Assembly (NCBI RefSeq): GCF_000769655.1
Contig: NZ_CP008887.1
Coordinates: forward strand, 1,984,001-2,048,000
DNA: 64,000 nucleotides
Direction of reading: 5' to 3'
Origin: Thermococcus eurythermalis
Lineage (GTDB): Archaea > Methanobacteriota_B > Thermococci > Thermococcales > Thermococcaceae
The notes beneath the pieces are model-generated. The model worked only from the letters and a program-made list of their open reading frames with translations. It was not told the DNA's origin and did no database searches. Position 1 is the stretch's first letter. Every line of letters starts with the position of its first letter. Positions 1 to 64,000 of this stretch are shown one piece after another. The position numbers and the translations under genes are program-made.

Positions 1-203
1 AGCTGGCCCTTCGTGAGGGAAGCGAGGTCAGCAGACTGCTGGAGGAGGCGCTGATGAACTACCTCATAAACGAGGTCTTGAAGGACGTTGATGACTCAGA
101 AGTTCCCCTGTGGTTCGAGCCACTCGACGTTGGTGGCGAGAGCAGTCAAAAGCTCCTGAGGGAGATGAGGGATGACCGCGAGAAGCGTTTACTTGGACAG
201 TAG
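1..203 (+). CDS. VapB-type antitoxin, 3' part only
   Basis: The reading frame enters from outside the window (first whole codon at 3) and ends with TAG at 201-203, giving about 66 residues. The visible part has LREGSEVSRLLEEAL, a helix typical of ribbon-helix-helix antitoxins, followed by an acidic linker and a charged tail. It overlaps the start of the downstream PIN toxin by about 32 nt, the usual coupling of vapB and vapC. The DNA-binding N-terminus is not in the window, so the call depends on context. Confidence 0.6.
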   Translation, partial: LALREGSEVSRLLEEALMNYLINEVLKDVDDSEVPLWFEPLDVGGESSQKLLREMRDDREKRLLGQ

Positions 204-636
204 TGCAATCTTGAAGAGGTATCTGAACGAAAACGGGAGTGACGTTGTGAAGAAAGCCTTCAGGGACGCCTACAGGGGCGAGGTTAAGCTGGCCTTCAGC
301 TTCTGGAACATAGGCGAGGTAATCGGGATATTCGACAAAAAGCTGAGGAGAGGCCAGCTCACAGAGGAGGAGTTCAACTTCCTGAAGAGGGGCTTCCTTG
401 CGGAGGTAAAGAGGTTCACGAGGCTGGGTGTCCTTGAGGTCGTTCCCGTCCATTCCCTGCTCCTCGCCGATGCGTGGGAGCTGATTGAGAGGTATCACAT
501 TTATCAGGCTGACGCCTTGCAAATAGTTTCGGCGAAGCATGTAAAGGCCGATGCCTTTTACACTGCAGATAAGAGGCTTCACGAGGTGGCCCTTAAAGAG
601 GGCCTGAACTCAATTCTCTTGGGGGTGAGAGAATGA
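172..636 (+). CDS. vapC: VapC-family PIN-domain ribonuclease toxin
   Basis: A 154-aa PIN domain. The acidic residues expected for the metal site are visible: D in [11 protein letters not shown] near residue 9, E in FWNIGEVIG near 49, D in YQADALQI near 115 and D in FYTADKRL near 132. It starts inside the antitoxin frame and ends overlapping the ATG of archease (633), so it may be read through into the RNA-repair genes. VapC proteins are Mg-dependent RNases neutralised by VapB; the RNA target cannot be told from the sequence. Confidence 0.85.
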
Positions 637-1061
637 GAAAGTGGGAGCACTACGAGCATACCGCTGACATAGGCGTTCGCGGTTACGGCTCAACGCTTGA
701 GGAGGCCTTTGAGGCAGTCGCGTTGGGACTCTTTGACGTGATGGTGGACGTGAGGAAGGTCGAGCCGAGGGAATGTCGCGAGGTTGAGGTGGAGGAAGAG
801 GACTTAGAGGCTCTCCTGTACAGCTTCCTTGAAGAGCTCCTCGTGCTCCACGACATGGAGGGGCTGGTCTTCGGCGACGTTAGAGTCAGGATAGAGAAGA
901 CAGAGAACGGCTACCGCCTCAAAGCGAAGGCCTGTGGCGAGGTTCTCGACTACGAGAAGCACGAGCCGAAGGAGGAAGTCAAGGCAATAACCTACCACGA
1001 CATGAAAATCGAAAAGCTCCCGGACGGGCGCTGGATGGCGCAGTTCGTCCCCGACCTGTGA
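633..1061 (+). CDS. Archease, RtcB cofactor
   Basis: 142 aa with the archease hallmarks HTADIGV near the N-terminus, a central acidic stretch and the C-terminal [11 protein letters not shown] block. Archease speeds guanylylation of the RtcB tRNA-splicing ligase, and the Pyrococcus homologue also raises the specificity and solubility of the neighbouring tRNA m5C methyltransferase. Both partners lie directly downstream here (1071 and 2515), which supports the call. The ATG overlaps the vapC stop by 4 nt. Confidence 0.93.
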
Positions 1062-1070
1062 GGTGATTGG

Positions 1071-2009
1071 ATGAGCGCGAGGGACGTTATTAGGGAAGCA
1101 AATTCAGCCTTTTACGAGCGCTACTCAAAGCTCGACGATTCGGACGAGTTCTGGGAGTTCATGGTTAAGCCCCTCAGGCAGAGCATCAGAGTGAACACGC
1201 TCAAGGCCCCGCTGGAGGTAGTAGTTGAGAGACTCAGGGAGGAGTTCGAGCTCGAACCGATTCCCTGGGTTAGGGAGGGGTTCTTCATCAACGTTGATAA
1301 CCTCGCAAAAGTCCCGGAGCACGGCCTCGGCTTAATCTTCGGGCAGGAGGCAAGCTCGATGATTCCGCCGGTGGTTCTCGAGCCGAGGCCGGGAGAGCTC
1401 GTCCTCGACATGGCCGCCGCGCCGGGCTCGAAGACAGGACAAATAGCCCAGTACATGGAGAACGATGGGTGCATAATAGCAAACGACCCCAACAGGGACA
1501 GGGCCAACGTCCTGATAGCGAACCTCAACAGAATGGGGGTTCTGATAGCGAGGGTAACGACGCGGGACGGGACTAAATTCGCGCGCTTCGAGAACACCTT
1601 CGACAGGGTTCTATTGGATGCACCGTGCTCCTCAGTCGGAATGATACGAAAGAGCTGGCGCTTCCTGAGGGAGTGGCGTGAGAAGGCCGTCGTCAAGTAC
1701 ATGAACATTCAGAAGAGGCTCATCTTGGCCGGTTACAAAGCGCTCAAGCCAGGGGGAGTTATGGTTTACTCAACCTGTACCATAGACCCGCTTGAGAACG
1801 AGGAGGTCGTTGACTACCTCCTGAGGAAGACCGATGCGAGGCTGGAGAGGATAGAACTGCCCGTGAAGACGAGCGAGCCCGTCCTTGAGTGGGAGGGGAA
1901 GACCTACTCTGACGAGCTGAAAAAGGCTCTGCGCATACACCCGAACGACAACGACACCGAGGCCTTCTTCATAGCGAAGATAGTCAAGCCGGGTGATGAA
2001 AATGAGTGA
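1071..2009 (+). CDS. tRNA (cytosine-5) methyltransferase, NOL1/NOP2/Sun family
   Basis: 312 aa, Rossmann-type SAM enzyme. The AdoMet loop DMAAAPGSKT (about 121-130), the catalytic PCSSVGM motif (about 183-189) and the TC-motif STCT (about 234-237) are present, i.e. both cysteines of the m5C mechanism. The orthologue in Pyrococcus abyssi is the archease-stimulated tRNA m5C methylase, and the same gene order is seen here. RBS GAGGTGATTGG precedes ATG 1071. It overlaps the next small gene by a few nucleotides. Confidence 0.9.
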   Translation: MSARDVIREANSAFYERYSKLDDSDEFWEFMVKPLRQSIRVNTLKAPLEVVVERLREEFELEPIPWVREGFFINVDNLAKVPEHGLGLIFGQEASSMIPPVVLEPRPGELVLDMAAAPGSKTGQIAQYMENDGCIIANDPNRDRANVLIANLNRMGVLIARVTTRDGTKFARFENTFDRVLLDAPCSSVGMIRKSWRFLREWREKAVVKYMNIQKRLILAGYKALKPGGVMVYSTCTIDPLENEEVVDYLLRKTDARLERIELPVKTSEPVLEWEGKTYSDELKKALRIHPNDNDTEAFFIAKIVKPGDENE

Positions 2010-2454
2010 TGAGAAGGGAAATCCCAGAAACGAGATTGGCAAGACCAGCGATGCCGAGCTCGTCAAGAGGCTCCTCATGGAGAACTACGGCTATGCGCCT
2101 GAGCTGATCTACGAGATAAGGGGCAACCACCAGAAGGTCTACGCCTACAAGCACTGTGAACTCAAGATAAGCGACACGGGCAGAAGAGGCGTCTACTTCG
2201 GCAGGATAGAGAGCGACGGAATAAGGCTGACGATTGAAGGTGCCTTCCTCGTTGGACCAAAGGCAACGAAGAACGTCGTCGAGCTGGACGATGAGAAAGC
2301 AAAGCGCTACCTGGCCGGGGAGAGCGTGGAAGTTGACGTGCCAGACGGCTGGGTGCTCCTCAAATGGCGCTCCTACTACCTCGGCTCGGCCAAGGCCAAG
2401 AACGGGAGGTTGCTCAACTACGTCCCGAAGGAGAGGAGGTTAAGGATTGAGTAA
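2002..2454 (+). CDS. Small PUA-like RNA-binding protein next to m5C methyltransferase
   Basis: 150 aa from ATG 2002, which sits 3 nt after GGGTGATG; GTG 1993 and ATG 1996 are possible in the same frame. The body (KVYAYKHCELKISDTGRRG, then IEGAFLVGPKATKN) and the basic end VPDGWVLLKWRSYYLGSAK resemble the PUA-like domain that is fused C-terminally to Nol1/Sun methyltransferases elsewhere. It overlaps the methyltransferase stop, so the two are probably co-translated and may act together on tRNA or rRNA. The function is inferred from context and likeness, not from a catalytic motif. Confidence 0.55.
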   Translation: MSDEKGNPRNEIGKTSDAELVKRLLMENYGYAPELIYEIRGNHQKVYAYKHCELKISDTGRRGVYFGRIESDGIRLTIEGAFLVGPKATKNVVELDDEKAKRYLAGESVEVDVPDGWVLLKWRSYYLGSAKAKNGRLLNYVPKERRLRIE

Positions 2455-2469
2455 CATTTCCGTTCCTCG

Positions 2470-2514
2470 AAAGCTTAAAATAATTTTAGGCCCACCTAAG
2501 GAGGGGGTGAGAGG
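2470..2514 (+). promoter_or_regulatory. rtcB promoter and strong Shine-Dalgarno
   Basis: An A/T-rich box AAGCTTAAAATAATTTT lies at 2471-2487. GGAGGGGGTGA follows at 2500-2510, four nt before ATG 2515. RtcB therefore seems to have its own promoter apart from the archease operon. Confidence 0.6.
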
Positions 2515-5328
2515 ATGGTTCCGCTGAAGAGGATTGACAAAATCCGGTGGGAGATTCCTAAGTTCGACAGGAGAATGCGCGTTCCGGGAAGGGTTTACGC
2601 TGACGACCAGCTCATCGAGAAGATGCGTCAGGACAGGACTCTGGAGCAGGCCGCCAACGTCGCCATGCTCCCGGGCATCTACAAGTACTCAATTGTCATG
2701 CCTGATGGACACCAGGGCTACGGCTTCCCAATCGGTGGTGTAGCGGCTTTTGACATCAAAGAAGGCGTCATAAGCCCCGGAGGCGTGGGTTATGATGTGA
2801 ATTGTCTCCACGAAGAAACCGAGGTCATAAGTGATTTGGGATTCAAGATTCAGGTGAAGGATCTCCCTAAATCATTCAAAAGGGTTACACTAAAGGTTTA
2901 CGACGCAAAAGAAGGCCACAACGACCACTCTAGAATAATGTTGGTCGCGGAGAGGGATAGCGACGAGGATATATACGAAATAAAACTCGCAAGTGGAAGG
3001 GTTCTTAAGGTCTCAGGAGACCACCCGATACTTACTGAGAACGGGTACATAAGGGCAGAGGACTTAAAGCCTGGTGATTTGGTGGCGGTCTATCCATTCG
3101 AGGGAGTCGAGTACGAAGAACCAGAACCAGGAATTCTTTTAACTCACGAAGATTTCAAAAACGAGGACAGACAGCTGGTTAAGTACTTAGAAGAGAGGGG
3201 GTTACTCCCACTGAGAATGGACGACCTGAGGATAGGTATTCTGGCGAGGGTACTGGGGTACTTTATAGGCGATGGATCCTTTGACATTTACCGTGAGAAG
3301 AACGGAAGAGAAAGAATAATTACAGTCTTCTACGGAGACAAGGGAGGGCTTGAGACCCTTAGGAAGGATCTTGAGTTCTACTTTAACATCAAGGCATCCA
3401 GAGTCTACAAGAGAACCAGAGAGGAAAACGTCAAGACTGCGTGGGGAGAGTTTGAGACCACAGGAACTGAGTACTCAATAAAGGTTACATCAAAGGCGTT
3501 TTCAAAGCTTCTCATCAAGCTGGGTGCTCCGGTGGGCAAGAAAACCGACGTTGACTTTGACGTCCCAGAGTGGATCAAAAAGGCTCCCAAATGGATTAAG
3601 CGGAACTTCTTGGCGGGGCTTTTCGGCGCGGATGGAAGCAAGCCAAGATTGATGTCCAGTGATCACAAGTACACTCCAAATTCTATATCTCTAACCGCAG
3701 TTAAGACCAAAGAACTTGAAGAAGGCCTTGTGAAGTTCCTGAATTCAATTAAAGAACTGCTGGCAGAGTTTGAAGTCACCTCACATGTAAGGAAAGTCAA
3801 AGAGTACAACAATCGGGTAATGTACAGGCTTGTAATATACTCCAACACAAGGGAGATATACAACTTCCTCTCCAGGATTGGCTACGAATACACCGCCCAG
3901 AAACCCTATGCACTAATCTTCGCGGAATACCTGAGGAGAAAAATTGTGATAGGAGAAAACATCTCAGAGAGCAACTTAGTCCAGAGAAACAGAAAGATGA
4001 GAGAACTTCTGCCTGACTTCGAAAGCTTCCTCAAAACCTACGGGCTTGAAGGCGGCTTCGTGCTTGATAGGGTAATTGAAGTTAAGAAGATAAAAAGCGA
4101 CTCCAAAAAGCTCTACGACATCGGCGTTTACCACAGGGCGCACAACTTCATAGCCAACGGCGTCGTCGTCCACAACTGCGGCGTCAGACTGATTAGAACG
4201 AATTTAACGGAGAAAGAGGTAAGACCACGCATCAAGGAGCTCGTTGACACGCTCTTCAAAAACGTGCCTTCTGGACTGGGAAGCAAGGGAAGAGTAAGGC
4301 TCCACTGGACCCAGCTCGACGACGTGTTAGCAGACGGCGCCAAGTGGGCCGTTGACAACGGCTACGGCTGGAAGGAGGATTTGGAGCACCTCGAGGAAGG
4401 CGGAAGGATGGAAGGAGCGGACCCGAACGCCGTCAGCCAGAGGGCGAAGCAGAGGGGAGCGCCACAGCTCGGCTCCCTCGGTTCAGGGAATCACTTCCTT
4501 GAGGTTCAGGTCGTTGATAAGGTCTTTGACGAGGAGATAGCCAAGGCCTACGGCCTCTTCGAAGGGCAGGTCGTGGTGATGGTTCACACCGGTTCGCGCG
4601 GTCTCGGCCACCAGGTGGCGAGCGACTACCTCAGGATAATGGAGAAGGCCAACAGGAAGTATGGAATCCCCTGGCCCGACCGCGAGCTCGTCAGCGTTCC
4701 CTTCCAGAGCGAGGAGGGGCAGAGGTACTTCAGCGCGATGAAGGCGGCCGCTAACTTCGCCTGGGCCAACAGGCAGATGATAACCCACTGGGTCAGGGAG
4801 AGCTTTGAGGAGGTCTTCAAGCGCAAGGCAGAAGACATGGAGATGCACATCGTCTACGACGTCGCCCACAACATAGCGAAGGTTGAGGAGCACGAAGTTG
4901 ATGGAAAGAAGGTCAAGGTCGTCGTTCACAGGAAGGGAGCAACGAGGGCCTTCCCGGCTGGTCACCCGGACGTGCCGAAAGCCTACCGCGACGTCGGCCA
5001 GCCCGTTCTCATTCCCGGCTCGATGGGAACCGCGAGCTACGTTTTAGCTGGAGCCGAGGGCTCGATGAGAGAGACCTTCGGAAGCTCCTGTCACGGCGCC
5101 GGAAGACTGCTCAGCAGGAAGGCCGCCACCAGGCAGTACCGCGGTGATAAACTAAGGAACGAGCTCCTCCAGAGGGGAATCTACGTCCGCGCGGCTTCGC
5201 TTCGTGTCGTTGCAGAGGAGGCTCCCGGAGCCTACAAGAGCGTCGATAACGTCGTCAACGTCGTCCACCAGGCTGGCATAGCAAAGCTCGTCGCGAGGAT
5301 GCGCCCGATGGGCGTCGCGAAGGGCTGA
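2515..5328 (+). CDS. rtcB: RNA-splicing ligase RtcB with in-frame intein
   Basis: 937 aa; removing the 458-aa intein leaves 479 aa, the usual RtcB length. RtcB joins 2',3'-cyclic-phosphate and 5'-OH RNA ends with GTP and Mn2+, in tRNA intron splicing and repair. The N-extein (residues 1-96) ends in GGVGYDVN; the C-extein resumes with CGVRLIRTN and holds the [20 protein letters not shown] and [10 protein letters not shown] blocks, the last containing the histidine that is guanylylated in this family. The Cys right after the intein matches the Mn-binding Cys of RtcB. Archease is encoded 1.5 kb upstream. The ATG has a GGAGGGGGTGA site. Confidence 0.97.
2803..4176 (+). mobile_element. RtcB intein with LAGLIDADG homing endonuclease
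   Basis: In-frame insertion of 458 codons. It begins with the splicing Cys (CLHEETEVI), has the block-B signature [11 protein letters not shown], two dodecapeptide endonuclease motifs ([10 protein letters not shown] and [11 protein letters not shown]) that both keep the catalytic Asp, block F ([11 protein letters not shown]) and the terminal His-Asn; the +1 extein residue is Cys. All splicing residues and both endonuclease acids are present, so both activities look intact. The region uses more A-ending codons (AAA, GAA, AGA) than the exteins, as expected of a separately inherited element. Inteins at this site are known in Thermococcales RtcB. Confidence 0.96.
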
Positions 5329-5337
5329 ATTCGGTTT

Positions 5338-5350
5338 TCCACCTTTTTAT
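5338..5350 (+). terminator. T-rich terminator after rtcB
   Basis: A T-rich stretch CCACCTTTTTATCTT follows the rtcB stop by about 12 nt with no stem-loop, the simple oligo-T form of archaeal terminators. Confidence 0.4.
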
Positions 5351-5407
5351 CTTAGGCCGCTTGGGCAGAGAGAAGTCCAAAAAGAGAAACCAGTAAAAAA
5401 TGTGCCA

Positions 5408-6079
5408 TCACACAACAAACATAACCACGGTGAAGAAGATTATTAGTGGGCCAATCATGTTGCCGGTTTTGTAGGCGTAACCATACATCACTCCCGCTTC
5501 TACTGAAGCGAGAATTGCGACTGCAGTAGCTACGGGCAACGGTCTGTTCAGAGCCTGGAGAATATGCATCACACCCCAGAAGACCATTGGAATCACTATC
5601 GCACCCTTTTCTCCCACGAACTTAGCACTACCCAAGTACAGCATATTGACGGACAGTGCCTCTACGAGGTAGTATACGTACTGAGAAAAGAGAGCGAACA
5701 CTGCCATGGCCTTATCCCCAGACGCGAGTTTGAGAAAGTACCGGTATTCCCCAAGTATTTGAGGGTGGTAAGCTTTCATGAGGAGAGCGGGGACGTCTAT
5801 TGGAAGCAGCAAAAATGAGGCGCAGAGGAATGCAAGCCCCAGCTCCCTGAACGAGAGCTCCCCTCCCCATAGATCAGCCCAATTCAGATTTAACCATTTA
5901 AGAAAGACGCCCATAAGCAAAAGTCTTAGAACGGTTATCCCCCATAAACCCGCGACGTAATATTTGATTCCTGAGCCAAAAACAGCCCCAAACACCCTGT
6001 TAATGCTCAGTTCAAGGCCCCAGCTGATTACAACCGCATAGCCAATGCCAAGAAGAAGTGCACCTTTCCAGCCATTCAT
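5408..6079 (-). CDS. Multi-pass membrane protein, degenerate CPBP (CAAX-protease-like) type
   Basis: 223 aa from ATG 6079; a GTG at 6121 would add 14 residues. About seven hydrophobic segments are visible. The layout recalls the CPBP/Rce1-like family: an EALSVNML helix where EExxxR is expected, then WGVMHIL where FxxxH is expected, and a last helix with no catalytic His. Two of the three metal or catalytic motifs are therefore altered, so protease activity is doubtful. It stands alone, converging on rtcB. It could equally be a different membrane family that I do not recognise. Confidence 0.45.
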   Translation of the reverse strand: MNGWKGALLLGIGYAVVISWGLELSINRVFGAVFGSGIKYYVAGLWGITVLRLLLMGVFLKWLNLNWADLWGGELSFRELGLAFLCASFLLLPIDVPALLMKAYHPQILGEYRYFLKLASGDKAMAVFALFSQYVYYLVEALSVNMLYLGSAKFVGEKGAIVIPMVFWGVMHILQALNRPLPVATAVAILASVEAGVMYGYAYKTGNMIGPLIIFFTVVMFVV

Positions 6080-6342
6080 TTTAGTGCCCCCACGTTGTTC
6101 ATGGCATAGGAGTTTGTGCACCCAAACTTTTAGGATTTGAACTTTTCAACATCGCACCATTGAACGTTTACGTCCCACATTAGTTATCATTCCATTTAAA
6201 TTTTTAAATTTTTGCTCTTAGGCCTCATCTCCCCGTTGTTGGTCCCAGAACCATTTTCGATACCATCTTTTTTCAACCAATTGCCCGGCAAGTTGCCGAT
6301 ATGCTTTTTATTTTCCACCGGAGAATGAGACATGGTGATTCC

Positions 6343-6807
6343 ATGGAGCTGACGCACGTTGATGAGAAGGGCGTCAAGATGGTCGAGGTCGGCCACAAGG
6401 ACGTTGTTTTTCGAAAGGCAGTTGCAAAGGGCAGGATAAGGCTGAAGCCGGAGACGATAAAGCTCATCAAAGAGGGGAAGACCAAGAAAGGCAACGTCAT
6501 AGCCACGGCCCAGATTGCGGGGATTCTGGCGGTAAAGAAGACGCCTGAGTTAATTCCCCTCTGCCACCCGATACCCCTAACGGGAGTCGACATCTCATTT
6601 GAGTTCGGCGAGGACTACATAGAGGCCACCTGCGAGGTTCGCGCCTATTACAAGACCGGCGTCGAGATGGAGGCGCTGACCGGAGTCACAGTGGCCCTGC
6701 TGACGATTTGGGACATGGTGAAGGCCGTCGAGAAGGACGAGAACGGGCAGTACCCTTTCACGAGGATTGAGGACGTTCACGTCGTCGAGAAGATTAAACA
6801 AAAGTGA
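6343..6807 (+). CDS. moaC: Cyclic pyranopterin monophosphate synthase accessory protein MoaC
   Basis: 154 aa. It catalyses the second half of the GTP to cyclic pyranopterin monophosphate step of molybdenum/tungsten cofactor biosynthesis, together with MoaA. Signatures: the N-terminal [26 protein letters not shown] near residues 69-82, the conserved [13 protein letters not shown] block and the basic/acidic [12 protein letters not shown] near the end. ATG 6343 was chosen because GGTGATTCC sits just upstream and the family starts at this point; the frame opens further upstream without an RBS. A TATA-like TTTTTATTTTCC at 6305-6316 fits a short leader. Confidence 0.95.
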
Positions 6808-6855
6808 CCAGTAAGGGTTATAAATGTCCCAATGTAGCCGGTGTAGTGATGGAAA

Positions 6856-7074
6856 ATGATGTACACGGTTAAGAAGAGCAGAGCTGGCTACATCTTCGAC
6901 CGCCCCAGGGAAAGGATAGCTTTTATGTTCCTGAAGGACGGGACGTACCTGATGTTCCACGACGAGGAGTTTCTCTGCTATTCTCCGAAACCCATAGAGG
7001 TCTCAAGGGAGGAACTCGAAAGGTTTGAGCAGACTGGGGAGACGCCGGAGCTTCTGACCTCCTCCCCGCCCTGA
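6856..7074 (+). CDS. Small uncharacterised protein running into a transposon end
   Basis: 72 aa, not recognised. The first 60 residues (TVKKSRAGYIFDRPRERIAF ... EVSREELERFEQTG) look like a genuine small globular protein with a C-terminal charged helix. The last codons (LLTSSPP and stop) are read from the terminal sequence of the TnpB element, so the native C-terminus may have been replaced by the insertion. GTGATGG lies just upstream of the ATG pair at 6856/6859. There are no catalytic motifs and the function is unknown. Confidence 0.55.
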   Translation: MMYTVKKSRAGYIFDRPRERIAFMFLKDGTYLMFHDEEFLCYSPKPIEVSREELERFEQTGETPELLTSSPP

Positions 7075-7200
7075 AGGGCGAGGGTTCCAACGAGTTAACC
7101 CCTCGCCAGTGATGGGGAGGTTTGGGGGGTTCTCATTAGGGAACCCGTTAGAACGGGTTCTTCGAACCCCTCGGGGAGGGTCTTCCCCCCGTTACCCCTC
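7057..7200 (-). ncRNA. Putative omega (re)RNA region of the TnpB element
   Basis: TnpB guide RNAs are made from the 3' end of tnpB through the right end of the element, with the guide taken from the flank. Here that is roughly 7200 down to 7057 and contains the GCCCTTCAGGGC stem (minus strand). The position is inferred from the family; no direct sequence proof of transcription exists. Confidence 0.3.
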
Positions 7201-8407
7201 CTCTGAGCATAAAGCCCGCCCAGATTCGGGGTTATGGTTTTCACAACCTTCTTCAAAATGTTGAAAGCACCAACTAAATCCGCGTTAAAAACAAGCCCCG
7301 TTGCGGGACACTTAAACAAACCCCTAACAAACCTCGCCCCCTCGTGAGGCTTCCCGCAGACAGGGCAAACCTTAGAAGTGAAAGCCTCATCAACGAGCTC
7401 AACGACAATACCATACTCTTCCGCAACTTCCCTAAGACGCTTAATAACTGTGTTAAACCGCCAAACGTGAGAGAGGAGGAAGTTCTGCTTTTTACCCTTG
7501 TCAGAATTTCTGGCTATTCCCTTTGGATAACCAACGACGATTCTATTAACTCCCAACTCGTAGAGCTTCCTAACCGTTCCTCTTACGGCAGTGTTAATGT
7601 AGTGTTTGGCCTGAAGCTTAGCCTTCACGTGCATTCTCTTGAGTTTTCTGCTCGCTTTAGCTCCACTCTTGTTGAGTTTTGACTGGTAGTCAGCAATTTT
7701 TCTCCTCCAGTAAAAAGCAATGCTCTTCAGCGGCCTTCCATTCACGAGGAAGCTTTCCCCGTTTTCCACATAAACTGCCATCAAATTGTTTACTCCAAGG
7801 TCAATTCCCGCCGAGAGGCTTCCTTTTGGCGTTCTTGGAACGCTTACCCATTCCTCACCCTCAAGTTTTCCCCGACAGTAAGGCTGACGTGAGCATACCA
7901 TTTCCGCTTAACGGGGTCGTAGGTTATTTCTAACCGCCCCTGCTTGCCCTTCAAGTGAATTCTTCCCTTAAACTGGACTTCGAGGCGTTTGAACTTTCCA
8001 AGGCCTTTGAGAATTAGTTTGTTCCCTTCAACCTTGTACTGGTCGTTCCTGAGAACGATTAAGGGTTTTCTCCTCCCGTCTTCTTTGAGGTAGAGTGGAG
8101 GTTTTGGTTTGAGCCAAGAGGGGAGTTCTCCATTCCTCTTCTTCCTCAGGAGTGAGAAGAACGAACGCCACGCTTCAGCGTTTTTTCTCGCTATCTGCTG
8201 AACCGTGGCAGAACCGATTTCTCGTTTAAACTCTTCATAAACGGTTTTTTCTGTGCTGTTGAAGTCCACGATTTTGTGTTGGAAGAATTCTTGTCGCCTC
8301 AAGTAGTTTACTCGGTTCCAGGCTTTGGCTCCTGAATCGGCTAACTGGTGGAGGATTTTTGCTTGTTCTTTAGAGGGCTGGAGTTTTACTGTTACTGAGC
8401 GCTTCAT
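7095..8407 (-). pseudogene. tnpB: TnpB (IS605 OrfB family) RNA-guided nuclease, split by a frameshift
   Basis: The N-terminal part (8407 down to about 7870, starting MKRSVTVKLQPSKEQAKIL) and the C-terminal part (about 7872 down to 7095) lie in different frames. They join at a GGGGAAAAC run, where reading must slip by -1 (one base lost). The C-part has the RuvC motif AGIDLGVNNL, a zinc ribbon beginning KVCPVCGKPHEG and the last RuvC acid in FNADLVGAFNIL; the ribbon's fourth Cys reads Thr (KCPATG). In TnpB elements the 3' end and right end also give the omega guide RNA. As it stands the protein would be truncated at about 187 aa, unless the shift is a sequencing error or is recoded. Confidence 0.85.
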
Positions 8408-8597
8408 TTCAAGGTATGGTGTGAATTTTAGGCTTTAAAATAGTTTTGCCTTCCTGCCTAAAGGCTGGTTGGGTGGTTTACTGCATCCCCGCCGTGAACG
8501 GCAAGACTTAAGAAAGAAAAATGTAAAGCGCCTTAAAGCCCACGATTTTCCAGGTGACTGTGTCGTTAAGAAACTGCCCCCAATTGACGAGGACTTG

Positions 8598-8840
8598 ATG
8601 CCCTTCAACCCCAGCAGAAAGTGCGTTGTAGTCTTCACTGGCTTTCAGGACACGGTGATAGACTACATCGAACGCAATGGTATAACCTACGCCGTTGCCC
8701 GGCTTGTGGACGATCCAGAAAAGGCCTGCAGGTTCATCGGAAAGGGCAACTACAAGGTCGCGGCCGTTAAGCTCAAGAGAGAGGAACCGTGCATGAGCAG
8801 AGAAGAATTCAGAAAAGAGCTCGAAAAGCTGAAAGAATGA
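8598..8840 (+). CDS. Small uncharacterised protein beside the TnpB element
   Basis: 80 aa from ATG 8598 (GAGGACTTG just before). The open frame continues upstream to the transposon end at 8469, and the extra residues (AHDFPGDCVVKKLPPIDEDL) look protein-like, so the gene may once have been longer and been cut by the insertion. The body, KCVVVFTGFQDTVIDYIERN and then a basic C-terminal helix, has no motif I recognise; there are Cys residues but no metal-site pattern. It ends 5 nt before the convergent AMP phosphorylase. Confidence 0.5.
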   Translation: MPFNPSRKCVVVFTGFQDTVIDYIERNGITYAVARLVDDPEKACRFIGKGNYKVAAVKLKREEPCMSREEFRKELEKLKE

Positions 8841-8845
8841 AAGGC

Positions 8846-10357
8846 TCAGATGTTCCCGATTCGCTGGAGGACCATTCCCTCTATTCTTATCGGGTCGGTC
8901 CTCCTCGCGAGGACTATCGCCTGGTCAAGCCTGGCCTCGTGCTCGGCGTGGATGGTGAAGAGCGGGTCTCCCTCTTTGACCTTTTCTCCGACCTTGACGT
9001 AGAGCTCCAGGCCAGCGCCCTTGTCCTCCGGCGCTCCCGCGGCCCTGGCTATGGCGGTTATGGCCCTGTTGTCTATTGCGGTGACGTAACCGCTCGTGGG
9101 GGCGGTGAAGGTGTAGGTCTTGTCGCCAACGGGTATCTCCTCGGGCTTGATGTTCGGGTCTCCGCCCTGCTCCGCTATAATCTCCTTCATCTTTTCCCAG
9201 GCCTTTCCGCTCTCAAGGATTTCCCTGGCCATCTTCTTGCCCATTCCGGCGGGGGCAACACCGCCCATCTCAAGCAGTATTCCTGCCAGCCCGGTCGCCT
9301 TCTCGATGAGGCTTCCCGGCCCCTTGCCGGTCATGAGGGCTGAGAGCGCCTCCCTCGCCTCGAGGGCCGGACCGACGGTGTGTCCAATCGGCTGGCCACC
9401 GTAGGTTATCGCGACCTCGACGTACTGGCCGAGCCTCTTGCCGAGCTCTATGAAGTCCCTCGCGAGGGCCCTCGCCTGCTCGACGGTCTCGACCTTGACC
9501 CCCTTTCCTGTTGGAATGTCTATGAGGACGTACTGGCTTCCCATAGCGTACTTCTTGGACATTATGCTCGCGAGCATAAGCCCGGTAGGGTCGATGCTGA
9601 GGGCGCGCTCGGCCTTGATCGTGATGTCGTCGGCGGGGGCAAGGTTGAGAGCCCCACCCCAGACGAGGCACGCGCCCACCTTCTCGACTATCCTCTTGAT
9701 TTCGTCGAGCGAGAAGCTGACGTTGGCAAACACCTCGACGACATCGGCCGTTCCAGCGGCGCTGGTTATTGCCCTCGAGCTGGTCTTCGGGATCGTCAGG
9801 CCAGCGGCGGCCACGATCGGAACCACGAGGATGTTGGTCTTGTTGCCGGGAACACCGCCGATACTGTGGACGTCCATTATGGGCTTCCTGTCTATGTCGA
9901 GCATGTCTCCAGTCTCGGCCATCGCTATCGTAAGCGCGGCTATCTCGTCCATGTCAAGGCCGTTTATTTCGAGCGATGTGACGAAGGAGCTTATCTCGAT
10001 GTCCCTGAGCTTCCTGTCAACGATGTCCCTGACTATGGCCTCAATCTCGACCTTCCTGAGCTTCTCGCCGCGCATCTTCTTCTTTATGTAGCGGACGCTC
10101 TCAGGGGTTCCAGCCGGAATGACCCCCACAGTCTCGCCCTCTGAAAAGCTGTGAAGCTCAAGGACGTCCCTGCTCACGCCGACTTCTCCACGCTCCACGA
10201 GGTTGCTGATGACAACGCTCCCGTAGACGGTCTTCTTACCGGCCTCCAGCTTCACGAGGTCGTCAGGGTGGAGCTTGGCCTCCTTTGCGTCCTCTTCGTT
10301 TATGAGAACCGAGTACCTACCGCTGTAGAAATCAAGGATTCTAACCTTCGCCCTCAT
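8846..10357 (-). CDS. deoA: AMP phosphorylase (thymidine phosphorylase family)
   Basis: 503 aa, the size of archaeal AMP phosphorylase rather than the shorter bacterial thymidine phosphorylase. It has an 80-residue N-terminal domain, then the nucleoside-phosphorylase core with the phosphate loop [11 protein letters not shown], the [14 protein letters not shown] stretch and [12 protein letters not shown]. In Thermococcus it converts AMP and phosphate to adenine and ribose-1,5-bisphosphate, the first step of the AMP pathway that feeds type III RuBisCO. RBS GGAGGTGAG lies before ATG 10357. The isomerase and RuBisCO partners are not in this window. Confidence 0.93.
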
Positions 10358-10408
10358 TTTCTCACCTCCAGCAAATCTGTTTTGGTTGAATTAATATTCT
10401 TTGTCAAA

Positions 10409-10420
10409 GTTTATTTAAAT
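10409..10420 (-). promoter_or_regulatory. TATA box of AMP phosphorylase
   Basis: Read on the minus strand, CATTTAAATAAA lies about 52 nt before ATG 10357, leaving a leader of about 25 nt with the GGAGGTGAG site. Confidence 0.5.
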
Positions 10421-10524
10421 GTTTTCGAGAAAAGCACGCCAAAAGAGGGGGGCAAAAATAAAGACAATAGGCAAGGACTTGTAGACTGAGCTCACCTTAA
10501 AGAACGAGTTTGGAGAAGGAAAAA

Positions 10525-10773
10525 TCAGTCCGAGAGGCTCTCCCCGTACTGAATCCTTGATTGGACAAAAGTCTCAAGATCTCCTGTTCTCAGGAGAAAC
10601 CTGACGACGTCGTTGCTCACTTCCCTGACGGCGGGGGGCAGAACTGCTGAACCATGGAGATAGTACCTGACGACTTCTTCGAGGAGGGCGGTGTAAAGCT
10701 TTCCGTCGAAGACCAAGACCTCGCTCCCGGCTATCTCTACGAGTTTGTCTTTATATCCCAACTTGGCTCTCAT
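10525..10773 (-). CDS. Uncharacterised 82-aa protein
   Basis: The start at ATG 10773 (MRAKLGYKDKLVEI) is chosen because GGGGGTGGGGGGC precedes it; the frame runs 10 codons further up without an RBS. The protein is soluble, mixed alpha/beta, with SEVLVFDGKLYTALLEEVVR and REVSNDVVRFLLRTGDLETF. I recognise no family. A TATA-like AAATTTTAAAA (minus strand, about 10811-10821) gives it its own promoter. Confidence 0.6.
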   Translation of the reverse strand: MRAKLGYKDKLVEIAGSEVLVFDGKLYTALLEEVVRYYLHGSAVLPPAVREVSNDVVRFLLRTGDLETFVQSRIQYGESLSD

Positions 10774-10861
10774 TGCCCCCCACCCCCAGAATAGAAAGTA
10801 CAATAGAGGTTTTAAAATTTAACGGCCCCAAAAAGTTTAATAACAGATAGATAGAATAAAG

Positions 10862-11110
10862 TCAGAGGCTCCTAACTTCCTCGTCTATGGACTCCTCAAG
10901 AGTCCTCTCCCAGTCGTCAATGTCAAACTGCTCGAGCTCGCCCTCAAGCTCTTCCTTGAGGTTCATGACACGCCTCTTGAGGGCGGTCTTGGTCTCTTCG
11001 TCATAGACAACGTAGTACGGGTTGTTCCTCGCTGAAATGTAGAGGATCGCCAGCACTACGACCAGTATCAACAGGATTACAACCAGTCCGTACAGGAAGA
11101 CTGCTGCCAT
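10862..11110 (-). CDS. Small single-pass membrane protein coupled to MinD-like ATPase
   Basis: 82 aa from ATG 11110, sharing one base with the stop of the upstream MinD-like gene (TGATG). The N-terminal 28 residues are a strongly hydrophobic helix (LYGLVVILLILVVVLAILYI); the rest is a charged, acidic helical tail (NLKEELEGELEQFDIDDWER). Tight coupling suggests a membrane partner or anchor for the ATPase. No characterised family comes to mind. Confidence 0.75.
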   Translation of the reverse strand: MAAVFLYGLVVILLILVVVLAILYISARNNPYYVVYDEETKTALKRRVMNLKEELEGELEQFDIDDWERTLEESIDEEVRSL

Positions 11111-11889
11111 CACTTCTTCCCCCCGAAGATGGCCTTGAAGACCCTCTTGATGGGGCTCTCCGGCTCAGGTGGCTGCCACCTGATTCCCGCAAGCTTTGCG
11201 GCGAGCTGTTTGATTGCTATGGCCGCGGGGCTGGTCGGGTTCTTGATGACGAGCGGGACACCGTAGGCACTGGCTCTCTTAACCTCCGGGTCTTCTGGAA
11301 TCATCGCCAGAACGGGGACTTCGAGTATAGCCTCGATTTCCTCCTTGCTGAGCTCGGTCTTCTCGTTGGTAACCCTGTTGAGGACAACACCGAGCGGGAG
11401 CGTTCCGAGCTTCTCTGCTATGAGCTTGGTCTTGAGGGAGTCGGTTATGGCCGAGATTTCCGGGTTGGTGACGATGATGAGCTCCCTACCGATAAGGAGG
11501 GCGGTAACAGATGTCATCTCAAGTCCAGCCGGGGCGTCTATAAGCACGAAGTCCGCCATCTGGGCGATTTCCCTCATGAGCTCCCTGAGCCTCTCGGGCT
11601 TTGCCTTCTTGACTTTCTCAAGGCTGAGGCCACCTGGGATAACCTTGACTCCCGCAGGACCCTCGTATATTGCATCTTTGAGGTCTGCTTCCTTCGCGAG
11701 AACGTCATGGAGCGTAATCGGTATGTCCTCCATTCCAAGGACGAGGCTGAGGTTGGCCATTGTCAGATCCGCATCAAGGAGAATCACTTCCTTGCCAAAC
11801 TGGGCCAATGCAACACCTAAGTTTGCCACTGTTGTGGTTTTACCAGTTCCACCCTTTCCGGATGCAAAAACTATCGAACGCCCTTCCAA
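11110..11889 (-). CDS. minD: MinD/ParA-type cell-positioning ATPase
   Basis: P-loop ATPase with the deviant Walker A GKGGTGKTTT, switch I region LLDADLTMANL, Walker B LIDAPAG and a C-terminal amphipathic helix (PIKRVFKAIFGGKK) like the membrane-targeting sequence of MinD. I place the start at TTG 11889 (LEGRSIVFASGKGG), because GGAGGTG lies six nt upstream and inside the longer frame that begins at ATG 11913; MinD proteins normally start just before this point. Archaeal MinD homologues position structures such as chemoreceptor arrays and archaella; no FtsZ-ring MinC/E partners are nearby. Confidence 0.85.
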   Translation of the reverse strand: MEGRSIVFASGKGGTGKTTTVANLGVALAQFGKEVILLDADLTMANLSLVLGMEDIPITLHDVLAKEADLKDAIYEGPAGVKVIPGGLSLEKVKKAKPERLRELMREIAQMADFVLIDAPAGLEMTSVTALLIGRELIIVTNPEISAITDSLKTKLIAEKLGTLPLGVVLNRVTNEKTELSKEEIEAILEVPVLAMIPEDPEVKRASAYGVPLVIKNPTSPAAIAIKQLAAKLAGIRWQPPEPESPIKRVFKAIFGGKK

Positions 11890-12021
11890 ACCCAACACCT
11901 CCGGTAAAATCATGAGTGCTATCCCTAATTTGAGACCTACTGCTCACTGCGAGTGTAAGTTTGTGAAGAAATGCTTTTAGCTTTTGCGGTGAAAATAAAA
12001 AGAGGTAATCGCCAGATGTGT

Positions 12022-12831
12022 TCACTCGGAGCTCTCTTCCGTTTTTTCCTTCTCCTTTGCCGCGTACACCCTTGCCGCCTCGCCAGCGGCCTGGAACAGC
12101 TTCAGCATCTCCATCGGGAGCGGAAGGACTATCACGTTGCTCTTGTCGTTAGCAACGTCGCTTATGGTCTGAAGCGTCCTGAGCTGAAGGGCCATCGGGT
12201 GCTCGCTTATTATCTGCGCCGCTTCACGGAGCTTCTCAGCCGCCTGTCTTTCGGCCTCGGCGAGGAGAATCCTTGCCCTCCTCTCACGCTCGGCCTCGGC
12301 CTGCCTGGCCATCGCCTTCTGCATTCCGCTCGGGAGCTCAACGTCCTTTATCTCCACCGTGGTTACCTTGATGCCCCACGGGTCTGTTGCCTCGTCTATA
12401 ATCTTCTGAAGCTGAATGTTGAGCTTCTCCCTCTCGCTAAGCAGCTCGTCAAGGTGAGCCTGACCGATGACGCTCCTGAGCGTCGTCTGGGCTATCTGGC
12501 TGGTCGCCATTATGTAGTTGGCAACCTGCGTTACCGCCTTAACCGGGTCGACCACGCGGAAGTAAACGACGGCGTTGACCCTGACGGGGACGTTGTCCTT
12601 GGTTATGGTCTCCTGGACGGGGACGTCGAGAACCCTCGTACGGAGGTCAACGATGACCGCCTTTTCGAAAATCGGTATGATGAAGAACAGTCCCGGACCC
12701 CTGGCACCGACGACCCTACCAAGGCGGAAGATAACCGCCCTCTCGTACTCCTTCACAATCTTTATGGCGCTGGCCAGTATAATCAAAACAAAAAGCAAAA
12801 TTAGTCCCAACACCATCGTTCCTATGGCCAT
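12022..12831 (-). CDS. Stomatin/prohibitin (SPFH) family slipin
   Basis: 269 aa: one N-terminal membrane helix ([18 protein letters not shown]), then the SPFH/band-7 domain ([20 protein letters not shown] ... [20 protein letters not shown]) and a C-terminal coiled coil rich in Ala-Glu. It corresponds to P. horikoshii PH1511, the substrate of the co-transcribed NfeD protease, which cuts the hydrophobic C-terminal segment. Here that segment ([20 protein letters not shown]) is present. ATG 12831 overlaps the protease stop (TGATG). Confidence 0.93.
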
Positions 12832-14165
12832 CAACTACCACCTCCAGCCTTTTCAACGATAAGAGTAAGCCCTTTGACGTCAACTACCTTCACCTTTTCA
12901 CCTACCTTAACGGTCGAACCGTCCTTCGAGACGGCCTTCCAGAGCTCACCCCTGACTTTGATGAGGCCCTCAGGGCTAAGGCCCTCAACCACTGTCCCAA
13001 TCTCCCCTATTAGCTCTTCTCTGCCAGTCTCAGGTTTCCTGCGGTGGGCCCTGACGACAGCCGCCATTCCGAAGAGGAAGAACAGCGCGAGCAGAACTCC
13101 CATGACTATTATAGCAATCCTAAGCGTTTCAAAGGTTGATGACTCCACGAGATAAACACCCCCACTACCACCTTTGCCAAAGAGTATTAGGCCCCCCAGA
13201 ACGAAACTGACGAGTCCTGCAAGGGTGAAGAGTCCGAACGTTGGCGTTAGCGCTTCCGCTATGAAGAAGACCATGCCAAGGATTACCAGCACGAGCCCAG
13301 CCTCGTTGTAGCCGAAGTAGCCCATGCCGATAACGCCGAGGACGAGCAGGATTGCACCGAGGGTCTCGGGAACGTGCCAGCCGGGCGTCAGAAAGCCAAA
13401 GACGAGGCCGAGCATTCCGACCGTGAAAAGGAGGTACGAAACAGCAGGGTTCGCGAGAAACGTGACTATACGGTAGCTGAGCGAGGGGCTGAGCTCCCTG
13501 ACCTCAACGTCGGTGAAGTTGAGGGTTACGTACCCCTTCCCGGCGACGGGAATCTTCGTCCTCATGCCGTTGGCCTTTCTGAGGAGGTCCGGGACGTCAT
13601 TCGCTATAACCTCGATTACGTTGGCTTTCAGGGCCTCCTCCGGGGTCAGGCTTAAGTCCTCCGTAACGAACTTCTCGGCGGCGGTGACGTTTCTGCCGCT
13701 CCCCTCTGCGAGGGAGCGCAGGTAGGCGGCGTAGAAGTTCCTGATTTTCTCAGGGGCACGCGCTATCGTCCCGTTGGGGGCGTAGCCAAGTATTGGCTCA
13801 CAGGCACCTATGCTCGTCCCGGGGGCCATTGCTATCAGGTGGGAGCCCATCGCTATGTACGTGCCGGCCGAAGCCGCTATAGCACCCCTCGGATAAACGT
13901 ATATAATCACTGGCACCGTAGAATCCTGAATCATGGAAACGATGCGCATCATGGCGTCCCCCTGGCCTCCGGGGGTGTTGAGCTCTATAATCAGCGCCTC
14001 TGCGTTGTTTTCCTCGGCGGTCTTTATGTAGCTCGCGAACTGGTCTGCGGTGTACTGGGTGATAGTGCCCTCGATGGTTCCAACGTAAACAACATTTCCT
14101 CCCGCCGAAACGCCGGGAATGAACAGCATTAAAACGAACAGCATCACAAGCACAGCGCGCTTCAT
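12831..14165 (-). CDS. NfeD-type membrane-bound serine protease (stomatin protease)
   Basis: 444 aa from ATG 14165; ATG 14177 would add four residues. Signal peptide [20 protein letters not shown], then a ClpP-fold protease domain with the Ser-Lys dyad Ser99 (in [11 protein letters not shown]) and Lys140 (in APEKIRNF), five or six membrane helices (about 225-365) and a C-terminal NfeD OB-fold (EEMIG-like [10 protein letters not shown] ... [10 protein letters not shown]). It is the full-length PH1510 type. It forms an operon with the stomatin substrate and probably acts in membrane-microdomain quality control. Confidence 0.95.
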
Positions 14166-14189
14166 AGCCCTCATCATAAGAAATACCAC

Positions 14190-14262
14190 TTAAACGTTTA
14201 AAACTTTTGTCTGCATAGAAAAGTTAAGAAATCCATTTATATGTTCGGCCCCAACTGGTAGC
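14190..14262. promoter_or_regulatory. Divergent promoter between nfeD operon and wHTH operon
   Basis: For the plus-strand gene CATTTATATG lies at 14234-14243, about 25 nt before ATG 14263, so that transcript is probably leaderless. For nfeD an A/T block TAAACGTTTAAAAC at 14191-14204 lies 25-40 nt upstream of its start. Confidence 0.5.
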
Positions 14263-14571
14263 ATGCTCGCCGAAATGTACAGGCGCTACCGCGTGGCGAA
14301 AGGGGAAGAGAAGAAAAAGCTCGCCCACGAGCTTATAATGGAGCTTGCGAGACACTCAAGCCAGGAGCCGTTCTGGGACGAAGTGAAAAAGCTCGGTCTG
14401 ACTCCCGACAAAGTCAAGGAAGTAATGTTATCCCTTGAGGAGAGGGGCGAGATCGAAATAAAGCGTTCCTCTGACGGGAGGAGGCTCTGGGTTCTGACCC
14501 TAAGGGATATAAAGCGCAACCCCGTAAAGCTCGACCGATGGTTAGCGTTGAAAAAACGGCAAGAGAAATGA
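14263..14571 (+). CDS. Small winged-helix-like protein upstream of the AlkA glycosylase
   Basis: 102 aa, all-alpha start (MYRRYRVAKGEEKKKLAHEL) followed by DEVKKLGLTPDKVKEVMLSLEE and a basic beta hairpin IEIKRSSDGRRLWVLTLRD. This is the order of a winged helix (helix-turn-helix plus wing). The 3' end overlaps the glycosylase start by 34 nt, so the two are co-translated. It may regulate the operon or help the glycosylase bind DNA. No named family is recognised. Confidence 0.65.
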   Translation: MLAEMYRRYRVAKGEEKKKLAHELIMELARHSSQEPFWDEVKKLGLTPDKVKEVMLSLEERGEIEIKRSSDGRRLWVLTLRDIKRNPVKLDRWLALKKRQEK

Positions 14572-15395
14572 TACGGAACGGCACGTGGGCTTTCAGGGAC
14601 GGGACGTTTTACCAGGCGATAAGGCTCAGCGACGGGAAGACCGGAATTGTTGTCTATGACGGGGAGTTCCACTTCCCTGAGGAGTGGGGACGAAGCGAGC
14701 GGAAAGAAGCCAGGGAAAAGATAGCCTTTATCCTGGGTCTTGATACAGACCTTGACTCCTTCTACGCCGAGATTAGCGACTCACCCTTCGCTTTCCTCAT
14801 AGACGAGTTCTACGGCCTCGTTGCCCCCGCCGCACCTGACCCCTATCAGGCACTGGTCGAGACTGTGGCCCAGCAACAGGTGAACTTTGACTTCGCACAA
14901 AAGACGATAGAAAACCTCGTCAGACTGGCTGGAGAGAAAATCGGTGACCTCCACGTCTTCCCGACCGCCAAGCGGATTTTTAACCTCGGCGGAGAGAAGC
15001 TCAGGGAGGCGAGGCTCGGCTACAGGGCTGAATACATAGAGTCCCTCACCCAGCTCTACCTCAAAGGCCAGCTGAACCTCGAACTTCGGGACTGGGAAGT
15101 CGATGATGCCATTAAATACCTCACGAAGTTCAGGGGGATAGGGAAGTGGACGGCGGAGCTCTTCCTCGCCTATGGCCTCAGGAAGAACGTCTACCCAGCG
15201 GGAGACCTCGGCCTTAGGAGGGGCATAGCGAAGATTTTCGGGAAACGGGTTAAGGAAGTCCGCGAGAGGGACGTGAGGGAAACGCTTGAGCCCTACGGGA
15301 AGTGGAAGGGCCTCTTGGCGTTCTACGTCACCTGCTACGACCGGAAGACGGAGATGGAGAGGAAGGTTAAAATAAGAAACCGACGGAGAGACTAA
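14538..15395 (+). CDS. alkA: DNA-3-methyladenine glycosylase II (AlkA type, HhH-GPD)
   Basis: 285 aa. An N-terminal alpha/beta domain (1-85) is followed by the helical HhH-GPD fold: QALVETVAQQQVNFDFAQKT, the hairpin LTKFRGIGKWTAELFLAYG (about 193-211) and the catalytic Asp in YPAGDLGLRRG about 12 residues later. It removes alkylated bases, starting base-excision repair. There is no FeS cluster at the C-terminus, which separates it from the Nth-type enzyme at 50.7 kb. It is followed 10 nt later by a toxin-antitoxin pair. Confidence 0.9.
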   Translation: MVSVEKTAREMIRNGTWAFRDGTFYQAIRLSDGKTGIVVYDGEFHFPEEWGRSERKEAREKIAFILGLDTDLDSFYAEISDSPFAFLIDEFYGLVAPAAPDPYQALVETVAQQQVNFDFAQKTIENLVRLAGEKIGDLHVFPTAKRIFNLGGEKLREARLGYRAEYIESLTQLYLKGQLNLELRDWEVDDAIKYLTKFRGIGKWTAELFLAYGLRKNVYPAGDLGLRRGIAKIFGKRVKEVRERDVRETLEPYGKWKGLLAFYVTCYDRKTEMERKVKIRNRRRD

Positions 15396-15405
15396 AGGTG
15401 GTAGT

Positions 15406-15573
15406 ATGCTCGTGGACATGAAGACCCTCTCCTTCCTGATGGACATGAGAACACGGAAGAGGGCCAAAAAAGGCGCCGCAGAGAGAATGCTCGGCATATT
15501 GGAGGGGAAACTTCCCAAGGGAATGAGCAGTGTAGAGTTAATCAGGAAGATGAGGGAGGATGAGTATGATTAG
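15406..15573 (+). CDS. Small VapB-like antitoxin
   Basis: 55 aa from ATG 15406 (GGTGGTAGT just upstream) to TAG 15573: MLVDMKTLSFLMDMRTRKRA at the start, a basic middle and an acidic end (KMREDEYD). The frame overlaps the PIN toxin start by 14 nt. Its size and position mark it as the antitoxin; the fold is not a clear ribbon-helix-helix, so the antitoxin class is open. Confidence 0.75.
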   Translation: MLVDMKTLSFLMDMRTRKRAKKGAAERMLGILEGKLPKGMSSVELIRKMREDEYD

Positions 15574-16027
15574 GGCATATCTGGACACAAACGTCCTCCT
15601 GAACGTCTGGTTCAAGGAGGAAGACCCAAAAACGGGGGCCAAACTATGGAAAGCCCCACTTCAGATTTTGAAAGCTATTGAAGCGGAAAAAATCGAGGGG
15701 GTCATCTCGATCTTCACCCTCATGGAGAGCGCCCACGTCTTTAAAAGGAGTGGATTAGACCCAGAACGAGTCAAGGAGATTGAAGACGTTGGGATTGAAG
15801 TTTATATTCCTAACGAGCTCGTACTGATTGATGCGTTTTCTTTCCAATTGAAGCTGGGCACCGATCCCTATGATTTGGTAGCACTAGCATCTGCAATAGC
15901 ATCAAGGTGCGACGTGCTTGTGACAAGAGATGAAAGCTTCAAAAAGAAGGCACAGAAGCAGATAACGACTCTAACACCCGAAGAGTTCCTTAAATGGCTT
16001 TCAAAGCGTGGTGACAATGAAGATTGA
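15560..16027 (+). CDS. vapC: VapC-family PIN-domain toxin
   Basis: 155 aa (or from ATG 15566, two residues shorter). PIN-site acids: D in RAYLDTNVLLN near 9, E in FTLMESAHV near 56, D in LGTDPYDLVALASA near 102-105 and D in LVTRDESFKK near 123. It overlaps both the antitoxin upstream and the coiled-coil gene downstream. The lower G+C (AAA, GAA, ATT codons) than alkA hints at separate acquisition. It is probably an RNase held by the 15406 antitoxin. Confidence 0.87.
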   Translation: MSMIRAYLDTNVLLNVWFKEEDPKTGAKLWKAPLQILKAIEAEKIEGVISIFTLMESAHVFKRSGLDPERVKEIEDVGIEVYIPNELVLIDAFSFQLKLGTDPYDLVALASAIASRCDVLVTRDESFKKKAQKQITTLTPEEFLKWLSKRGDNED

Positions 16028-16346
16028 ACTCACCCTCCCCCGCGAAAAGTTCAAATCCTTAAAAGGCCGTGATATCAACGCCCTCCTCCGCGAGAACCTA
16101 CCGAAGGTTGAAGAAACCCTCAAAGCCGAGCGGGAGGAGTTCCTTCGGGAGAAAATTTCAAAGCTCGAAGAGAAGCTCCGCGAGATGGAAGGTGAGATTG
16201 AGGAGCTCAGGGAGTTCTACGAGAAAGCGCTGAGGGACAAGGAACTCATGATGGCGGAGAGGGACAGGTTAAGGAAGGAGAACGAGGAGCTCAGGAAGAG
16301 AGTTGAAGAGAAGAAGAAAGAGCTTGAGAAAGTTCACAGATCGTGA
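16017..16346 (+). CDS. Coiled-coil protein in VapBC operon (first of two)
   Basis: 109 aa from ATG 16017 (GGTGACA upstream, overlapping the vapC stop). A short beta-strand start MKIELTLPREKF is followed by about 80 residues of near-continuous heptads (EEKLREMEGEIEELREFYEK ... ENEELRKRVEEKKKELEKVH). There is no enzymatic motif. It may form a structural or regulatory pair with the next gene, which begins with the same MKI-beta-strand pattern. Function unknown. Confidence 0.7.
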   Translation: MKIELTLPREKFKSLKGRDINALLRENLPKVEETLKAEREEFLREKISKLEEKLREMEGEIEELREFYEKALRDKELMMAERDRLRKENEELRKRVEEKKKELEKVHRS

Positions 16347-16369
16347 ACGGTTCGTTCATGGAGCGTGAA
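16332..16369. promoter_or_regulatory. Four phased GTTCAC/GTGAAC half-sites
   Basis: GTTCAC at 16332, GTGAAC at 16343, GTTCAT at 16354 and GTGAAC at 16364 alternate in orientation at 11, 11 and 10 nt steps, i.e. one DNA turn each. The middle pair forms TGAACG-GTT-CGTTCA. They cover the end of the first coiled-coil gene and the 27-nt gap before the second. This looks like a multi-site operator, or an RNA stem, but no binding protein is known to me. Confidence 0.5.
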
Positions 16370-16373
16370 CGGA

Positions 16374-16772
16374 ATGAAGATCGTCATCAAACCCGAAAAG
16401 GGTCTTGGAAAAATCGAGGTCGAGATAAGCGCGGAGATATGGAGCGAGATAGTGCGCCTTAGCGAGAGGTACGGTGTTCCTCCTGAGAGAGTCATTACCC
16501 TCGCCCTCACCGGGGAGTTCAAGGAGTCAAAGGAAGATCTCGAAAAGCTTGAGGGAAAGGCCAAAGAACTCGAAGGGAAAGTCTGGGAGCTTGAAAAAGA
16601 GTATGCCCCGCTCCGCTTTAAGGCGTACGGGGTGAGCGAGGACAACAAGCTTCTAGCGATTGAGTTATCAGGTCTAATGGCCGAGAACAACGGGCTCAGG
16701 CGCTTCCTGAGACAGCCTCTTAACAGAAACTCCGAACTGAGAAAGCTTATATCCTACTACCTTCAAGGTTGA
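16374..16772 (+). CDS. RHH-like N-terminus plus coiled-coil protein (second of two)
   Basis: 132 aa from ATG 16374; GTG 16365 is possible in frame. The N-terminal 55 residues (KIEVEISAEIWSEIVRLSER then VPPERVITLALTG) have the strand-helix-helix look of a ribbon-helix-helix DNA-binding domain. Next comes a coiled coil (EDLEKLEGKAKELEGKVWEL) and a helical tail. It lies right behind the phased half-sites, so it is a candidate for binding them. No family is recognised with certainty. Confidence 0.6.
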   Translation: MKIVIKPEKGLGKIEVEISAEIWSEIVRLSERYGVPPERVITLALTGEFKESKEDLEKLEGKAKELEGKVWELEKEYAPLRFKAYGVSEDNKLLAIELSGLMAENNGLRRFLRQPLNRNSELRKLISYYLQG

Positions 16773-16775
16773 ACC

Positions 16776-16833
16776 GCGGATGATGACAGCGAATTGCACC
16801 GAGCTTTTGTGATGACGAGGACTGGCCCTGACG
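16776..16833 (+). ncRNA. C/D-box guide sRNA (2'-O-methylation)
   Basis: All boxes are present in order with archaeal spacing: C box ATGATGA 16780-16786, a 12-nt guide, D' variant CCGA 16799-16802, a 6-nt loop, C' box GTGATGA 16809-16815, a 12-nt guide, and D box CTGA 16828-16831. The flanks CGCGG and CGCCG could pair weakly. The guides (AGCGAATTGCA before D', GAGGACTGGCC before D) should direct 2'-O-methylation of complementary rRNA or tRNA at the fifth nucleotide from each box. The targets were not identified. Confidence 0.75.
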
Positions 16834-16911
16834 CCGTCCCGGGCCGGCCGTGAGGAATCCAAGACGGGATGAGCGAAGGCGATGATATACCCTATGAGCG
16901 CCGAGCCGGTC

Positions 16912-16938
16912 CGGGGCGTTATAACGCCCCGACTTTTT
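16912..16938 (+). terminator. Perfect 20-nt palindrome followed by oligo-T
   Basis: CGGGGCGTTA-TAACGCCCCG at 16912-16931 followed by AC and five T. It would fold as a strong hairpin and end plus-strand transcripts (operon or sRNA). The stop codon of the minus-strand radical-SAM gene lies inside it (16919-16921), so both strands share the structure. Confidence 0.65.
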
Positions 16939-17998
16939 CCAGAAGGCGCGGTATCTCAGCCGGTTCAAGGGCACTCTCGACCATATATCCCTTCTCCACG
17001 AGGATTCTCGAAACAAGTTCTCCCCTCGTGAAGCCGTCGAGTGTTCTGTCCCCATAGAACATCAACTCGGGGAGGAGAACAACTCCCAGATCCACCTCTG
17101 GAAGCCTCTCAACGGTTCTCAGCACATCTCTACCCGTGAGCAGTCCAGCAGTACCTATGTTCCCGCCGAAGAACTCGTTCTTGACCGCCACAACGGGGAT
17201 TCTCGGGAAGACTCTCCTGAGCTCCGGATAGGCCAGCTCACCGGTCAGTATGTACGTGGGTATCTCAGGCTCAATCTCAAAGGGCTTAATATCAAGTCGG
17301 AACTCGCCGAGGAGGGCCTTGAAGATTGGGGGAATGACGACCTTTATTCCAACCTCTTTTCCCACGTCAAGGGCAGTTTCCTTGACGAAGATAAGTTCTT
17401 CCTTCGTCAGAGGCCTGACGTTCGTGTTGTACCTCGTCACGCCGACCGGGAAGAGCCTCACCTCGGCAACGCCCATCGAGGCTAAATCCTCTATTATCTC
17501 GCCGACGTCGTCCACGTTGTAGCCCGGCGTCAGGATTATGTCCGCAATAATCCTGAACGTCTCGGCAGCCAGCGGGAGGAGGTCTATCAACCTGCCCGCG
17601 AGCGGGCTCCTCATGAGAGCGATTCTCTTCTCCTTCTTCGTTGTGTGGAGAGAAATCTGCATCTCATCGAGGCCGGCTTCGTGGAGACTCTCGATTCTCT
17701 TCTCGTCCAGCCCGACGTTTCCAGCGGTGTCAGTGACCCTAATCCACAGCTCTGAGTAGTGCTCGCTAACGTAGGCAATCCTCTTCTCCAGCTCGGGGTC
17801 GTTCAGCGTGTCGTGGAAGGAAACCTTGTAAATCATCTCCGGAGGGTTCTGTCTGAGGTAACAGAACAGGCAGTTGCTCCCGCACGGCCCGGCCTTGCTG
17901 GACGGAGGAATTACCACCAAGTCTTCCCTCTCATCGACACCGTCCAGCTCGTACTTCGTAATTTTCCTGAGCCTGAAGTCCTCGGTGAACTCGTACAT
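16919..17998 (-). CDS. DUF512-type radical SAM protein (COG1625)
   Basis: 359 aa. The N-terminal Cys cluster CGSNCLFC (CxxxCxxC) near residue 39 binds the radical-SAM 4Fe-4S centre. The TIM-barrel core has [13 protein letters not shown] and [18 protein letters not shown], and the family-specific tail includes [16 protein letters not shown] and [13 protein letters not shown]. Members are widespread in anaerobes but their reaction is not established. The gene stands alone and points away from the Fap7/Nob1 pair. Confidence 0.85.
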
Positions 17999-18055
17999 GC
18001 CCGAAACTACGGCCAGGCTTTTAAAAGCTTGAGGTAAATGGAGGATGGTGGTGAC

Positions 18056-18589
18056 ATGATAATAGCAATAACCGGGACACCGGGAGTTGGAAAAACGACG
18101 GTTTCAAAGCTTTTAGCGGAAAGGCTCGGCTACGAGTACGTCAACCTGAGGGACTACGCGCTTGAGAATGACATAGGTGAAATGAAGGGCGACGAGCTTG
18201 AGGTCGAGGTGGACGAGCTGGCCTACAACTTCGAGCGGGACTTCAAGGGAAAGGACGTCGTCGTTGACGGCCACCTGAGCCACTTCCTTCCGGCGGATAT
18301 AGTGATAGTCCTGAGGGCCCACCCCAGGCTGGTTGGCGAGAGGCTGACTGAGAGGGGCTATTCAAAGGAAAAAATCGGAGAGAACGTCGAGGCCGAGCTC
18401 GTTGACGTGATCCTGGTCGAAGCGCTCGAAGAGAACGAGAACGTCATAGAGGTAGACACGACTGGAAAGACGCCCGAAGAAGTCGTGGATGAGATTCTGG
18501 AGCTGATTGAGAAGGGGGTCAAGAAGCGCGTCGGCCTTGTTGACTGGAGCGAGGTTTATGATGAGGTAATCCCTTACCTCCGCCTCTGA
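18056..18589 (+). CDS. Fap7/hCINAP-type adenylate kinase
   Basis: 177 aa from ATG 18056, preceded by GGTGGTGAC; an ATG at 18038 has no RBS. P-loop [10 protein letters not shown], then [10 protein letters not shown] and the broken-LID pattern of the AK6 family, with [20 protein letters not shown]. Fap7 binds ribosomal protein uS11 and promotes 18S/16S 3'-end maturation at the small-subunit platform. The next gene, convergent and overlapping, is Nob1, the nuclease for that cut. This supports a ribosome-biogenesis role. Confidence 0.88.
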
Positions 18590-19062
18590 CGCCTCTTTCT
18601 TTTCGGCAGCAGTCTCACAGGACTCCCGCAGTCGGGACACATTCCCTCAGGAGGCATCTCGGAGAACTTCTTCCCACAGCCGATGCAGACGTAGTTCCAG
18701 CGGATTACGCGCTTTATCCCGCGCTTGAGCGTTCTGAACTCTATTCCCAGAGTCTTCGCTATGTTCTGGAGGTTGTAGTCGTCTGTGAAGAGCGTCCCCT
18801 TGAGCTCATAGGCGAGGGCGAGGACTTCTATATCCGCCTCGCTGAGCTCTCCCAGCTCCCCGGTTTTCCGGGCGGCCTCCTTAACGGCTTCAACGCTCTC
18901 CAGGGAGGGGACGAGGACTTTTACCTTTCCAGCGCTTATCAGTCCCTCTAGGAAGAGCCGAGATTCCGGGTCTTTGACTTCCTCAACGACCTTTGGTGTT
19001 GTAACCCCTTCAACATCAAACCCCTGGATGAAGACCGCAGCATCAATGACATGAGCCTTCAT
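18574..19062 (-). CDS. nob1: rRNA maturation endonuclease Nob1
   Basis: 162 aa: a PIN domain (D7 in HVIDAAVF, acids in [14 protein letters not shown] and [11 protein letters not shown]) followed by a zinc ribbon with two CxxC pairs, YVCIGCGKK and GMCPDCGSP, and a basic tail ([12 protein letters not shown]). Nob1 makes the 3'-end cut of small-subunit rRNA. The last 16 nt overlap the end of the Fap7 gene on the other strand. Confidence 0.92.
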
Positions 19063-19121
19063 GGCATTAACTCGGAGAAACCCTTTTTTAGATTTCCGTC
19101 GAAATGAGGGCGGTGGTAGGG

Positions 19122-19889
19122 ATGAAGGTTGACCTAAACTCTGACCTCGGCGAGAGCTTTGGAAGGTATAAACTCGGCCTCGATGAGGAGGTCATGAACT
19201 ACATCACGAGCGCCAACGTCGCGACCGGCTGGCATGCCGGAGACCCGCTCGTGATGAGGAAGACCGTGAGGCTCGCGAAGGGAAAGGGCGTTTCTGTGGG
19301 TGCCCACCCAGGCTATCCAGACCTTCTCGGCTTCGGCAGGAGGTACATGAAGCTCACACCGGAGGAGGCGAGGAACTACATCCTCTACCAGATTGGAGCC
19401 CTCTACGCCTTCACGAGGGCGGAGGGGCTTGAGCTCCAGCACGTTAAGCCACACGGAGCACTTTACAATGCTCTTGTCAAGGAAGAGGAACTCGCGAGGG
19501 CAGTTATAGAGGGAATTGCTGACTTCGACAGGAACCTGATATTCGTGACTCTCTCCGGCTCAAGGCCGGCGGAGATAGCGGAAGAGATGGGCGTCAAAGT
19601 CGCCCACGAGGTCTTTGCGGACAGGGCCTACAACCCGGACGGAACCCTCGTCCCGCGCTCGAGGCCCGGAGCTGTAATCCATGATAAGGACGAGATAGCG
19701 GAGCGCGTTGTCTCAATGGTCAAGGACGGCGGTGTCAAGGCGATAAACGGCGAGTGGGTCGAGCTCAAAGCGGACACAATCTGTGTCCACGGCGACAACC
19801 CGAAGGCTGTGGAGATAGCGAGGCACATCAGGGAAATCCTTGAGAGGGAGGGCGTTAAGATAGTGCCGATGGGGGAGCTCATAAAATGA
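19122..19889 (+). CDS. pxpA: 5-oxoprolinase subunit A (LamB/YcsF family)
   Basis: 255 aa from ATG 19122, after GGTGGTAGGG; an upstream in-frame ATG 19104 lacks an RBS. Typical start [14 protein letters not shown], then [27 protein letters not shown] and [12 protein letters not shown] with the conserved His residues. With PxpB and PxpC it forms the ATP-dependent 5-oxoprolinase that opens pyroglutamate to glutamate. The stop overlaps the next ATG at 19886. Confidence 0.95.
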
Positions 19890-20710
19890 GGGCCTTTCGA
19901 AAGTCATGGGGCAACGAAAATCAGGAGGCGTTTATTAAAGACCTTGAGCTGGCGTTCGGGATATTTGAGGAGAAAATTGACCTTAAGAAGCTTCGAAAGG
20001 AGTGGGATCGCAAGCGGGAGACAATGAACTTTAAACCCCTCGGCGACTCGGCTTTGCTCATATCCTTTGGCGAGGTCATAGACGAAGAGGTAAACGACCG
20101 CGTCCACGCACTCACGAAGGCCATAGCAGGGGCCGGCTTCGAGTGGCTCGTCGAGGTTGTTCCAGCCTATTCTTCCCTCGCGGTAATCTATGATCCCAAG
20201 CTCATTGACTTTGAGGGAGTCAAGCGCGCGGTAGAAGGACTCGATGTGCGGGCAGAGAGAGTCGGGGGGAGACTCGTAGAAATCCCGGTTCTCTACGGGG
20301 GCGAATACGGCCCCGACCTGGAGTTCGTGGCCCAGTACAACGGCCTGACTCCTGAAGAGGTCATTGAAATCCACTCAAAACCCATCTACCGCGTCTATTT
20401 CCTCGGATTCCTGCCAGGCTTTGCCTACCTGGGAGGAATGGACGAGAGGGTAGCGACGCCCCGCCTTGAGAAGCCCCGCCTGAAGGTTCCGGCCGGCTCT
20501 GTAGGGATAGCAGGGAAGCAGACCGGCATCTATCCCCTAGAAAGCCCTGGAGGGTGGAGGATTATAGGTAGGACTCCCCTAAGGCTCTTCAACCCCCCAA
20601 GAGAGCCACCAACACTGCTCAGACCGGGAGACAGGGTAAAGTTCGTGCCGATTGATAAGGAAGAGTTCGACGAGCTCTACAGGGCCGAATGGGGGAATGA
20701 AAATGATTGA
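19886..20710 (+). CDS. pxpB: 5-oxoprolinase subunit B (KipI-like), with N-terminal extension
   Basis: The standard PxpB/KipI domain begins at [19 protein letters not shown] (ATG 20024, 229 aa) and includes [15 protein letters not shown] and [16 protein letters not shown]. The frame opens 46 codons earlier at ATG 19886, coupled to the pxpA stop, and adds a charged helical piece ([20 protein letters not shown]). GCGGGAGACA before 20024 is a weak RBS, so either start is possible. The extension is absent from the usual family length and resembles a small antitoxin-like peptide more than KipI. Confidence 0.88.
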
Positions 20711-21692
20711 GCTCATCAGCGTCCCTTCACTCCTCACCATCCAGGACTCCGGCAGGAAGGGCTATAGAAAGCTCGGAGTTCCCACTTCTGGTTACATGGA
20801 CGACTACTCGGCCAGAATAGCCAACTACCTCGTCGGCAATTCTGGAGACGCTCCCCTCCTGGAGTTCCTCCTGATGGGGCCGACAATCAGGTTCAACGCC
20901 TCAGCAGTCTTTGCCATTGCGGGGGATGTGGAGGTCAGGCTAAACGGCGTTCCAGTTGAACCCTGGACAAGCCACTGGGCGAAGAGGGGGGATATACTCG
21001 AAGTCGGGGCGCTGAGGAGCGGGCTCTACGGCTACATCGCCTTCGCCGGAGGAATAAAGTGCAAGCCCCTCCTCGGGAGCTGCTCAACGTATGCCAAGGC
21101 GGGCCTTGGAAGGCCACTAAAAGCTGGCGATGTCCTGAACCTCGGCTACGCGATACTGACGGGCAGAGAAGGGAAGCGCCTTCCAGAAGAGCTGAGGCCG
21201 GACTATTCCGCCCAGGAGATAACGGTGGGCGTCATCCTTGGCCCAGACCTGGAGCACTTCACGGAGGAGGGCGTGAGCACTTTCCTGAGCGAGGCCTACA
21301 CTGTGACGCCTGAATCGGACAGGATGGGCTACCGCCTCGATGGGAAGACAATAGAGCACTCCGAGAAGGGTGCGGGAATCGTTACGAGTCCGCTCGTCCC
21401 CGGCTCCGTTCAAGTTCCCCCCAACGGAAAGCCAATCGTGATGATGCGCGACGCCCAGACCACCGGCGGCTACTCCAAAATCGGGGTCGTGATAAGCGCA
21501 CACCGCCACAGACTTGCCCAGCTCAGGCCCGGTTTCAGGGTGCGCTTCAGGGAAGTCAGCGTCGAAGAAGCCAGGAAAGAACTGCTGAGGAAAGAGAAAA
21601 CGCTCGAGGCGATAAGGCTCCTCCTTGAGGGAAAAATGAGGGCGTACCGGATGAAAATCGGAGAAGAGGAAGAAATAGTCTTCGTCGGTTAG
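20703..21692 (+). CDS. pxpC: 5-oxoprolinase subunit C (KipA-like)
   Basis: 329 aa. ATG 20703 is taken, with GGGGG seven nt upstream; ATG 20697 is an alternative. Start [20 protein letters not shown], then [13 protein letters not shown] and [18 protein letters not shown], the conserved blocks of the KipA/biotin-carboxylase-like family. It overlaps pxpB by 8 nt, completing the pxpABC operon. The 3' end overlaps the convergent UPF0179 gene by 4 nt. Confidence 0.94.
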
Positions 21693-22123
21693 TCCTTCTT
21701 TCTCATTACCTTTGCGACCTTGTACGTCTTTCCGTCGCACTCGACTTCTCCGGTTATCTCAATTATCTTCACCTGGTCGCCCTCGAAGAGTCCCTCTGGC
21801 CTGAAGAGCTCCTTCTTTTCCGGGTCGCTGCAATCTTCGAACTTCAGCTGGACTATGGAGCCCACTATGGCAAGCCTCGGCTCTATGGCAACTTCAATGC
21901 TCGGCTCGACCACTTCCACGACGCGAACCTTGCCTTCATGCAGTGGGCAGGAGTGTGACGGCATGCTCCTCACGCGCAGAATCTTGTACCTCCTGCCAGG
22001 TTCGAGGTTTCCGACGCACACCCCTGCCAGCTTGCAGGTTTTGCATGGCTCGGCAGGTCCATAGAATATGAACTCAACACCCGGTTTCGCAAGCTTTTCA
22101 CCGACTAACGTGATTATGGCCAT
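21689..22123 (-). CDS. UPF0179 family protein
   Basis: 144 aa from ATG 22123 with AGGAGGTG seven nt upstream. It carries a Cys cluster [11 protein letters not shown] near residue 28, another Cys-His group [16 protein letters not shown] near 60, and a C-terminal beta region ([20 protein letters not shown]). This is the archaea-specific UPF0179 family, of unknown function; the Cys pattern suggests a metal site. It lies just downstream of egsA on the same strand and may be co-transcribed with it. Confidence 0.85.
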
Positions 22124-22157
22124 CTCAAACACCTCCTGAAGTTATGAGGAATGATAG

Positions 22158-23210
22158 TCAGATAACCCCCGTGATTTTAGCGGCTTTCTCGGCCGCCTCG
22201 CGGGTAAGGCCGTCCTTCCCAAGGATTGTGTAGCGCTCGGGCCTTATCGTGTGGGCAATCGTGAGGGCCTCGATAACAATCTCTGGGTCAATCCCAAGCT
22301 CATATGCAGTAGTTGGGGCGCCAACCCTCTTTAAGGTTTCCCTAACGCGCTCCCACTTCATGCCGTGGAGGTATGCCATTATGATGGTACCCAGTCCGGT
22401 CTGCTCGCCGTGTAGGGCTGGTTTGTCGAGGAGCATGTCGAGCGCGTGGCTGAAGAGGTGTTCCGCACCGCTCGCGGGCCGTGAAGAGCCGGCAATGCTC
22501 ATCGCAACGCCCGTCGAGATTAGGGCCTTTATGACCTTCCTCACGCTCTCCTCGTTGCCGAGTCTGATTATGTCGGCGTTTTTCATAACCATCTTGGCGC
22601 TCATGAGGCTCAGCGAGGCCGCGTACTCGCTGTAGTATTCCCCTTTTATCCTGTGGGCCAGCTGCCAGTCCCTAACGGCAGTCAGGTTGCTTATTGTGTC
22701 CCCAACTCCAGCCGCGAGGTAGCGGTAGGGTGCCGTTTTTATGACCTTGACATCTGCTATGACGGCTATTGGGGGCACCGCCTTAACCGAAGTTTTCGTG
22801 CCCAAGTCCCTTATTGAAGCGTTTGCGCTCGCTATGCCGTCGTGAGACGCCGTTGTGGGAAAGCTTATGAAAGGAATTCCCGTTTTAAAAGAAGCGAGCT
22901 TGGCGACGTCTATTATGCTCCCGCCCCCAACAGCGATGACCCAGTCAATACTCTCGTCCCTTATCACGCCGGTAGTCTTCTCGACTTCCTCCATCGTCGC
23001 GCCCTTTTTAACAGTGAGCGAAACAACTTCATACTCCGATTTAAGGTTGTTCTCAACGTCTTTGCCAGCTATCTCCTTTGTTTTAGGCCCGTACAGGATT
23101 AGAGCCCTCTCCCCAAGGCCGAGCCGTCTCGCAACGTTTACGACCTCGCCCTTTAGGTTCTCGCCGAGCAGAACCTCGCGGGGAAGCTGCATTAGGTGCA
23201 ATCCTTTCAT
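22158..23210 (-). CDS. egsA: sn-glycerol-1-phosphate dehydrogenase
   Basis: 350 aa, iron-containing-alcohol-dehydrogenase fold. NAD(P) site VGGGSIIDVAK, then PFISFPTTASHDGIAS, the metal ligands in AGVGDTISN, GAEHLFSHALD and ALHGEQTGLGT. It reduces dihydroxyacetone phosphate to sn-glycerol-1-phosphate, the backbone of archaeal ether lipids. AGGGGTGGGAGA precedes ATG 23210. Its upstream region contains one of the 37-bp repeats discussed below. Confidence 0.96.
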   Translation of the reverse strand: MKGLHLMQLPREVLLGENLKGEVVNVARRLGLGERALILYGPKTKEIAGKDVENNLKSEYEVVSLTVKKGATMEEVEKTTGVIRDESIDWVIAVGGGSIIDVAKLASFKTGIPFISFPTTASHDGIASANASIRDLGTKTSVKAVPPIAVIADVKVIKTAPYRYLAAGVGDTISNLTAVRDWQLAHRIKGEYYSEYAASLSLMSAKMVMKNADIIRLGNEESVRKVIKALISTGVAMSIAGSSRPASGAEHLFSHALDMLLDKPALHGEQTGLGTIIMAYLHGMKWERVRETLKRVGAPTTAYELGIDPEIVIEALTIAHTIRPERYTILGKDGLTREAAEKAAKITGVI

Positions 23211-23234
23211 TCTCCCACCCCTAACCTCTCGGAA

Positions 23235-23271
23235 GGAAAAGCTTTAAGGCTATCGGAAGGACCGTCTATGG
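23235..23271 (+). repeat. 37-bp direct repeat, copy A
   Basis: Begins GGAAAAGCTTTAAGGCTATC and matches copy B at 24638 with two mismatches in 37. It lies upstream of the DUF4143 ATPase. Copy B is the promoter/leader of the DUF63 gene, so copy A looks like a duplicated former promoter. Confidence 0.85.
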
Positions 23272-23359
23272 CGACCTTAAAAAGTCCGGAGACTTCCTGG
23301 GTTCTTTGGAGAGCCAGCATGGCTTAACTCAAGGGGTTCAATTTTGGTCTTTTAAATAG

Positions 23360-23382
23360 GGAAATATTTAAATAATATTTCC
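23360..23382. promoter_or_regulatory. Inverted repeat over the core promoter of ATPase 1
   Basis: GGAAATATT-TAAAT-AATATTTCC is a perfect 9-bp inverted repeat with a 5-nt centre. It ends 14 nt before ATG 23397 and overlaps TTTAAATA-type TATA sequence, the place where a repressor would block TBP/TFB or RNA polymerase. Confidence 0.65.
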
Positions 23383-23396
23383 TCTCATAAAAGACT

Positions 23397-24650
23397 ATGA
23401 TTGACAAAGATTTAACCCTCCAGTACCTGGCGGACTTCCAAGAGAAGAAGCTCCCAGAAACCGTTGAGCGTGAATTGAGAGTTCCCCTAAAGAGCGAGCA
23501 AATCATAACCCTAATCGGGCCGCGGCGGAGCGGGAAGACCTTCTACTTCTACCAGCTCATTAAAGAACTTCCGCGCGAGGACGTTCTCTACATAGACTTC
23601 GAGCATCCCATCTTTGAGGGATTCGAGCCAAAGGACATCATGGACGTTCTTAAACTCCATCGTGAGGCCTTTGGCGAGCCGGTTTACATCTTTCTCGACG
23701 AAGTTCAAGCTGTCAAGGACTGGGAACGAATGGTCAGGTATCTCCACGACGAGGGGTATTCAGTTTTCGTAACCGGCTCCTCCTCAAAGCTCCTCTCTAT
23801 GGAGATAGCCTCAAGGCTGAGGGGAAGAACGCTGACCTACACTATGCTCCCCTTCTCGTTTCGGGAATTCCTGAGGGCGAGGGGATACCACATGAGACGA
23901 CCTCTGAGCTCAAAGCGGGAGGCCGAGCTTAAGGCCCTCCTCAGGGAGTACCTCGAGTGGGGAGGCTTTCCAAGGGTCGTTCTTGAGGATAACGAGACGA
24001 TTAGGGAGAAGCTCCTCGAAGAGTACCTTGACATGGTTCTCTACAAGGACGTCGTGGAGCGCTACGGCGTTAGAAACCTCCACGTGATGAAGCTCCTCCT
24101 CCGCTCGCTGATGCGCTCCTTCGCCAAGGAGTTCAGCGTTCATGCCTTCTACAACGCCCTCAAGTCCCAGGGAATAAAGGTCAGCAAGGGAGTTCTCTAC
24201 GAGTACCTCAGTTACCTTGAGGATTCCATGAGCGTCTTTTTGGTGAAGAAGTTCAGCTACTCCCTAAAAACCTCGGAGCTTTCAATTCCAAAGGTTTACC
24301 CGGTTGATGCCGGCTTTTCACGGCTCTTCTCGTTCACACCGGACACTGGCAGGCTCATGGAACTCGCGGTGTTCCTCGAACTGAAGAGACGGGAAGCGGA
24401 GGTTTACCACTACAAGAACCACAGGGAGGTTGACTTCGTGATAACTAAGAGAGGCCAGCCCGTCGAGCTGATTCAAGTCACATACGCGCTGGACTCTGGA
24501 GACGTAAGGTCGAGGGAAGTCGAGGCCCTGAAGTCTGCCGGCAGAAAACTGGGCGTGAAGAACCTGACTGTGATAACGTGGGACTACAGAGACGAGAAAG
24601 ATGGAATCCGCTTCGTTCCGCTCTGGGGCTTCCTCACGGAAAAGCTTTAA
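23397..24650 (+). CDS. AAA ATPase with C-terminal DUF4143 (ATPase 1)
   Basis: 417 aa. Walker [12 protein letters not shown], Walker B VYIFLDEVQAV, sensor [12 protein letters not shown], then the DUF4143 region with a winged helix (KSQGIKVSKGVLYEYLSYLE) and a PD-(D/E)xK-like end (HYKNHREVDFVITKRG followed by VELIQVTYAL, where the usual Lys is Gln). A paralogue sits at 34517-35806. The family is common and variable in Thermococcales; its role is not established. The stop codon lies inside direct repeat copy B, so the gene and its promoter occupy exactly the space between the repeats. Confidence 0.88.
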   Translation: MIDKDLTLQYLADFQEKKLPETVERELRVPLKSEQIITLIGPRRSGKTFYFYQLIKELPREDVLYIDFEHPIFEGFEPKDIMDVLKLHREAFGEPVYIFLDEVQAVKDWERMVRYLHDEGYSVFVTGSSSKLLSMEIASRLRGRTLTYTMLPFSFREFLRARGYHMRRPLSSKREAELKALLREYLEWGGFPRVVLEDNETIREKLLEEYLDMVLYKDVVERYGVRNLHVMKLLLRSLMRSFAKEFSVHAFYNALKSQGIKVSKGVLYEYLSYLEDSMSVFLVKKFSYSLKTSELSIPKVYPVDAGFSRLFSFTPDTGRLMELAVFLELKRREAEVYHYKNHREVDFVITKRGQPVELIQVTYALDSGDVRSREVEALKSAGRKLGVKNLTVITWDYRDEKDGIRFVPLWGFLTEKL

Positions 24651-24674
24651 GGCTATCGGAAGTACCGTCTTTGG
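24638..24674 (+). repeat. 37-bp direct repeat, copy B
   Basis: Second copy of the repeat, 1403 bp after copy A. It contains the last codons and stop of ATPase 1 and ends 7 nt before the DUF63 start, supplying that gene's AAAGCTTTAAGGC TATA-like element. Confidence 0.85.
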
Positions 24675-24681
24675 TGGTCGA

Positions 24682-25491
24682 ATGGGCCTTGAAGAGTTTT
24701 TTCAGCGCTATTTCATTGACCCAATAAAGTACAATCAGGGCTACAACGCCGTGAACACGCTCGTCTATTCCATAATCCTCGGCATCGCCGTCCTGCTCCT
24801 CCACAAGATGCTCAAGAGAATGGGTATAAAAGTTGACGAGCGCTTCTTCGTCGCCCTCATGCCCTACATAATCCTTGGCCCGCTGATGAGGAGCATAACG
24901 GACATAGGCCTGCTCCCGAGGACGTACCTAACAGTCAGCCCCGGTGGTTATTTCGTCATAGCGGGCTTTGCCATAGCGTCCCTCCTGACTGTCTGGAGGC
25001 ACCTCGGGCCCGATGAGAAGCTCTACCCAATCTACCGCGACTTCGGGTGGGTGCTCGTCGCGGGACTGCTCTTCATAATGGTGATCAACTGGAACAGGGT
25101 CTCGGTTAGGTGGGAATACTTCAAGTACTTCCTCCCAGCCCTCCTCGTCTCCGAGGCCGTTATATGGGCCCTTTCAAAGAAGCTTGAGCTAGTTAGGAAA
25201 AACAGGACTCTCTTCTACACCCACTTCTACGACGCAACAACCACGTTTGTTGGAATCCAGTTCTTCGGGTTCTGGGAACAGCACGTCCTCGCGAGGACCT
25301 TGATGAACCTGCTTGGAACGCCCGCCGTTATGTACCTGGAGAAGCTCGCCGTAATAACCATCGTCGTTTACGTCCTCGATAAATTTATGACTGACGAAGA
25401 CCCCGAGCTTATTAACTTCGTCAAGCTGACAGTCTTCATTCTCGGGTTCGGGCCCGGGACGAGGAACGTGCTCATAACTCTCCTGGGGTGA
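24682..25491 (+). CDS. DUF63 family membrane protein
   Basis: 269 aa from ATG 24682 (GGTGGTC just upstream). It has about seven or eight membrane segments and the DUF63 features FIDPIKYNQGYNAVNTLVY at the N-terminus, LGPLMRSITDIGLLPRTYL and THFYDATTTFVGIQFFGFWEQH. The family is confined to archaea and has no known function; the conserved His/Asp residues (HFYDATTT, EQHV) suggest a catalytic or metal-binding membrane protein. Its promoter is repeat copy B. Confidence 0.85.
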   Translation: MGLEEFFQRYFIDPIKYNQGYNAVNTLVYSIILGIAVLLLHKMLKRMGIKVDERFFVALMPYIILGPLMRSITDIGLLPRTYLTVSPGGYFVIAGFAIASLLTVWRHLGPDEKLYPIYRDFGWVLVAGLLFIMVINWNRVSVRWEYFKYFLPALLVSEAVIWALSKKLELVRKNRTLFYTHFYDATTTFVGIQFFGFWEQHVLARTLMNLLGTPAVMYLEKLAVITIVVYVLDKFMTDEDPELINFVKLTVFILGFGPGTRNVLITLLG

Positions 25492-25496
25492 TACGT

Positions 25497-26267
25497 ATGG
25501 AGTTTGCCTGGAACGAAATCGCATTTACTATGGCAAAGGACTTGGAGAAGACAATAATGCCGCTGTTCGGCACGAAAAAAGCGGGTGAAAACGTAGGAAC
25601 CAACGTGAGCGGTGACGTGACCAAGTACATAGACAGGGTTGCGGAAGACATCATCATAAGGCACCTCAAGCCCCTCAGCGTTAACATAGTGAGCGAAGAA
25701 GTCGGCGAGATTGACAACGGGAGCGACTACACAGTGGTAGTTGACCCCCTGGACGGCTCCTACAACTTCTCAGTCGGCATTCCGATATTCGCGTTCAGCT
25801 TTGCGGTCTTCAAGGAAAAGGAGCCCGTCTATGGGGCGATCTACGAGTTCTTCCCAAAAGCATTCTACGAAGCGATTCCAAGAAAGGGGGCGTACCTTAA
25901 CGGAAGACCAATCCACGTCAGCGACCCCCAACCAGGAAAGGAAGCGATAAGCTTCTACACGCGCGGTAGGGCCCTTGGGCTGGTAAATAAGGTCAAGAGA
26001 GTCCGAGTCCTGGGAGCAATAGCGGTGGAGATGGCCTACACGGCCAAAGGCTCTCTCGACGGCGTCTTTGACATCAGAAACTACGTGAGGCCGACGGACA
26101 TAGCCGCCGGAGTAATGCTCGTGAGGGAAGCTGGGGGCATCGTGACGGACGAAGGTGGCAAGCCCCTTGAGCTTGAGCTGAGCGCAGAGGTGAACACGAA
26201 CGTTATAGCCGCCGCAAACGAGAGAATACTCAGAATAATCCTGGAGGCGCTGGAGAATGAGCCTTGA
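25497..26267 (+). CDS. Inositol monophosphatase / fructose-1,6-bisphosphatase
   Basis: 256 aa from ATG 25497 (GGGGTGAT upstream, overlapping the DUF63 stop region). Motifs of the Li-sensitive phosphatase family: EE in NIVSEEVGEI, VVDPLDGSYNFSVGIP and YVRPTDIAAGVMLVREAGG. Archaeal members hydrolyse both inositol-1-phosphate, for di-myo-inositol-phosphate synthesis, and fructose-1,6-bisphosphate. In Thermococcales the main FBPase is the unrelated class V enzyme, so an IMPase role is more likely. The end overlaps the rhomboid start. Confidence 0.92.
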   Translation: MEFAWNEIAFTMAKDLEKTIMPLFGTKKAGENVGTNVSGDVTKYIDRVAEDIIIRHLKPLSVNIVSEEVGEIDNGSDYTVVVDPLDGSYNFSVGIPIFAFSFAVFKEKEPVYGAIYEFFPKAFYEAIPRKGAYLNGRPIHVSDPQPGKEAISFYTRGRALGLVNKVKRVRVLGAIAVEMAYTAKGSLDGVFDIRNYVRPTDIAAGVMLVREAGGIVTDEGGKPLELELSAEVNTNVIAAANERILRIILEALENEP

Positions 26268-26871
26268 GCACTACCTCCACCGCTACGGGCGGGCGACATT
26301 TACCCTCTTCCTGATAAACGTCGCGGTCTATGCAGTGGAGGCAGTTATGAGTAAAAATCCTTTCTGGATTAGTGGGGACGTCCTGGCTACACTAGGTCAG
26401 TGGAACTACGCCGTTCTTCACCTCGGGGCATGGTGGCAGCCGTTCACGGCGATGTTCGTCCACGTCAACATAATCCACGTCCTCTTCAACGCCTATTTCC
26501 TACTCTCACTGGGCAGCCAGCTCGAAAGACTCATTGGACCCAAGCGGGTCGTGATCGTTTACATTGTCTCGGGCCTGACTGGAAACCTGCTAACACTGTT
26601 CCTCACGCCACCCAACCTCGTCAGCGCAGGTGCCAGCGGGGCGCTGTTCGGTATCGCGGGGACGCTGATAGCAATAACCGGCGTCATTGGCGGGAACATG
26701 CAACTGGCCCTCTTGAACGCCTTCGTGCTCTTCCTCGTCAACAGCATCCTGCCAAGGGTCAACGCCATAGCCCACTTCGGCGGCATGGTAGTGGGCATCC
26801 TGATGGGCTACTACTACGGAAAGGCCATAAAGAGAAGGCTCACCTGGGCCTACACGTACGACTACTATTAG
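26257..26871 (+). CDS. Rhomboid family intramembrane serine protease
   Basis: 204 aa with six hydrophobic segments. The rhomboid signatures are in place: NIIHVLFNAYFLLSLGSQLE in helix 2, GASGALFGIAG with the catalytic Ser (near 127) in helix 4, and NAIAHFGGMVVGILMG with the catalytic His in helix 6. It cleaves membrane proteins within the bilayer. It overlaps the phosphatase gene by 11 nt and is followed by the tRNA. Confidence 0.94.
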   Translation: MSLEHYLHRYGRATFTLFLINVAVYAVEAVMSKNPFWISGDVLATLGQWNYAVLHLGAWWQPFTAMFVHVNIIHVLFNAYFLLSLGSQLERLIGPKRVVIVYIVSGLTGNLLTLFLTPPNLVSAGASGALFGIAGTLIAITGVIGGNMQLALLNAFVLFLVNSILPRVNAIAHFGGMVVGILMGYYYGKAIKRRLTWAYTYDYY

Positions 26872-26888
26872 GCAACCACCAGCGAAAG

Positions 26889-26899
26889 ATTTAAAAACG
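26889..26899 (+). promoter_or_regulatory. TATA box of tRNA-Met
   Basis: ATTTAAAAACG at 26889-26899, about 36 nt before the mature tRNA 5' end at 26935, suits transcription with a short leader removed by RNase P. Confidence 0.55.
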
Positions 26900-26934
26900 C
26901 CCACCGAAAGGTATAGGTCGAGCGCTCGGGTCGT

Positions 26935-27042
26935 GCCGGGGTAGCTTAGCCTGGTCAGAGCGCTCGGCTCATAGGGCCGCTCCCCTTCGGGGGAGCCTGA
27001 GAAACCGAGAGGTCCGGGGTTCAAAGCCCCGCCCCGGCACCA
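26935..27042 (+). tRNA. tRNA-Met (CAT, elongator) with a 30-nt intron
   Basis: Acceptor GCCGGGG pairs with CCCCGGC; D arm GCTTAGCCTGGTCAGAGC; anticodon stem CTCGG/CCGAG; T arm CGGGG-TTCAAAG-CCCCG; encoded CCA. Anticodon CAT at 26970-26972. The intron is 26974-27003, after position 37, with a GCTCCCC-TTC-GGGGGAGC stem that gives the bulge-helix-bulge form. The G1-C72 pair and lack of initiator features mark the elongator. Its exons would be joined by tRNA endonuclease and RtcB. Confidence 0.95.
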
Positions 27043-27045
27043 TAA

Positions 27046-27137
27046 GAAACTTTTCTGGCGAAAAGTTTCATCAAAACCCGTAGCTCCTTCAAAAGGAATC
27101 ACAAACTTTGATGAAACTTTGCCGGGCAAAGTTTCAG
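27046..27137. repeat. Inverted pair of GAAACTTT-type hairpins
   Basis: Two units face each other: AAACTTTT-CTGGCG-AAAAGTTT with a CATCAAA tail (27047-27075), and TTTGATG with GAAACTTT-GCCGGG-CAAAGTTTC (27106-27136). Each is a hairpin and together they form a larger inverted repeat. They lie just downstream of the tRNA and may terminate it or be a dispersed palindromic repeat. Confidence 0.6.
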
Positions 27138-27571
27138 CGCTGGCGGAAGATTAAGTGCCTTTTGAATTGCTAAATTTTAGAATTTTAGAGTGAGTTTCTA
27201 TTGGATTTGCTCTTTTGCAAGTATTTCACTATGAGAAGGCGCCCGGAGGGCGCCAGAGTAAGTTTGAAAGTGCTTGAAAGTGGATTTTTGAGGTTAAACT
27301 CACTTGAGAACTGCCAAACCAATTAGTGCACGACTGACTTTTACCCGTTGATACGAAAGGGAATTCTTTAGATCAAACAGATTAAACTTTTCTCAAAAGT
27401 TTGTTGCCAAGCAAAGGTTTCATCAAAGTTGACAGCTCATTCTTGAAAGTTCAATTTGAGCAAGTTTCCCGTTTGGATAAAAAAGCCTTCCCGAGCACAC
27501 CCAGATATCGAAACCAGCCAAAACACCCCGCAACCGGAAAGTTTTTCTGGAAAAACGCCAAAATCGGCTTG
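27138..27571. other. A/T-rich stretch without a supported gene
   Basis: No supported gene. It holds TTTTAGA repeats near 27175-27190, a perfect hairpin GGCGCCC-GGA-GGGCGCC at 27238-27254, GAAAGTGCTTGAAAGTG near 27267, and a third copy of the hairpin-type repeat at 27386-27430. Open frames across it have poor coding character. The 3' part may hold the leader or promoter of the next gene. Confidence 0.5.
27386..27430. repeat. Third copy of the AAACTTTT...CATCAAAG repeat
   Basis: AAACTTTT-CTC-AAAAGTTT followed by TTGCCAAGCAAAGGTTTCATCAAAG. The orientation is the same as the unit at 27047, about 340 bp away, but it is less regular. Confidence 0.5.
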
Positions 27572-27934
27572 ATGAAGATAGTAAAAGTTCCCTCCAAGGA
27601 CAGGGTTGGGATCATAAACGTCGGCGCACCACCGGAGGTCGAGCTCGACATCGACGTCAAGCCCCGGAAGGGAGAACTCGTCGTCTGGATAACGAACCCA
27701 AACACCTTCAAGGTCGAGACGGACAACGAGATTGAGCTCTACGAGTACGTCGGTTTCTGGCAGAGGCTTGACCCAGGGATAGTGTTTCTAAACCGCAAAA
27801 TCGTCCTAATCCCCGGTGAAACGATAGAGCAAAAGTTACCGGTGGAGCTCACGCCAGGGAGATACAAGGTCGTCAAGGTGGCCTACGTGAACGGGGCCAA
27901 GGTTAGAGTTGAAAAGGAGTTCACAGTCCGCTGA
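27572..27934 (+). CDS. Small all-beta protein, Ig-like, unknown function
   Basis: 120 aa from ATG 27572 (MKIVKVPSKDRVGIINVGAP). The open frame extends upstream through poor sequence, so the internal start is preferred. The body alternates short strands: VELDIDVKPRKGELVVWITN, NRKIVLIPGETIEQKLPVEL and LTPGRYKVVKVAYVNGAKV. This is the pattern of an Ig-like or BsuPI-like beta sandwich. No signal peptide is present, so it should be cytoplasmic. It overlaps the convergent XPD gene end by 14 nt. Confidence 0.6.
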   Translation: MKIVKVPSKDRVGIINVGAPPEVELDIDVKPRKGELVVWITNPNTFKVETDNEIELYEYVGFWQRLDPGIVFLNRKIVLIPGETIEQKLPVELTPGRYKVVKVAYVNGAKVRVEKEFTVR

Positions 27935-29843
27935 GCCAGAAGCGTTTCAAGTAAAGCCTCATCCTCGCCAGGTCAACGGGCCTCATGGTTTCCACCATCC
28001 AGTCCGGAAAGTCCTTCCTGACGTTCCTCCAGAGAACGCGGTAGTCGAGGATTATTATCGAGCCCTTCTCCTCCGCCGAGCGGTGAACCCTTCCTGCCGC
28101 CTGAACCAGTTTCCTGTGAGCGGGGAGGTAGTAGCCGTAGTAACGGCCCTTCCCAGGAAACTTCCACTCGAAGTACCTTATCTGGGCCTGAACGCGCGGA
28201 GTTGGCCTCGCGTATGGAATCCCGACCAGGATGACCCCGTTCATCTCGTCGCCAGAGTAATCCTGTCCCTCACTGTTCCTCCCACCCATGACACCGAGCA
28301 GAACCGCCCCGTTGCCCTTTGCGTGGGCCTTAAAGCTCGCCACCATCGCGTCGTTCTCGGCCGAGCTTACTCCCTGCCTCTCGATGAAGACGGCCTTTCC
28401 GGTTCCCTCAAGTCTAACCTCAAGGTTGGCCGAGAGAAGGCCCTGGAGAACCTCATACGAGGCCGTAAACACGCCGACGTTCTTGGGGATTAGCTTGACC
28501 GCCTCAACTATGTAGTCCACCATCTTCCTGTAGACCTGGAGCGAGCGCTCCTCACCGCGCGTCGAGACGTCTTTGGCGACCAGAACCTGCGCGTTTTCAC
28601 GCTTCACCATCCTCGGAAACTTCTTCAGCCTGGCATTCTCGATGCCCATGACGTCCCTGAAGGCCTCGAGGGGCGTAAGGGTTCCGGAAATGAAGAAGGC
28701 GCTGTGGACGTCACGCAGGAAGGTTAGAGCTTTCGACGGGTCAAGGGCAACTAGCTCAAGGCTCAAACCCTTCTCCCTGCTGAGCAGGAAGAGGTAGTCG
28801 TCCCTGCCGATGAGCGAGAACCATAGGAGCAGAAACTCGCCGACGCGGCCGATGTAGCTCCTCGGCGGCTTGCCCTTCTCGATTCGGTCTTCCCTAATTG
28901 CCTCGCCGATTGAGACCATCTCGTTCAGCGTTTTGACGAGCCAGCGCTCGCTTATCCCGAGTGTTCTCATCAGGTGAACGAAGACCAGCTCTGGCTGAAT
29001 CGGCGTTTCCTGGATTTCCCTGTCGGCGAGCTTCTCACGGAAGAGCAACTCAAGGCCCCTGCCGAGTATGCTCAGGAAGTTGGCTATCTCGTTCTCCCTG
29101 TACTCGTCGGCCTCCTTGATGGCCCTGTTGAGGGTGTGTATGCTCAGCCTGTCGCTCAAAGCCGAGATGGCCTGGTCCGGCAAATTGTGGGCCTCGTCGA
29201 AGACGATTATCAGGTCTGAGTAATCCACGCCGAGCGAGCTTATCAGGCTCTCCCTTATGCTGGGGCTTATCGCGTAGAGGTAGCTGGCAACGATGACGTC
29301 CGCCTTCTCGGCTATTTTTTTCGTGAGGTCGTAGGGGCAGAGCTCGAGCGTCTCCGCGTAGCTCAGGATTTCAGAGGGGTGGGACGGACTCTCGAGGAAG
29401 AAGTTGATAAGCTCGTTGAACTCGGCCTTTTTCTTCTTCTCGTTCTCGTAGAAGGGGCACTTTCCAAGCTTCTTCAGGTTCTTGCAGACGACCATGGCGG
29501 TGTAGGCGTCGCTCGTGAACTGGGTGAGGTAGTTGTGGAGGCACAGCTCCTTCCTGCTCCTGAGCTCAACCCCGGAAACCCTTGCCTTCCTGTTTATCGC
29601 CTTGAGTTCCTCTATAACGCGGTCCATCTGCCTGTGCGTTCGGGCCAAGTAGAGAACCTTGAGGCCGAGCTCTTTGGCTATTGGAAGAACTCCCGCCAGA
29701 ACGCTCACTGTCTTACCGAAGCCGGTAGGTGCCTCGATTATGGCGTTCTCTCCCCTCTCGGCAGTTTCGCGCACGAGCTCAATGAACTCCGCCTGATTGG
29801 GCCTGAGGGTGTCGTAGGGAAAGTACTGGAGGTCTGGTTGCAT
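27921..29843 (-). CDS. XPD/Rad3-type 5'-3' DNA helicase
   Basis: 640 aa from ATG 29843 (MQPDLQYFPYDTLRPNQAEF), which fits a leaderless transcript. Walker A EAPTGFGKT, DEAH box VFDEAHNLPD, and between them four cysteines for a 4Fe-4S cluster (KELCLHNY, VVCKNL, GKCPFYE, ELCPYD). The C-terminal motifs are LLGVMGGRNSEGQDYSGDE and QAAGRVHRSAEEKG. The XPD family unwinds DNA in repair. Archaea lack the TFIIH context, so the exact pathway is open. Confidence 0.94.
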   Translation of the reverse strand: MQPDLQYFPYDTLRPNQAEFIELVRETAERGENAIIEAPTGFGKTVSVLAGVLPIAKELGLKVLYLARTHRQMDRVIEELKAINRKARVSGVELRSRKELCLHNYLTQFTSDAYTAMVVCKNLKKLGKCPFYENEKKKKAEFNELINFFLESPSHPSEILSYAETLELCPYDLTKKIAEKADVIVASYLYAISPSIRESLISSLGVDYSDLIIVFDEAHNLPDQAISALSDRLSIHTLNRAIKEADEYRENEIANFLSILGRGLELLFREKLADREIQETPIQPELVFVHLMRTLGISERWLVKTLNEMVSIGEAIREDRIEKGKPPRSYIGRVGEFLLLWFSLIGRDDYLFLLSREKGLSLELVALDPSKALTFLRDVHSAFFISGTLTPLEAFRDVMGIENARLKKFPRMVKRENAQVLVAKDVSTRGEERSLQVYRKMVDYIVEAVKLIPKNVGVFTASYEVLQGLLSANLEVRLEGTGKAVFIERQGVSSAENDAMVASFKAHAKGNGAVLLGVMGGRNSEGQDYSGDEMNGVILVGIPYARPTPRVQAQIRYFEWKFPGKGRYYGYYLPAHRKLVQAAGRVHRSAEEKGSIIILDYRVLWRNVRKDFPDWMVETMRPVDLARMRLYLKRFWLSGL

Positions 29844-29889
29844 GGGAAGAGTTTTTAACGGGCCACTTTTAACCTTTCCCGTGGTGGAG
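29844..29889. promoter_or_regulatory. Compact divergent promoter (XPD / membrane protein)
   Basis: Only 46 bp separate the two starts. On the minus strand GTTAAAAGTGG (about 29866-29876) is placed about 25 nt from the XPD ATG. On the plus strand GTTTTTAACGG (about 29851-29861) is placed about 30 nt from ATG 29890. The two core promoters therefore interlock and should compete. Confidence 0.5.
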
Positions 29890-30147
29890 ATGGAGGAGCG
29901 AGAGAAGAAGCTGGTCGAATACGGCATCGAAGCCCTGATTGTAGCGTGGCTTGGCTACCTGTTCCTCTACCAGAACTACCTGCTCCACAAGTGGCACAGG
30001 GGGCTCCCACTGCCAGAGAAGTGGCCCTTTGCCCTGGGGGGAATCGCAATGGGGCTGGCTTTTCTGCTCTACGAGATGTGGAAGCTTGAGAAGAAGTCAC
30101 CGACGGAGAACACTGAGGAAGTACTCTCCCCCGAGCTCGAGGCCTGA
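29890..30147 (+). CDS. Small two-helix membrane protein
   Basis: 85 aa from ATG 29890 (GTGGTGGAG upstream). A charged start MEEREKKLVEYGIEAL is followed by a first membrane helix LIVAWLGYLFLYQNYLL, a basic loop, a second helix ALGGIAMGLAFLLYEMW and an acidic tail. No family is recognised. The 3' end overlaps the convergent gene by 51 nt. Confidence 0.65.
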   Translation: MEEREKKLVEYGIEALIVAWLGYLFLYQNYLLHKWHRGLPLPEKWPFALGGIAMGLAFLLYEMWKLEKKSPTENTEEVLSPELEA

Positions 30148-30798
30148 GAAGTCCTCCTCACCGACGTCAAGCAGGGGCTTATTAACCTCGACTATCGCGC
30201 TTCCACCCGAGCTCTCGTGCTCGAGGTTTTTAACCACGTCGTTCTCGACGGTTATCCTGAACTCCTCGCCCTCTCCACGTCCCGCGAGGGAAAAACTCCC
30301 GTTTCCAAGGCTGAAGCGGAGGTATCTGAGGAGGTGGGGGAGATCCTCAGAGGCCAAGTCCCGCACGTAGAACTCCCCCTTCCCCGTTGGAAGGATTTTT
30401 CCAACGATTCTCCGGTAGCTCTCAGAGAAGCGGCAGATGGACAGCCCAAACCCCTTTGCAAGCTCCTCAAGCTTCCGGCCGAGAAAGCGCTCGACGAGGT
30501 CGGCAGAGGCCCTTGACACAAGCCTGCCCTCCCCAGCAGAGATCGAGAGGATGAGGAGTCCCTTCGTGCCCTTCATTATGTAGGTGGCAGTCGAATCGGC
30601 GAAGGCAATGTTCATCTTTCCCCGGAACTCAAAGCTGAACAGCCGTTTTCTCAGGTGTATCCTGACATCGAAGGGTTCTTCCCCCGAAATCTCCGCCTCG
30701 AATGGCAGTGACAAGAAGAGCTCCCCCGATCGTGATACAACCCACTTCACGGCTTCCCAGTCCGCTGAGAAGGGCATCTCTGCCACTCTTGATTCCAT
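30097..30798 (-). CDS. Uncharacterised 233-aa soluble protein
   Basis: ATG 30798 with GGTGTCC upstream; the frame runs 14 codons further but has no RBS there. The sequence is beta-rich at first (GELFLSLPFEAEISG, VRIHLRKRLFSFEFRGKMNI), with a helix near ADLVERFLGRKLEELAKGFG and a beta-rich C-terminus. There is no signal peptide, membrane helix or catalytic motif. The N-terminal half resembles lipid-transfer-like or SRPBCC-type small beta domains only vaguely, and I would not assign it. Confidence 0.6.
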   Translation of the reverse strand: MESRVAEMPFSADWEAVKWVVSRSGELFLSLPFEAEISGEEPFDVRIHLRKRLFSFEFRGKMNIAFADSTATYIMKGTKGLLILSISAGEGRLVSRASADLVERFLGRKLEELAKGFGLSICRFSESYRRIVGKILPTGKGEFYVRDLASEDLPHLLRYLRFSLGNGSFSLAGRGEGEEFRITVENDVVKNLEHESSGGSAIVEVNKPLLDVGEEDFSGLELGGEYFLSVLRR

Positions 30799-30879
30799 CG
30801 CTGGACACCTTTGGGCGTCCGCTACCTGTAGAATATCCAAAATCCATTTTTAAAGTTGGCGGAAGAAAAGAGGTGAAAA

Positions 30880-31956
<1,077 letters not shown>

Positions 31957-32035
31957 CTAAATGCTCATGGCTGGAATATTTAAGGTTTTAGGTCTCCTCC
32001 CAAAGGTTTTTAGCCTTCAGGGGACCGTTCCCATT

Positions 32036-32752
32036 ATGGAGCTGCTTAAGCTTAACGTAGTCCCCTGCAGGTTCATAGAGAGGCTCAACCGCTTCGTGGC
32101 GCTGGTGGAAGTGGGCGGTGATGTTAGAAAGGCGCTAGTTACCAACACGGGACGGCTGGAGGAATTTATGATTCCTGGAAGGAAGGCCTTCTGCACGCCT
32201 AAGAACGGTGGGAAGACCGATTTCGTTCTTGTAGCCTTTGAAGACCTCAACGGAAAGGGAGCAATAATAGACACCCGAACCCAGGCAAGGGCGTTTGAGA
32301 GGGCCGTTGAGCTGAACCTTGTACCTTGGCTGAGAGACTGCAGGATAAAGAGGAAGGAAGTCCGCGTTGGGAACTCACGCCTCGACTACCTCCTTGAGTG
32401 CCCGAGCGGTGAAATCTACGCAGAGATGAAGAGCGCCGTCCTGCGCGGTGGGGATAAGGGCGAATACGCAATGTATCCAGACTGCCCGAGCGTCAGGGGA
32501 CAGAGGCACATAAGGGAGCTCATCGAACTGGCCCGCTCCGGAAAGAGGGCAATGATATTCTTCATCGGCGCTATGCCGGGCGTTGAGAAGTTCAGCCCCT
32601 ACGAGAAGGGAGACCCGGAGATAGCGCGCCTCCTGGCTGAAGCCAGAAAAACGGGTGTTGAAGTGCACGCGCTGAGCATCTCACTCCTGCCGGACGGCAG
32701 GGTGATTCTTGAGAGGCCGAGCCTTGAGGTCAAGCTTAGAGAGGATTTTTAA
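32036..32752 (+). CDS. sfsA: SfsA family protein
   Basis: 238 aa from ATG 32036 (MELLKLNVVPCRFIERLNRF); the longer frame is non-conserved. It has the OB-like N-terminal domain and then the PD-(D/E)xK-like core: SRLDYLLECPSGEIYAEMKSAVL with Asp and Glu-x-Lys, then YPDCPSVRGQRHIRELIELA. In E. coli SfsA stimulates maltose genes. The fold suggests nucleic-acid binding or cleavage, but the archaeal role is unknown. TATA-like AATATTTAAGG at 31976 and GTTTTTAGCC at 32006 lie upstream. Confidence 0.9.
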   Translation: MELLKLNVVPCRFIERLNRFVALVEVGGDVRKALVTNTGRLEEFMIPGRKAFCTPKNGGKTDFVLVAFEDLNGKGAIIDTRTQARAFERAVELNLVPWLRDCRIKRKEVRVGNSRLDYLLECPSGEIYAEMKSAVLRGGDKGEYAMYPDCPSVRGQRHIRELIELARSGKRAMIFFIGAMPGVEKFSPYEKGDPEIARLLAEARKTGVEVHALSISLLPDGRVILERPSLEVKLREDF

Positions 32753-32801
32753 AGGCCTTGCCGTATTTCCAGAGGGGTAACGACCCCGTGAGGTGATGGG
32801 A

Positions 32802-33689
32802 ATGGCCATAGTTGACGTTAGGATTCTTGTGGAAGGAGCGAGCGACGTTGAAGTTGTAAGCAAAGCCCTCCAAGGTTTGGCCTTGGGAAGCGAGTACAAC
32901 ATAACGATTTCCGCGATAATTCCGACAACCAACGTGGAGATAGCCAAGAGCGCCGCGGCCGGTGCAGACCTGCTCATCATAGCCACCGACGCCGACCGCG
33001 TTGGAAGGGAGCTGGCCGAGAGGCTCTTCAACGAGCTCGGCGAAATGGTCGGGCACATCGAGAGGATGAAGCTCCCCCTGGGCCACGACCTAGAGCACGT
33101 TGATGTCGAGCTCGTCAGGAAGGAGCTCAAGAACACCCTCGTCAGGGCAGGACTGAAGAGCCTGCAGGTTCTCCCTGAGTACATGGAGCTCAGAAAACAG
33201 CTCCTTGACGTGAAGGGGAAGTACGACCAGCTTGCGAACGAGTATGAGAGCCTTTACAAGGAGCACGAAGAGCTCAGGAAGAAGTACGAGGAGCTCCACT
33301 CCGAATACACCAGGATTAGGAACGAGAACGAGGGGCTGAAGGAGCTCCTCGGCAAGAAGAGCAAGCCCGTCAAGATCGAGGACGCCTGGACCAACCTGTT
33401 CCCGGCTGAGCCCGTCCCGGACGAGAGGGTTCTCGCAATAGCGGTTGAAAAGCTCGGCCTTGCCGGAAAAGTGGTCGTCGGCCAGGGATACGTCTTCGCA
33501 GAGGAGCAGGAGCTCGTGGAGGAGCTCATGAAGACCGTTTACCTAAGCCTCGCCATAAAAGAGGACATAGAGTCAAAGGCCGAAAACCCCGCCAATACTG
33601 GAGAGCAGAAAAAAGAAGGTGAAAAACCCGAATCCGGGGAAGACTTTGAAATCATAGACGCCGGATTAAAGCCAGACGAACTGCTCTAA
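32802..33689 (+). CDS. TOPRIM-domain coiled-coil protein
   Basis: 295 aa from ATG 32802 (GAGGTGATGGGA upstream; TATA TTTTTAAAGG near 32746). The TOPRIM core has the glutamate in [14 protein letters not shown] and the DxD in [19 protein letters not shown]. It continues into a coiled coil (about 105-185, repeated [20 protein letters not shown]), a second small domain ([20 protein letters not shown]) and an acidic, disordered-looking tail. TOPRIM domains act in topoisomerases, primases and OLD nucleases; no partner domain is present here, so the job is unknown. It lies 10 nt upstream of xerA, and both may serve chromosome handling. Confidence 0.8.
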
Positions 33690-33699
33690 GGGCTGAGCG

Positions 33700-34539
33700 A
33701 TGAGCACCGAAGTCCTTGAAGAGTTCGAGACATACCTCGACCTGGAGGGCAAGAGCCCGAACACGGTTAGGATGTACTCCTACTACGTCAGGCGATACCT
33801 TGAGTGGGGTGGAGCCATCAACGCGCGCTCCGCCCTCCGCTTCTTGGCAAGGCTGAGGCGCGAGGGATACTCAAACAGGAGCCTGAACCTCGTCGTCCAG
33901 GCTTTGAGGGCCTACTTCCGCTTTGAGGGATACGATGATGAAGCCGAAAAGCTCAAGCCCCCAAAAGTGCCGAGGAGCCTGCCGAAGGCCCTAACCCGCG
34001 AGGAAGTCAAGCGACTGCTCTCCGTTATCCCGCCGACCCGGAAGAGGGACAGGCTCATCGTTCTCCTCCTCTACGGCGCAGGCCTCCGAGTCAGCGAGCT
34101 CTGCAACCTGAAGAAAGGAGATATAGACCTCGACAGGGGCATCATCGTCGTCCGCGGTGGAAAGGGAGCAAAGGACAGAGTCGTGCCCATTCCCGAGTTT
34201 CTGGCTAAGGAAATCCGCTCGTACCTCGAAACGCGCTCCGATTCGAGCGAGTACCTCCTCGTCGAGGAGCGGAGAAAGAACAAAGACCGGCTCTCACCAA
34301 AGACCGTCTGGTACCTACTGAGGAAATATGGGGAAAAAGCCGGGGTGGAGGTCACACCGCATAAGCTACGTCACAGCTTCGCAACGCACATGCTCGAGCG
34401 CGGGGTGGACATAAGGGCAATTCAGGAGCTGCTGGGACACTCAAACCTCTCAACGACGCAGATTTACACAAAAGTTACAGTCGAACACCTCAAGAAGGCG
34501 CAGGAGAAGGCAAGGCTCATGGAAGGGCTGGTGGAGTGA
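33700..34539 (+). CDS. xerA: Tyrosine recombinase XerA
   Basis: 279 aa. A SAM-like N-terminal domain ([20 protein letters not shown]) is followed by the catalytic domain with R in [14 protein letters not shown] in [18 protein letters not shown] in [15 protein letters not shown] in [10 protein letters not shown] and the nucleophile Y in TQIYTKVT. XerA resolves chromosome dimers at dif in Thermococcales without FtsK. I do not see a dif site next to the gene. It sits behind the TOPRIM gene, and its last 23 nt overlap ATPase 2 on the other strand. Confidence 0.95.
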
Positions 34540-35806
34540 GTCCCAGCAGGAACTTCCAGAGGGGAACAACGTTTATCCTAAGGTTATCCCTTTCAATGGT
34601 TTCTTCTTCATCGAGAGTCACCACTGTGAGGTTCTTACAGCCGAGGTTCCTGCCTGCCTCGGTAAGGGAGGATAGCTCTCTTTCTTCGGCATCACTGAGG
34701 CTTAGGGTTACCTGAATAAGCTCCACGACTTTCCCTGATTCTGACACAACGAAATCAACTTCTTTTTCACCGGAGCCACCGTAGTAGCAGATGTTGAGGA
34801 GCGGGTTCTGGTAGTGCTTTCTTCTAAGAAGTTCAAGAAAGACGGCATTTTCCATATCTCGCGCAGGGTCTTTTCTTGAAAAGAGGGCAAAGCCGGTGTC
34901 AATAAGGTATACCTTTTTGGGGGCCCTGATAGATTCCTTTTCGGAACGGGCAAACTTCGGAAGGAAGAAGACAAAGAAAGAGTCTTCAAGTGCCCTGAGG
35001 TATTCAAGGGCGGTTGTTTTAGATGTCCCGAACTCCGACTGGAGGAAGCGGTGGATTGAGCTGTAGGAAGTGTATTTCGCGTAGTTCGATAGCAGAAGCT
35101 TAACAAGGGCCTCAATTAGGGCCACGTTCCGTATTCCGTGCCGCTCTACAACATCCTTTGTTATCATCACAGAGAAGTACTCTTCAAGGATTCTGACCTT
35201 ATCGTCGAGCAAAACTACCTCAGGAAAGGCGCCGTACCGCAGATACTCCCCCAAGAGCTCCTTTATCCTGTGAACCTTTCTGCCATAGACGTCGTGCCGT
35301 TTAAGCTCAACTCCCTTAAACTGGAGGAACTCCCGGAACGAGAGCGGAAGGAGAGTGTAGGAAATTCCACGCCCCCTTAGCTGGGTGGCAACCTCCCTTG
35401 AGAGGAGCTTGGAAGAAGAGCCGGTAACGGCAACCATGAATCCCTCATCAAGGAGATACCGCACGCCTATCTCCCAGTCAGGGACGTTCTGAATTTCGTC
35501 GAGAAGGAAGAAGACTTCTTTTCCAACGTTCTCTGGATAGAGGTCAAAGTAAGCATCTACAACCCCTGGGAAGTCTCTGCCGGTTATCCCGAACAGAAGG
35601 GGATTCTCGAAGTTTAGGTACACATAGCGTTCCCGCTCTTCGCCGACCAGCGAATAGAGGAGATAAGTTTTCCCCGAGCGCCTAGGGCCAATTATTACCG
35701 TAGCTTTCCCAGGGTTCAAGGAAACCTCCCGCTCCCGCTTCAAAACTTCCGGAAGGTCTCTCTCATGAAAGAGGCGAATATAGCGTTTAACGTCATCAGA
35801 CCGCAT
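34517..35806 (-). CDS. AAA ATPase with C-terminal DUF4143 (ATPase 2)
   Basis: 429 aa, paralogue of the protein at 23397. Walker [15 protein letters not shown], Walker [12 protein letters not shown], sensor [20 protein letters not shown], wHTH-like [19 protein letters not shown], and the nuclease-like end [23 protein letters not shown] with the same Gln in place of Lys. The ATG is the last base of a 21-bp operator-like repeat plus TG, so the gene is transcribed with little or no leader. ATPase 1 has a different palindrome, so each member probably has its own control. Confidence 0.88.
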
Positions 35807-35826
35807 GGTACACTATACCGTACCAA
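35806..35826. promoter_or_regulatory. Operator repeat, proximal copy (includes start codon)
   Basis: 21-bp sequence with GGTAC and GTACC arms around ACTATACC, identical to the copy at 35841. The A of the ATPase 2 start codon is its last base on the coding strand. Confidence 0.75.
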
Positions 35827-35828
35827 CC

Positions 35829-35838
35829 TTTAAAAATG
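35829..35838 (-). promoter_or_regulatory. TATA box of ATPase 2 between the two operators
   Basis: Read on the minus strand, CATTTTTAAAGG lies between the two identical repeats, about 25 nt before the start codon. Confidence 0.6.
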
Positions 35839-35840
35839 TT

Positions 35841-35861
35841 TGGTACACTATACCGTACCAA
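35841..35861. promoter_or_regulatory. Operator repeat, distal copy
   Basis: Exact second copy of the 21-bp site, 35 bp from the first, upstream of the TATA box. A protein bound to both would enclose the core promoter. Confidence 0.75.
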
Positions 35862-35893
35862 TTGGCAGGTCAAAATAAAAAAGATTCGAGTGT

Positions 35894-37276
35894 TCAAAGC
35901 GCCCCCTTCCTCCTGAGAAGGGCAAGGTAGCTCGTGAACGCTCCCGTTGAGATGGTATCTCCCAGCCCCACGGTCGAGACCGGGTTGCTGACGAGCCTCG
36001 TGGGGATTATCACGACCTTGTACTCCCTTGTCCTCAGGCGCCTCTTGGCCTCCTCAAAGCGGAGCTTGACGTACTCGCCGCGCTCGTTGTAGGGGACGCT
36101 CAGGCCGACCTTGAAGTCCTCCGGCGAGCGAATGTCTCCGAGAGATGCCCTCGCAGCGGCTAGGGTTGTTCCGAGCTCAAGGCTCTGCCTCAGCTCCTCC
36201 TCGCTCAGCGGGTTGTCCGCGTGGGTGATGTACATGAGGTAGTAAATCGTGTGGATTTGAAGCACTTCAAGGTTCATCTCGTCTATGAGGATTTTTCCAC
36301 CCATGACGGTGTCCTCGATGCGGTTGTAGGTGAATATCCTCTCGGCGAGCTTGGAGTAGCCGAGGGCGTTAAGGACGTAGGCTATCTCGGACTCGTCCAT
36401 GCCGACGCTGTCCACGAGCGGGAAGAGGTTGTAGATGACCTTCTTTCTGAGCTCGCGGTTCTGTATTGAAGCGAACTCAAGGTGCACCTTGACGTCCTTC
36501 TCACGCTTGAGGAGCATTATGTCCTTCTTGGCCTCGCGGAAGTAGTAGTTCGCGTCCTTTCCGTCGGAATAGCGGGGCCTTATGCCCTGGTAGCCGGAGA
36601 GGATTGCACCGTCAACCCCCAGGCCAATCTCAGGCAAAAACGGCTTGAGCTCTGGCTCGGTGTAAATCCTTATGCTCTCGAAGCGGGCCGATACGATGAA
36701 ACGGCCCGAGTAAGGGACGGTAATCGTCTCGTTGCCCAGTTTAAAGGTCGTCCCGGCGCGGAACTCGAAGATGCGGTTCACCTTAATCGGGTCGTTCTCG
36801 CGGTAGGCCTCGCGGGGGTGCTTCAGAACGAGCTTCCCGTCCTCGACGACGGGGTAGAACAGATTAGGCTTGTTCACAAACATCTCGGCCTGCCTCTTGG
36901 CGAGGTGAGGAGTGTAAACGATTACCTTCCTGAAGTCGAGGTTGGCAAGGAGGTTGGCTATTATTCCCGCCTGGCCGCCCATCCTCTCCACATCGTACTT
37001 GAAGTGGGAGTCGAACCAGGCCTGGAGCTCTTCGTTCACAAGCGGGACGGCCATCGGCTTGCCGGTCTTGAGGGCGTGAACGAGCCTCGCGACGAAGTCC
37101 AGCGGCTCGTTTATCTCCCTCGGGTACTCTTCCATTCTCCTCTTGACTGCATCAGCCCCGAACTCGTCAATGAGCCTCTGGACTATCTCGCCGTTGAGAT
37201 AGACTATCGCGTCAACGTTCGTGTTGTAAGCTGTGAAGATTGACAGCTCCCTTGCCTCGTCGAGAAGCCCTATCAT
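35894..37276 (-). CDS. pfkC: ADP-dependent phosphofructokinase
   Basis: 460 aa, ribokinase-fold ADP-dependent sugar kinase. Substrate-side block TAYNTNVDAIVYLNGE, RMGGQAGIIANLLA, SGYQGIRPRYSDGKDANYY and the catalytic GLGDTISTGAF near the C-terminus. It matches the Thermococcus ADP-PFK rather than the ADP-glucokinase. It phosphorylates fructose-6-phosphate with ADP in the modified Embden-Meyerhof pathway. GGAGGGTGATACATT precedes ATG 37276, and a Tgr-type operator overlaps it. Confidence 0.96.
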   Translation of the reverse strand: MIGLLDEARELSIFTAYNTNVDAIVYLNGEIVQRLIDEFGADAVKRRMEEYPREINEPLDFVARLVHALKTGKPMAVPLVNEELQAWFDSHFKYDVERMGGQAGIIANLLANLDFRKVIVYTPHLAKRQAEMFVNKPNLFYPVVEDGKLVLKHPREAYRENDPIKVNRIFEFRAGTTFKLGNETITVPYSGRFIVSARFESIRIYTEPELKPFLPEIGLGVDGAILSGYQGIRPRYSDGKDANYYFREAKKDIMLLKREKDVKVHLEFASIQNRELRKKVIYNLFPLVDSVGMDESEIAYVLNALGYSKLAERIFTYNRIEDTVMGGKILIDEMNLEVLQIHTIYYLMYITHADNPLSEEELRQSLELGTTLAAARASLGDIRSPEDFKVGLSVPYNERGEYVKLRFEEAKRRLRTREYKVVIIPTRLVSNPVSTVGLGDTISTGAFTSYLALLRRKGAL

Positions 37277-37280
37277 AATG

Positions 37281-37297
37281 TATCACCCTCCGTGAGT
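37281..37297. promoter_or_regulatory. Thermococcales glycolytic motif (TGM), Tgr-type site of pfkC
   Basis: TATCAC-CCTCC-GTGAGT matches 10 of 12 defined bases of the TGM (TATCAC-N5-GTGATA). It lies downstream of the TATA-like CTTTTAAGA (minus strand, about 37311-37319) and covers the Shine-Dalgarno, the layout reported for Tgr-repressed glycolytic genes. Confidence 0.7.
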
Positions 37298-37361
37298 AAA
37301 AGAGTCGAAATCTTAAAAGGGTTTCGTCCCGGAGCAAAAACAAAGAGCAGGGAAAAACGAG

Positions 37362-38075
37362 TCAGTACTCTGTGAAGAGTCTCCCAAGGCCAGGAATGCG
37401 CTCCATAACGTCCATTTCCCGGAGGGCAAGCCACAGAGAAGCCTGGTTGCTCGTGACAACGGGGACACCGAGGTCGTTTTCGAGGGCCTCGATGATTTCA
37501 AAAGTCCTCCAGTTGGTGCAGCTGATGAAAATCGCCTCCGCTTCGTCCATGAAGCTCGCCTTGGCGAGGCGGTAGGCGGAATATGGCTCAAGTTTGCCTA
37601 TGTCCTGGTTGTCCTCAATGCCGAGGCCCCTGATGTCGAGAACCGTGAAGTCGTTGGCCTCGAGGAACTCCTTCTCCCTCACGTTAATCTCGTCGGTGTA
37701 GGGGGTTATGACTATTATCTCCCTTGCATCGAGCATCTTGAGGGCCTCTATCACGGCGGTGCTGGTGCTTATTACCGGGACGTTCACTTCCTCCTCTATC
37801 TCCATCTCAAGCTTTTTCTCGTAGTCCTTTCCGCCGATCAGCGAGCCGCTCGTGCACCCGTAGAGAATCAGCTCGACACCGGCATCGCGGAGGAGCTTGG
37901 CCCCCTCAACGGCCAGTGTGTTCATCTTTACAAGCTCCTCTTCCGTGACGTTCTTCAGCGAAATCCTCGTTGTGTGGAGCGAAACGCCCTCGGGCAGGTA
38001 ATCGTGAAGCTCCATCTCCATCGTCGTGTTTGAGGAGGGAACTATAAGGCCGAGCCTTCCTCTCCATCCGTACAT
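37362..38075 (-). CDS. Maleate isomerase / Asp-Glu racemase superfamily protein
   Basis: 237 aa, GGTGAAACC before ATG 38075. The two catalytic Cys of the superfamily are in ILYGCTSGSLIGG (about 75) and IFISCTNWRTFE (about 190). The glycine-rich start GRLGLIVPSSNTTMEMEL and VISTSTAVIEALKML are also typical. Relatives are maleate cis-trans isomerase, arylmalonate decarboxylase and aspartate racemase; the substrate here is not apparent. The gene lies upstream of pfkC on the same strand but has its own start region. Confidence 0.85.
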   Translation of the reverse strand: MYGWRGRLGLIVPSSNTTMEMELHDYLPEGVSLHTTRISLKNVTEEELVKMNTLAVEGAKLLRDAGVELILYGCTSGSLIGGKDYEKKLEMEIEEEVNVPVISTSTAVIEALKMLDAREIIVITPYTDEINVREKEFLEANDFTVLDIRGLGIEDNQDIGKLEPYSAYRLAKASFMDEAEAIFISCTNWRTFEIIEALENDLGVPVVTSNQASLWLALREMDVMERIPGLGRLFTEY

Positions 38076-38173
38076 GGTTTCACCCTTAGAGGTTTCTATT
38101 TGGGCTCTATTAAACCTTTGGTTTGGGAAAGGATTAACAAATAACCCATGTGAAGAGATTAAGGGGTGAAAAC

Positions 38174-38782
38174 ATGGAGCTTGATGATGCCATCATGAAG
38201 AGGAGTTCCGTGCGCTACTTTTTGGAGAAGCCCATACCGGAGGAAGACATCAAAAAGCTCATCGAGGCCGCTATAAGGGCCCCGACCGCGAGCGGGCTTG
38301 AGAACTGGAAGTTCGTGGTCTTCGTGAGCGAAGACGCGAGGGAAAAGATATACGACCTGATAGGAGAGGGCATGGTTCAGTACTACCGCGCCGTGAACCT
38401 TCCGGAAGACAAGATAGAGAAGCTCAAGAAGCGCATCTACGAGATGGGTATGTACAAGGCACCGGTTTACATAGCCGTTTTCATTGACAAACGCATCCGC
38501 TTCCTCAAGGGGGCGGAGTACGACGAGCCTGAGTTCATCTGGAGCGTCGAGAGCGCCGCGATTGCCATTCAGAACCTCATGCTCAAGGCAGTTGAGCTCG
38601 GCCTTGGGACGGTCTACATAGGCGTCACGAACTTCAGGGGCATAGAGGAGAAGGTGCGTGAGCTTGCGGGCCTCGACAAGAACCACTACCTCGTTGGGGT
38701 CATTCCGGTGGGCTACCCCAGGGACGAGCCCAGGCCATCGAAAAGGAAGAAGGGCGTCGAGGACGTCACCAAGTTTATTTAA
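38174..38782 (+). CDS. Nitroreductase-family FMN oxidoreductase
   Basis: 202 aa from ATG 38174 (GGGGTGAAAAC upstream). FMN-binding N-terminus MKRSSVRYFLEKPIPEEDIK, RAPTASGLENWKFVV, then EFIWSVESAAIAIQNLMLKA and the C-terminal VGVIPVGYPRDEPRPSKRK. The family reduces nitro compounds, flavins or other acceptors with NAD(P)H. In Thermococcus the physiological substrate is not fixed. Confidence 0.92.
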   Translation: MELDDAIMKRSSVRYFLEKPIPEEDIKKLIEAAIRAPTASGLENWKFVVFVSEDAREKIYDLIGEGMVQYYRAVNLPEDKIEKLKKRIYEMGMYKAPVYIAVFIDKRIRFLKGAEYDEPEFIWSVESAAIAIQNLMLKAVELGLGTVYIGVTNFRGIEEKVRELAGLDKNHYLVGVIPVGYPRDEPRPSKRKKGVEDVTKFI

Positions 38783-38844
38783 TCCAAATTCAGTTATCCA
38801 TCTAAACTTTTTTATTCCCTTTGTCTGAACCAGGGACGATAGGT

Positions 38845-39168
38845 ATGATAGAGTTTGTAATCCTGCTCGGTCTCATCGGCGGCTGGCTCGTGATGACGTC
38901 AACGCTGTTCCTCATGCTGGCCTTCGGGAAAATGTGGGGCCTGTTAGGGGTTATCTTCCTCGTGGGGTTCATCGTGATTAACCAGCGCTGGAAGGTCAGG
39001 TACATGAGGGCCATCATGGACGCGACCCCGAGGGCCAAAGAGCTGGCGAGGCACATCTTTGAAATGAACGAGTTAATCCTGCTGTCGTCCTACATAATGT
39101 CCCCCATCCTCTACACGGTCATCCAGAAGTACATTGAGATTGTTGTTAAGTTCCCAGCGGTGGGGTGA
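38845..39168 (+). CDS. Small membrane protein upstream of thiI
   Basis: 107 aa from ATG 38845 (GATAGGT upstream). Two adjacent hydrophobic segments (FVILLGLIGGWLVMTSTLFLML and MWGLLGVIFLVGFIVI), then a basic/amphipathic stretch, then a third hydrophobic segment ILLSSYIMSPILYTVI. The family is not recognised. It ends 4 nt before thiI and is probably co-transcribed with it. Confidence 0.65.
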   Translation: MIEFVILLGLIGGWLVMTSTLFLMLAFGKMWGLLGVIFLVGFIVINQRWKVRYMRAIMDATPRAKELARHIFEMNELILLSSYIMSPILYTVIQKYIEIVVKFPAVG

Positions 39169-39172
39169 TTGA

Positions 39173-40315
39173 ATGAACGTTGTCATCGTAAGATACGGCG
39201 AGATAGGAACTAAGTCCAGGCAGACGAGGAGATGGTTTGAGAACATCCTCATGAACAACATCCGCGAGGCCCTCGTTAGCGAGGGAATTGAGTTCAAGAA
39301 GGTCGAGACAAAGCACGGCAGAGTCCTCGTAAGGACGAACAAGGCCAAGGAGGCCGTTGAAGTCCTCACGCGCGTCTTTGGAATAGTCTCGCTCTCACCG
39401 GCGATGGAAGTTGATGCCGACCTCGAAAAAATCAACAAGACTGCCCTCAAGCTCTTCAGGAGAAAAAAGAGGGAACTCCGCCTTGAAAAGCCGAAGTTCC
39501 GCGTCACCGCGAGGAGAATCACCAAGGAGTTCCCCCTGAAGAGTCCGGAGCTCCAGGCGAAGGTCGGAGAGTACATCCTTGAGAACGAGGAGAGCGAGGT
39601 AGACCTGCAGGACTACGACATCGAGGTCGGCGTCGAGCTGATGGAAGGGAAAGCCTACATTTTCGTTGACAAAATCCGCGCCTGGGGAGGGCTCCCCATT
39701 GGCACTCAGGGCAAAGTTGTTGCGCTCCTCAGCGGCGGCATAGACTCGCCCGTGGCCGCTTTCCTAATGATGAAGCGCGGTGTGGAGGTAGTTCCCGTCC
39801 ACATCTACATGGGCGAGAAGACCCTTGAAAAGGTGCGCAAAATCTGGAACCAGCTGAAGAAGTACCACTACGGCGGGAAGGCCGAGCTGATAGTCGTCAA
39901 GCCGAAGGAGAGGGAGAAAATCCTTGAAAAGCTCCGCGAGATGAAGAAGGAGAAATACACCTGCATATTCTGCAAGTTCATGATGGTAAAGCACGCCGAC
40001 AAGTTAGCTAAAGAGTTCGGGGCGAAGGGCATCGTCATGGGCGACTCCCTCGGCCAGGTAGCTTCACAGACCCTTGAAAACATGTACATCGTCAGCCAGG
40101 CGAGCGACCTGCCGATTTACAGACCGCTCATAGGCCTCGACAAGGAGGAAATAGTGGGCATAGCCAAGAGGATAGGCACCTTCGAGCTCTCCACCCTCCC
40201 AGAGGACGAGATTCCATTCATCCCGAAGCACCCTGTGATAAGGGGCTCATGGGAGGAGTTCAAGAAGCTCTACAGGGCAGTCTTTGGAGAAGAGCCGAAG
40301 AAGAGGGAGTGCTGA
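39173..40315 (+). CDS. thiI: tRNA 4-thiouridine synthase ThiI (THUMP + PP-loop)
   Basis: 380 aa, without the rhodanese domain of the E. coli protein. NFLD-THUMP region about 1-170 (NVVIVRYGEIGTKSRQTRRW), PP-loop ALLSGGIDSPVAAFLMMKRG, CxxC YTCIFCKFMM (Cys264, Cys267) and GIVMGDSLGQVASQTLEN. The position where other ThiI proteins carry a further Cys reads EIPFIPKHP (Ile); the only other Cys is the last residue, Cys380. It makes s4U8 in tRNA. A partner without THUMP lies at 41183. Confidence 0.93.
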   Translation: MNVVIVRYGEIGTKSRQTRRWFENILMNNIREALVSEGIEFKKVETKHGRVLVRTNKAKEAVEVLTRVFGIVSLSPAMEVDADLEKINKTALKLFRRKKRELRLEKPKFRVTARRITKEFPLKSPELQAKVGEYILENEESEVDLQDYDIEVGVELMEGKAYIFVDKIRAWGGLPIGTQGKVVALLSGGIDSPVAAFLMMKRGVEVVPVHIYMGEKTLEKVRKIWNQLKKYHYGGKAELIVVKPKEREKILEKLREMKKEKYTCIFCKFMMVKHADKLAKEFGAKGIVMGDSLGQVASQTLENMYIVSQASDLPIYRPLIGLDKEEIVGIAKRIGTFELSTLPEDEIPFIPKHPVIRGSWEEFKKLYRAVFGEEPKKREC

Positions 40316-40324
40316 GGTGGTGGC

Positions 40325-40876
40325 ATGGAATTCGGGCGCCTTGGGGCCTACGTCGCCCTTTCCCTACCAGTTATTTTCATAATAGGCCTGAGCATAGTCG
40401 TCCACGCCAACCCATGGTTTTCCTTCACAGACAACGCCCTGAGCGACATGGGTTCGCTCCACAACCCCAACCGCTGGCTCTTCAACGGTTTCTTGATGGT
40501 TTTCGCGGCAATTGTAATGATTCCTTCTGTAGTCGCAGTCAAGAACGGGCTTTCCTATCTCATGCCCCTCGCAACGGTCTTCCTCTTCCTCGTTGGAGTG
40601 TTTCCGGAGGAGCTCCCCTATCACAGCCCTTCAGCAATTCTGTTTTACGTCCTCGCTTTAGCCGATATAGCGCTCGTCGGAATAAAGCTCGCCAGAAGAG
40701 GAGTTTCCGCCGGCTACATCTGGAGCGCCTTGGCAGTCGTGACATTTGTCCTGATGGTCTACCTCGTTAAAGCCAAGGTGTTTAAAGGGATCGCGATTCC
40801 GGAGCTCATCGGTGCGGCAACGATACTGGCGTGGTTCGTCTACATCGGCCTGCTCCAGCTCAGGGCTGTTCCATAG
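40325..40876 (+). CDS. DUF998 family membrane protein
   Basis: 183 aa, RBS GAGGTGGTGGC before ATG 40325. Six hydrophobic helices; the family pattern NPWFSFTDNALSDMGSLHNP after helix 1, WLFNGFLMVFAAIVMI and FPEELPYHSPSAILFYVL is clear. DUF998 proteins are found in archaea and bacteria and have no established function; the conserved His/Glu pair (EELPYH) may be catalytic. It follows thiI at 9 nt, in the same operon. Confidence 0.85.
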   Translation: MEFGRLGAYVALSLPVIFIIGLSIVVHANPWFSFTDNALSDMGSLHNPNRWLFNGFLMVFAAIVMIPSVVAVKNGLSYLMPLATVFLFLVGVFPEELPYHSPSAILFYVLALADIALVGIKLARRGVSAGYIWSALAVVTFVLMVYLVKAKVFKGIAIPELIGAATILAWFVYIGLLQLRAVP

Positions 40877-41182
40877 ATAACAACAAGCGGGACATTTGCT
40901 GGCTTTTGTTTTCCGTAATTTTTATTATAGCCTTGTGGGGTAGTTTTCAGTGATGTGGTAGTCTCCGGTATGTGGGAGTTTTGTAAGCCCGAATGGAGAC
41001 TGCTGAAACTCCCGAAGATGTGGGGAGTCCCCGTTCCCCCCGAAAGCCCCACAATGAAGATGGGAGTGGGGAAGGTTATCCGCTACGATGGTCTCGCATG
41101 TCCAAAAGTAGCGGGTAACCAGAACGGTTTCAAACTCTAAGTTGAGGAAAGCTTCATATACGGCCCTTTCCTTCTCCCAACC
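40877..41182 (+). other. Intergenic region with a possible insertion-sequence relic
   Basis: 306 bp. A 61-codon open frame at 40955-41140 (ending ACPKVAGNQNGFKL) and the G-rich GTGGGGAGTCCCCGTTCCC with a possible stem resemble leftovers of a transposon 3' end rather than a host gene, but I cannot prove it. The last 32 bp hold the promoter of the next gene: TTCATATACGG at 41153-41163 puts transcription start near ATG 41183 (leaderless). Confidence 0.35.
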
Positions 41183-41773
41183 ATGAAAGCCGTTGCACTG
41201 CTCAGCTCAGGCATAGACTCACCGGTCGCGATTTATTTGATGCTCACGAAGGGCGTTGAAGTGACCCCCGTGCACTTCAGGCAGAGCGACAAAAAGGAGT
41301 CCAAAGTCCGGGAGCTCTACGAAGTCCTTAACAAGTACGGAAAGCTGAACGAGCCTGTAATCGTTGATGCCTATGAGGAGCAGGCCCCAGTCTTCTCGAA
41401 ACTGGCGGAGATAGGAAAAGGGAAGTGGACGTGCCTCTTCTGCAAGTGGACGATGATAAGGAAGGCCTGCAGGATAGGACACGAAATCGGGGCGAGGGCA
41501 TTAATCACGGGCGACAGCCTCGGCCAGGTTGCAAGCCAGACCCTCGACAACCTTCTCGTGATAAGCACCGCCAGCGATTTACCGATTCTGCGGCCGCTGA
41601 TAGGCCTCGACAAGGAAGAGATAGTGAGAATAGCGAAGGAGATAGGAACTTTCGAGATAAGCATCGAGCCTGAAGAGCCGTGCCCCTTCGTGCCGAAGTA
41701 CCCGATAGTCAGAGGCTCCCTCGGCGAGTTCGAGAAGATAAAGGAAGCGCTGATTAGGGAAGGCGTTCTTTGA
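41183..41773 (+). CDS. Stand-alone ThiI-like PP-loop sulfurtransferase
   Basis: 196 aa, equivalent to the C-terminal half of ThiI without THUMP. PP-loop ALLSSGIDSPVAIYLMLTKG, CxxC WTCLFCKWTM (Cys84, Cys87), LITGDSLGQVASQTLDN and a third Cys at 167 in EEPCPFVPKYP, at the site where the full-length ThiI has lost it. Three Cys of this kind bind a 3Fe-4S cluster in methanogen ThiI. It may work together with the THUMP protein or thiolate another substrate. The cysteine synthase homologue follows. Confidence 0.85.
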   Translation: MKAVALLSSGIDSPVAIYLMLTKGVEVTPVHFRQSDKKESKVRELYEVLNKYGKLNEPVIVDAYEEQAPVFSKLAEIGKGKWTCLFCKWTMIRKACRIGHEIGARALITGDSLGQVASQTLDNLLVISTASDLPILRPLIGLDKEEIVRIAKEIGTFEISIEPEEPCPFVPKYPIVRGSLGEFEKIKEALIREGVL

Positions 41774-41850
41774 TTACCCAATTTTGTCCCCAACTGTACG
41801 CTCTAGGAAAGTTTTTAAGGCCTTCTCCGGATTCCTTTCCGGTGACGGCA

Positions 41851-42751
41851 ATGAACGTGTTTAAGGGCACTCTCGAACTGTTCGAGAAGTACAAGCCGAC
41901 CCCCCTGGTCAGGCTCTCGGCCGAGCGGGGGGATGTCTTTTGCCAAGTTAGAGTTCTTTAACCCGTTCAGCAGGAGCATAAAGGACAGAACCGTTTTTAA
42001 CATGCTTACGAAGGCCAGGGAGCGCGGGGAGATCAACGACACCGCCCTTTTTGAGGCGACCTCCGGCAACGTCGGAATCGCCATGGCGGCCCTGAGCAAC
42101 GTTTTTGGCATCAGGTTCAGAGCATACCTGCCAAAGCCGACCCCGAGGGCCACGCAGGTTCTCTTAAAGGTTCTCGGTGCAGAGGTCGTCAGGACGGACT
42201 TCGAGACGATAGACCAGACCATGGTGCGCTTTGTGCAGAAGGAGGCCAGAAAAGCCGGTGCGGTGAACCTCAACCAGTACGAAAACGACGATAACTTTGA
42301 GGCGCACTACCGCTCCACGGCCAGAGAAATCGAGGAACAGCTGAGGAGCATAGGCAAGAAGCCGGACGTGCTGATAGCGGGCATAGGGACTTCGGGCCAC
42401 ATAGCGGGCATAGCGAGCTACCTGAAGGAGCGCTACGACACGGAGGTCATCGGCGTTGTCCCAGCGAAGGGAGAGAAGATACCGGGAATCAAGAGGCTGG
42501 AAACGAAGCCCAAGTGGTACTTCCAGACAGAGATAGACCGCGTGGTGGAAATAACGAGGAACGAGGCCATAGAGGGGGCAATCCGCGTCGCCAGAAGGGA
42601 CGGCCTTCTCATAGGCCTCAGCTCGGGGGCAGTGTTCAGGGCGTACGAGAAGCTCGCGGAAGAGCTCGGCGAGAAGACCTACGTCCTCATATTCCCAGAC
42701 GATGGGTTTAAATACGTCGAGGCCTTTGAGGGCTACCTGGGGATAACATGA
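41851..42751 (+). pseudogene. Cysteine synthase family PLP enzyme, frameshifted
   Basis: ATG 41851 (RBS GGTGACGGCA) opens NVFKGTLELFEKYKPTPLVR in one frame. The rest, from AKLEFFNPFSRSIKDRTVFN with the PLP Lys, is in the +1 frame. The switch falls in GCGGGGGGATGTCTTTTGCC (41926-41944): one base too many in the G6 or T4 run. Removing one T restores GDVFAKLEFFNPF. The remainder is complete: EATSGNVGIAM (substrate loop), GIGTSGHIAGIA (phosphate loop) and GLLIGLSSGAVF. Either a recent lesion, a sequencing error, or +1 recoding at TTT-T. An intact enzyme would make cysteine from an O-acetyl or O-phospho amino acid. Confidence 0.85.
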
Positions 42752-43074
42752 AGAGACTTGCCCTCGCCACTCTCCTTCTTTCGGTCAACGGAATAATGCT
42801 CCTGTACTACGCCTACGCCCTGAGCTCGCCCGTTTACCTGACATTCGCCCTCCTGAGCCTTCTGCTCGCCTACGGCGTTGGACTCGAGAACAGAACCGCG
42901 ATAAAGGTCGCCCTCATCTACGCCGCGGCGGAGTTCTTCTTTGCATTGCTGTTCCTGATGGCAGGCAACGTATTCTCTGCCGTCGATGCCGCAGTGAGCT
43001 TCTTCATACTGCACGACATCATGGGGTACATCAAGGAAGTTGCGGGCGAAGAAGAGACCGAAGACGTTGATTAA
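42748..43074 (+). CDS. Small four-helix membrane protein
   Basis: 108 aa; the ATG overlaps the preceding stop (ATGA). Four hydrophobic segments (ALATLLLSVNGIMLLYYAYA, VYLTFALLSLLLAYGVG, IKVALIYAAAEFFFALLFLM and a shorter last one) and an acidic tail GEEETEDVD. No family is recognised. Translational coupling to the cysteine synthase frame is notable because that frame is broken upstream. Confidence 0.7.
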   Translation: MKRLALATLLLSVNGIMLLYYAYALSSPVYLTFALLSLLLAYGVGLENRTAIKVALIYAAAEFFFALLFLMAGNVFSAVDAAVSFFILHDIMGYIKEVAGEEETEDVD

Positions 43075-43199
43075 ACGCCCCCTGCAGTATCTGGAGCACA
43101 CCTTAAACCACAACAACGAACAAACCGGCCGTTTTGAATTTCCGGGCCTTTGCAGGTGTCGGGAAGGCATCAGAAAATTCCTCCTTTCAATAGGGACAT

Positions 43200-43257
43200 G
43201 TTTATAAGGGTAAATTGTCCAATAGATAACAAACAGCGGTAGCCAGGAGGACGAAGA
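43200..43257 (+). promoter_or_regulatory. Promoter and RBS of the kelch-like gene
   Basis: TTTATAAGGG at 43201-43210 is a TATA box, and CAGGAGGACGAAG lies immediately before ATG 43258. The upstream 43075-43199 stretch shows no gene. Confidence 0.6.
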
Positions 43258-44232
43258 ATGAAGAAGTCTCTCCTAGTTCTTCCAGTTCTGGCCGTCATTC
43301 TGGTTGGCATCGCGGTTATCGGGTTTTCGGAGAATGGCACTCTCAAAGAAGCCCAAAAAATAGATGACAGCGTTTCTCTCAACGTGCGCTTTGCAGTGTG
43401 GACTGGGAAAGAAATTATCGTTGGGGCAGTTCTTTTCGTGGAGGAAGAAGATGCCTATGAGTTCCGGATTTACAGAATCTCAGGGGATAAGAAAGAGGTC
43501 GCTTTGAGGATCCCAATCGGAGATATGCCAGTTCCCGGCGACACTGCCGTTTGGACTGGAAAGGAAATCCTGATTTTCGGAGGGACTGAAAATGAAGGAA
43601 CCGCGTATCAAACGCCCGATGTGTATTCATACAGTCCGGACACGAATCAGCTCAGGCTTTTGAACGCTTCAATACCTTACCCAAATTCTGGCAAAGCGGC
43701 CCTGTGGGACGGGAGATATGGTTATCTCTTCATACAACCTGACAGGTCGGAGGAAAAGTTCGTTTACAGGTTTGAGCCGGAAACGGGGAGGTTTGAAAAG
43801 TTAAACGTCACGTATCCGGAGGGATTCGGCAACCCCGGGACATGTCTCTACTCGGCGGTGTGGTATAAGGGCCTCGGCTATCTGGTCTTCCGGGATAAAA
43901 TTGCAGTGTTTGACCCCCGTTCACTCTCGTTTAGGTGGTTCAACACAACCCTGCCCACGGAGTACTATGCCCGCAGTGCTGTGGCCACGGAGGAGGGCAT
44001 TTTCATATTCGGCGGCTTCCTCACGTGGGACGACTTCAGCAGGGAGATCTTCAAATTCGTTCCAGAGAAGGGTTTAGTGGAGAAAATGAAGAGTGAGCTC
44101 CCATTCGGCGTTGCTCAGGCCCCCGCCGTTTGGGACGGAAAGCGCGTGTACATAATAGGCGGCTACAGTAACGGCAGAGATGTTAATGCCATAATCCCGT
44201 ACGATTATAGGGCGGACAGGGTTGGAGGGTAG
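43258..44232 (+). CDS. Exported kelch-type beta-propeller protein
   Basis: 324 aa. An N-terminal signal or anchor KKSLLVLPVLAVILVGIAVI is followed by repeating units of the kelch type, each with a V-W-T/D-G-K start and a GG: AVWTGKEIIVGAV, AVWTGKEILIFGGTEN, ALWDGRYGYLFI, ATEEGIFIFGGF, AVWDGKRVYIIGGYSN. At least six blades are visible. It is extracellular or membrane-tethered, with a probable binding role. No gene partner; it lies in its own transcription unit. Confidence 0.8.
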   Translation: MKKSLLVLPVLAVILVGIAVIGFSENGTLKEAQKIDDSVSLNVRFAVWTGKEIIVGAVLFVEEEDAYEFRIYRISGDKKEVALRIPIGDMPVPGDTAVWTGKEILIFGGTENEGTAYQTPDVYSYSPDTNQLRLLNASIPYPNSGKAALWDGRYGYLFIQPDRSEEKFVYRFEPETGRFEKLNVTYPEGFGNPGTCLYSAVWYKGLGYLVFRDKIAVFDPRSLSFRWFNTTLPTEYYARSAVATEEGIFIFGGFLTWDDFSREIFKFVPEKGLVEKMKSELPFGVAQAPAVWDGKRVYIIGGYSNGRDVNAIIPYDYRADRVGG

Positions 44233-44363
44233 CTTTATCGGGCCCAACGGCTAGTGGAGACAAAGAATTGGTCACAAAAGGTCATTGCCACAAGAGCACT
44301 AAAATTGCAGAAAACAGTGAAAAACAAAAGGCGCCGATTAGCAGTCAGTTCCGAGGAACTGCT

Positions 44364-45089
44364 TCAGTTTTCCTTCTTCGGCTCCTTGAGGATTATCCTG
44401 GCGTCGACGACAACGGCGCCCTTGCCCTTCTCGTAGACGAAGACCGGGTTGAGGTCCATCTCCTTGATGTAGTCCCTGAGGTCGTCAACAAGCTCGCTGA
44501 CCTTGAGGAGCATGCTGACTATTGCGTCTATGTCCGCTGGTTCTTCACCGCGGGCGCCGGCCAGAATCGGGTAGCCCTTTATCTCCCGAACCATCTTCCT
44601 GGCGTCGCGCTCGGTTATCGGGATTATGCGGAAGGTGACGTCCTTGAGGACTTCGACGAAGATTCCTCCGAGACCGAACATTATAGCGTGGCCGAACTGC
44701 GGGTCTTCGGTAACACCGATGATAATCTCCCTGCCTGGCTTCAGCATCGGGGCAACGAGAACACCGAGGATTTCCGCGTCCGGGCGGTACCTGCGCGCGT
44801 TCTCGTGTATCTCCTCCCACTTCTGCTTGAGCTCCTCCGGGCTCTTGATGTTGAGAAGTACAACTTTCGCGTCGCTCTTGTGGAGGATTTGGGGCGACAT
44901 CAGCTTCAGGGCAACGGGGTAGCCGATTTCCTCGGCGTACTTGAGTGCCTCGTCAAGGGTCTTGGCGAGCTTTTCCTCTGGGACGGGGAGGCCGTAGGCT
45001 TTAAGAACCTGCTTTGCCTCGTACTCAACCATAGCCGTCCTGCCCTGGGACAGGACGGACTCAATAACTTTAAGGGCTTCCTCCTTCAT
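44364..45089 (-). CDS. ADP-forming acyl-CoA synthetase, beta subunit
   Basis: 241 aa, ATP-grasp domain. Start KEEALKVIESVLSQGRTAMV, the phospho-transfer His in PQILHKSDAKVV (near 71), LVAPMLKPGREIIIGVTEDP, MFGLGGIFVEVLKDV and ELVDDLRDYIKEMDLNPVFV. With the alpha subunit it converts acetyl-, or other acyl-, CoA plus ADP and phosphate to the acid plus ATP, the main substrate-level phosphorylation step in peptide and sugar fermentation. The acyl range cannot be told from the sequence. Confidence 0.93.
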   Translation of the reverse strand: MKEEALKVIESVLSQGRTAMVEYEAKQVLKAYGLPVPEEKLAKTLDEALKYAEEIGYPVALKLMSPQILHKSDAKVVLLNIKSPEELKQKWEEIHENARRYRPDAEILGVLVAPMLKPGREIIIGVTEDPQFGHAIMFGLGGIFVEVLKDVTFRIIPITERDARKMVREIKGYPILAGARGEEPADIDAIVSMLLKVSELVDDLRDYIKEMDLNPVFVYEKGKGAVVVDARIILKEPKKEN

Positions 45090-45117
45090 GGTACCACCAC
45101 CCGAAAAATTAAGGGGG

Positions 45118-46536
45118 TCACGCCCCCTTTCTCAGATATTCAGCGTACTTAACAAGGCCTGCCATGGCCCTAACTCCCCTCTCGGGGGTCGGATAAACGG
45201 GAACGCCCCTCTCTTCGAGCATTCTGGCGTAGCGCTCGGTCTTCTCACCACCCATTGCAACGGCAACAATAGGCTTGTCGCTCTTCTTCTGGTACTCTGC
45301 AAGGATTTCGATTATCTTTTCCTCCTCAAGGAGCGGAACCTGGAAGAGGACTATGACGACTATCGCGTCGACGTTCGGGTCGTTCACGAAGCCCTCAATG
45401 GCTATCCTGTACCTCTCGGCGTCGGTGTCGCCTACGACGTCAGTCGGGTTTCCTGCCACGGCGTGCGGCGGGAAGTTCTCCTTCAGGTACCTGAGGGTCT
45501 CCTCGCTGAGGTCGGCCATCTTGAGGCCGAACCTTGCGACGGCATCACTAGCCATAACTCCAGCACCACCGCCGTCGGTGATTATTCCTATTCTGTCGCC
45601 CTTCGGGAGCTTGTCCTTGAGGGCGGCGAAGGCCTTGGCGAGGTCGAACATGTGCTCGAAGTCCTCGGCACGTATGATTCCGGTCTGCTTGAAGACGGCG
45701 TCGTAGATTGTATCGGCACCGGCAAGAGAACCGGTGTGAGAGGATGCCGCCTTTGCTCCGTACTCGCTCCTTCCGCTCTTGAGAGCAATGACCGGCTTGA
45801 CCTTGGTTATCTTCTTCGCGGCCTCCATGAACTTCCTTCCGTCCTTCACACCCTCAATGTAGAAGGTGACGACGTTTATGCCCTCATCGTGGATGAAGTA
45901 CTCCATAAGGTCCGCATCATCAACGTCGAGCTTGTTGCCGTAGCTGACCATCTTTCCTATTCCTATGCCAGCGCCGGCCGCCCAGTCGAGCATCGCAGCG
46001 GCAAAGGCACCGCTCTGGCTGACGAACGCTATGGGCCCGCTCTTCGGCCTGTCCATTTTCTCCTCTGGCAGGAAGACCGTGTCAACACCGGTGTCGGGGA
46101 CGTAAACACCGACACAGTTCGGGCCGATGACCCTTATTCCGTTCTCCCTGGCTATCTCAAGGATTTCGCGCTCCATCTTCTTGCCTTCCTCACCGAGCTC
46201 ACCAAAACCGCCCGTAATGATGATAACCGCCTTGATGCCCTTCTTCGCTATCTGCCTCATCGTGTCCGGCACGAAGGGGGCTGGGATAGATATGACCGCC
46301 AGCTCGGTGTCGTCCGGGAGCTCCTCGACGCTGTGATAGACCTTGTAGCCGTCAATCTCGTCGAGCTTGGGGTTCACCGGGTAGATATTGCCCTTGAAAA
46401 TCCCGCGCTCCTTGTTCGTTTTGAAGTTCTCAAAAATGACGTTGCCGACCTTTCCCTTCTTGTTCGTTGCACCGATGATAGCAACAGCCTTCGGGTCGAA
46501 AAACGGCCTGAGTTCTTCAACTATTTTTTCCACCAT
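45118..46536 (-). CDS. ADP-forming acyl-CoA synthetase, alpha subunit
   Basis: 472 aa. CoA-binding N-terminus LRPFFDPKAVAIIGATNKKG, the CoA-ligase domain with IGPNCVGVYVPDTG and VSQSGAFAAAMLDWA, and the catalytic phospho-His in ASSHTGSLAGADTIYD (about 255). It precedes the beta gene by 28 nt on the same strand, an alpha-beta operon. RBS GGAGGGACAGCG is before ATG 46536 and TATA CTTTTATACATC (minus strand) at 46583-46594. Confidence 0.94.
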   Translation of the reverse strand: MVEKIVEELRPFFDPKAVAIIGATNKKGKVGNVIFENFKTNKERGIFKGNIYPVNPKLDEIDGYKVYHSVEELPDDTELAVISIPAPFVPDTMRQIAKKGIKAVIIITGGFGELGEEGKKMEREILEIARENGIRVIGPNCVGVYVPDTGVDTVFLPEEKMDRPKSGPIAFVSQSGAFAAAMLDWAAGAGIGIGKMVSYGNKLDVDDADLMEYFIHDEGINVVTFYIEGVKDGRKFMEAAKKITKVKPVIALKSGRSEYGAKAASSHTGSLAGADTIYDAVFKQTGIIRAEDFEHMFDLAKAFAALKDKLPKGDRIGIITDGGGAGVMASDAVARFGLKMADLSEETLRYLKENFPPHAVAGNPTDVVGDTDAERYRIAIEGFVNDPNVDAIVVIVLFQVPLLEEEKIIEILAEYQKKSDKPIVAVAMGGEKTERYARMLEERGVPVYPTPERGVRAMAGLVKYAEYLRKGA

Positions 46537-46582
46537 CGCTGTCCCTCCAGAAATCTTAATTTCAGTTAAAGTTTCCCTGAGA

Positions 46583-46594
46583 TGTATAAAAGGG
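46583..46594 (-). promoter_or_regulatory. TATA box of the acyl-CoA synthetase operon
   Basis: CTTTTATACATC on the minus strand, about 50 nt before ATG 46536, giving a leader that carries GGAGGGACAGCG. Confidence 0.55.
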
Positions 46595-46626
46595 TTGCGT
46601 TTTGTAAAAACGAGCTTTAATGGACT

Positions 46627-47400
46627 TCAAAGTTCACCAATGTCCCTGAGAAAGGCCAGACTAGCGCGCGCATCGTCAAGGCTCGATACCTCAAGGGCCA
46701 TCGTAACGTCCCCGATACGGGAAAGAACTTCCCGCCAGGGAACCGTGCCGGCACCCAGAGGGAGGTGTTCGTCCCTCCCGCCGTTGTTGTCGTGCAGGTG
46801 GGCGTGGACTATCCTTTTGCCCAGCAACTCAAAGAACCGCTCAAACGGGAAGCCGACCGTGTTGAGGTGGCCGACATCGAGGGTAACTCCCAGCCGGGTT
46901 CCTTCGAGCAACTCGCTCAGCCTCTCCGGTGTCTGGGCGTCAAGGATTGGAAACCTTGGCATGTTCTCGACGCCTACCTTAATTCCAAACTCCTCAGAAC
47001 AGCGCTCCAGTTCCCGTAGAGAGGCCTTGTGAACCCGGTTGTAGTCGTCGTGGAATCTCCTGCTCGCGGGGGAGCAGTGGCCGGGGTGAACGGTTACAAC
47101 GAGGGCATTCAAGTGAGATGCAACCTCCAGAGCCTCCCTCAGGACTTCAAGGGAAGCCCCCCTGATTCTCTCGTTTAGAGAGCCGATGTTCACGTCGCTG
47201 AAGGGAGCGTGGAGTGTAACCTTGAGCCTGAAGCTATCAAGGACGTCCGCGTAAGATTTCCAGGTCTCTCTCGTGAAGAAGTTCGGCCACTCGCTCACGA
47301 GCTCCACGAAGTCAAAGCCGAGGCTTTCAACGTTCCCAAGCCACCTTTCGAAGTCCCCAGGCGTTCTCCCATTGTAAGATGTCATGGAAAGCCCTATCAT
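46627..47400 (-). CDS. Sugar-phosphate isomerase/epimerase-type TIM barrel (AP-endonuclease-2 family)
   Basis: 257 aa. Barrel motifs of the xylose-isomerase-like family: SLGFDFVELVSEWP, VTLHAPFSDVNIGS, VVTVHPGHCSPASR, VGVENMPRFPILDAQTPE, LGVTLDVGHLNTVG and IVHAHLHDNNGGRDEHLPLGAG. The His/Glu/Asp metal ligands are present. It could be an epimerase/isomerase or an endonuclease-IV relative. It overlaps the downstream end of the transporter by 4 nt, so both may be in one unit. Confidence 0.85.
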   Translation of the reverse strand: MIGLSMTSYNGRTPGDFERWLGNVESLGFDFVELVSEWPNFFTRETWKSYADVLDSFRLKVTLHAPFSDVNIGSLNERIRGASLEVLREALEVASHLNALVVTVHPGHCSPASRRFHDDYNRVHKASLRELERCSEEFGIKVGVENMPRFPILDAQTPERLSELLEGTRLGVTLDVGHLNTVGFPFERFFELLGKRIVHAHLHDNNGGRDEHLPLGAGTVPWREVLSRIGDVTMALEVSSLDDARASLAFLRDIGEL

Positions 47401-48593
47401 GCTCCCACCATCAGCTTGGCCATTAATACGACGTAGAGGGTTCCAAATATGTCGCTGTTGTTCGAGATGAGAGGAATCGCCACGCTGTCGGGGTCAATGT
47501 TATGGCGGAACAGCAGGTAGGAGAGGGAGTACGAGTAGAGCATTATGAAGAGCGCCATGAACGGGTAAGTGAGGGCTATTACCCACACGGAGCCGGGAAC
47601 CCCCATACCTGTTGTCAGGCCCACAAGTGCTATACCTATTAGGAGCTTCACGGCACCGACAACGGGGGTCGTGGTGAAGAGGGCCAGGATATCAGTGAAC
47701 GCCTTGGGGCAGATAAAGCCCTCAATCTCACCGAGGTGGAGCTTCGTCGAGGTTTTTGCCGCCACTATTGAACCGTAGTTTCCGAACGAGCTTAAGATAG
47801 CGGGGTAGATGAAGCCCAGTATGACCGAGGCCTGGATTATCCCGCTGAACCTGGCGAGGAGCGAGCCGGATACCGTTGAGAGGAGCGCTAAAGCAGTCAC
47901 CGTTACGAACACCTGTTTGAGCTCGGCGAGCTCTTTGAGCCGCACCCTGCTGAGGGCAGTCACGAACAGGAAGAGCGCAATCGTGGCGTAGTTGAAGGCC
48001 CTGAACCCCTCGGGCGAGCGCTCGATGAGGAGGATGAAGAGAACCAGCGACGGAACTGTGAGGAAGTCCCCCATCGAGGCCACGAGGGGGGCCGCAACGC
48101 TGTCCGGGTCGATGCCCCTGCGGAAGGAGAGGATTGTAACCGCGGAAGTGAAGTACCCGAGGATAAACGAGACGAGTATCGTGGAGGTTATCACGATTAA
48201 CAGGACTTCGAAGGCGTTCTTCTTGATGCCGGTCAGCACACCGACCGCCCAGAGCAGAAAGACAGGGATTAGGGAGAGGAGCATCCTTAGGACTATCTCC
48301 TTGAGGACTTTCCTGTCCCTGACCGACGGGCTGAGCTCACCGAGGTAGAGCATCGTGGAGAAGCGGGACGCCATTGACCCGAAAACGTTCCCGCGAAGCC
48401 CCATTATGCCCGGCAGAACCACAAGGAGACCGGGGAGCTGGGTTCTTATCGACTCAAAGTACTTACCCAGAAAAGTGCCCCCGAAGAGCCCAAACACCTC
48501 AGAGGTTAGCAGAGACGGTAGCGTAACCCGATAGGCTTCTCTGACTTTCTTTCCCAGCTCTCTTCCGACTTCCCTGCCGATCACTGGTATCAC
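47397..48593 (-). CDS. Two-domain MgtE-like divalent cation transporter
   Basis: 398 aa with about ten membrane helices in two homologous halves. Each half has the ion-path motifs: PGIMGLRGNVFGSMASR plus GIDPDSVAAPLVASMGDFLT in the first, and YPAILSSFGNYGSIVAAKTS plus NIDPDSVAIPLISNNSDIFG in the second. The N- and CBS-domains of bacterial MgtE are missing; two regulators on the other strand carry RCK-C domains that may replace them. The first codon is GTG 48593 (or GTG 48584). It probably transports Mg2+ or a similar cation. Confidence 0.88.
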   Translation of the reverse strand: MIPVIGREVGRELGKKVREAYRVTLPSLLTSEVFGLFGGTFLGKYFESIRTQLPGLLVVLPGIMGLRGNVFGSMASRFSTMLYLGELSPSVRDRKVLKEIVLRMLLSLIPVFLLWAVGVLTGIKKNAFEVLLIVITSTILVSFILGYFTSAVTILSFRRGIDPDSVAAPLVASMGDFLTVPSLVLFILLIERSPEGFRAFNYATIALFLFVTALSRVRLKELAELKQVFVTVTALALLSTVSGSLLARFSGIIQASVILGFIYPAILSSFGNYGSIVAAKTSTKLHLGEIEGFICPKAFTDILALFTTTPVVGAVKLLIGIALVGLTTGMGVPGSVWVIALTYPFMALFIMLYSYSLSYLLFRHNIDPDSVAIPLISNNSDIFGTLYVVLMAKLMVGA

Positions 48594-48700
48594 TCTCCAT
48601 CATTTCACCCCCCAAGGCGTTGGCGTCTTTGGTATTAAACCTTTTTCTTTTGCGAAAACTAAATAAGAGTTTTCCCCCTTCCCCCTTCGGTGAGAGAGGA

Positions 48701-49306
48701 GTGGAAGAATGGGACGAGATAGACGTTCCGAATAACGTTAAGGACATCTTCATAGAAATGAAAAACACCGCGGAGCTCATGGTTGACCTCGCGTATTCCT
48801 CCCTCCTGTTCCAGGAAAAGGAGATAGCTGAGGAGGTCCTTGAGCTTGAGGAATACCTCGACCTGCTCAACTACCACCTGATGGTCAAGGCAGTCCTCGC
48901 GGCAAGAAGTCCAAAAGAGGCCGAGCAGATAACGGCTATTCTGCAGATGGGGAGGGCAATAGACGAGATATCCAACGCCGCGGCAGACCTCGCCAAGATG
49001 GTTCTTGAGGAGAAGCTCCACCCAGTGGTAAGGGACGTCATCCTTGAGAGCGAGGAGACAATAGGCAAGGTTGAAGTGTCCCCTGACTCAATCCTCGTCG
49101 GCAAGACCCTCGAAGAGCTCGACCTGGCCACGAACACCGGCGTCTGGGTGTCGGCCATAAGGAGGGGCAAGCGCTGGATATTCGACCCTGACGAGGACAC
49201 CAAAATCATGCCCGGAGACATAATCATCGGCAGGGGCACGAGGACGGCCCTCGACTACCTGAAGGAGATAGCGCGTGGAATCCTTAAGGTGATGCGGAAT
49301 GAGTGA
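48701..49306 (+). CDS. PhoU/TrkA-C domain regulator (first)
   Basis: 201 aa from GTG 48701 (GGTGAG six nt upstream). A helical PhoU-like half (NVKDIFIEMKNTAELMVDLAYS ...) leads to a C-terminal RCK_C/TrkA-C domain (VEVSPDSILVGKTLEELDLA, VSAIRRGKRWIFDPDEDTKI, IIGRGTRTALDYL). Such two-domain proteins are thought to gate cation transporters. It is divergent from the MgtE-like transporter, and its own tandem partner follows with a 7-nt overlap. Confidence 0.85.
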   Translation: MEEWDEIDVPNNVKDIFIEMKNTAELMVDLAYSSLLFQEKEIAEEVLELEEYLDLLNYHLMVKAVLAARSPKEAEQITAILQMGRAIDEISNAAADLAKMVLEEKLHPVVRDVILESEETIGKVEVSPDSILVGKTLEELDLATNTGVWVSAIRRGKRWIFDPDEDTKIMPGDIIIGRGTRTALDYLKEIARGILKVMRNE

Positions 49307-49880
49307 GCTCGACGAAATCAGGAACTGCCTGGTTGAGATGAAGGACGTATCGGCGCTCATGGTAGACCTCGCGTTTTCATCGGTTCTCTACAACAGCGAG
49401 GACATAGCGGAGGAGGTATACCTCCTTGAAGAGAAGATGGACGATTTAACTCTCAAGGTCAAGAAGCTCGCCCTCCGCGCGGCGAAGACCGAGGAGGACC
49501 CCGAGAGTCTTCTCAGCATAATAGACCTGGCCGACATCAACGAGCGCATCAGCGATGCGGCCTACGCCATAGCAGACATAATCCTCCGCGATATCGAACC
49601 CCACCCGATAATCCAGAAGATTATGGAGGACACCGAGGAAGAACTCGGCAGGGTAACCGTCCGGCCGGGCTCAGTCCTCATCGGAAAGAGCCTCAAGCAG
49701 CTCAAGCTCCCGAGCAAGATAGGGACGCGCATCCTTGCCATAAAGCGCGGGAGCAGGTACATCTACAACCCGGGCAAGGACGACGTCATAGAGGAGGGCG
49801 ACGTGCTCATAGCGGTAAGTCCCGACCTTGACAAGCTCAGGAAGCTCGCCGGGGAAGAAGTTGAGGAAGAGGAGAACTGA
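49299..49880 (+). CDS. PhoU/TrkA-C domain regulator (second)
   Basis: 193 aa, paralogue of the preceding gene over its whole length. PhoU-like N-terminus (EIRNCLVEMKDVSALMVDLAFS) and TrkA-C domain (VTVRPGSVLIGKSLKQLKLP, AIKRGSRYIYNPGKDDVIEE, LIAVSPDLDKLRKLAG). Together the pair could form the heteromeric gating unit of the transporter at 47397. The ATG overlaps the previous stop. Confidence 0.86.
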   Translation: MSELDEIRNCLVEMKDVSALMVDLAFSSVLYNSEDIAEEVYLLEEKMDDLTLKVKKLALRAAKTEEDPESLLSIIDLADINERISDAAYAIADIILRDIEPHPIIQKIMEDTEEELGRVTVRPGSVLIGKSLKQLKLPSKIGTRILAIKRGSRYIYNPGKDDVIEEGDVLIAVSPDLDKLRKLAGEEVEEEEN

Positions 49881-49892
49881 CTCCTGCCGCTC

Positions 49893-49927
49893 GAAAACTT
49901 TTTATCCTTTTGAATGTTCTTAGTTTG
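49893..49927 (+). promoter_or_regulatory. TATA box of the exported protein gene
   Basis: ACTTTTTATCC at 49894-49904, about 25 nt before ATG 49928, so the transcript is likely leaderless; no RBS is seen. Confidence 0.5.
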
Positions 49928-50662
49928 ATGCCAACTCGGAGAGATAAAGCATTCCTGTACGGGATACTAATCGCGGTGCTTCTTGCCTATTCGGCATCTT
50001 GGCTCCATGAGAGGACTGTCTCCTTCCCGGGACAGACAAATGAAAGCACGTTAGGCCCCTGGACTTTCGATGTCAACGCAAGCGACCTCTCCTGCATTAT
50101 GGGACACTGGAAGCTCCTCGGCGTCTACTCTTTCAAAAACCAGAGCGACGTTTTCATAAGGATGTCCTACTCCCCGGAGGGCATGAGAAACGTTGGGTGC
50201 AACTATTTCATGATAACAGGCCGCTTTCGTCTGTACCTTCGACCGGTTAACGATTCGGTCGCAATAAGGGAAGTCCTCTTCGTGGTGGAGAACCTGAGTG
50301 AGGTTTCCGTTGACCCGATATTTCCCAACCAGGAAGGAGTCATGTACTTCAAAACTCCGGACGGCAATTTTGAGGTCACTGAAGCTCGCGTGCCGGGCCT
50401 CGAAGTATGGCAGGCAATCCGGGCCAAGGCCCTGAGACCAGCGTGGGGAGAGCCCCTCGAGCTAACGCCCATTATCCCACTCGACATCGATAGGAAAAAT
50501 GACGGAGCCACTATCGAGGCAAAGGTGAGGTTTAGAATAGAAGTTGAGTACCTCGTGAGGACTGGCCCCTTCAGGTCGGAGAAAAGAAAGCTCAGAATAG
50601 AGATACCTGCCGTTTACCGCCTGTATGGGTTTGAGGACTGCCCCTACGAGTGCGAGCCCTAA
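49928..50662 (+). CDS. Membrane-anchored extracellular protein, unknown
   Basis: 244 aa from ATG 49928, preferred because the TATA box is 25 nt upstream; the longer frame from 49910 lacks support. A basic start and a hydrophobic segment (FLYGILIAVLLAYSASWL) act as an anchor or signal; the rest is beta-rich with N-glycosylation-like Asn-X-Ser/Thr sites and a Cys pair in the tail (DCPYECEP). I recognise no family. It lies upstream of the convergent endonuclease III gene, overlapping it by 4 nt. Confidence 0.65.
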   Translation: MPTRRDKAFLYGILIAVLLAYSASWLHERTVSFPGQTNESTLGPWTFDVNASDLSCIMGHWKLLGVYSFKNQSDVFIRMSYSPEGMRNVGCNYFMITGRFRLYLRPVNDSVAIREVLFVVENLSEVSVDPIFPNQEGVMYFKTPDGNFEVTEARVPGLEVWQAIRAKALRPAWGEPLELTPIIPLDIDRKNDGATIEAKVRFRIEVEYLVRTGPFRSEKRKLRIEIPAVYRLYGFEDCPYECEP

Positions 50663-51384
50663 GCCTTCCCCTTTATATCCTCATCTGTCACCAGCCCCTT
50701 CGCATAGGGGCAGAGCTCCCCCAGCGGGCACTCGTTACATTTAGGTCTTATAGGTTTGCATATTGTTCTTCCGTGGTCGACCATCGCGTGGTTAACGTAA
50801 ATCCACCTGTCCTTCGGAATCAGCTCCATCAGGTACTCCTCGACTTTCTCCGGGGGAACCCTCGGCGGAGCGAGGCCGAGGCGCTTGCTTATCCTGTTCA
50901 CGTGAGTATCTACTGGAATAGCCTGCCTGCCGAAACCGTAAGCCAAGACAATGTTGGCACACTTCCTCCCGATGCCGGGGAGCTTCATCAGCTCGTTTAC
51001 CTCGTCCGGAACCTTTCCGCCATACTTCTCAAGGATTATCCGGGAGGCCTTGACAATCCACTCGCCCTTCGTCTTCCAGAGGCCGACGCCGTTCTCCCGG
51101 AGGAATGCCTGCATCTCTTCAACCGGCGTGCTGGCTATCGTCTTGATGTCCTTATACTTCTCAAAGAGCTTTTCCCAGACCTTGTATGTCACCTCGTCGC
51201 GCATCCTCTGGGATATTATGCAGTGGATCAGCGTCCTGTAGGGGTCACCTATGAGGAGCTTCTCCCTCGGGTGGGTCTTCATGAGGATTTCAACTATTTT
51301 CTCTGCCCTCTTCCTCTTTTCCTCCAAGCTCTCCTTGAAAGTGAAGCCCTCAAGGCTTAACGAGCCTGAGCTTGTTTTTGTCAT
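50659..51384 (-). CDS. nth: Endonuclease III (DNA glycosylase/AP lyase)
   Basis: 241 aa. HhH LMKLPGIGRKCANIVLAYG with catalytic Lys, the catalytic Asp in IPVDTHVNRISKRLG, and the 4Fe-4S ligands CKPIRPKCNECPLGELC (C-x6-C-x2-C-x5-C). It removes oxidised pyrimidines and nicks abasic sites. ATG 51384 lies 35 nt inside the end of the upstream gene, a long overlap that suggests coupling. Alternative starts a few codons in are possible. Confidence 0.94.
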   Translation of the reverse strand: MTKTSSGSLSLEGFTFKESLEEKRKRAEKIVEILMKTHPREKLLIGDPYRTLIHCIISQRMRDEVTYKVWEKLFEKYKDIKTIASTPVEEMQAFLRENGVGLWKTKGEWIVKASRIILEKYGGKVPDEVNELMKLPGIGRKCANIVLAYGFGRQAIPVDTHVNRISKRLGLAPPRVPPEKVEEYLMELIPKDRWIYVNHAMVDHGRTICKPIRPKCNECPLGELCPYAKGLVTDEDIKGKA

Positions 51385-51781
51385 GGACTATCACCACTGC
51401 CCCTTTGGAAGCCCTAACTTCGTTAAGCTCCTCGAACTCATTGCTATAAACTTTTTGCCCGTCGTGGTTCAGAATCAGAACCTCCTTGTTGAGCACGACG
51501 ACGAACCCCTTCTCGAAGGGGAGTACTTCTTTCACCGGCTCATCAAACTCAAAATCGAGAACCTCAATCTCACCGTGAGAGAACTCTACTCTCGTTTCCT
51601 TTCCAACTTCCAGCGGTGACGGCTCGGCCAGAACGACCTTGAAGCGTAGCGGTTTTCCAAGTATCTCAATACCTATTTCCTCGCCCGTGCGGACTTCCTT
51701 TCCCATGAGCTTGTTTTTTATGACCTCGCTGAAGTCAGGAGGAAGCTCGGCCTCGAAGAGGGGCTTTAGAACCACCCTCAT
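51350..51781 (-). CDS. Uncharacterised 143-aa beta-rich protein upstream of nth
   Basis: From ATG 51781, after GGGTGGTAAG; the frame's 16 upstream codons are unsupported. The sequence is beta-strand rich: GKEVRTGEEIGIEILGKPLR, GKETRVEFSHGEIEVLDFEF, GFVVVLNKEVLILNHDGQKV. The last two resemble one blade of a beta-propeller. There is no catalytic motif. Overlap with nth (35 nt) argues for a shared operon; function unknown. Confidence 0.65.
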   Translation of the reverse strand: MRVVLKPLFEAELPPDFSEVIKNKLMGKEVRTGEEIGIEILGKPLRFKVVLAEPSPLEVGKETRVEFSHGEIEVLDFEFDEPVKEVLPFEKGFVVVLNKEVLILNHDGQKVYSNEFEELNEVRASKGAVVIVHDKNKLRLVKP

Positions 51782-51847
51782 CTTACCACCCAGTTCCCTT
51801 TCTCGGGCAGAGTAATTAAGCCTTCCCACCGCAACCCTTTTAAGCTG

Positions 51848-51865
51848 ATATATCGCTCGATATAT
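51848..51865. promoter_or_regulatory. PadR operator: 8-bp inverted repeat
   Basis: ATATATCG-CT-CGATATAT, a perfect palindrome with a 2-nt centre, directly before the PadR gene and downstream of the TATA-like TTTTAAGC. PadR-type repressors often bind such AT-rich palindromes; here self-control is likely. Confidence 0.7.
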
Positions 51866-51876
51866 TGGTGGTGAAT

Positions 51877-52353
51877 TTGGAGAGGCCGAAGTATAAGGGA
51901 CACCTCAAACTCCTCGTCCTCAAGATACTGTCGGAGAAGCCGATGCACGGCTACGGCATAATGGCCGAGCTGGAGCGCTCTTACGGCATACCCCACCCCA
52001 GCCCCGGAACGATTTACCCGATACTCTCATCTCTAAAGCGCAGTGGTTTGATAGAGACCGTCGGCGAAGGAAAGAGGGACAAACGCCTTTACCGGGCGAC
52101 GGAGAGGGGCAAACAGTACCTTGAAGAACACGCGGAGGAGCTGGAAGAGGTACTCCGCATGGCGGCCCTCTTCAGGGAGTTCGCGAGGCTCGGTGGAAAG
52201 GAGCTCGCGGCACTTCTTAAGGAGGTCTTCCTCTCGCTTGACAGGCTGAGCGACGAGCAGAAAACCGCGCTCGCGAGGGAGTTCTCCGAGTTCACGAAGA
52301 GGGTCAGGCTGATTCTCCTCGGCGAAATACCCAGAGGGGATGGAAATGAGTGA
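51877..52353 (+). CDS. PadR family transcriptional regulator
   Basis: 158 aa. I take TTG 51877, because GGTGGTGA ends two nt before it, the spacing seen at other starts in the window; TTG 51865 and GTG 51871 are upstream in frame. Winged-helix core LKLLVLKILSEKPMHGYGIM, SYGIPHPSPGTIYPILSSLK and RLYRATERGKQYLEEHAEEL, then a C-terminal dimerisation helix. It overlaps the ABC ATPase gene, so it controls this drug-type exporter, and the operator at 51848 suggests autorepression. Confidence 0.9.
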   Translation: MERPKYKGHLKLLVLKILSEKPMHGYGIMAELERSYGIPHPSPGTIYPILSSLKRSGLIETVGEGKRDKRLYRATERGKQYLEEHAEELEEVLRMAALFREFARLGGKELAALLKEVFLSLDRLSDEQKTALAREFSEFTKRVRLILLGEIPRGDGNE

Positions 52354-53329
52354 GGCAATCCTCGTTGAGAACCTCGTGAAGAGGTATGGGGACTTTGAGG
52401 CAGTCAAGGGAGTATCATTCAAGGTGAAGCGGGGCGAGATATTCGCCTTCCTCGGGCCGAACGGAGCCGGAAAGACCACCACGGTTCACATGCTCACCAC
52501 TCTGCTGAGGCCGACCTCAGGCAGGGCGGTAGTTGCGGGCCACGACATCGTCGAGGAGCCGGTGGAAGTGAGGAAGCGGATAGGCATCGTGTTTCAGGAC
52601 CCGAGCCTCGACAGGGAGCTGACCGCCTACGAGAACATGCTCATCCACGGGAGGATATACGGGCTGAAGGGAAGCGAGCTGAAAGAGAAGATAGAGCACC
52701 TCCTCAAGTTCGTTGAGTTATGGGAGTTCAAAGATAAGCCCGTCAAAACGTTCTCGGGCGGTATGCAGAGGAGGCTTGAGATAGCGCGCTCCCTCCTCCA
52801 CGAGCCGGAGGTGCTTTTCCTCGACGAGCCGACGATAGGCCTCGACCCGCAGACGAGGGCGCACATCTGGGACTACATAAAGGCGATGAAGGAGGAGCAC
52901 AACATGACCATCTTCCTCACGACGCACTACATGGACGAGGCGGAGCAGTTAGCGGACAGGATAGCGATAATAGACCACGGGAAAATAATCGCCGAGGGGA
53001 CGGCGGAGGAGCTGAAAAAGCTCGTGGGCAACGATGTGATTTACCTCAAGCTCGAAGCCCCCGAAGAGCTGAGGTGCATCAAGGCCGAGTTCATAAGGGA
53101 GTGCAAAATCCTCGCGGACGGTAGGGTAGCTTTAGAAGTCGAGAACGCCGCGGAGGCCCTCCCGAGGCTCTTCGAGCTGGTCGCTGAGAAGGGCATCAAA
53201 ATCCTTGAAGTGACGTACCACAGGCCGACGCTCAACGACGTCCTCCTCCACCTGACGGGGAGGGAGATAAGGGACGAGGGCGCTGAGAACCCGATGGCTG
53301 CCTTCGTGAGAATGAGGATGAGGAGGTGA
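52346..53329 (+). CDS. ABC transporter ATPase, DrrA-type
   Basis: 327 aa from ATG 52346 (GGGGATGGAA upstream). Walker A LGPNGAGKTTT, signature TFSGGMQRRLEIAR, Walker B VLFLDEPTIGLDP, H-loop LTTHYMDEAEQLADR, and a C-terminal regulatory domain. It pairs with the ABC-2 permease 4 nt downstream. The family exports drugs or lipids. It is controlled by PadR. Confidence 0.92.
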   Translation: MSEAILVENLVKRYGDFEAVKGVSFKVKRGEIFAFLGPNGAGKTTTVHMLTTLLRPTSGRAVVAGHDIVEEPVEVRKRIGIVFQDPSLDRELTAYENMLIHGRIYGLKGSELKEKIEHLLKFVELWEFKDKPVKTFSGGMQRRLEIARSLLHEPEVLFLDEPTIGLDPQTRAHIWDYIKAMKEEHNMTIFLTTHYMDEAEQLADRIAIIDHGKIIAEGTAEELKKLVGNDVIYLKLEAPEELRCIKAEFIRECKILADGRVALEVENAAEALPRLFELVAEKGIKILEVTYHRPTLNDVLLHLTGREIRDEGAENPMAAFVRMRMRR

Positions 53330-53333
53330 CGGC

Positions 53334-54104
53334 ATGGAGGCGCTTACCACTATGGCATACAGGCAGCTGAAAAGGTTCACAAGGGCGAAGTCGAGGGTCG
53401 CGGGCATGATAATCAACCCTCTCCTCTGGCTCGTCTTCTTCGGAATGGGCTGGAGCAAGGTCTTCGACAACCCCATGGCGAGGACGGTCTTTGGGGGCGT
53501 TGACTACCTCACGTTCCTGGCCCCGGGTATCTTCGCTATGACCGTCTTCAACCAGAGCTTCGTTGCGGGAGTAAGCGTCATCTGGGACAAGCAGTTCGGC
53601 TTCCTCAAGGAGGTTCTTGTAGCACCGGCGTCGAGGAAGGAGACCATCTTGGGGCGCATAATCGGGGACTCACTCGTCACGCTCACGCAGGGCGCCATAA
53701 TCCTCGCGCTAACCTTCCTCCTCGCGGAGAACCTGAAGCTCAGCGGCTTCCTCCCGGCGCTTGGGGTGGGCTTTCTCCTAGCTATGGCCTTCTCCGGCTT
53801 CGGCGTCAGCCTCGCCCTGAGGATGGAGAGCATGGAGGGCTTCCAGATGATAATGATGGTTCTAATGCTCCCGCTGACCTTCCTGAGCGGCGCAATCTAT
53901 CCAATAGAGACAATGCCGGGGTGGATGAAGGCGCTCGCCTACGTGAACCCGCTCACATACGCGGTGGACGGGGCGAGGCACTTCCTTGTGGGGGCGAGCG
54001 TGGCAAGGTTCTCTCTTGGGGTCGACCTCGGCGTGCTTGCCGTTTTGGCTGCCATACTCGTCGGGCTGGCGATGGTCGAGTTCGAGAGGGCCACAATTGG
54101 ATAA
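53334..54104 (+). CDS. ABC-2 type permease
   Basis: 256 aa, six membrane helices. GGTGACGGC before the ATG. Typical block: TVFGGVDYLTFLAPGIFAMT, FGFLKEVLVAPASRKETILG and LTFLSGAIYPIETMPGWMKA with the NPLTYAVDGARHFL end. It is the membrane half of the PadR-controlled exporter. Confidence 0.92.
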   Translation: MEALTTMAYRQLKRFTRAKSRVAGMIINPLLWLVFFGMGWSKVFDNPMARTVFGGVDYLTFLAPGIFAMTVFNQSFVAGVSVIWDKQFGFLKEVLVAPASRKETILGRIIGDSLVTLTQGAIILALTFLLAENLKLSGFLPALGVGFLLAMAFSGFGVSLALRMESMEGFQMIMMVLMLPLTFLSGAIYPIETMPGWMKALAYVNPLTYAVDGARHFLVGASVARFSLGVDLGVLAVLAAILVGLAMVEFERATIG

Positions 54105-54148
54105 AGGACAGAGAAGCGAAAAAATCAGAAAATCCCGCGAGAAAGGCA

Positions 54149-55396
54149 TCATTGAGCTTTCTCTTCTTTTACTCTATCTTTGAAGGTCTCATAGCTTATT
54201 CTGAACGCCTCAAGAACAGGGAGCTTCTCGCCCGCGAAGAAGCTCAGCATCGCACCGCCGCCGGTGGATACGTGGCTTATGCCCGTTATACCGTAGCGGT
54301 AGATGCTCGCTATCGAGTGGCCCCCTCCCACGACGCTGAAGGCAGGGCTCTCGCCTATCGCCCTAAAAACGCCGACAGTTCCTACGGCAAACTCTTCGCG
54401 CTCGAAGACGCCCATCGGCCCGTTGGCGACTATAATTTTCGCCCCCAGAAGGATTTCACGGTACTTCTCCACCGTCCTGGAGCCGATGTCGAGAATTGGG
54501 TAGCGGTCAAAGAGCCACTTCTCATCGCTGAGGAGGTCAACCTCCATCCTCTTCCCGTCCCGGTCAACGGCAAAGTCCACAGGGGTTCTCACGTAGGGGT
54601 AGAACTCGTCGAGAATTTTTTCGGCCCAGTCCACGAGGTCAAGCAGACCCTTTCGCCCCATGAACTCGATGTTAGCATCGCCGAGGTTGAAGCCCTTGGC
54701 GAGCGTGAAGACCTGGCCCACGAGGCCGCCAGTGAGAATGAGGTCGGTCTTCCCCTTCTTCAAGACGTTCTCGGCGACCCTCAGCGAGTCGTCAACTTTT
54801 GAACCCCCAAGGACGTAGACCCTCGGCCTCTCGTCGCTCTCGTAGGCACTGCTCAGGGCCGTGACCTCGTTCTCCATCAAATAGCCCATCACCATAGGCT
54901 TCAGTCTCGCGAACCCCACGAGCGAGGGCTGGCTCCTGTGGGCGGCGGCGAAGGCGTCGTTGACAACGTAATCGATTACCGGGGCGAGCTTCCTCACGAA
55001 AAACGTTTTCTCGCACTCTTCAAGCGGCTTGTAGAAGACTTCCTCGGCTGAGAAGCGGAGGTTTTCGAGCATAAGGACTTCGCCCGGTTCCAGGGACTTT
55101 ATTCTGTCCCTCGCAAGCTTCCCAAAGATGTCCTCGACGTATTCAACCTCCTGGCCGAGGAGCTCACCGAGAATCTGAGCGTGCTGCTCGGTGGTTATGT
55201 AGTCGCCCTTGTAGGGCCTGCTCTGGTGGGTGCCGACGACCACCTTTGCCCCGTCCTCGACGAGGTGCCTAACCGTCGGCAGAACTGCCCTGAAGCGCGC
55301 GTCGCTCGTAATCCGCCCGTCCTCCACCGGGGAGTTCAGGTCAGCCCTCAGAAACACGGTTTTTCCGTGAAAGTTGAAATCGGTGAGCCTGAACAT
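54149..55396 (-). CDS. pgk: Phosphoglycerate kinase
   Basis: 415 aa. Substrate site VFLRADLNSPV, VVVGTHQSRPYKGDYITTEQH, FAAAHRSQPSLVGFA, YVLGGSKVDDSLR and the nucleotide loop GGGHSIASIYR, with HVSTGGGAMLSF near the end. In Thermococcales glycolysis the GAP-to-3PG step is done by GAPOR, so PGK works mainly in gluconeogenesis. GGTGATGGA is before ATG 55396, TATA CATATTTAAC (minus strand) about 25 nt further. A weak Tgr-like site sits upstream. Confidence 0.96.
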   Translation of the reverse strand: MFRLTDFNFHGKTVFLRADLNSPVEDGRITSDARFRAVLPTVRHLVEDGAKVVVGTHQSRPYKGDYITTEQHAQILGELLGQEVEYVEDIFGKLARDRIKSLEPGEVLMLENLRFSAEEVFYKPLEECEKTFFVRKLAPVIDYVVNDAFAAAHRSQPSLVGFARLKPMVMGYLMENEVTALSSAYESDERPRVYVLGGSKVDDSLRVAENVLKKGKTDLILTGGLVGQVFTLAKGFNLGDANIEFMGRKGLLDLVDWAEKILDEFYPYVRTPVDFAVDRDGKRMEVDLLSDEKWLFDRYPILDIGSRTVEKYREILLGAKIIVANGPMGVFEREEFAVGTVGVFRAIGESPAFSVVGGGHSIASIYRYGITGISHVSTGGGAMLSFFAGEKLPVLEAFRISYETFKDRVKEEKAQ

Positions 55397-55443
55397 TCCA
55401 TCACCGGGAAAGTGTTAAATATGGCCATTAATAAAGCTTATTT

Positions 55444-55460
55444 GGACACTCTCAGTGAAT
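55444..55460. promoter_or_regulatory. Degenerate TGM-like site upstream of pgk
   Basis: GGACAC-TCTCA-GTGAAT keeps the inner CAC-N5-GTGA of the Tgr motif with correct spacing (7 of 12 bases). It is upstream of the pgk TATA box, as expected for genes activated under gluconeogenesis. The match is weak. Confidence 0.35.
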
Positions 55461-55520
55461 AATCGGGCTCAAGTAAGTTCTTAAGGGGAAGTGAAAACAT
55501 TCCCTCGGAAGGTGGACGGC

Positions 55521-57644
55521 ATGAAGTGGACACCTGAGCTCGCGAGAAAGCTCCCCCGCGAGACGCTCATCGATTACATCATAGAGGCCCTTGGGAGGAT
55601 GGGGTTTAAGAACTACGAGCGCGTCAGCGACCAAAACCGGTGGGGAATAGATATCGTTGCAATAAGGGACGACCCGATAGCGGGGATGGAAAAGCTCGTT
55701 ATAAAAATCCACACTGACTCGCTCGCCTCGTCCAAGGACATAAGCGTCTTTGGCGACCTTCTTGACAAGTACAAGGCCGACAGGGGAATTTTAATCGCCC
55801 CGATAGGCTTTACAAAGGACGCAAGAACCACGGTGGCAAGGGAGTACCGCGGAAGGATAGTGATGTGGGACGCCGAGAAGCTTGCCCAGACGTTCCTGAA
55901 CTACGGCATTGAGGCCCCTGAGATAGAGGAGAAGACAGATGAGGAAAAGGAAGAAAAAAGCCCCCTCAACGAGTTCGAGCTTGATGCACCACTGCTCCAC
56001 GACTTCTCGCCGGAAGAGGTAATGAGGTTAATCTCCAAGAAGGCCAGCGGCCGGTACCCGATAAAACCCGACGAGATGAAGATAAAGTCCATGAAAGTTT
56101 CCCTCACGGGTGCATACATCCTCTCCTGGAGCGTTGAGGAAAAGAACGAACGCGACAGGGCTGTGGTGTTCTCGAAGGAGGAAATCGTTCCAAAGGCGTC
56201 ATCCAGCGAGCTCTCCACCCAGGTCAAGAAGGCCCTCCTCAACGACAGCGCCGTGATAAAGGCCACCGAGCGGGAAGTCATCAACAAGATAAGCCCCAGC
56301 GAGGCGGTTGTGATACTCAAAGAGAGGCTCGCAAGAGAGCTCGGCGTCCCCGAGGGCCAGGTCAGGATACAGGACAGAAAAAAGGTGTATATCCCAGAGA
56401 CAGTCGAAGTCGAGCTCCAGGTCGGGAAAAACGAGGGCAAAGCGAGAGTAAACCCGATAACCGGCGACGTCGAGTTCGAGATTGAGCCCCTGCCCGAGGA
56501 GTTCTTCAGGGAAAAGGTGCAGGAAATCGTGAAAAAGCGCATTGGAGAAGAGCCAGAGACAATTGAGTTCTCGGAGAAGGACGGGAAGGTAAAGATAACC
56601 GGGAAAACGAAGCGGTTCACGTTCACGTTCAAGTTCAACGCATACACCGGAAAAATCCTGCTCGCGGAGACAACTATGACAGATGAGGCCCTAAAGGAGC
56701 TCCTCCAGGGGACTTACCCCGATGGCGAAGTCCTCAGCCTTGAAAAGGGCAAGAAGGTCGCGGTCGCCGACGTCAGGCTGGAGGACGGGGTAGCGGTCGT
56801 CGAGGTAAACCTCGAAAACGGCGAGCTCAAGGAGGTCAGGAGGCTCCCATCGCCCGAAGAAGCCCTCGAGAACGCGAAGAGGGTCATAGAGGAGAACTTC
56901 CCGCTGAAAGGCCTGAAGGTGACGGAAAGCAGGGTCATAGAGCACAAGTTCCTGGAGCTTGACCTTGAGGGAGAAGGCGGAAAAGCGGTAGTGAAGATTG
57001 ACGGTGCGACGAGGGACGTCCTGGACTACGCGGTCGAGATAACGCCCGAAAAGGCCGTGGAGCTTGTAAAAGAGAAGTACCCGGACTTCAACGTCAGGGA
57101 CGTGAAGGAGAACGAGGCCTCATACAACATCACCGCGGAGAACGACAGGCATGCCGTGAAAATCAAGGTCACCAAGGACGGCAAGATGATTGAGGAAACG
57201 GAGAGGGTTCTGCGCGAGGACGTAGCGCGCGAGATTGCCGTGAAAAGGATAAAAGAGATAGACGAGACCGCCGAGCTCAGGTCGCTGAAGCTTGAAGATG
57301 ACTGGGTTGCGGAGTTCCAGGGAGGGACTAAAGTCGGGAAGCTCGTGCTCGACAGGGTAACTGGAGAGGTCAAGGAGGAGGACGTCCTCTTCACGGAGGT
57401 TGCGCTTGAGAACAGCTTCCACGAGCACATAAGGAAGGTCTACGGCGAAACGGAGCTAAGAACCGAGAAGCTTACCCACTACAAAGACCAGAACTACATC
57501 CACATAAAGGTGGCAGGAAAGGATTACTTCTACTACGCCAGGATTGACACGAGAACCGGAAAAATAATAAGCCAGGACAGGGCCCCGATGAGGGGCCTGA
57601 CGGCGAAGCTCAAACAGCTCCAGCTGGAGAACAAGTACAAGTGA
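55521..57644 (+). CDS. Mrr-like nuclease-fold domain fused to PepSY-type repeats
   Basis: 707 aa from ATG 55521 (GGAAGGTGGACGGC upstream); GTG 55491 is in frame. Residues 1-125 match the Mrr N-terminal region: a helical start, D44 in WGIDIVAIRD, LVIKIHTDS (Lys62, no Glu/Gln in front), and ILIAPIGFTKDARTTVARE. The acid expected two residues before the Lys is Val, so catalysis is doubtful. From about 150 to 700 follow units of about 75 residues of PepSY type (SPSEAVVILKERLARELGV, SPEEALENAKRVIEENFPL, TPEKAVELVKEKYPDFNVRD), each ending in an N-P/T-G-x-V strand. There is no signal or TM segment. Unknown function. Confidence 0.75.
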   Translation: MKWTPELARKLPRETLIDYIIEALGRMGFKNYERVSDQNRWGIDIVAIRDDPIAGMEKLVIKIHTDSLASSKDISVFGDLLDKYKADRGILIAPIGFTKDARTTVAREYRGRIVMWDAEKLAQTFLNYGIEAPEIEEKTDEEKEEKSPLNEFELDAPLLHDFSPEEVMRLISKKASGRYPIKPDEMKIKSMKVSLTGAYILSWSVEEKNERDRAVVFSKEEIVPKASSSELSTQVKKALLNDSAVIKATEREVINKISPSEAVVILKERLARELGVPEGQVRIQDRKKVYIPETVEVELQVGKNEGKARVNPITGDVEFEIEPLPEEFFREKVQEIVKKRIGEEPETIEFSEKDGKVKITGKTKRFTFTFKFNAYTGKILLAETTMTDEALKELLQGTYPDGEVLSLEKGKKVAVADVRLEDGVAVVEVNLENGELKEVRRLPSPEEALENAKRVIEENFPLKGLKVTESRVIEHKFLELDLEGEGGKAVVKIDGATRDVLDYAVEITPEKAVELVKEKYPDFNVRDVKENEASYNITAENDRHAVKIKVTKDGKMIEETERVLREDVAREIAVKRIKEIDETAELRSLKLEDDWVAEFQGGTKVGKLVLDRVTGEVKEEDVLFTEVALENSFHEHIRKVYGETELRTEKLTHYKDQNYIHIKVAGKDYFYYARIDTRTGKIISQDRAPMRGLTAKLKQLQLENKYK

Positions 57645-58262
57645 CTACGCCATGAGCATGTTCTCTATCATCTTTATTGCTTCCACTATCTTTCTCTCGG
57701 GCTTGTCCTCGTTGCGCGGTATCTCGAGGTTTATGACGAGCCTCTCTTCCTTGCCGTCGTCGAAGTCGTAGATTTCAAGCTCCTCGACCTCGACGTCCTC
57801 GAAGATGCTCTCGAGCTCCGGGCTGAGGACTTTGCCCTCGTTGCCGTAGACCTCGACGCGGACGACGTCGTCAGTAGTCGATGCGACAACCACAATCTCG
57901 TAGGGGCCGACCTTCTTGACGAACCTGAGGGCGCTACCGTAGCCCTCGACGCTCTCCTTGAACCCTAGCTGGAGCATCGTAGAGCGTATCGCCTCGGTCT
58001 TGCTCCTTATCCTGTTGAGTATCCTCTCGCGGAGCTTGTAGCTCTCCTCAAGGGCCTTCTTTATGCCTTCACCGGCCTCCTCAACCGGCCCCTCCCATAT
58101 GGCGATAATCTTTATACCAGATGAAGTCGGCTTGAGCTCAATCTTGAGGGAATCAACGTCAAAGTCTCTCAGGTCATCAATCTTAAGCTCGCCAAGGGTG
58201 AGTATATCGAACTCAATTCTCACGACGTTTCCGAACGCCTTGCCTTTGAACTTCACCCTCAT
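57645..58262 (-). CDS. Uncharacterised 205-aa acidic protein
   Basis: From ATG 58262 (CTTGGTG just before); the longer frame has no RBS. Alternating strands and helices: MRVKFKGKAFGNVVRIEFDI, SLKIELKPTSSGIKIIAIWE, YKLRERILNRIRSKTEAIRS, and a C-terminal IVEAIKMIENMLMA. It starts at the end of the Mrr-PepSY gene, adjacent stops. No family is recognised and there is no signal peptide. The order of strands recalls archaeal proteins of unknown function only. Confidence 0.6.
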   Translation of the reverse strand: MRVKFKGKAFGNVVRIEFDILTLGELKIDDLRDFDVDSLKIELKPTSSGIKIIAIWEGPVEEAGEGIKKALEESYKLRERILNRIRSKTEAIRSTMLQLGFKESVEGYGSALRFVKKVGPYEIVVVASTTDDVVRVEVYGNEGKVLSPELESIFEDVEVEELEIYDFDDGKEERLVINLEIPRNEDKPERKIVEAIKMIENMLMA

Positions 58263-58540
58263 CACCAAGGGACGCTCAAAGCAACGGTTTAAAAACCCTT
58301 CCATTCAGGTCGGACGAGCACAGTCCTACCCGAAGGTTTTTCGAAAGATGTTGATGAAGCATGAGTATTAAAAAGTCGAATTCCAACAGATTCTTTCCAA
58401 AAATAAAGAGGTCGAGACGGACATCAGAAGACAAGCGGAGACAATACAATGTCCCAGTCCCAGGCTCTTCCCGGTAACCTGTCCTGCGCCTCCTGCCACT
58501 CAAGTTGTCCACAAAAAATTAAGATAGGCAAACCGCCCAC
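58263..58540. other. Intergenic region, nothing supported
   Basis: 278 bp with no gene, tRNA or guide-RNA box pattern that I can support. An open frame on the minus strand across it (Arg- and Gly-rich) has no RBS and no coding character. Confidence 0.4.
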
Positions 58541-60679
58541 TCACCCCAGCCTCTTTTCAAGGAAGACGGCCAGGACGAGGAGAAGTCCGAGCCCCAGAAC
58601 GGCCAGGTAGGGCCAGCGCGTCGTGACTTCAGAGGCGCTTACACCCGTTCCGCCGACCTCGAAAGACAGGTCAGCGCGCCCCTCGCCCCTGACGACTACC
58701 GCCACGAAGTCCTCGTCGCTCCTGACGGCCATCGTCCCTGAGACGTTGTCGCCTTTCACAGTAAAGACCGCCTTCCCGGTTCCGAGGGGGTCGAAGTCCT
58801 CCCTCTCGCTGTTGAGCGTGAAGTGGTAGGCTTTTAGCTCCAGGTTTTTGCCGCTGGCTTTTATAGTCAGTTTCTTTCCGCGGAGGGAGGTGGCGTTGAT
58901 TATTACCACCTCAAGCCCCTCACCGAAGGGTTTCCTCTCCAGCTCAAGCGTGACGTTCTCCGGTTCCTCCATGTAGCGCGCAACGAGCAGGACCGAGTCA
59001 AAGAAGCCCTTTCCTTCAACCATGAGCATGAACTCGCTCTCGTTGAAGATAACGAAGTCGGGCCTCCCCTCTGGAGATGAAGAAGTGTGGAGTATATCAC
59101 CGTAGGGGCTGAGGACGTGGAGCTTCAAGTCCTCCCCCTGGCGGACGTAGCGCCCGTAGAGAAAGGCTATCTTTTCCCCGGTGACGTTTTCGAAGATGTA
59201 AGGGGGCGTCACGTCGCGCCAGACCACGTGGTAGGGGAGTCCTAAGTAGTGAACCTCAGACGTGAAGTTGCTCTTGGCGAGCCAGTTGTCCCCGTAAACC
59301 GGGAGCCTCCCCGCCCCGCTGACCTCCAGCGTGAGTGAATAGCCCTCGCCGTTTACCGTGGCGTTGAACTTCAGCGGGGCCTCCACGCGGAAGCCCGAGG
59401 GGAAGCTCGGCAGCGAGACGACGAGGGTCAGCTGGACGCTCCCTTCAACGTTGAGGGTCCTGACCTCGTTCTGGCCGTAATAGAAGGCGTACCTAACCGA
59501 ATCCGGCAGTCCGGCAACACCGAGCTCTACCCTTCCTTTTCCCGTGACCACAAGGCTGTATGTAGCAGACCCGCCGAGGTATGTTCTCGCGTAGTCGTTG
59601 ACGAACCGCACGCCCAGGCCCCTTTCGAGCATGAGGGGCACGCTTGTCGTGAAATCGGCCGAGGAGATAACGACGGTGGCGTAATCCACATCCTCGGTCA
59701 GGTTGAAGGCCACCTCCCTCTCCTCGCCCTCGCGGAGGCTGATGTCGAGGTAGAGGGGCGAGCCGACAATAACCGAGTTGCTCATGACGCTGACCTTTCC
59801 GTGGAAGTGGCCGCCGTCGTTTTTGAGTCTTATTCTCAGCGTTTCCCCGTCGAAGGAGTACGAGACGAGCGAGATATCGGGTGGCTGGAAGTAGAAGGTC
59901 TCCTGGGCAACGGCACCGTAATCAACGACCACCGCACCCTGAAGGGGGTTTCTATCAAAGGTTACCTCCTTTTGCTCGCCCCTTTCGAGGTGAACCTCCT
60001 TTTTCTCCAGGGTGAGCCCTCCGGCCGTGAGCATAACGGTCGCGTTAACATCATCTCCGTGGTTGAGGAGCGTTACGTGCAGTTTCTCATCACGCCTTAT
60101 GGAGGTTATCTCAACCTGCTTTTCAATATCCTCAATGACAACGTTCTTGGTGAGCTCCCCAATGGACAGCACCAAAATGCCGGAAGGAGGGGTTTTAACC
60201 TTAAAGCTCACCTCGTCCCCCCGTTTAAGGCTCACGGAGAGCTCCTTCACGAGGAGGCCGTTTGAATACACCCTAAGCGTGTCGTTTATGCCGTAGTAGC
60301 CGTCCCACCTCACGCTGAGCCTTGTGTACGTGTCAAATGACTCAACAACCCTCACCGAAAAGTCCTCTTTCTTGACTATCTCCAGCCTCGAATAGTTCCC
60401 GCTGAGGTGGAGGACGAGCTTCTTAGTGGTCGGGTCGAAGCGCCCGACTGTGTAGTTAACCCCGTTGAAAAAGAGGCTCTCCCCAAAGCCAAGCACGCTT
60501 GAGTTTGACCCTGTGGGGCCCTCAACGCGCAGGTATATCCTGTCTCCCGAGGGGGAGGGGTCGAAGGTGACAACGCTGTCGTCAACGAGCAGAACCTCGT
60601 CGAGCCCAAGCTCGACCGGATACGCGAGGACGTTTCCAGCAAAGATGAGGAGGATTAGAGGTATCAGGACTTTTCTCAT
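58541..60679 (-). CDS. Large exported membrane-anchored beta protein linked to an ABC transporter
   Basis: 712 aa from ATG 60679 (GAGGTGATGGCG upstream). Signal peptide MRKVLIPLILLIFAGNVLA, about 660 extracellular residues of repeated beta-sandwich character (LHVTLLNHGDDVNATVMLTA and LRIRLKNDGGHFHGKVSVMS are CARDB-like), many Asn-X-Ser/Thr sites, and one C-terminal helix YLAVLGLGLLLVLAVFLEKR. It starts 11 nt after the permease gene in the same operon. It may be a substrate-binding or exported accessory subunit of that ABC system, or a cell-surface protein it helps to place. Confidence 0.75.
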   Translation of the reverse strand: MRKVLIPLILLIFAGNVLAYPVELGLDEVLLVDDSVVTFDPSPSGDRIYLRVEGPTGSNSSVLGFGESLFFNGVNYTVGRFDPTTKKLVLHLSGNYSRLEIVKKEDFSVRVVESFDTYTRLSVRWDGYYGINDTLRVYSNGLLVKELSVSLKRGDEVSFKVKTPPSGILVLSIGELTKNVVIEDIEKQVEITSIRRDEKLHVTLLNHGDDVNATVMLTAGGLTLEKKEVHLERGEQKEVTFDRNPLQGAVVVDYGAVAQETFYFQPPDISLVSYSFDGETLRIRLKNDGGHFHGKVSVMSNSVIVGSPLYLDISLREGEEREVAFNLTEDVDYATVVISSADFTTSVPLMLERGLGVRFVNDYARTYLGGSATYSLVVTGKGRVELGVAGLPDSVRYAFYYGQNEVRTLNVEGSVQLTLVVSLPSFPSGFRVEAPLKFNATVNGEGYSLTLEVSGAGRLPVYGDNWLAKSNFTSEVHYLGLPYHVVWRDVTPPYIFENVTGEKIAFLYGRYVRQGEDLKLHVLSPYGDILHTSSSPEGRPDFVIFNESEFMLMVEGKGFFDSVLLVARYMEEPENVTLELERKPFGEGLEVVIINATSLRGKKLTIKASGKNLELKAYHFTLNSEREDFDPLGTGKAVFTVKGDNVSGTMAVRSDEDFVAVVVRGEGRADLSFEVGGTGVSASEVTTRWPYLAVLGLGLLLVLAVFLEKRLG

Positions 60680-60689
60680 CGCCATCACC

Positions 60690-61478
60690 TCAGTCAGGGT
60701 ACTCCTTGCGGTAGATGCCCAGCAGTGTGAAGAGCAGGGCCGCGATTATGCTCCCTATGAAGAACAGCGCCGTCATTCTGGGCTCGCCCTTGTAGGCATC
60801 GAGGCCGGCGTGGAGAGTGAAGTGGCTCTTGAGGAGCACCCCCACCTGGTAGTTGAGCGTGAAGCGCTCCGGGTTGTCAAAGAACGGCAGCTGGGGCAGT
60901 ATGAACTGCGCAACGAAGACTAGGGCGAAGGCCGAGAGTGAAGCGTAGAGGGGGCGCGAGACGACCACCGACAGGAGCACAGCCAGCGCACCCAGCGCCC
61001 CGAGGAGCAGGAGTGTAACGCCGAGGGCGTAGAGTGCCTCATCGAAAGTCGCCCTAAAGCCTTCAAGGCCCGCCTTGTAGAGCAGAACCCCGTATATCTG
61101 GAGGACAAGATACGGGACTCCAAAGAGTACCGCTATGCCGGTCATTCCGGCTAAAAACTTACCGAAGACTATCTCGCTCTTTCGTATGGGCTTCGTTAGG
61201 AGAAGCCTTATGGTGCCCCTGTCTATCTCGCTCGCGAGGAGGTCGCTCATGAGGATTATGGCCACGAGCTGGCCGATAACGCCGAGCCAGAAGTTCACCA
61301 TGAACTCGGAGGTGACTATCTGAAAGGACCGCTCAAGGGCCTTTGCTCCATACTCCGTTATCTCCTCGTGGGTGAAGAAGTAGACCACCACGGGCAGGAG
61401 CATGGCAGCGAGCATGACCTTGAACCGCCTCGCCCTAAGTATCCTCGAGACCTCGCTTGAGTAGAGGACGCCTATCAC
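60690..61478 (-). CDS. ABC-2 type permease (second system)
   Basis: 262 aa from GTG 61478, which overlaps the ATPase stop as GTGA; longer frames are shadows of the ATPase. Six membrane helices, with LRARRFKVMLAAMLLPVVVY, DLLASEIDRGTIRLLLTKPI (typical of copper-ABC/NosY-like permeases) and LLLGALGALAVLLSVVVSRP. It is a membrane part of the system with the ATPase at 61475 and the exported protein at 58541. Confidence 0.9.
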   Translation of the reverse strand: MIGVLYSSEVSRILRARRFKVMLAAMLLPVVVYFFTHEEITEYGAKALERSFQIVTSEFMVNFWLGVIGQLVAIILMSDLLASEIDRGTIRLLLTKPIRKSEIVFGKFLAGMTGIAVLFGVPYLVLQIYGVLLYKAGLEGFRATFDEALYALGVTLLLLGALGALAVLLSVVVSRPLYASLSAFALVFVAQFILPQLPFFDNPERFTLNYQVGVLLKSHFTLHAGLDAYKGEPRMTALFFIGSIIAALLFTLLGIYRKEYPD

Positions 61479-62407
61479 CCTTCCACCTCCAGGCTGAACT
61501 TCTCCATGAGGATTCTTTCGAGGGGGCTCGTGTGGGGCTTGAAGAGTTTGAGCCTTATCCCGTTCGAGCTGAGGTACTTCGGGAACGCCAGGAAGAACTC
61601 GTCGAGGAACTTCGGCTCCACGATGACCCTGATGACATTGTCCTCCTCCCACGCCTCCCGGATGTAGGGCTTCTCGCGCAGAAACTCCATCGCCCTGTCG
61701 TTATCGGAGGTCACCACATCGTACTCGTTTTCCTCTATCTGCGTCAGGTCGCTTATCTTCCCCTGGGCTATCATCCGGCCCTGGTTGATTATCCCCACGT
61801 AGTTGCACATCTTCTCTATCTCGCTGACTATGTGAGAGCTCACGAAAATCGTCTTGCCCTTCTTGGAGAGCTCAACAACCCTGCCGATGAACTCTATCCT
61901 GCCGAGGGGGTCGAGGTTTGCGGTCGGCTCGTCTAGGATTAAAAGCTCTGGGTCGGGCATGAGCGCCATTGCGAACATGACCCTCTGCTTCTGCCCGCTC
62001 GAAAGCTCCTTCATCTTGTTGAGCGCTATCCTCCCCACACCGACGTACGCCATCAGTTCCTTCGCCCTCTCCCTGGCTTCTTCTTTCTTCATTCCGGAGA
62101 GGCGCCCCATGTAGGTTAGGAACTCGAAGATTGTCATGTTCTCGTAAGCGATGGGCTTCTCGGGCATGTAGCCGACCCTCTTCATTATCTCCACTCTTTC
62201 CCTCGGCATGTTCATCCCGAAAATCTCAATCTCGCCGTAGGTGGGCCTCAGCGCCCCCGTGAGCATTTTGATAGTAGTCGTTTTGCCCGCTCCGTTCGGC
62301 CCGAGGAAGCCGTAAACAACACCCTCCGGAACCCTTAAATCGAGGTTGTACACCACGTTGCGCTTTCCGAAAAACTTTGTTAACTTTTCAGTCCTGATGA
62401 GCTCCAT
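61475..62407 (-). CDS. ABC transporter ATPase (second system)
   Basis: 310 aa from ATG 62407 (AGGGTGTCC upstream). Walker A LGPNGAGKTTT, signature LSSGQKQRVMFAMAL, Walker B LLILDEPTANLDP, VSSHIVSEIEKMCN (H-loop) and a C-terminal domain. The NosF/CcmA-like type that goes with ABC-2 permeases. It heads a three-gene operon. Confidence 0.92.
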   Translation of the reverse strand: MELIRTEKLTKFFGKRNVVYNLDLRVPEGVVYGFLGPNGAGKTTTIKMLTGALRPTYGEIEIFGMNMPRERVEIMKRVGYMPEKPIAYENMTIFEFLTYMGRLSGMKKEEARERAKELMAYVGVGRIALNKMKELSSGQKQRVMFAMALMPDPELLILDEPTANLDPLGRIEFIGRVVELSKKGKTIFVSSHIVSEIEKMCNYVGIINQGRMIAQGKISDLTQIEENEYDVVTSDNDRAMEFLREKPYIREAWEEDNVIRVIVEPKFLDEFFLAFPKYLSSNGIRLKLFKPHTSPLERILMEKFSLEVEG

Positions 62408-62517
62408 AAGGGGACACCCTAATGACGTTTTGTCCGTTAATACCATAATCTCAACGATTTAAAAGCATTCCCATGGAGTTATAAGCCACCAGAGGAGAAT
62501 CAAAAAGAGAGAAGGCA

Positions 62518-64000
62518 TCAGAAGACGAGCGGAGCGCGGTACTCACCCCAGACCTCTCTGAGGACGTCGGTGACCTCACCGAGCGTTGCGAGGTGCCTGT
62601 GCGCCTCGATGATGTACGGCATGAGGTTCTCGTCCTCGTTCTCGGCCGCGTTCCGGAGCTTGTCAAGGGTCTCCTCGACCTTCTTGTTGTCCCTCTCCGA
62701 GCGGAGCTTCTTGAGCCTCTCAATCTGCTTCTCCCTGATGCTCGGGTCGACCTTGAGGATTTCGACCTCGATGGGCTCGTCGGTCTGGAACTTGTTGACG
62801 CCGACGATTATCCTCTTTCCTTCCTCGATCTCCTTCTGGTATTTGTAGGCACTCTCGGCAATCTCCTTCTGGATGTAACCGCGCTCGATGGCGCGCATCA
62901 TGCCGCCCATCTTCTGAATTTTCTCGATGTACTTCAAAGCTTCTTCGTAGATGTGGTCGGTGAGCCACTCGATGTAGTAGGCTCCGCCGAGCGGGTCAAC
63001 GGTGTCAGCGACACCGCTCTCGTAGGCGATAATCTGCTGTGTCCTGAGGGCTATCCTGACGCTCTTCTCGGTCGGAAGGCTCAGCGCTTCGTCGTAGGAG
63101 TTTGTGTGGAGGCTCTGCGTTCCACCGAGGACGGCCGCGAGCGCCTGAATGGCGACGCGGATTATGTTGTTCTCGGGCTGTTGTGCCGTGAGGGTTGAAC
63201 CAGCTGTTTGAGTGTGGAAGCGGAGCATCATGGAGCGCGGGTTCTTGGCGTTGAACCACTCCTTCATTATGTAGGCCCAGAGCCTTCTCGCGGCCCTGAA
63301 CTTGGCTATCTCCTCAAGGAAGTTGTTGTGGGCGTTGAAGAAGAAGCTCAGCCTCGGAGCGAACTTGTCAACGTCCATGCCCCTCTCTATGACTGCCTTG
63401 ACGTACTCTATACCGTCGGCAAGGGTGAAAGCGACTTCCTGGACGGCGTTGGCACCGGCCTCACGGATGTGGTAGCCGCTTATGCTTATCGGGTTCCACT
63501 TGGGAACGTTCTCGGCACAGTACATGATGATGTCAGTGGTGAGCCTCATGCTCGGCTGCGGCGGGAAGATGTAGGTTCCCCTCGCTATGTACTCCTTGAG
63601 GATATCGTTCTGAACCGTACCGCGGAGCTTCTCCTGGGGGACTCCCTGCTCCTCGGCAACGAGTATGTACATAGCCAGGAGGTTGGCCGCAGTCGAGTTG
63701 ATGGTCATGCTCGTTGAGACCCTGTCGAGCGGGATTCCGTCGAAGAGAATCCTCATATCCCAGAGGGAGTCGATTGCCACACCGACCTTTCCGACCTCGC
63801 CCTCGGCCATCGGGTGGTTGGAGTCGTAACCGAGCTGGGTCGGAAGGTCGAAGGCAACGCTTAAACCCGTCTGGCCCTGCTCAAGGAGGTACTTGTAGCG
63901 CTTGTTGCTCTCCTCCGCTGTTGCATAACCGGCGTACTGCCTCATGGTCCAGAAGCGGCCGCGGTACATGGTCGCGTAAACGCCACGGGTGAACGGGTAC
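62518..64000 (-). CDS. Methylmalonyl-CoA mutase, large (catalytic) subunit, 5' part missing
   Basis: 494 codons are present; the frame is open to the window edge (it begins [20 protein letters not shown]), so the N-terminus lies outside. Barrel-domain landmarks: [70 protein letters not shown] and [20 protein letters not shown]. The C-terminal B12-binding domain is absent, as is usual in archaea, where it is a separate small subunit. It interconverts methylmalonyl- and succinyl-CoA in amino-acid breakdown. Confidence 0.95.

Follow-up and report, generated by a model that had tools for sequence, protein, structure and literature searches.

The stretch of DNA analyzed here (the window, 64 kb) comes from Thermococcus eurythermalis. 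Its genome (G000) is nearly complete, with a main contig of 2.12 Mb, and its named relatives are Thermococcus. An ATPase gene lies in the window between egsA and a DUF63 membrane protein gene, and is flanked by two copies, A and B, of a 37-nt direct repeat (Table 1). A repeat search found the copies to be identical at 35 of 37 positions and 1403 nt apart from start to start, as an earlier sequence-only reading of the window had described. No other direct repeat within 8 kb in the window is 28 nt or longer and exceeds 80% identity, and ~1e-12 such pairs would be expected by chance in 3 kb. The 37 bp make up one complete core promoter, from the BRE to approximately the DUF63 transcription start, as estimated from the TATA box. 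The same reading had the ATPase, its promoter and its stop codon fill the 1403-bp period. The ATPase reading frame does fill the insert, but its last two residues and its stop codon lie in copy B. The TATA box of copy B is made up of the last codons and the stop (AAG CTT TAA), such that the stop codon (24648-24650) forms the TAA of the DUF63 TATA box GGAAAAGCTTTAAGG.

Table 1 Features of the egsA-DUF63 interval (window coordinates).
Feature	Position	Strand	Basis and remarks
egsA, NAD(P)-dependent glycerol-1-phosphate dehydrogenase, left neighbour	22158..23210	-	NCBIfam NF002022 equivalog, E 9.9e-162
Repeat copy A	23235..23271	.	Core promoter block, BRE-TATA to ~DUF63 transcription start; putative egsA promoter, minus strand
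Spacer between copy A and ATPase promoter	23272..23359	.	Among 94 family genomes, homology in the four filled genomes only
ATPase promoter, near-perfect palindrome GGAAATATTTAAATAATATTTCC over TATA box, possible operator	23360..23382	+	Sequence; conserved upstream of orthologues
Inserted ATPase gene, AAA_14 + DUF4143	23397..24650	+	Pfam; PADLOC PDLC04787 E 2.2e-107; AlphaFold pLDDT 90
Repeat copy B	24638..24674	.	DUF63 promoter, BRE-TATA to ~transcription start; overlaps ATPase 3' end
DUF63 membrane protein gene, right neighbour	24682..25491	+	PF01889 E 5.5e-84

The ATPase (417 aa) matches Pfam AAA_14 (E 1e-35) and DUF4143 (E 3e-18), and residues 25-415 match the PADLOC candidate defence family PDC-S01. 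Like the other members of that family, it is an ATPase encoded by one gene, and its C-terminal domain would be of the PD-(D/E)XK type. PDC-S01 is described as ATPase plus PD-(D/E)XK; it is patchy in distribution, horizontally transferred, enriched in Archaea and largely unvalidated for defence (PMC12988326). The ATPase core is intact, with invariant G41, R43, R44, G46 and K47 together with L100, D101, E102 and Q104 (Walker A/B). Residues E344, D346 and Q360 of the C-terminal domain are also invariant and, taken with the family description, could point to a PD-(D/E)XK-like nuclease fold. The lysine of the ExK motif is absent, its usual position reading QVT (ELIQVTY), and nuclease activity of this domain is therefore doubtful. 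The AlphaFold model is confident, and the nearest solved structures are the archaeal ATPases SSO1545 and PABY2304 (2fna and 2qen). Defence is a candidate role for the window's ATPase, and we found no literature on DUF4143 in Thermococcus. The palindromic ATPase promoter is conserved upstream of orthologues in four genomes (G020, G038, G043 and G084) and is doubled in G020. Its position over the gene's own TATA box suggests autoregulation. Other TATA-flanking palindromes, of the type GGTAC...GTACC, are found at ATPase paralogues (loci L109, L110 and L113).

To follow the locus across the genus, we examined 61 genomes, of which 5 were not scorable and 54 showed the gap at both ends. The ATPase is missing from the gap in 49 of the 54, where the two neighbours are spaced 63-142 bp apart and, in most, a single copy of the block is present. 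Four genomes (G000, G050, G009 and G012) have the gap filled by the ATPase with identical junctions. A larger insert of 4.6 kb, containing a kinase gene and an ATPase gene, occupies the same gap in G020, and in G038 and G043 the ATPase precedes DUF63 on contigs that end within the adjoining kinase gene. The kinase gene beside the G020 ATPase (L123:7972-11124) encodes a 1050-aa beta-propeller plus Ser/Thr kinase, and similar genes precede the ATPase in G038 and G043. Most genomes have a 23-nt core of the block a single time, in front of DUF63, and G000 and G009 have it twice. In G009 the two copies agree at 37/37 positions, and G031 and G053 have this same sequence at their empty sites. The locus shows a clean insertion in which the target block became duplicated, and its ATPase gene was acquired, as had been proposed. 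Neither empty sites carrying both repeats nor an ever-present gene with divergent repeats was found. A promoter on each side of the ATPase would also result if slippage or unequal exchange had first duplicated the block in tandem and the ATPase had then entered between the copies. A genome with two copies and no ATPase is absent among the 49 empty sites, which makes this order of events very unlikely.

We characterized the promoter geometry in the 40 empty genomes with one TATA box. The distance from the TATA core is 35-37 bp to the DUF63 start in all 40 genomes, and 26-36 bp to the egsA start (26-28 bp in 32/40). Judged from these distances, the box is placed as expected for archaeal transcription starts in both directions. 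Since one TATA box stands at start distance from both genes, the simplest reading is that egsA and DUF63 looked to a single shared promoter before the insertion. The single-TATA empty sites thereby support the earlier proposal that the locus was once a simple divergent promoter. A precedent is found in Pyrococcus furiosus, where symmetric BRE-TATA-BRE elements work in both directions, the two starts of one tested example being separated by 49 bp (PMC6640164). These promoters likewise have one symmetric TATA box and starts in both directions; they have been discussed mainly as a source of antisense RNA, whereas here the element would serve two divergent genes. Copy A of the window precedes the egsA start by ~35 bp on the opposite strand, and in the corresponding empty sites its equivalent is the only TATA-like block upstream of egsA. 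Given a shared ancestral promoter, egsA would now have copy A as its promoter and DUF63 would have copy B, leaving neither as an orphan. The assignment of copy B agrees with the sequence-only reading, as the block precedes DUF63 in most Thermococcus genomes. That reading had also called copy A an orphan, which is not borne out, its single-copy equivalent being found at promoter distance from egsA in the 40 empty sites.

Comparison of the window with G050 gave an identity of 97.5% for the insert and of 86.0 and 83.5% for the flanks (Fisher p 9e-39). At third codon positions, identity is 95% in the ATPase, 73% in egsA and 65% in DUF63. Thus, the insert moved horizontally between the window's species and the G050 lineage. 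On the left, the last difference between the two genomes is at 23193, and none occurs across 23194-23300. On the right, differences end after 24627, are absent from 24628-24657 and restart at 24658, inside copy B. Since the change in identity falls at the repeats, the transferred unit is bounded by the repeated block. The 3' end of egsA (22158-22400) is 99% identical between the same genomes, with surroundings at 81-91%, and is a separate recombination tract involving these two lineages. The empty genome G031 nests within the filled clade in a tree of the surrounding region, and its flanks resemble those of G012 and G009 up to the block. The ATPase was probably lost precisely from G031 through the repeats; the alternative is that this genome never gained it.

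The distribution could also be explained by old vertical inheritance, if a kinase-ATPase-DUF63 arrangement were ancestral in the genus and mostly lost, the repeats being a relic. The ATPase-DUF63 junction is indeed common to three distant lineages, with ATPase identities between them of 76-78%, not far from those of the neighbouring genes. However, this explanation needs very many independent scar-free losses that restore a spacing of about 63-65 bp genus-wide. It also conflicts with an insert far younger than its flanks, as seen between G000 and G050, and an old duplication would not be expected to leave identical repeats. We regard it as quite improbable.

Inspection of related ATPases placed the repeat in a wider context. 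Local alignment of upstream against downstream flanks at 111 related ATPase loci in the genus detected flanking repeats only at the four egsA-DUF63 copies; L154 was excluded as a short-contig extraction artefact, and L156 (score 19.5) was weak and not convincing as a repeat-flanked locus. The G020 ATPase, 76% identical to that of the window, also sits between egsA and DUF63, and the 4.6-kb insert as a whole is not flanked by a repeat. In the sister genomes of G020 (G006 and G008), egsA and DUF63 each have a TATA box of their own, implying that an insertion between the promoters in this lineage would harm neither gene. In G000, G020, G038 and G043, the ATPase gene ends with its stop codon inside the TATA box of DUF63, and the four ATPases form a group apart from the copies at the ppcA (G084) and rnhB (G054) loci, with an SH-like value of 0.84. 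The sharing of this ATPase-DUF63 junction by genomes whose ATPases group suggests that it arose before the repeats did. As it recurs in distant lineages without the repeat, the repeat appears to depend on the promoter layout of the recipient and not on the inserted DNA. In a second group of DUF4143 ATPase genes (L112, L114, L115, L148, L151, L152 and L158), too, the stop codon falls within the TATA box (TTTATAA) of the gene that follows, and this following gene begins with a zinc-ribbon-like sequence.

Both a target-site duplication and a single-copy empty site are present at the egsA-DUF63 insert, as at insertion sequence (IS) elements, MITEs and integrative elements. The structure could thus have been left by a mobile single-gene cassette integrating site-specifically at the DUF63 promoter, via a tyrosine-recombinase-like att site or a transposase target duplication, with the enzyme supplied in trans. 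The perfect 37-bp duplication of G009, the identical junctions, the scar-free empty site of G031 and the movement of a repeat-bounded unit between species are consistent with such a cassette, and the same final structure would be expected if a circle with a single 37-mer had integrated site-specifically. On the other hand, the insert is filled by the ATPase reading frame and contains no recombinase, transposase or integrase. It has no terminal inverted repeats (inverted-repeat score 7.0, shuffled mean 7.4) and no extrachromosomal copy in its own genome. Relatives of the ATPase on plasmids, phages and viral contigs are not close (at most ~36% identity or none). The right end of the unit would fall within the ATPase coding frame, and the absence of repeats both around the related G020 ATPase and at all but four of the 111 loci counts further against a cassette. 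The duplication differs from those of IS elements, MITEs and integrative elements in its unusual length of 37 bp and in coinciding with a core promoter, as well as in the lack of an enzyme, of terminal inverted repeats and of repeat-flanked relatives elsewhere. We therefore consider a mobile cassette unlikely. Of the two origins offered by the sequence-only reading, a recombination-made duplication around an acquired gene stands, and a general DUF4143 cassette with target-site duplication does not.

Taken together, we consider it probable that a PDC-S01-type ATPase was gained by recombination in a shared promoter block, with a promoter left on each side. Before the insertion, one near-symmetric BRE-TATA block would have driven both neighbours. 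A single-gene AAA ATPase of the PDC-S01 type would then have entered the divergent intergenic region horizontally, the incoming DNA recombining within this short, strongly conserved block. The right junction is shared with G020, G038 and G043, and the right end may have recombined through homology with the promoter of DUF63; in related lineages, the 3' end of the ATPase gene is already joined to this promoter. The left end would have joined illegitimately, immediately beyond the point in copy A where DUF63 transcription starts. A comparison with 94 family genomes gave homology to the 88-bp spacer at this end only in the four filled genomes, and no donor was found; the tail of the kinase gene was rejected as its source, showing no resemblance by eye. 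The surviving product would have one full core promoter to the left of the insert (copy A, used by egsA) and another to its right (copy B, used by DUF63). An insertion without duplication would cut one neighbour off from its promoter, and selection would thus retain only products that leave egsA a promoter, which would account for how far the repeat extends. Subsequently, the two copies may have acted as homology arms in the transfer between the window's species and a G050-like lineage, and probably also in the precise loss in G031. Marker replacement with 40 nt of flanking homology has been reported in P. furiosus (PMC3462420). A CAA to GGA change is seen in both repeat copies of G000 and G050 relative to G009 and G012 (GTA in copy B of G000). 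Its presence in both copies suggests gene conversion between them or transfer of the whole unit, and it counts against the favoured explanation, which must invoke one of these or separate events.

The proposed route resembles homology-facilitated illegitimate recombination, in which a homologous anchor is paired with an illegitimate end, foreign DNA is gained, and native sequence is displaced or retained beside the insert (PMC5361080). This process has been described in Acinetobacter, Pseudomonas and Streptococcus and proposed for Vibrio T6SS arrays. The present case differs in that it would be archaeal, with a short promoter block as the anchor and the shared promoter as the retained duplicate, and we infer it from the products. 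It also differs from other PDC-S01 genes in that the insertion site, the empty site and the promoter duplication are resolved, with defence a candidate function for gene and family alike.

These findings indicate that direct repeats around a gene are not always the footprint of a transposon, and that what looks like a target duplication can arise as a side effect of recombination combined with selection acting on a shared promoter. The promoter-duplication model is testable in genetically tractable Thermococcales. The locus provides a resolved case of gain and loss of a candidate defence gene in archaea without integrases, with empty and filled states, transfer across species and a probable loss. 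It is possible, though we lean somewhat against it, that single defence-type genes naturally dock at the short, conserved bidirectional promoter block in Thermococcus, which would offer homology arms, expression of both neighbours and reversibility without a recombinase. If so, conservation of the block would supply homology arms between species, and the repeats would make acquisition reversible.
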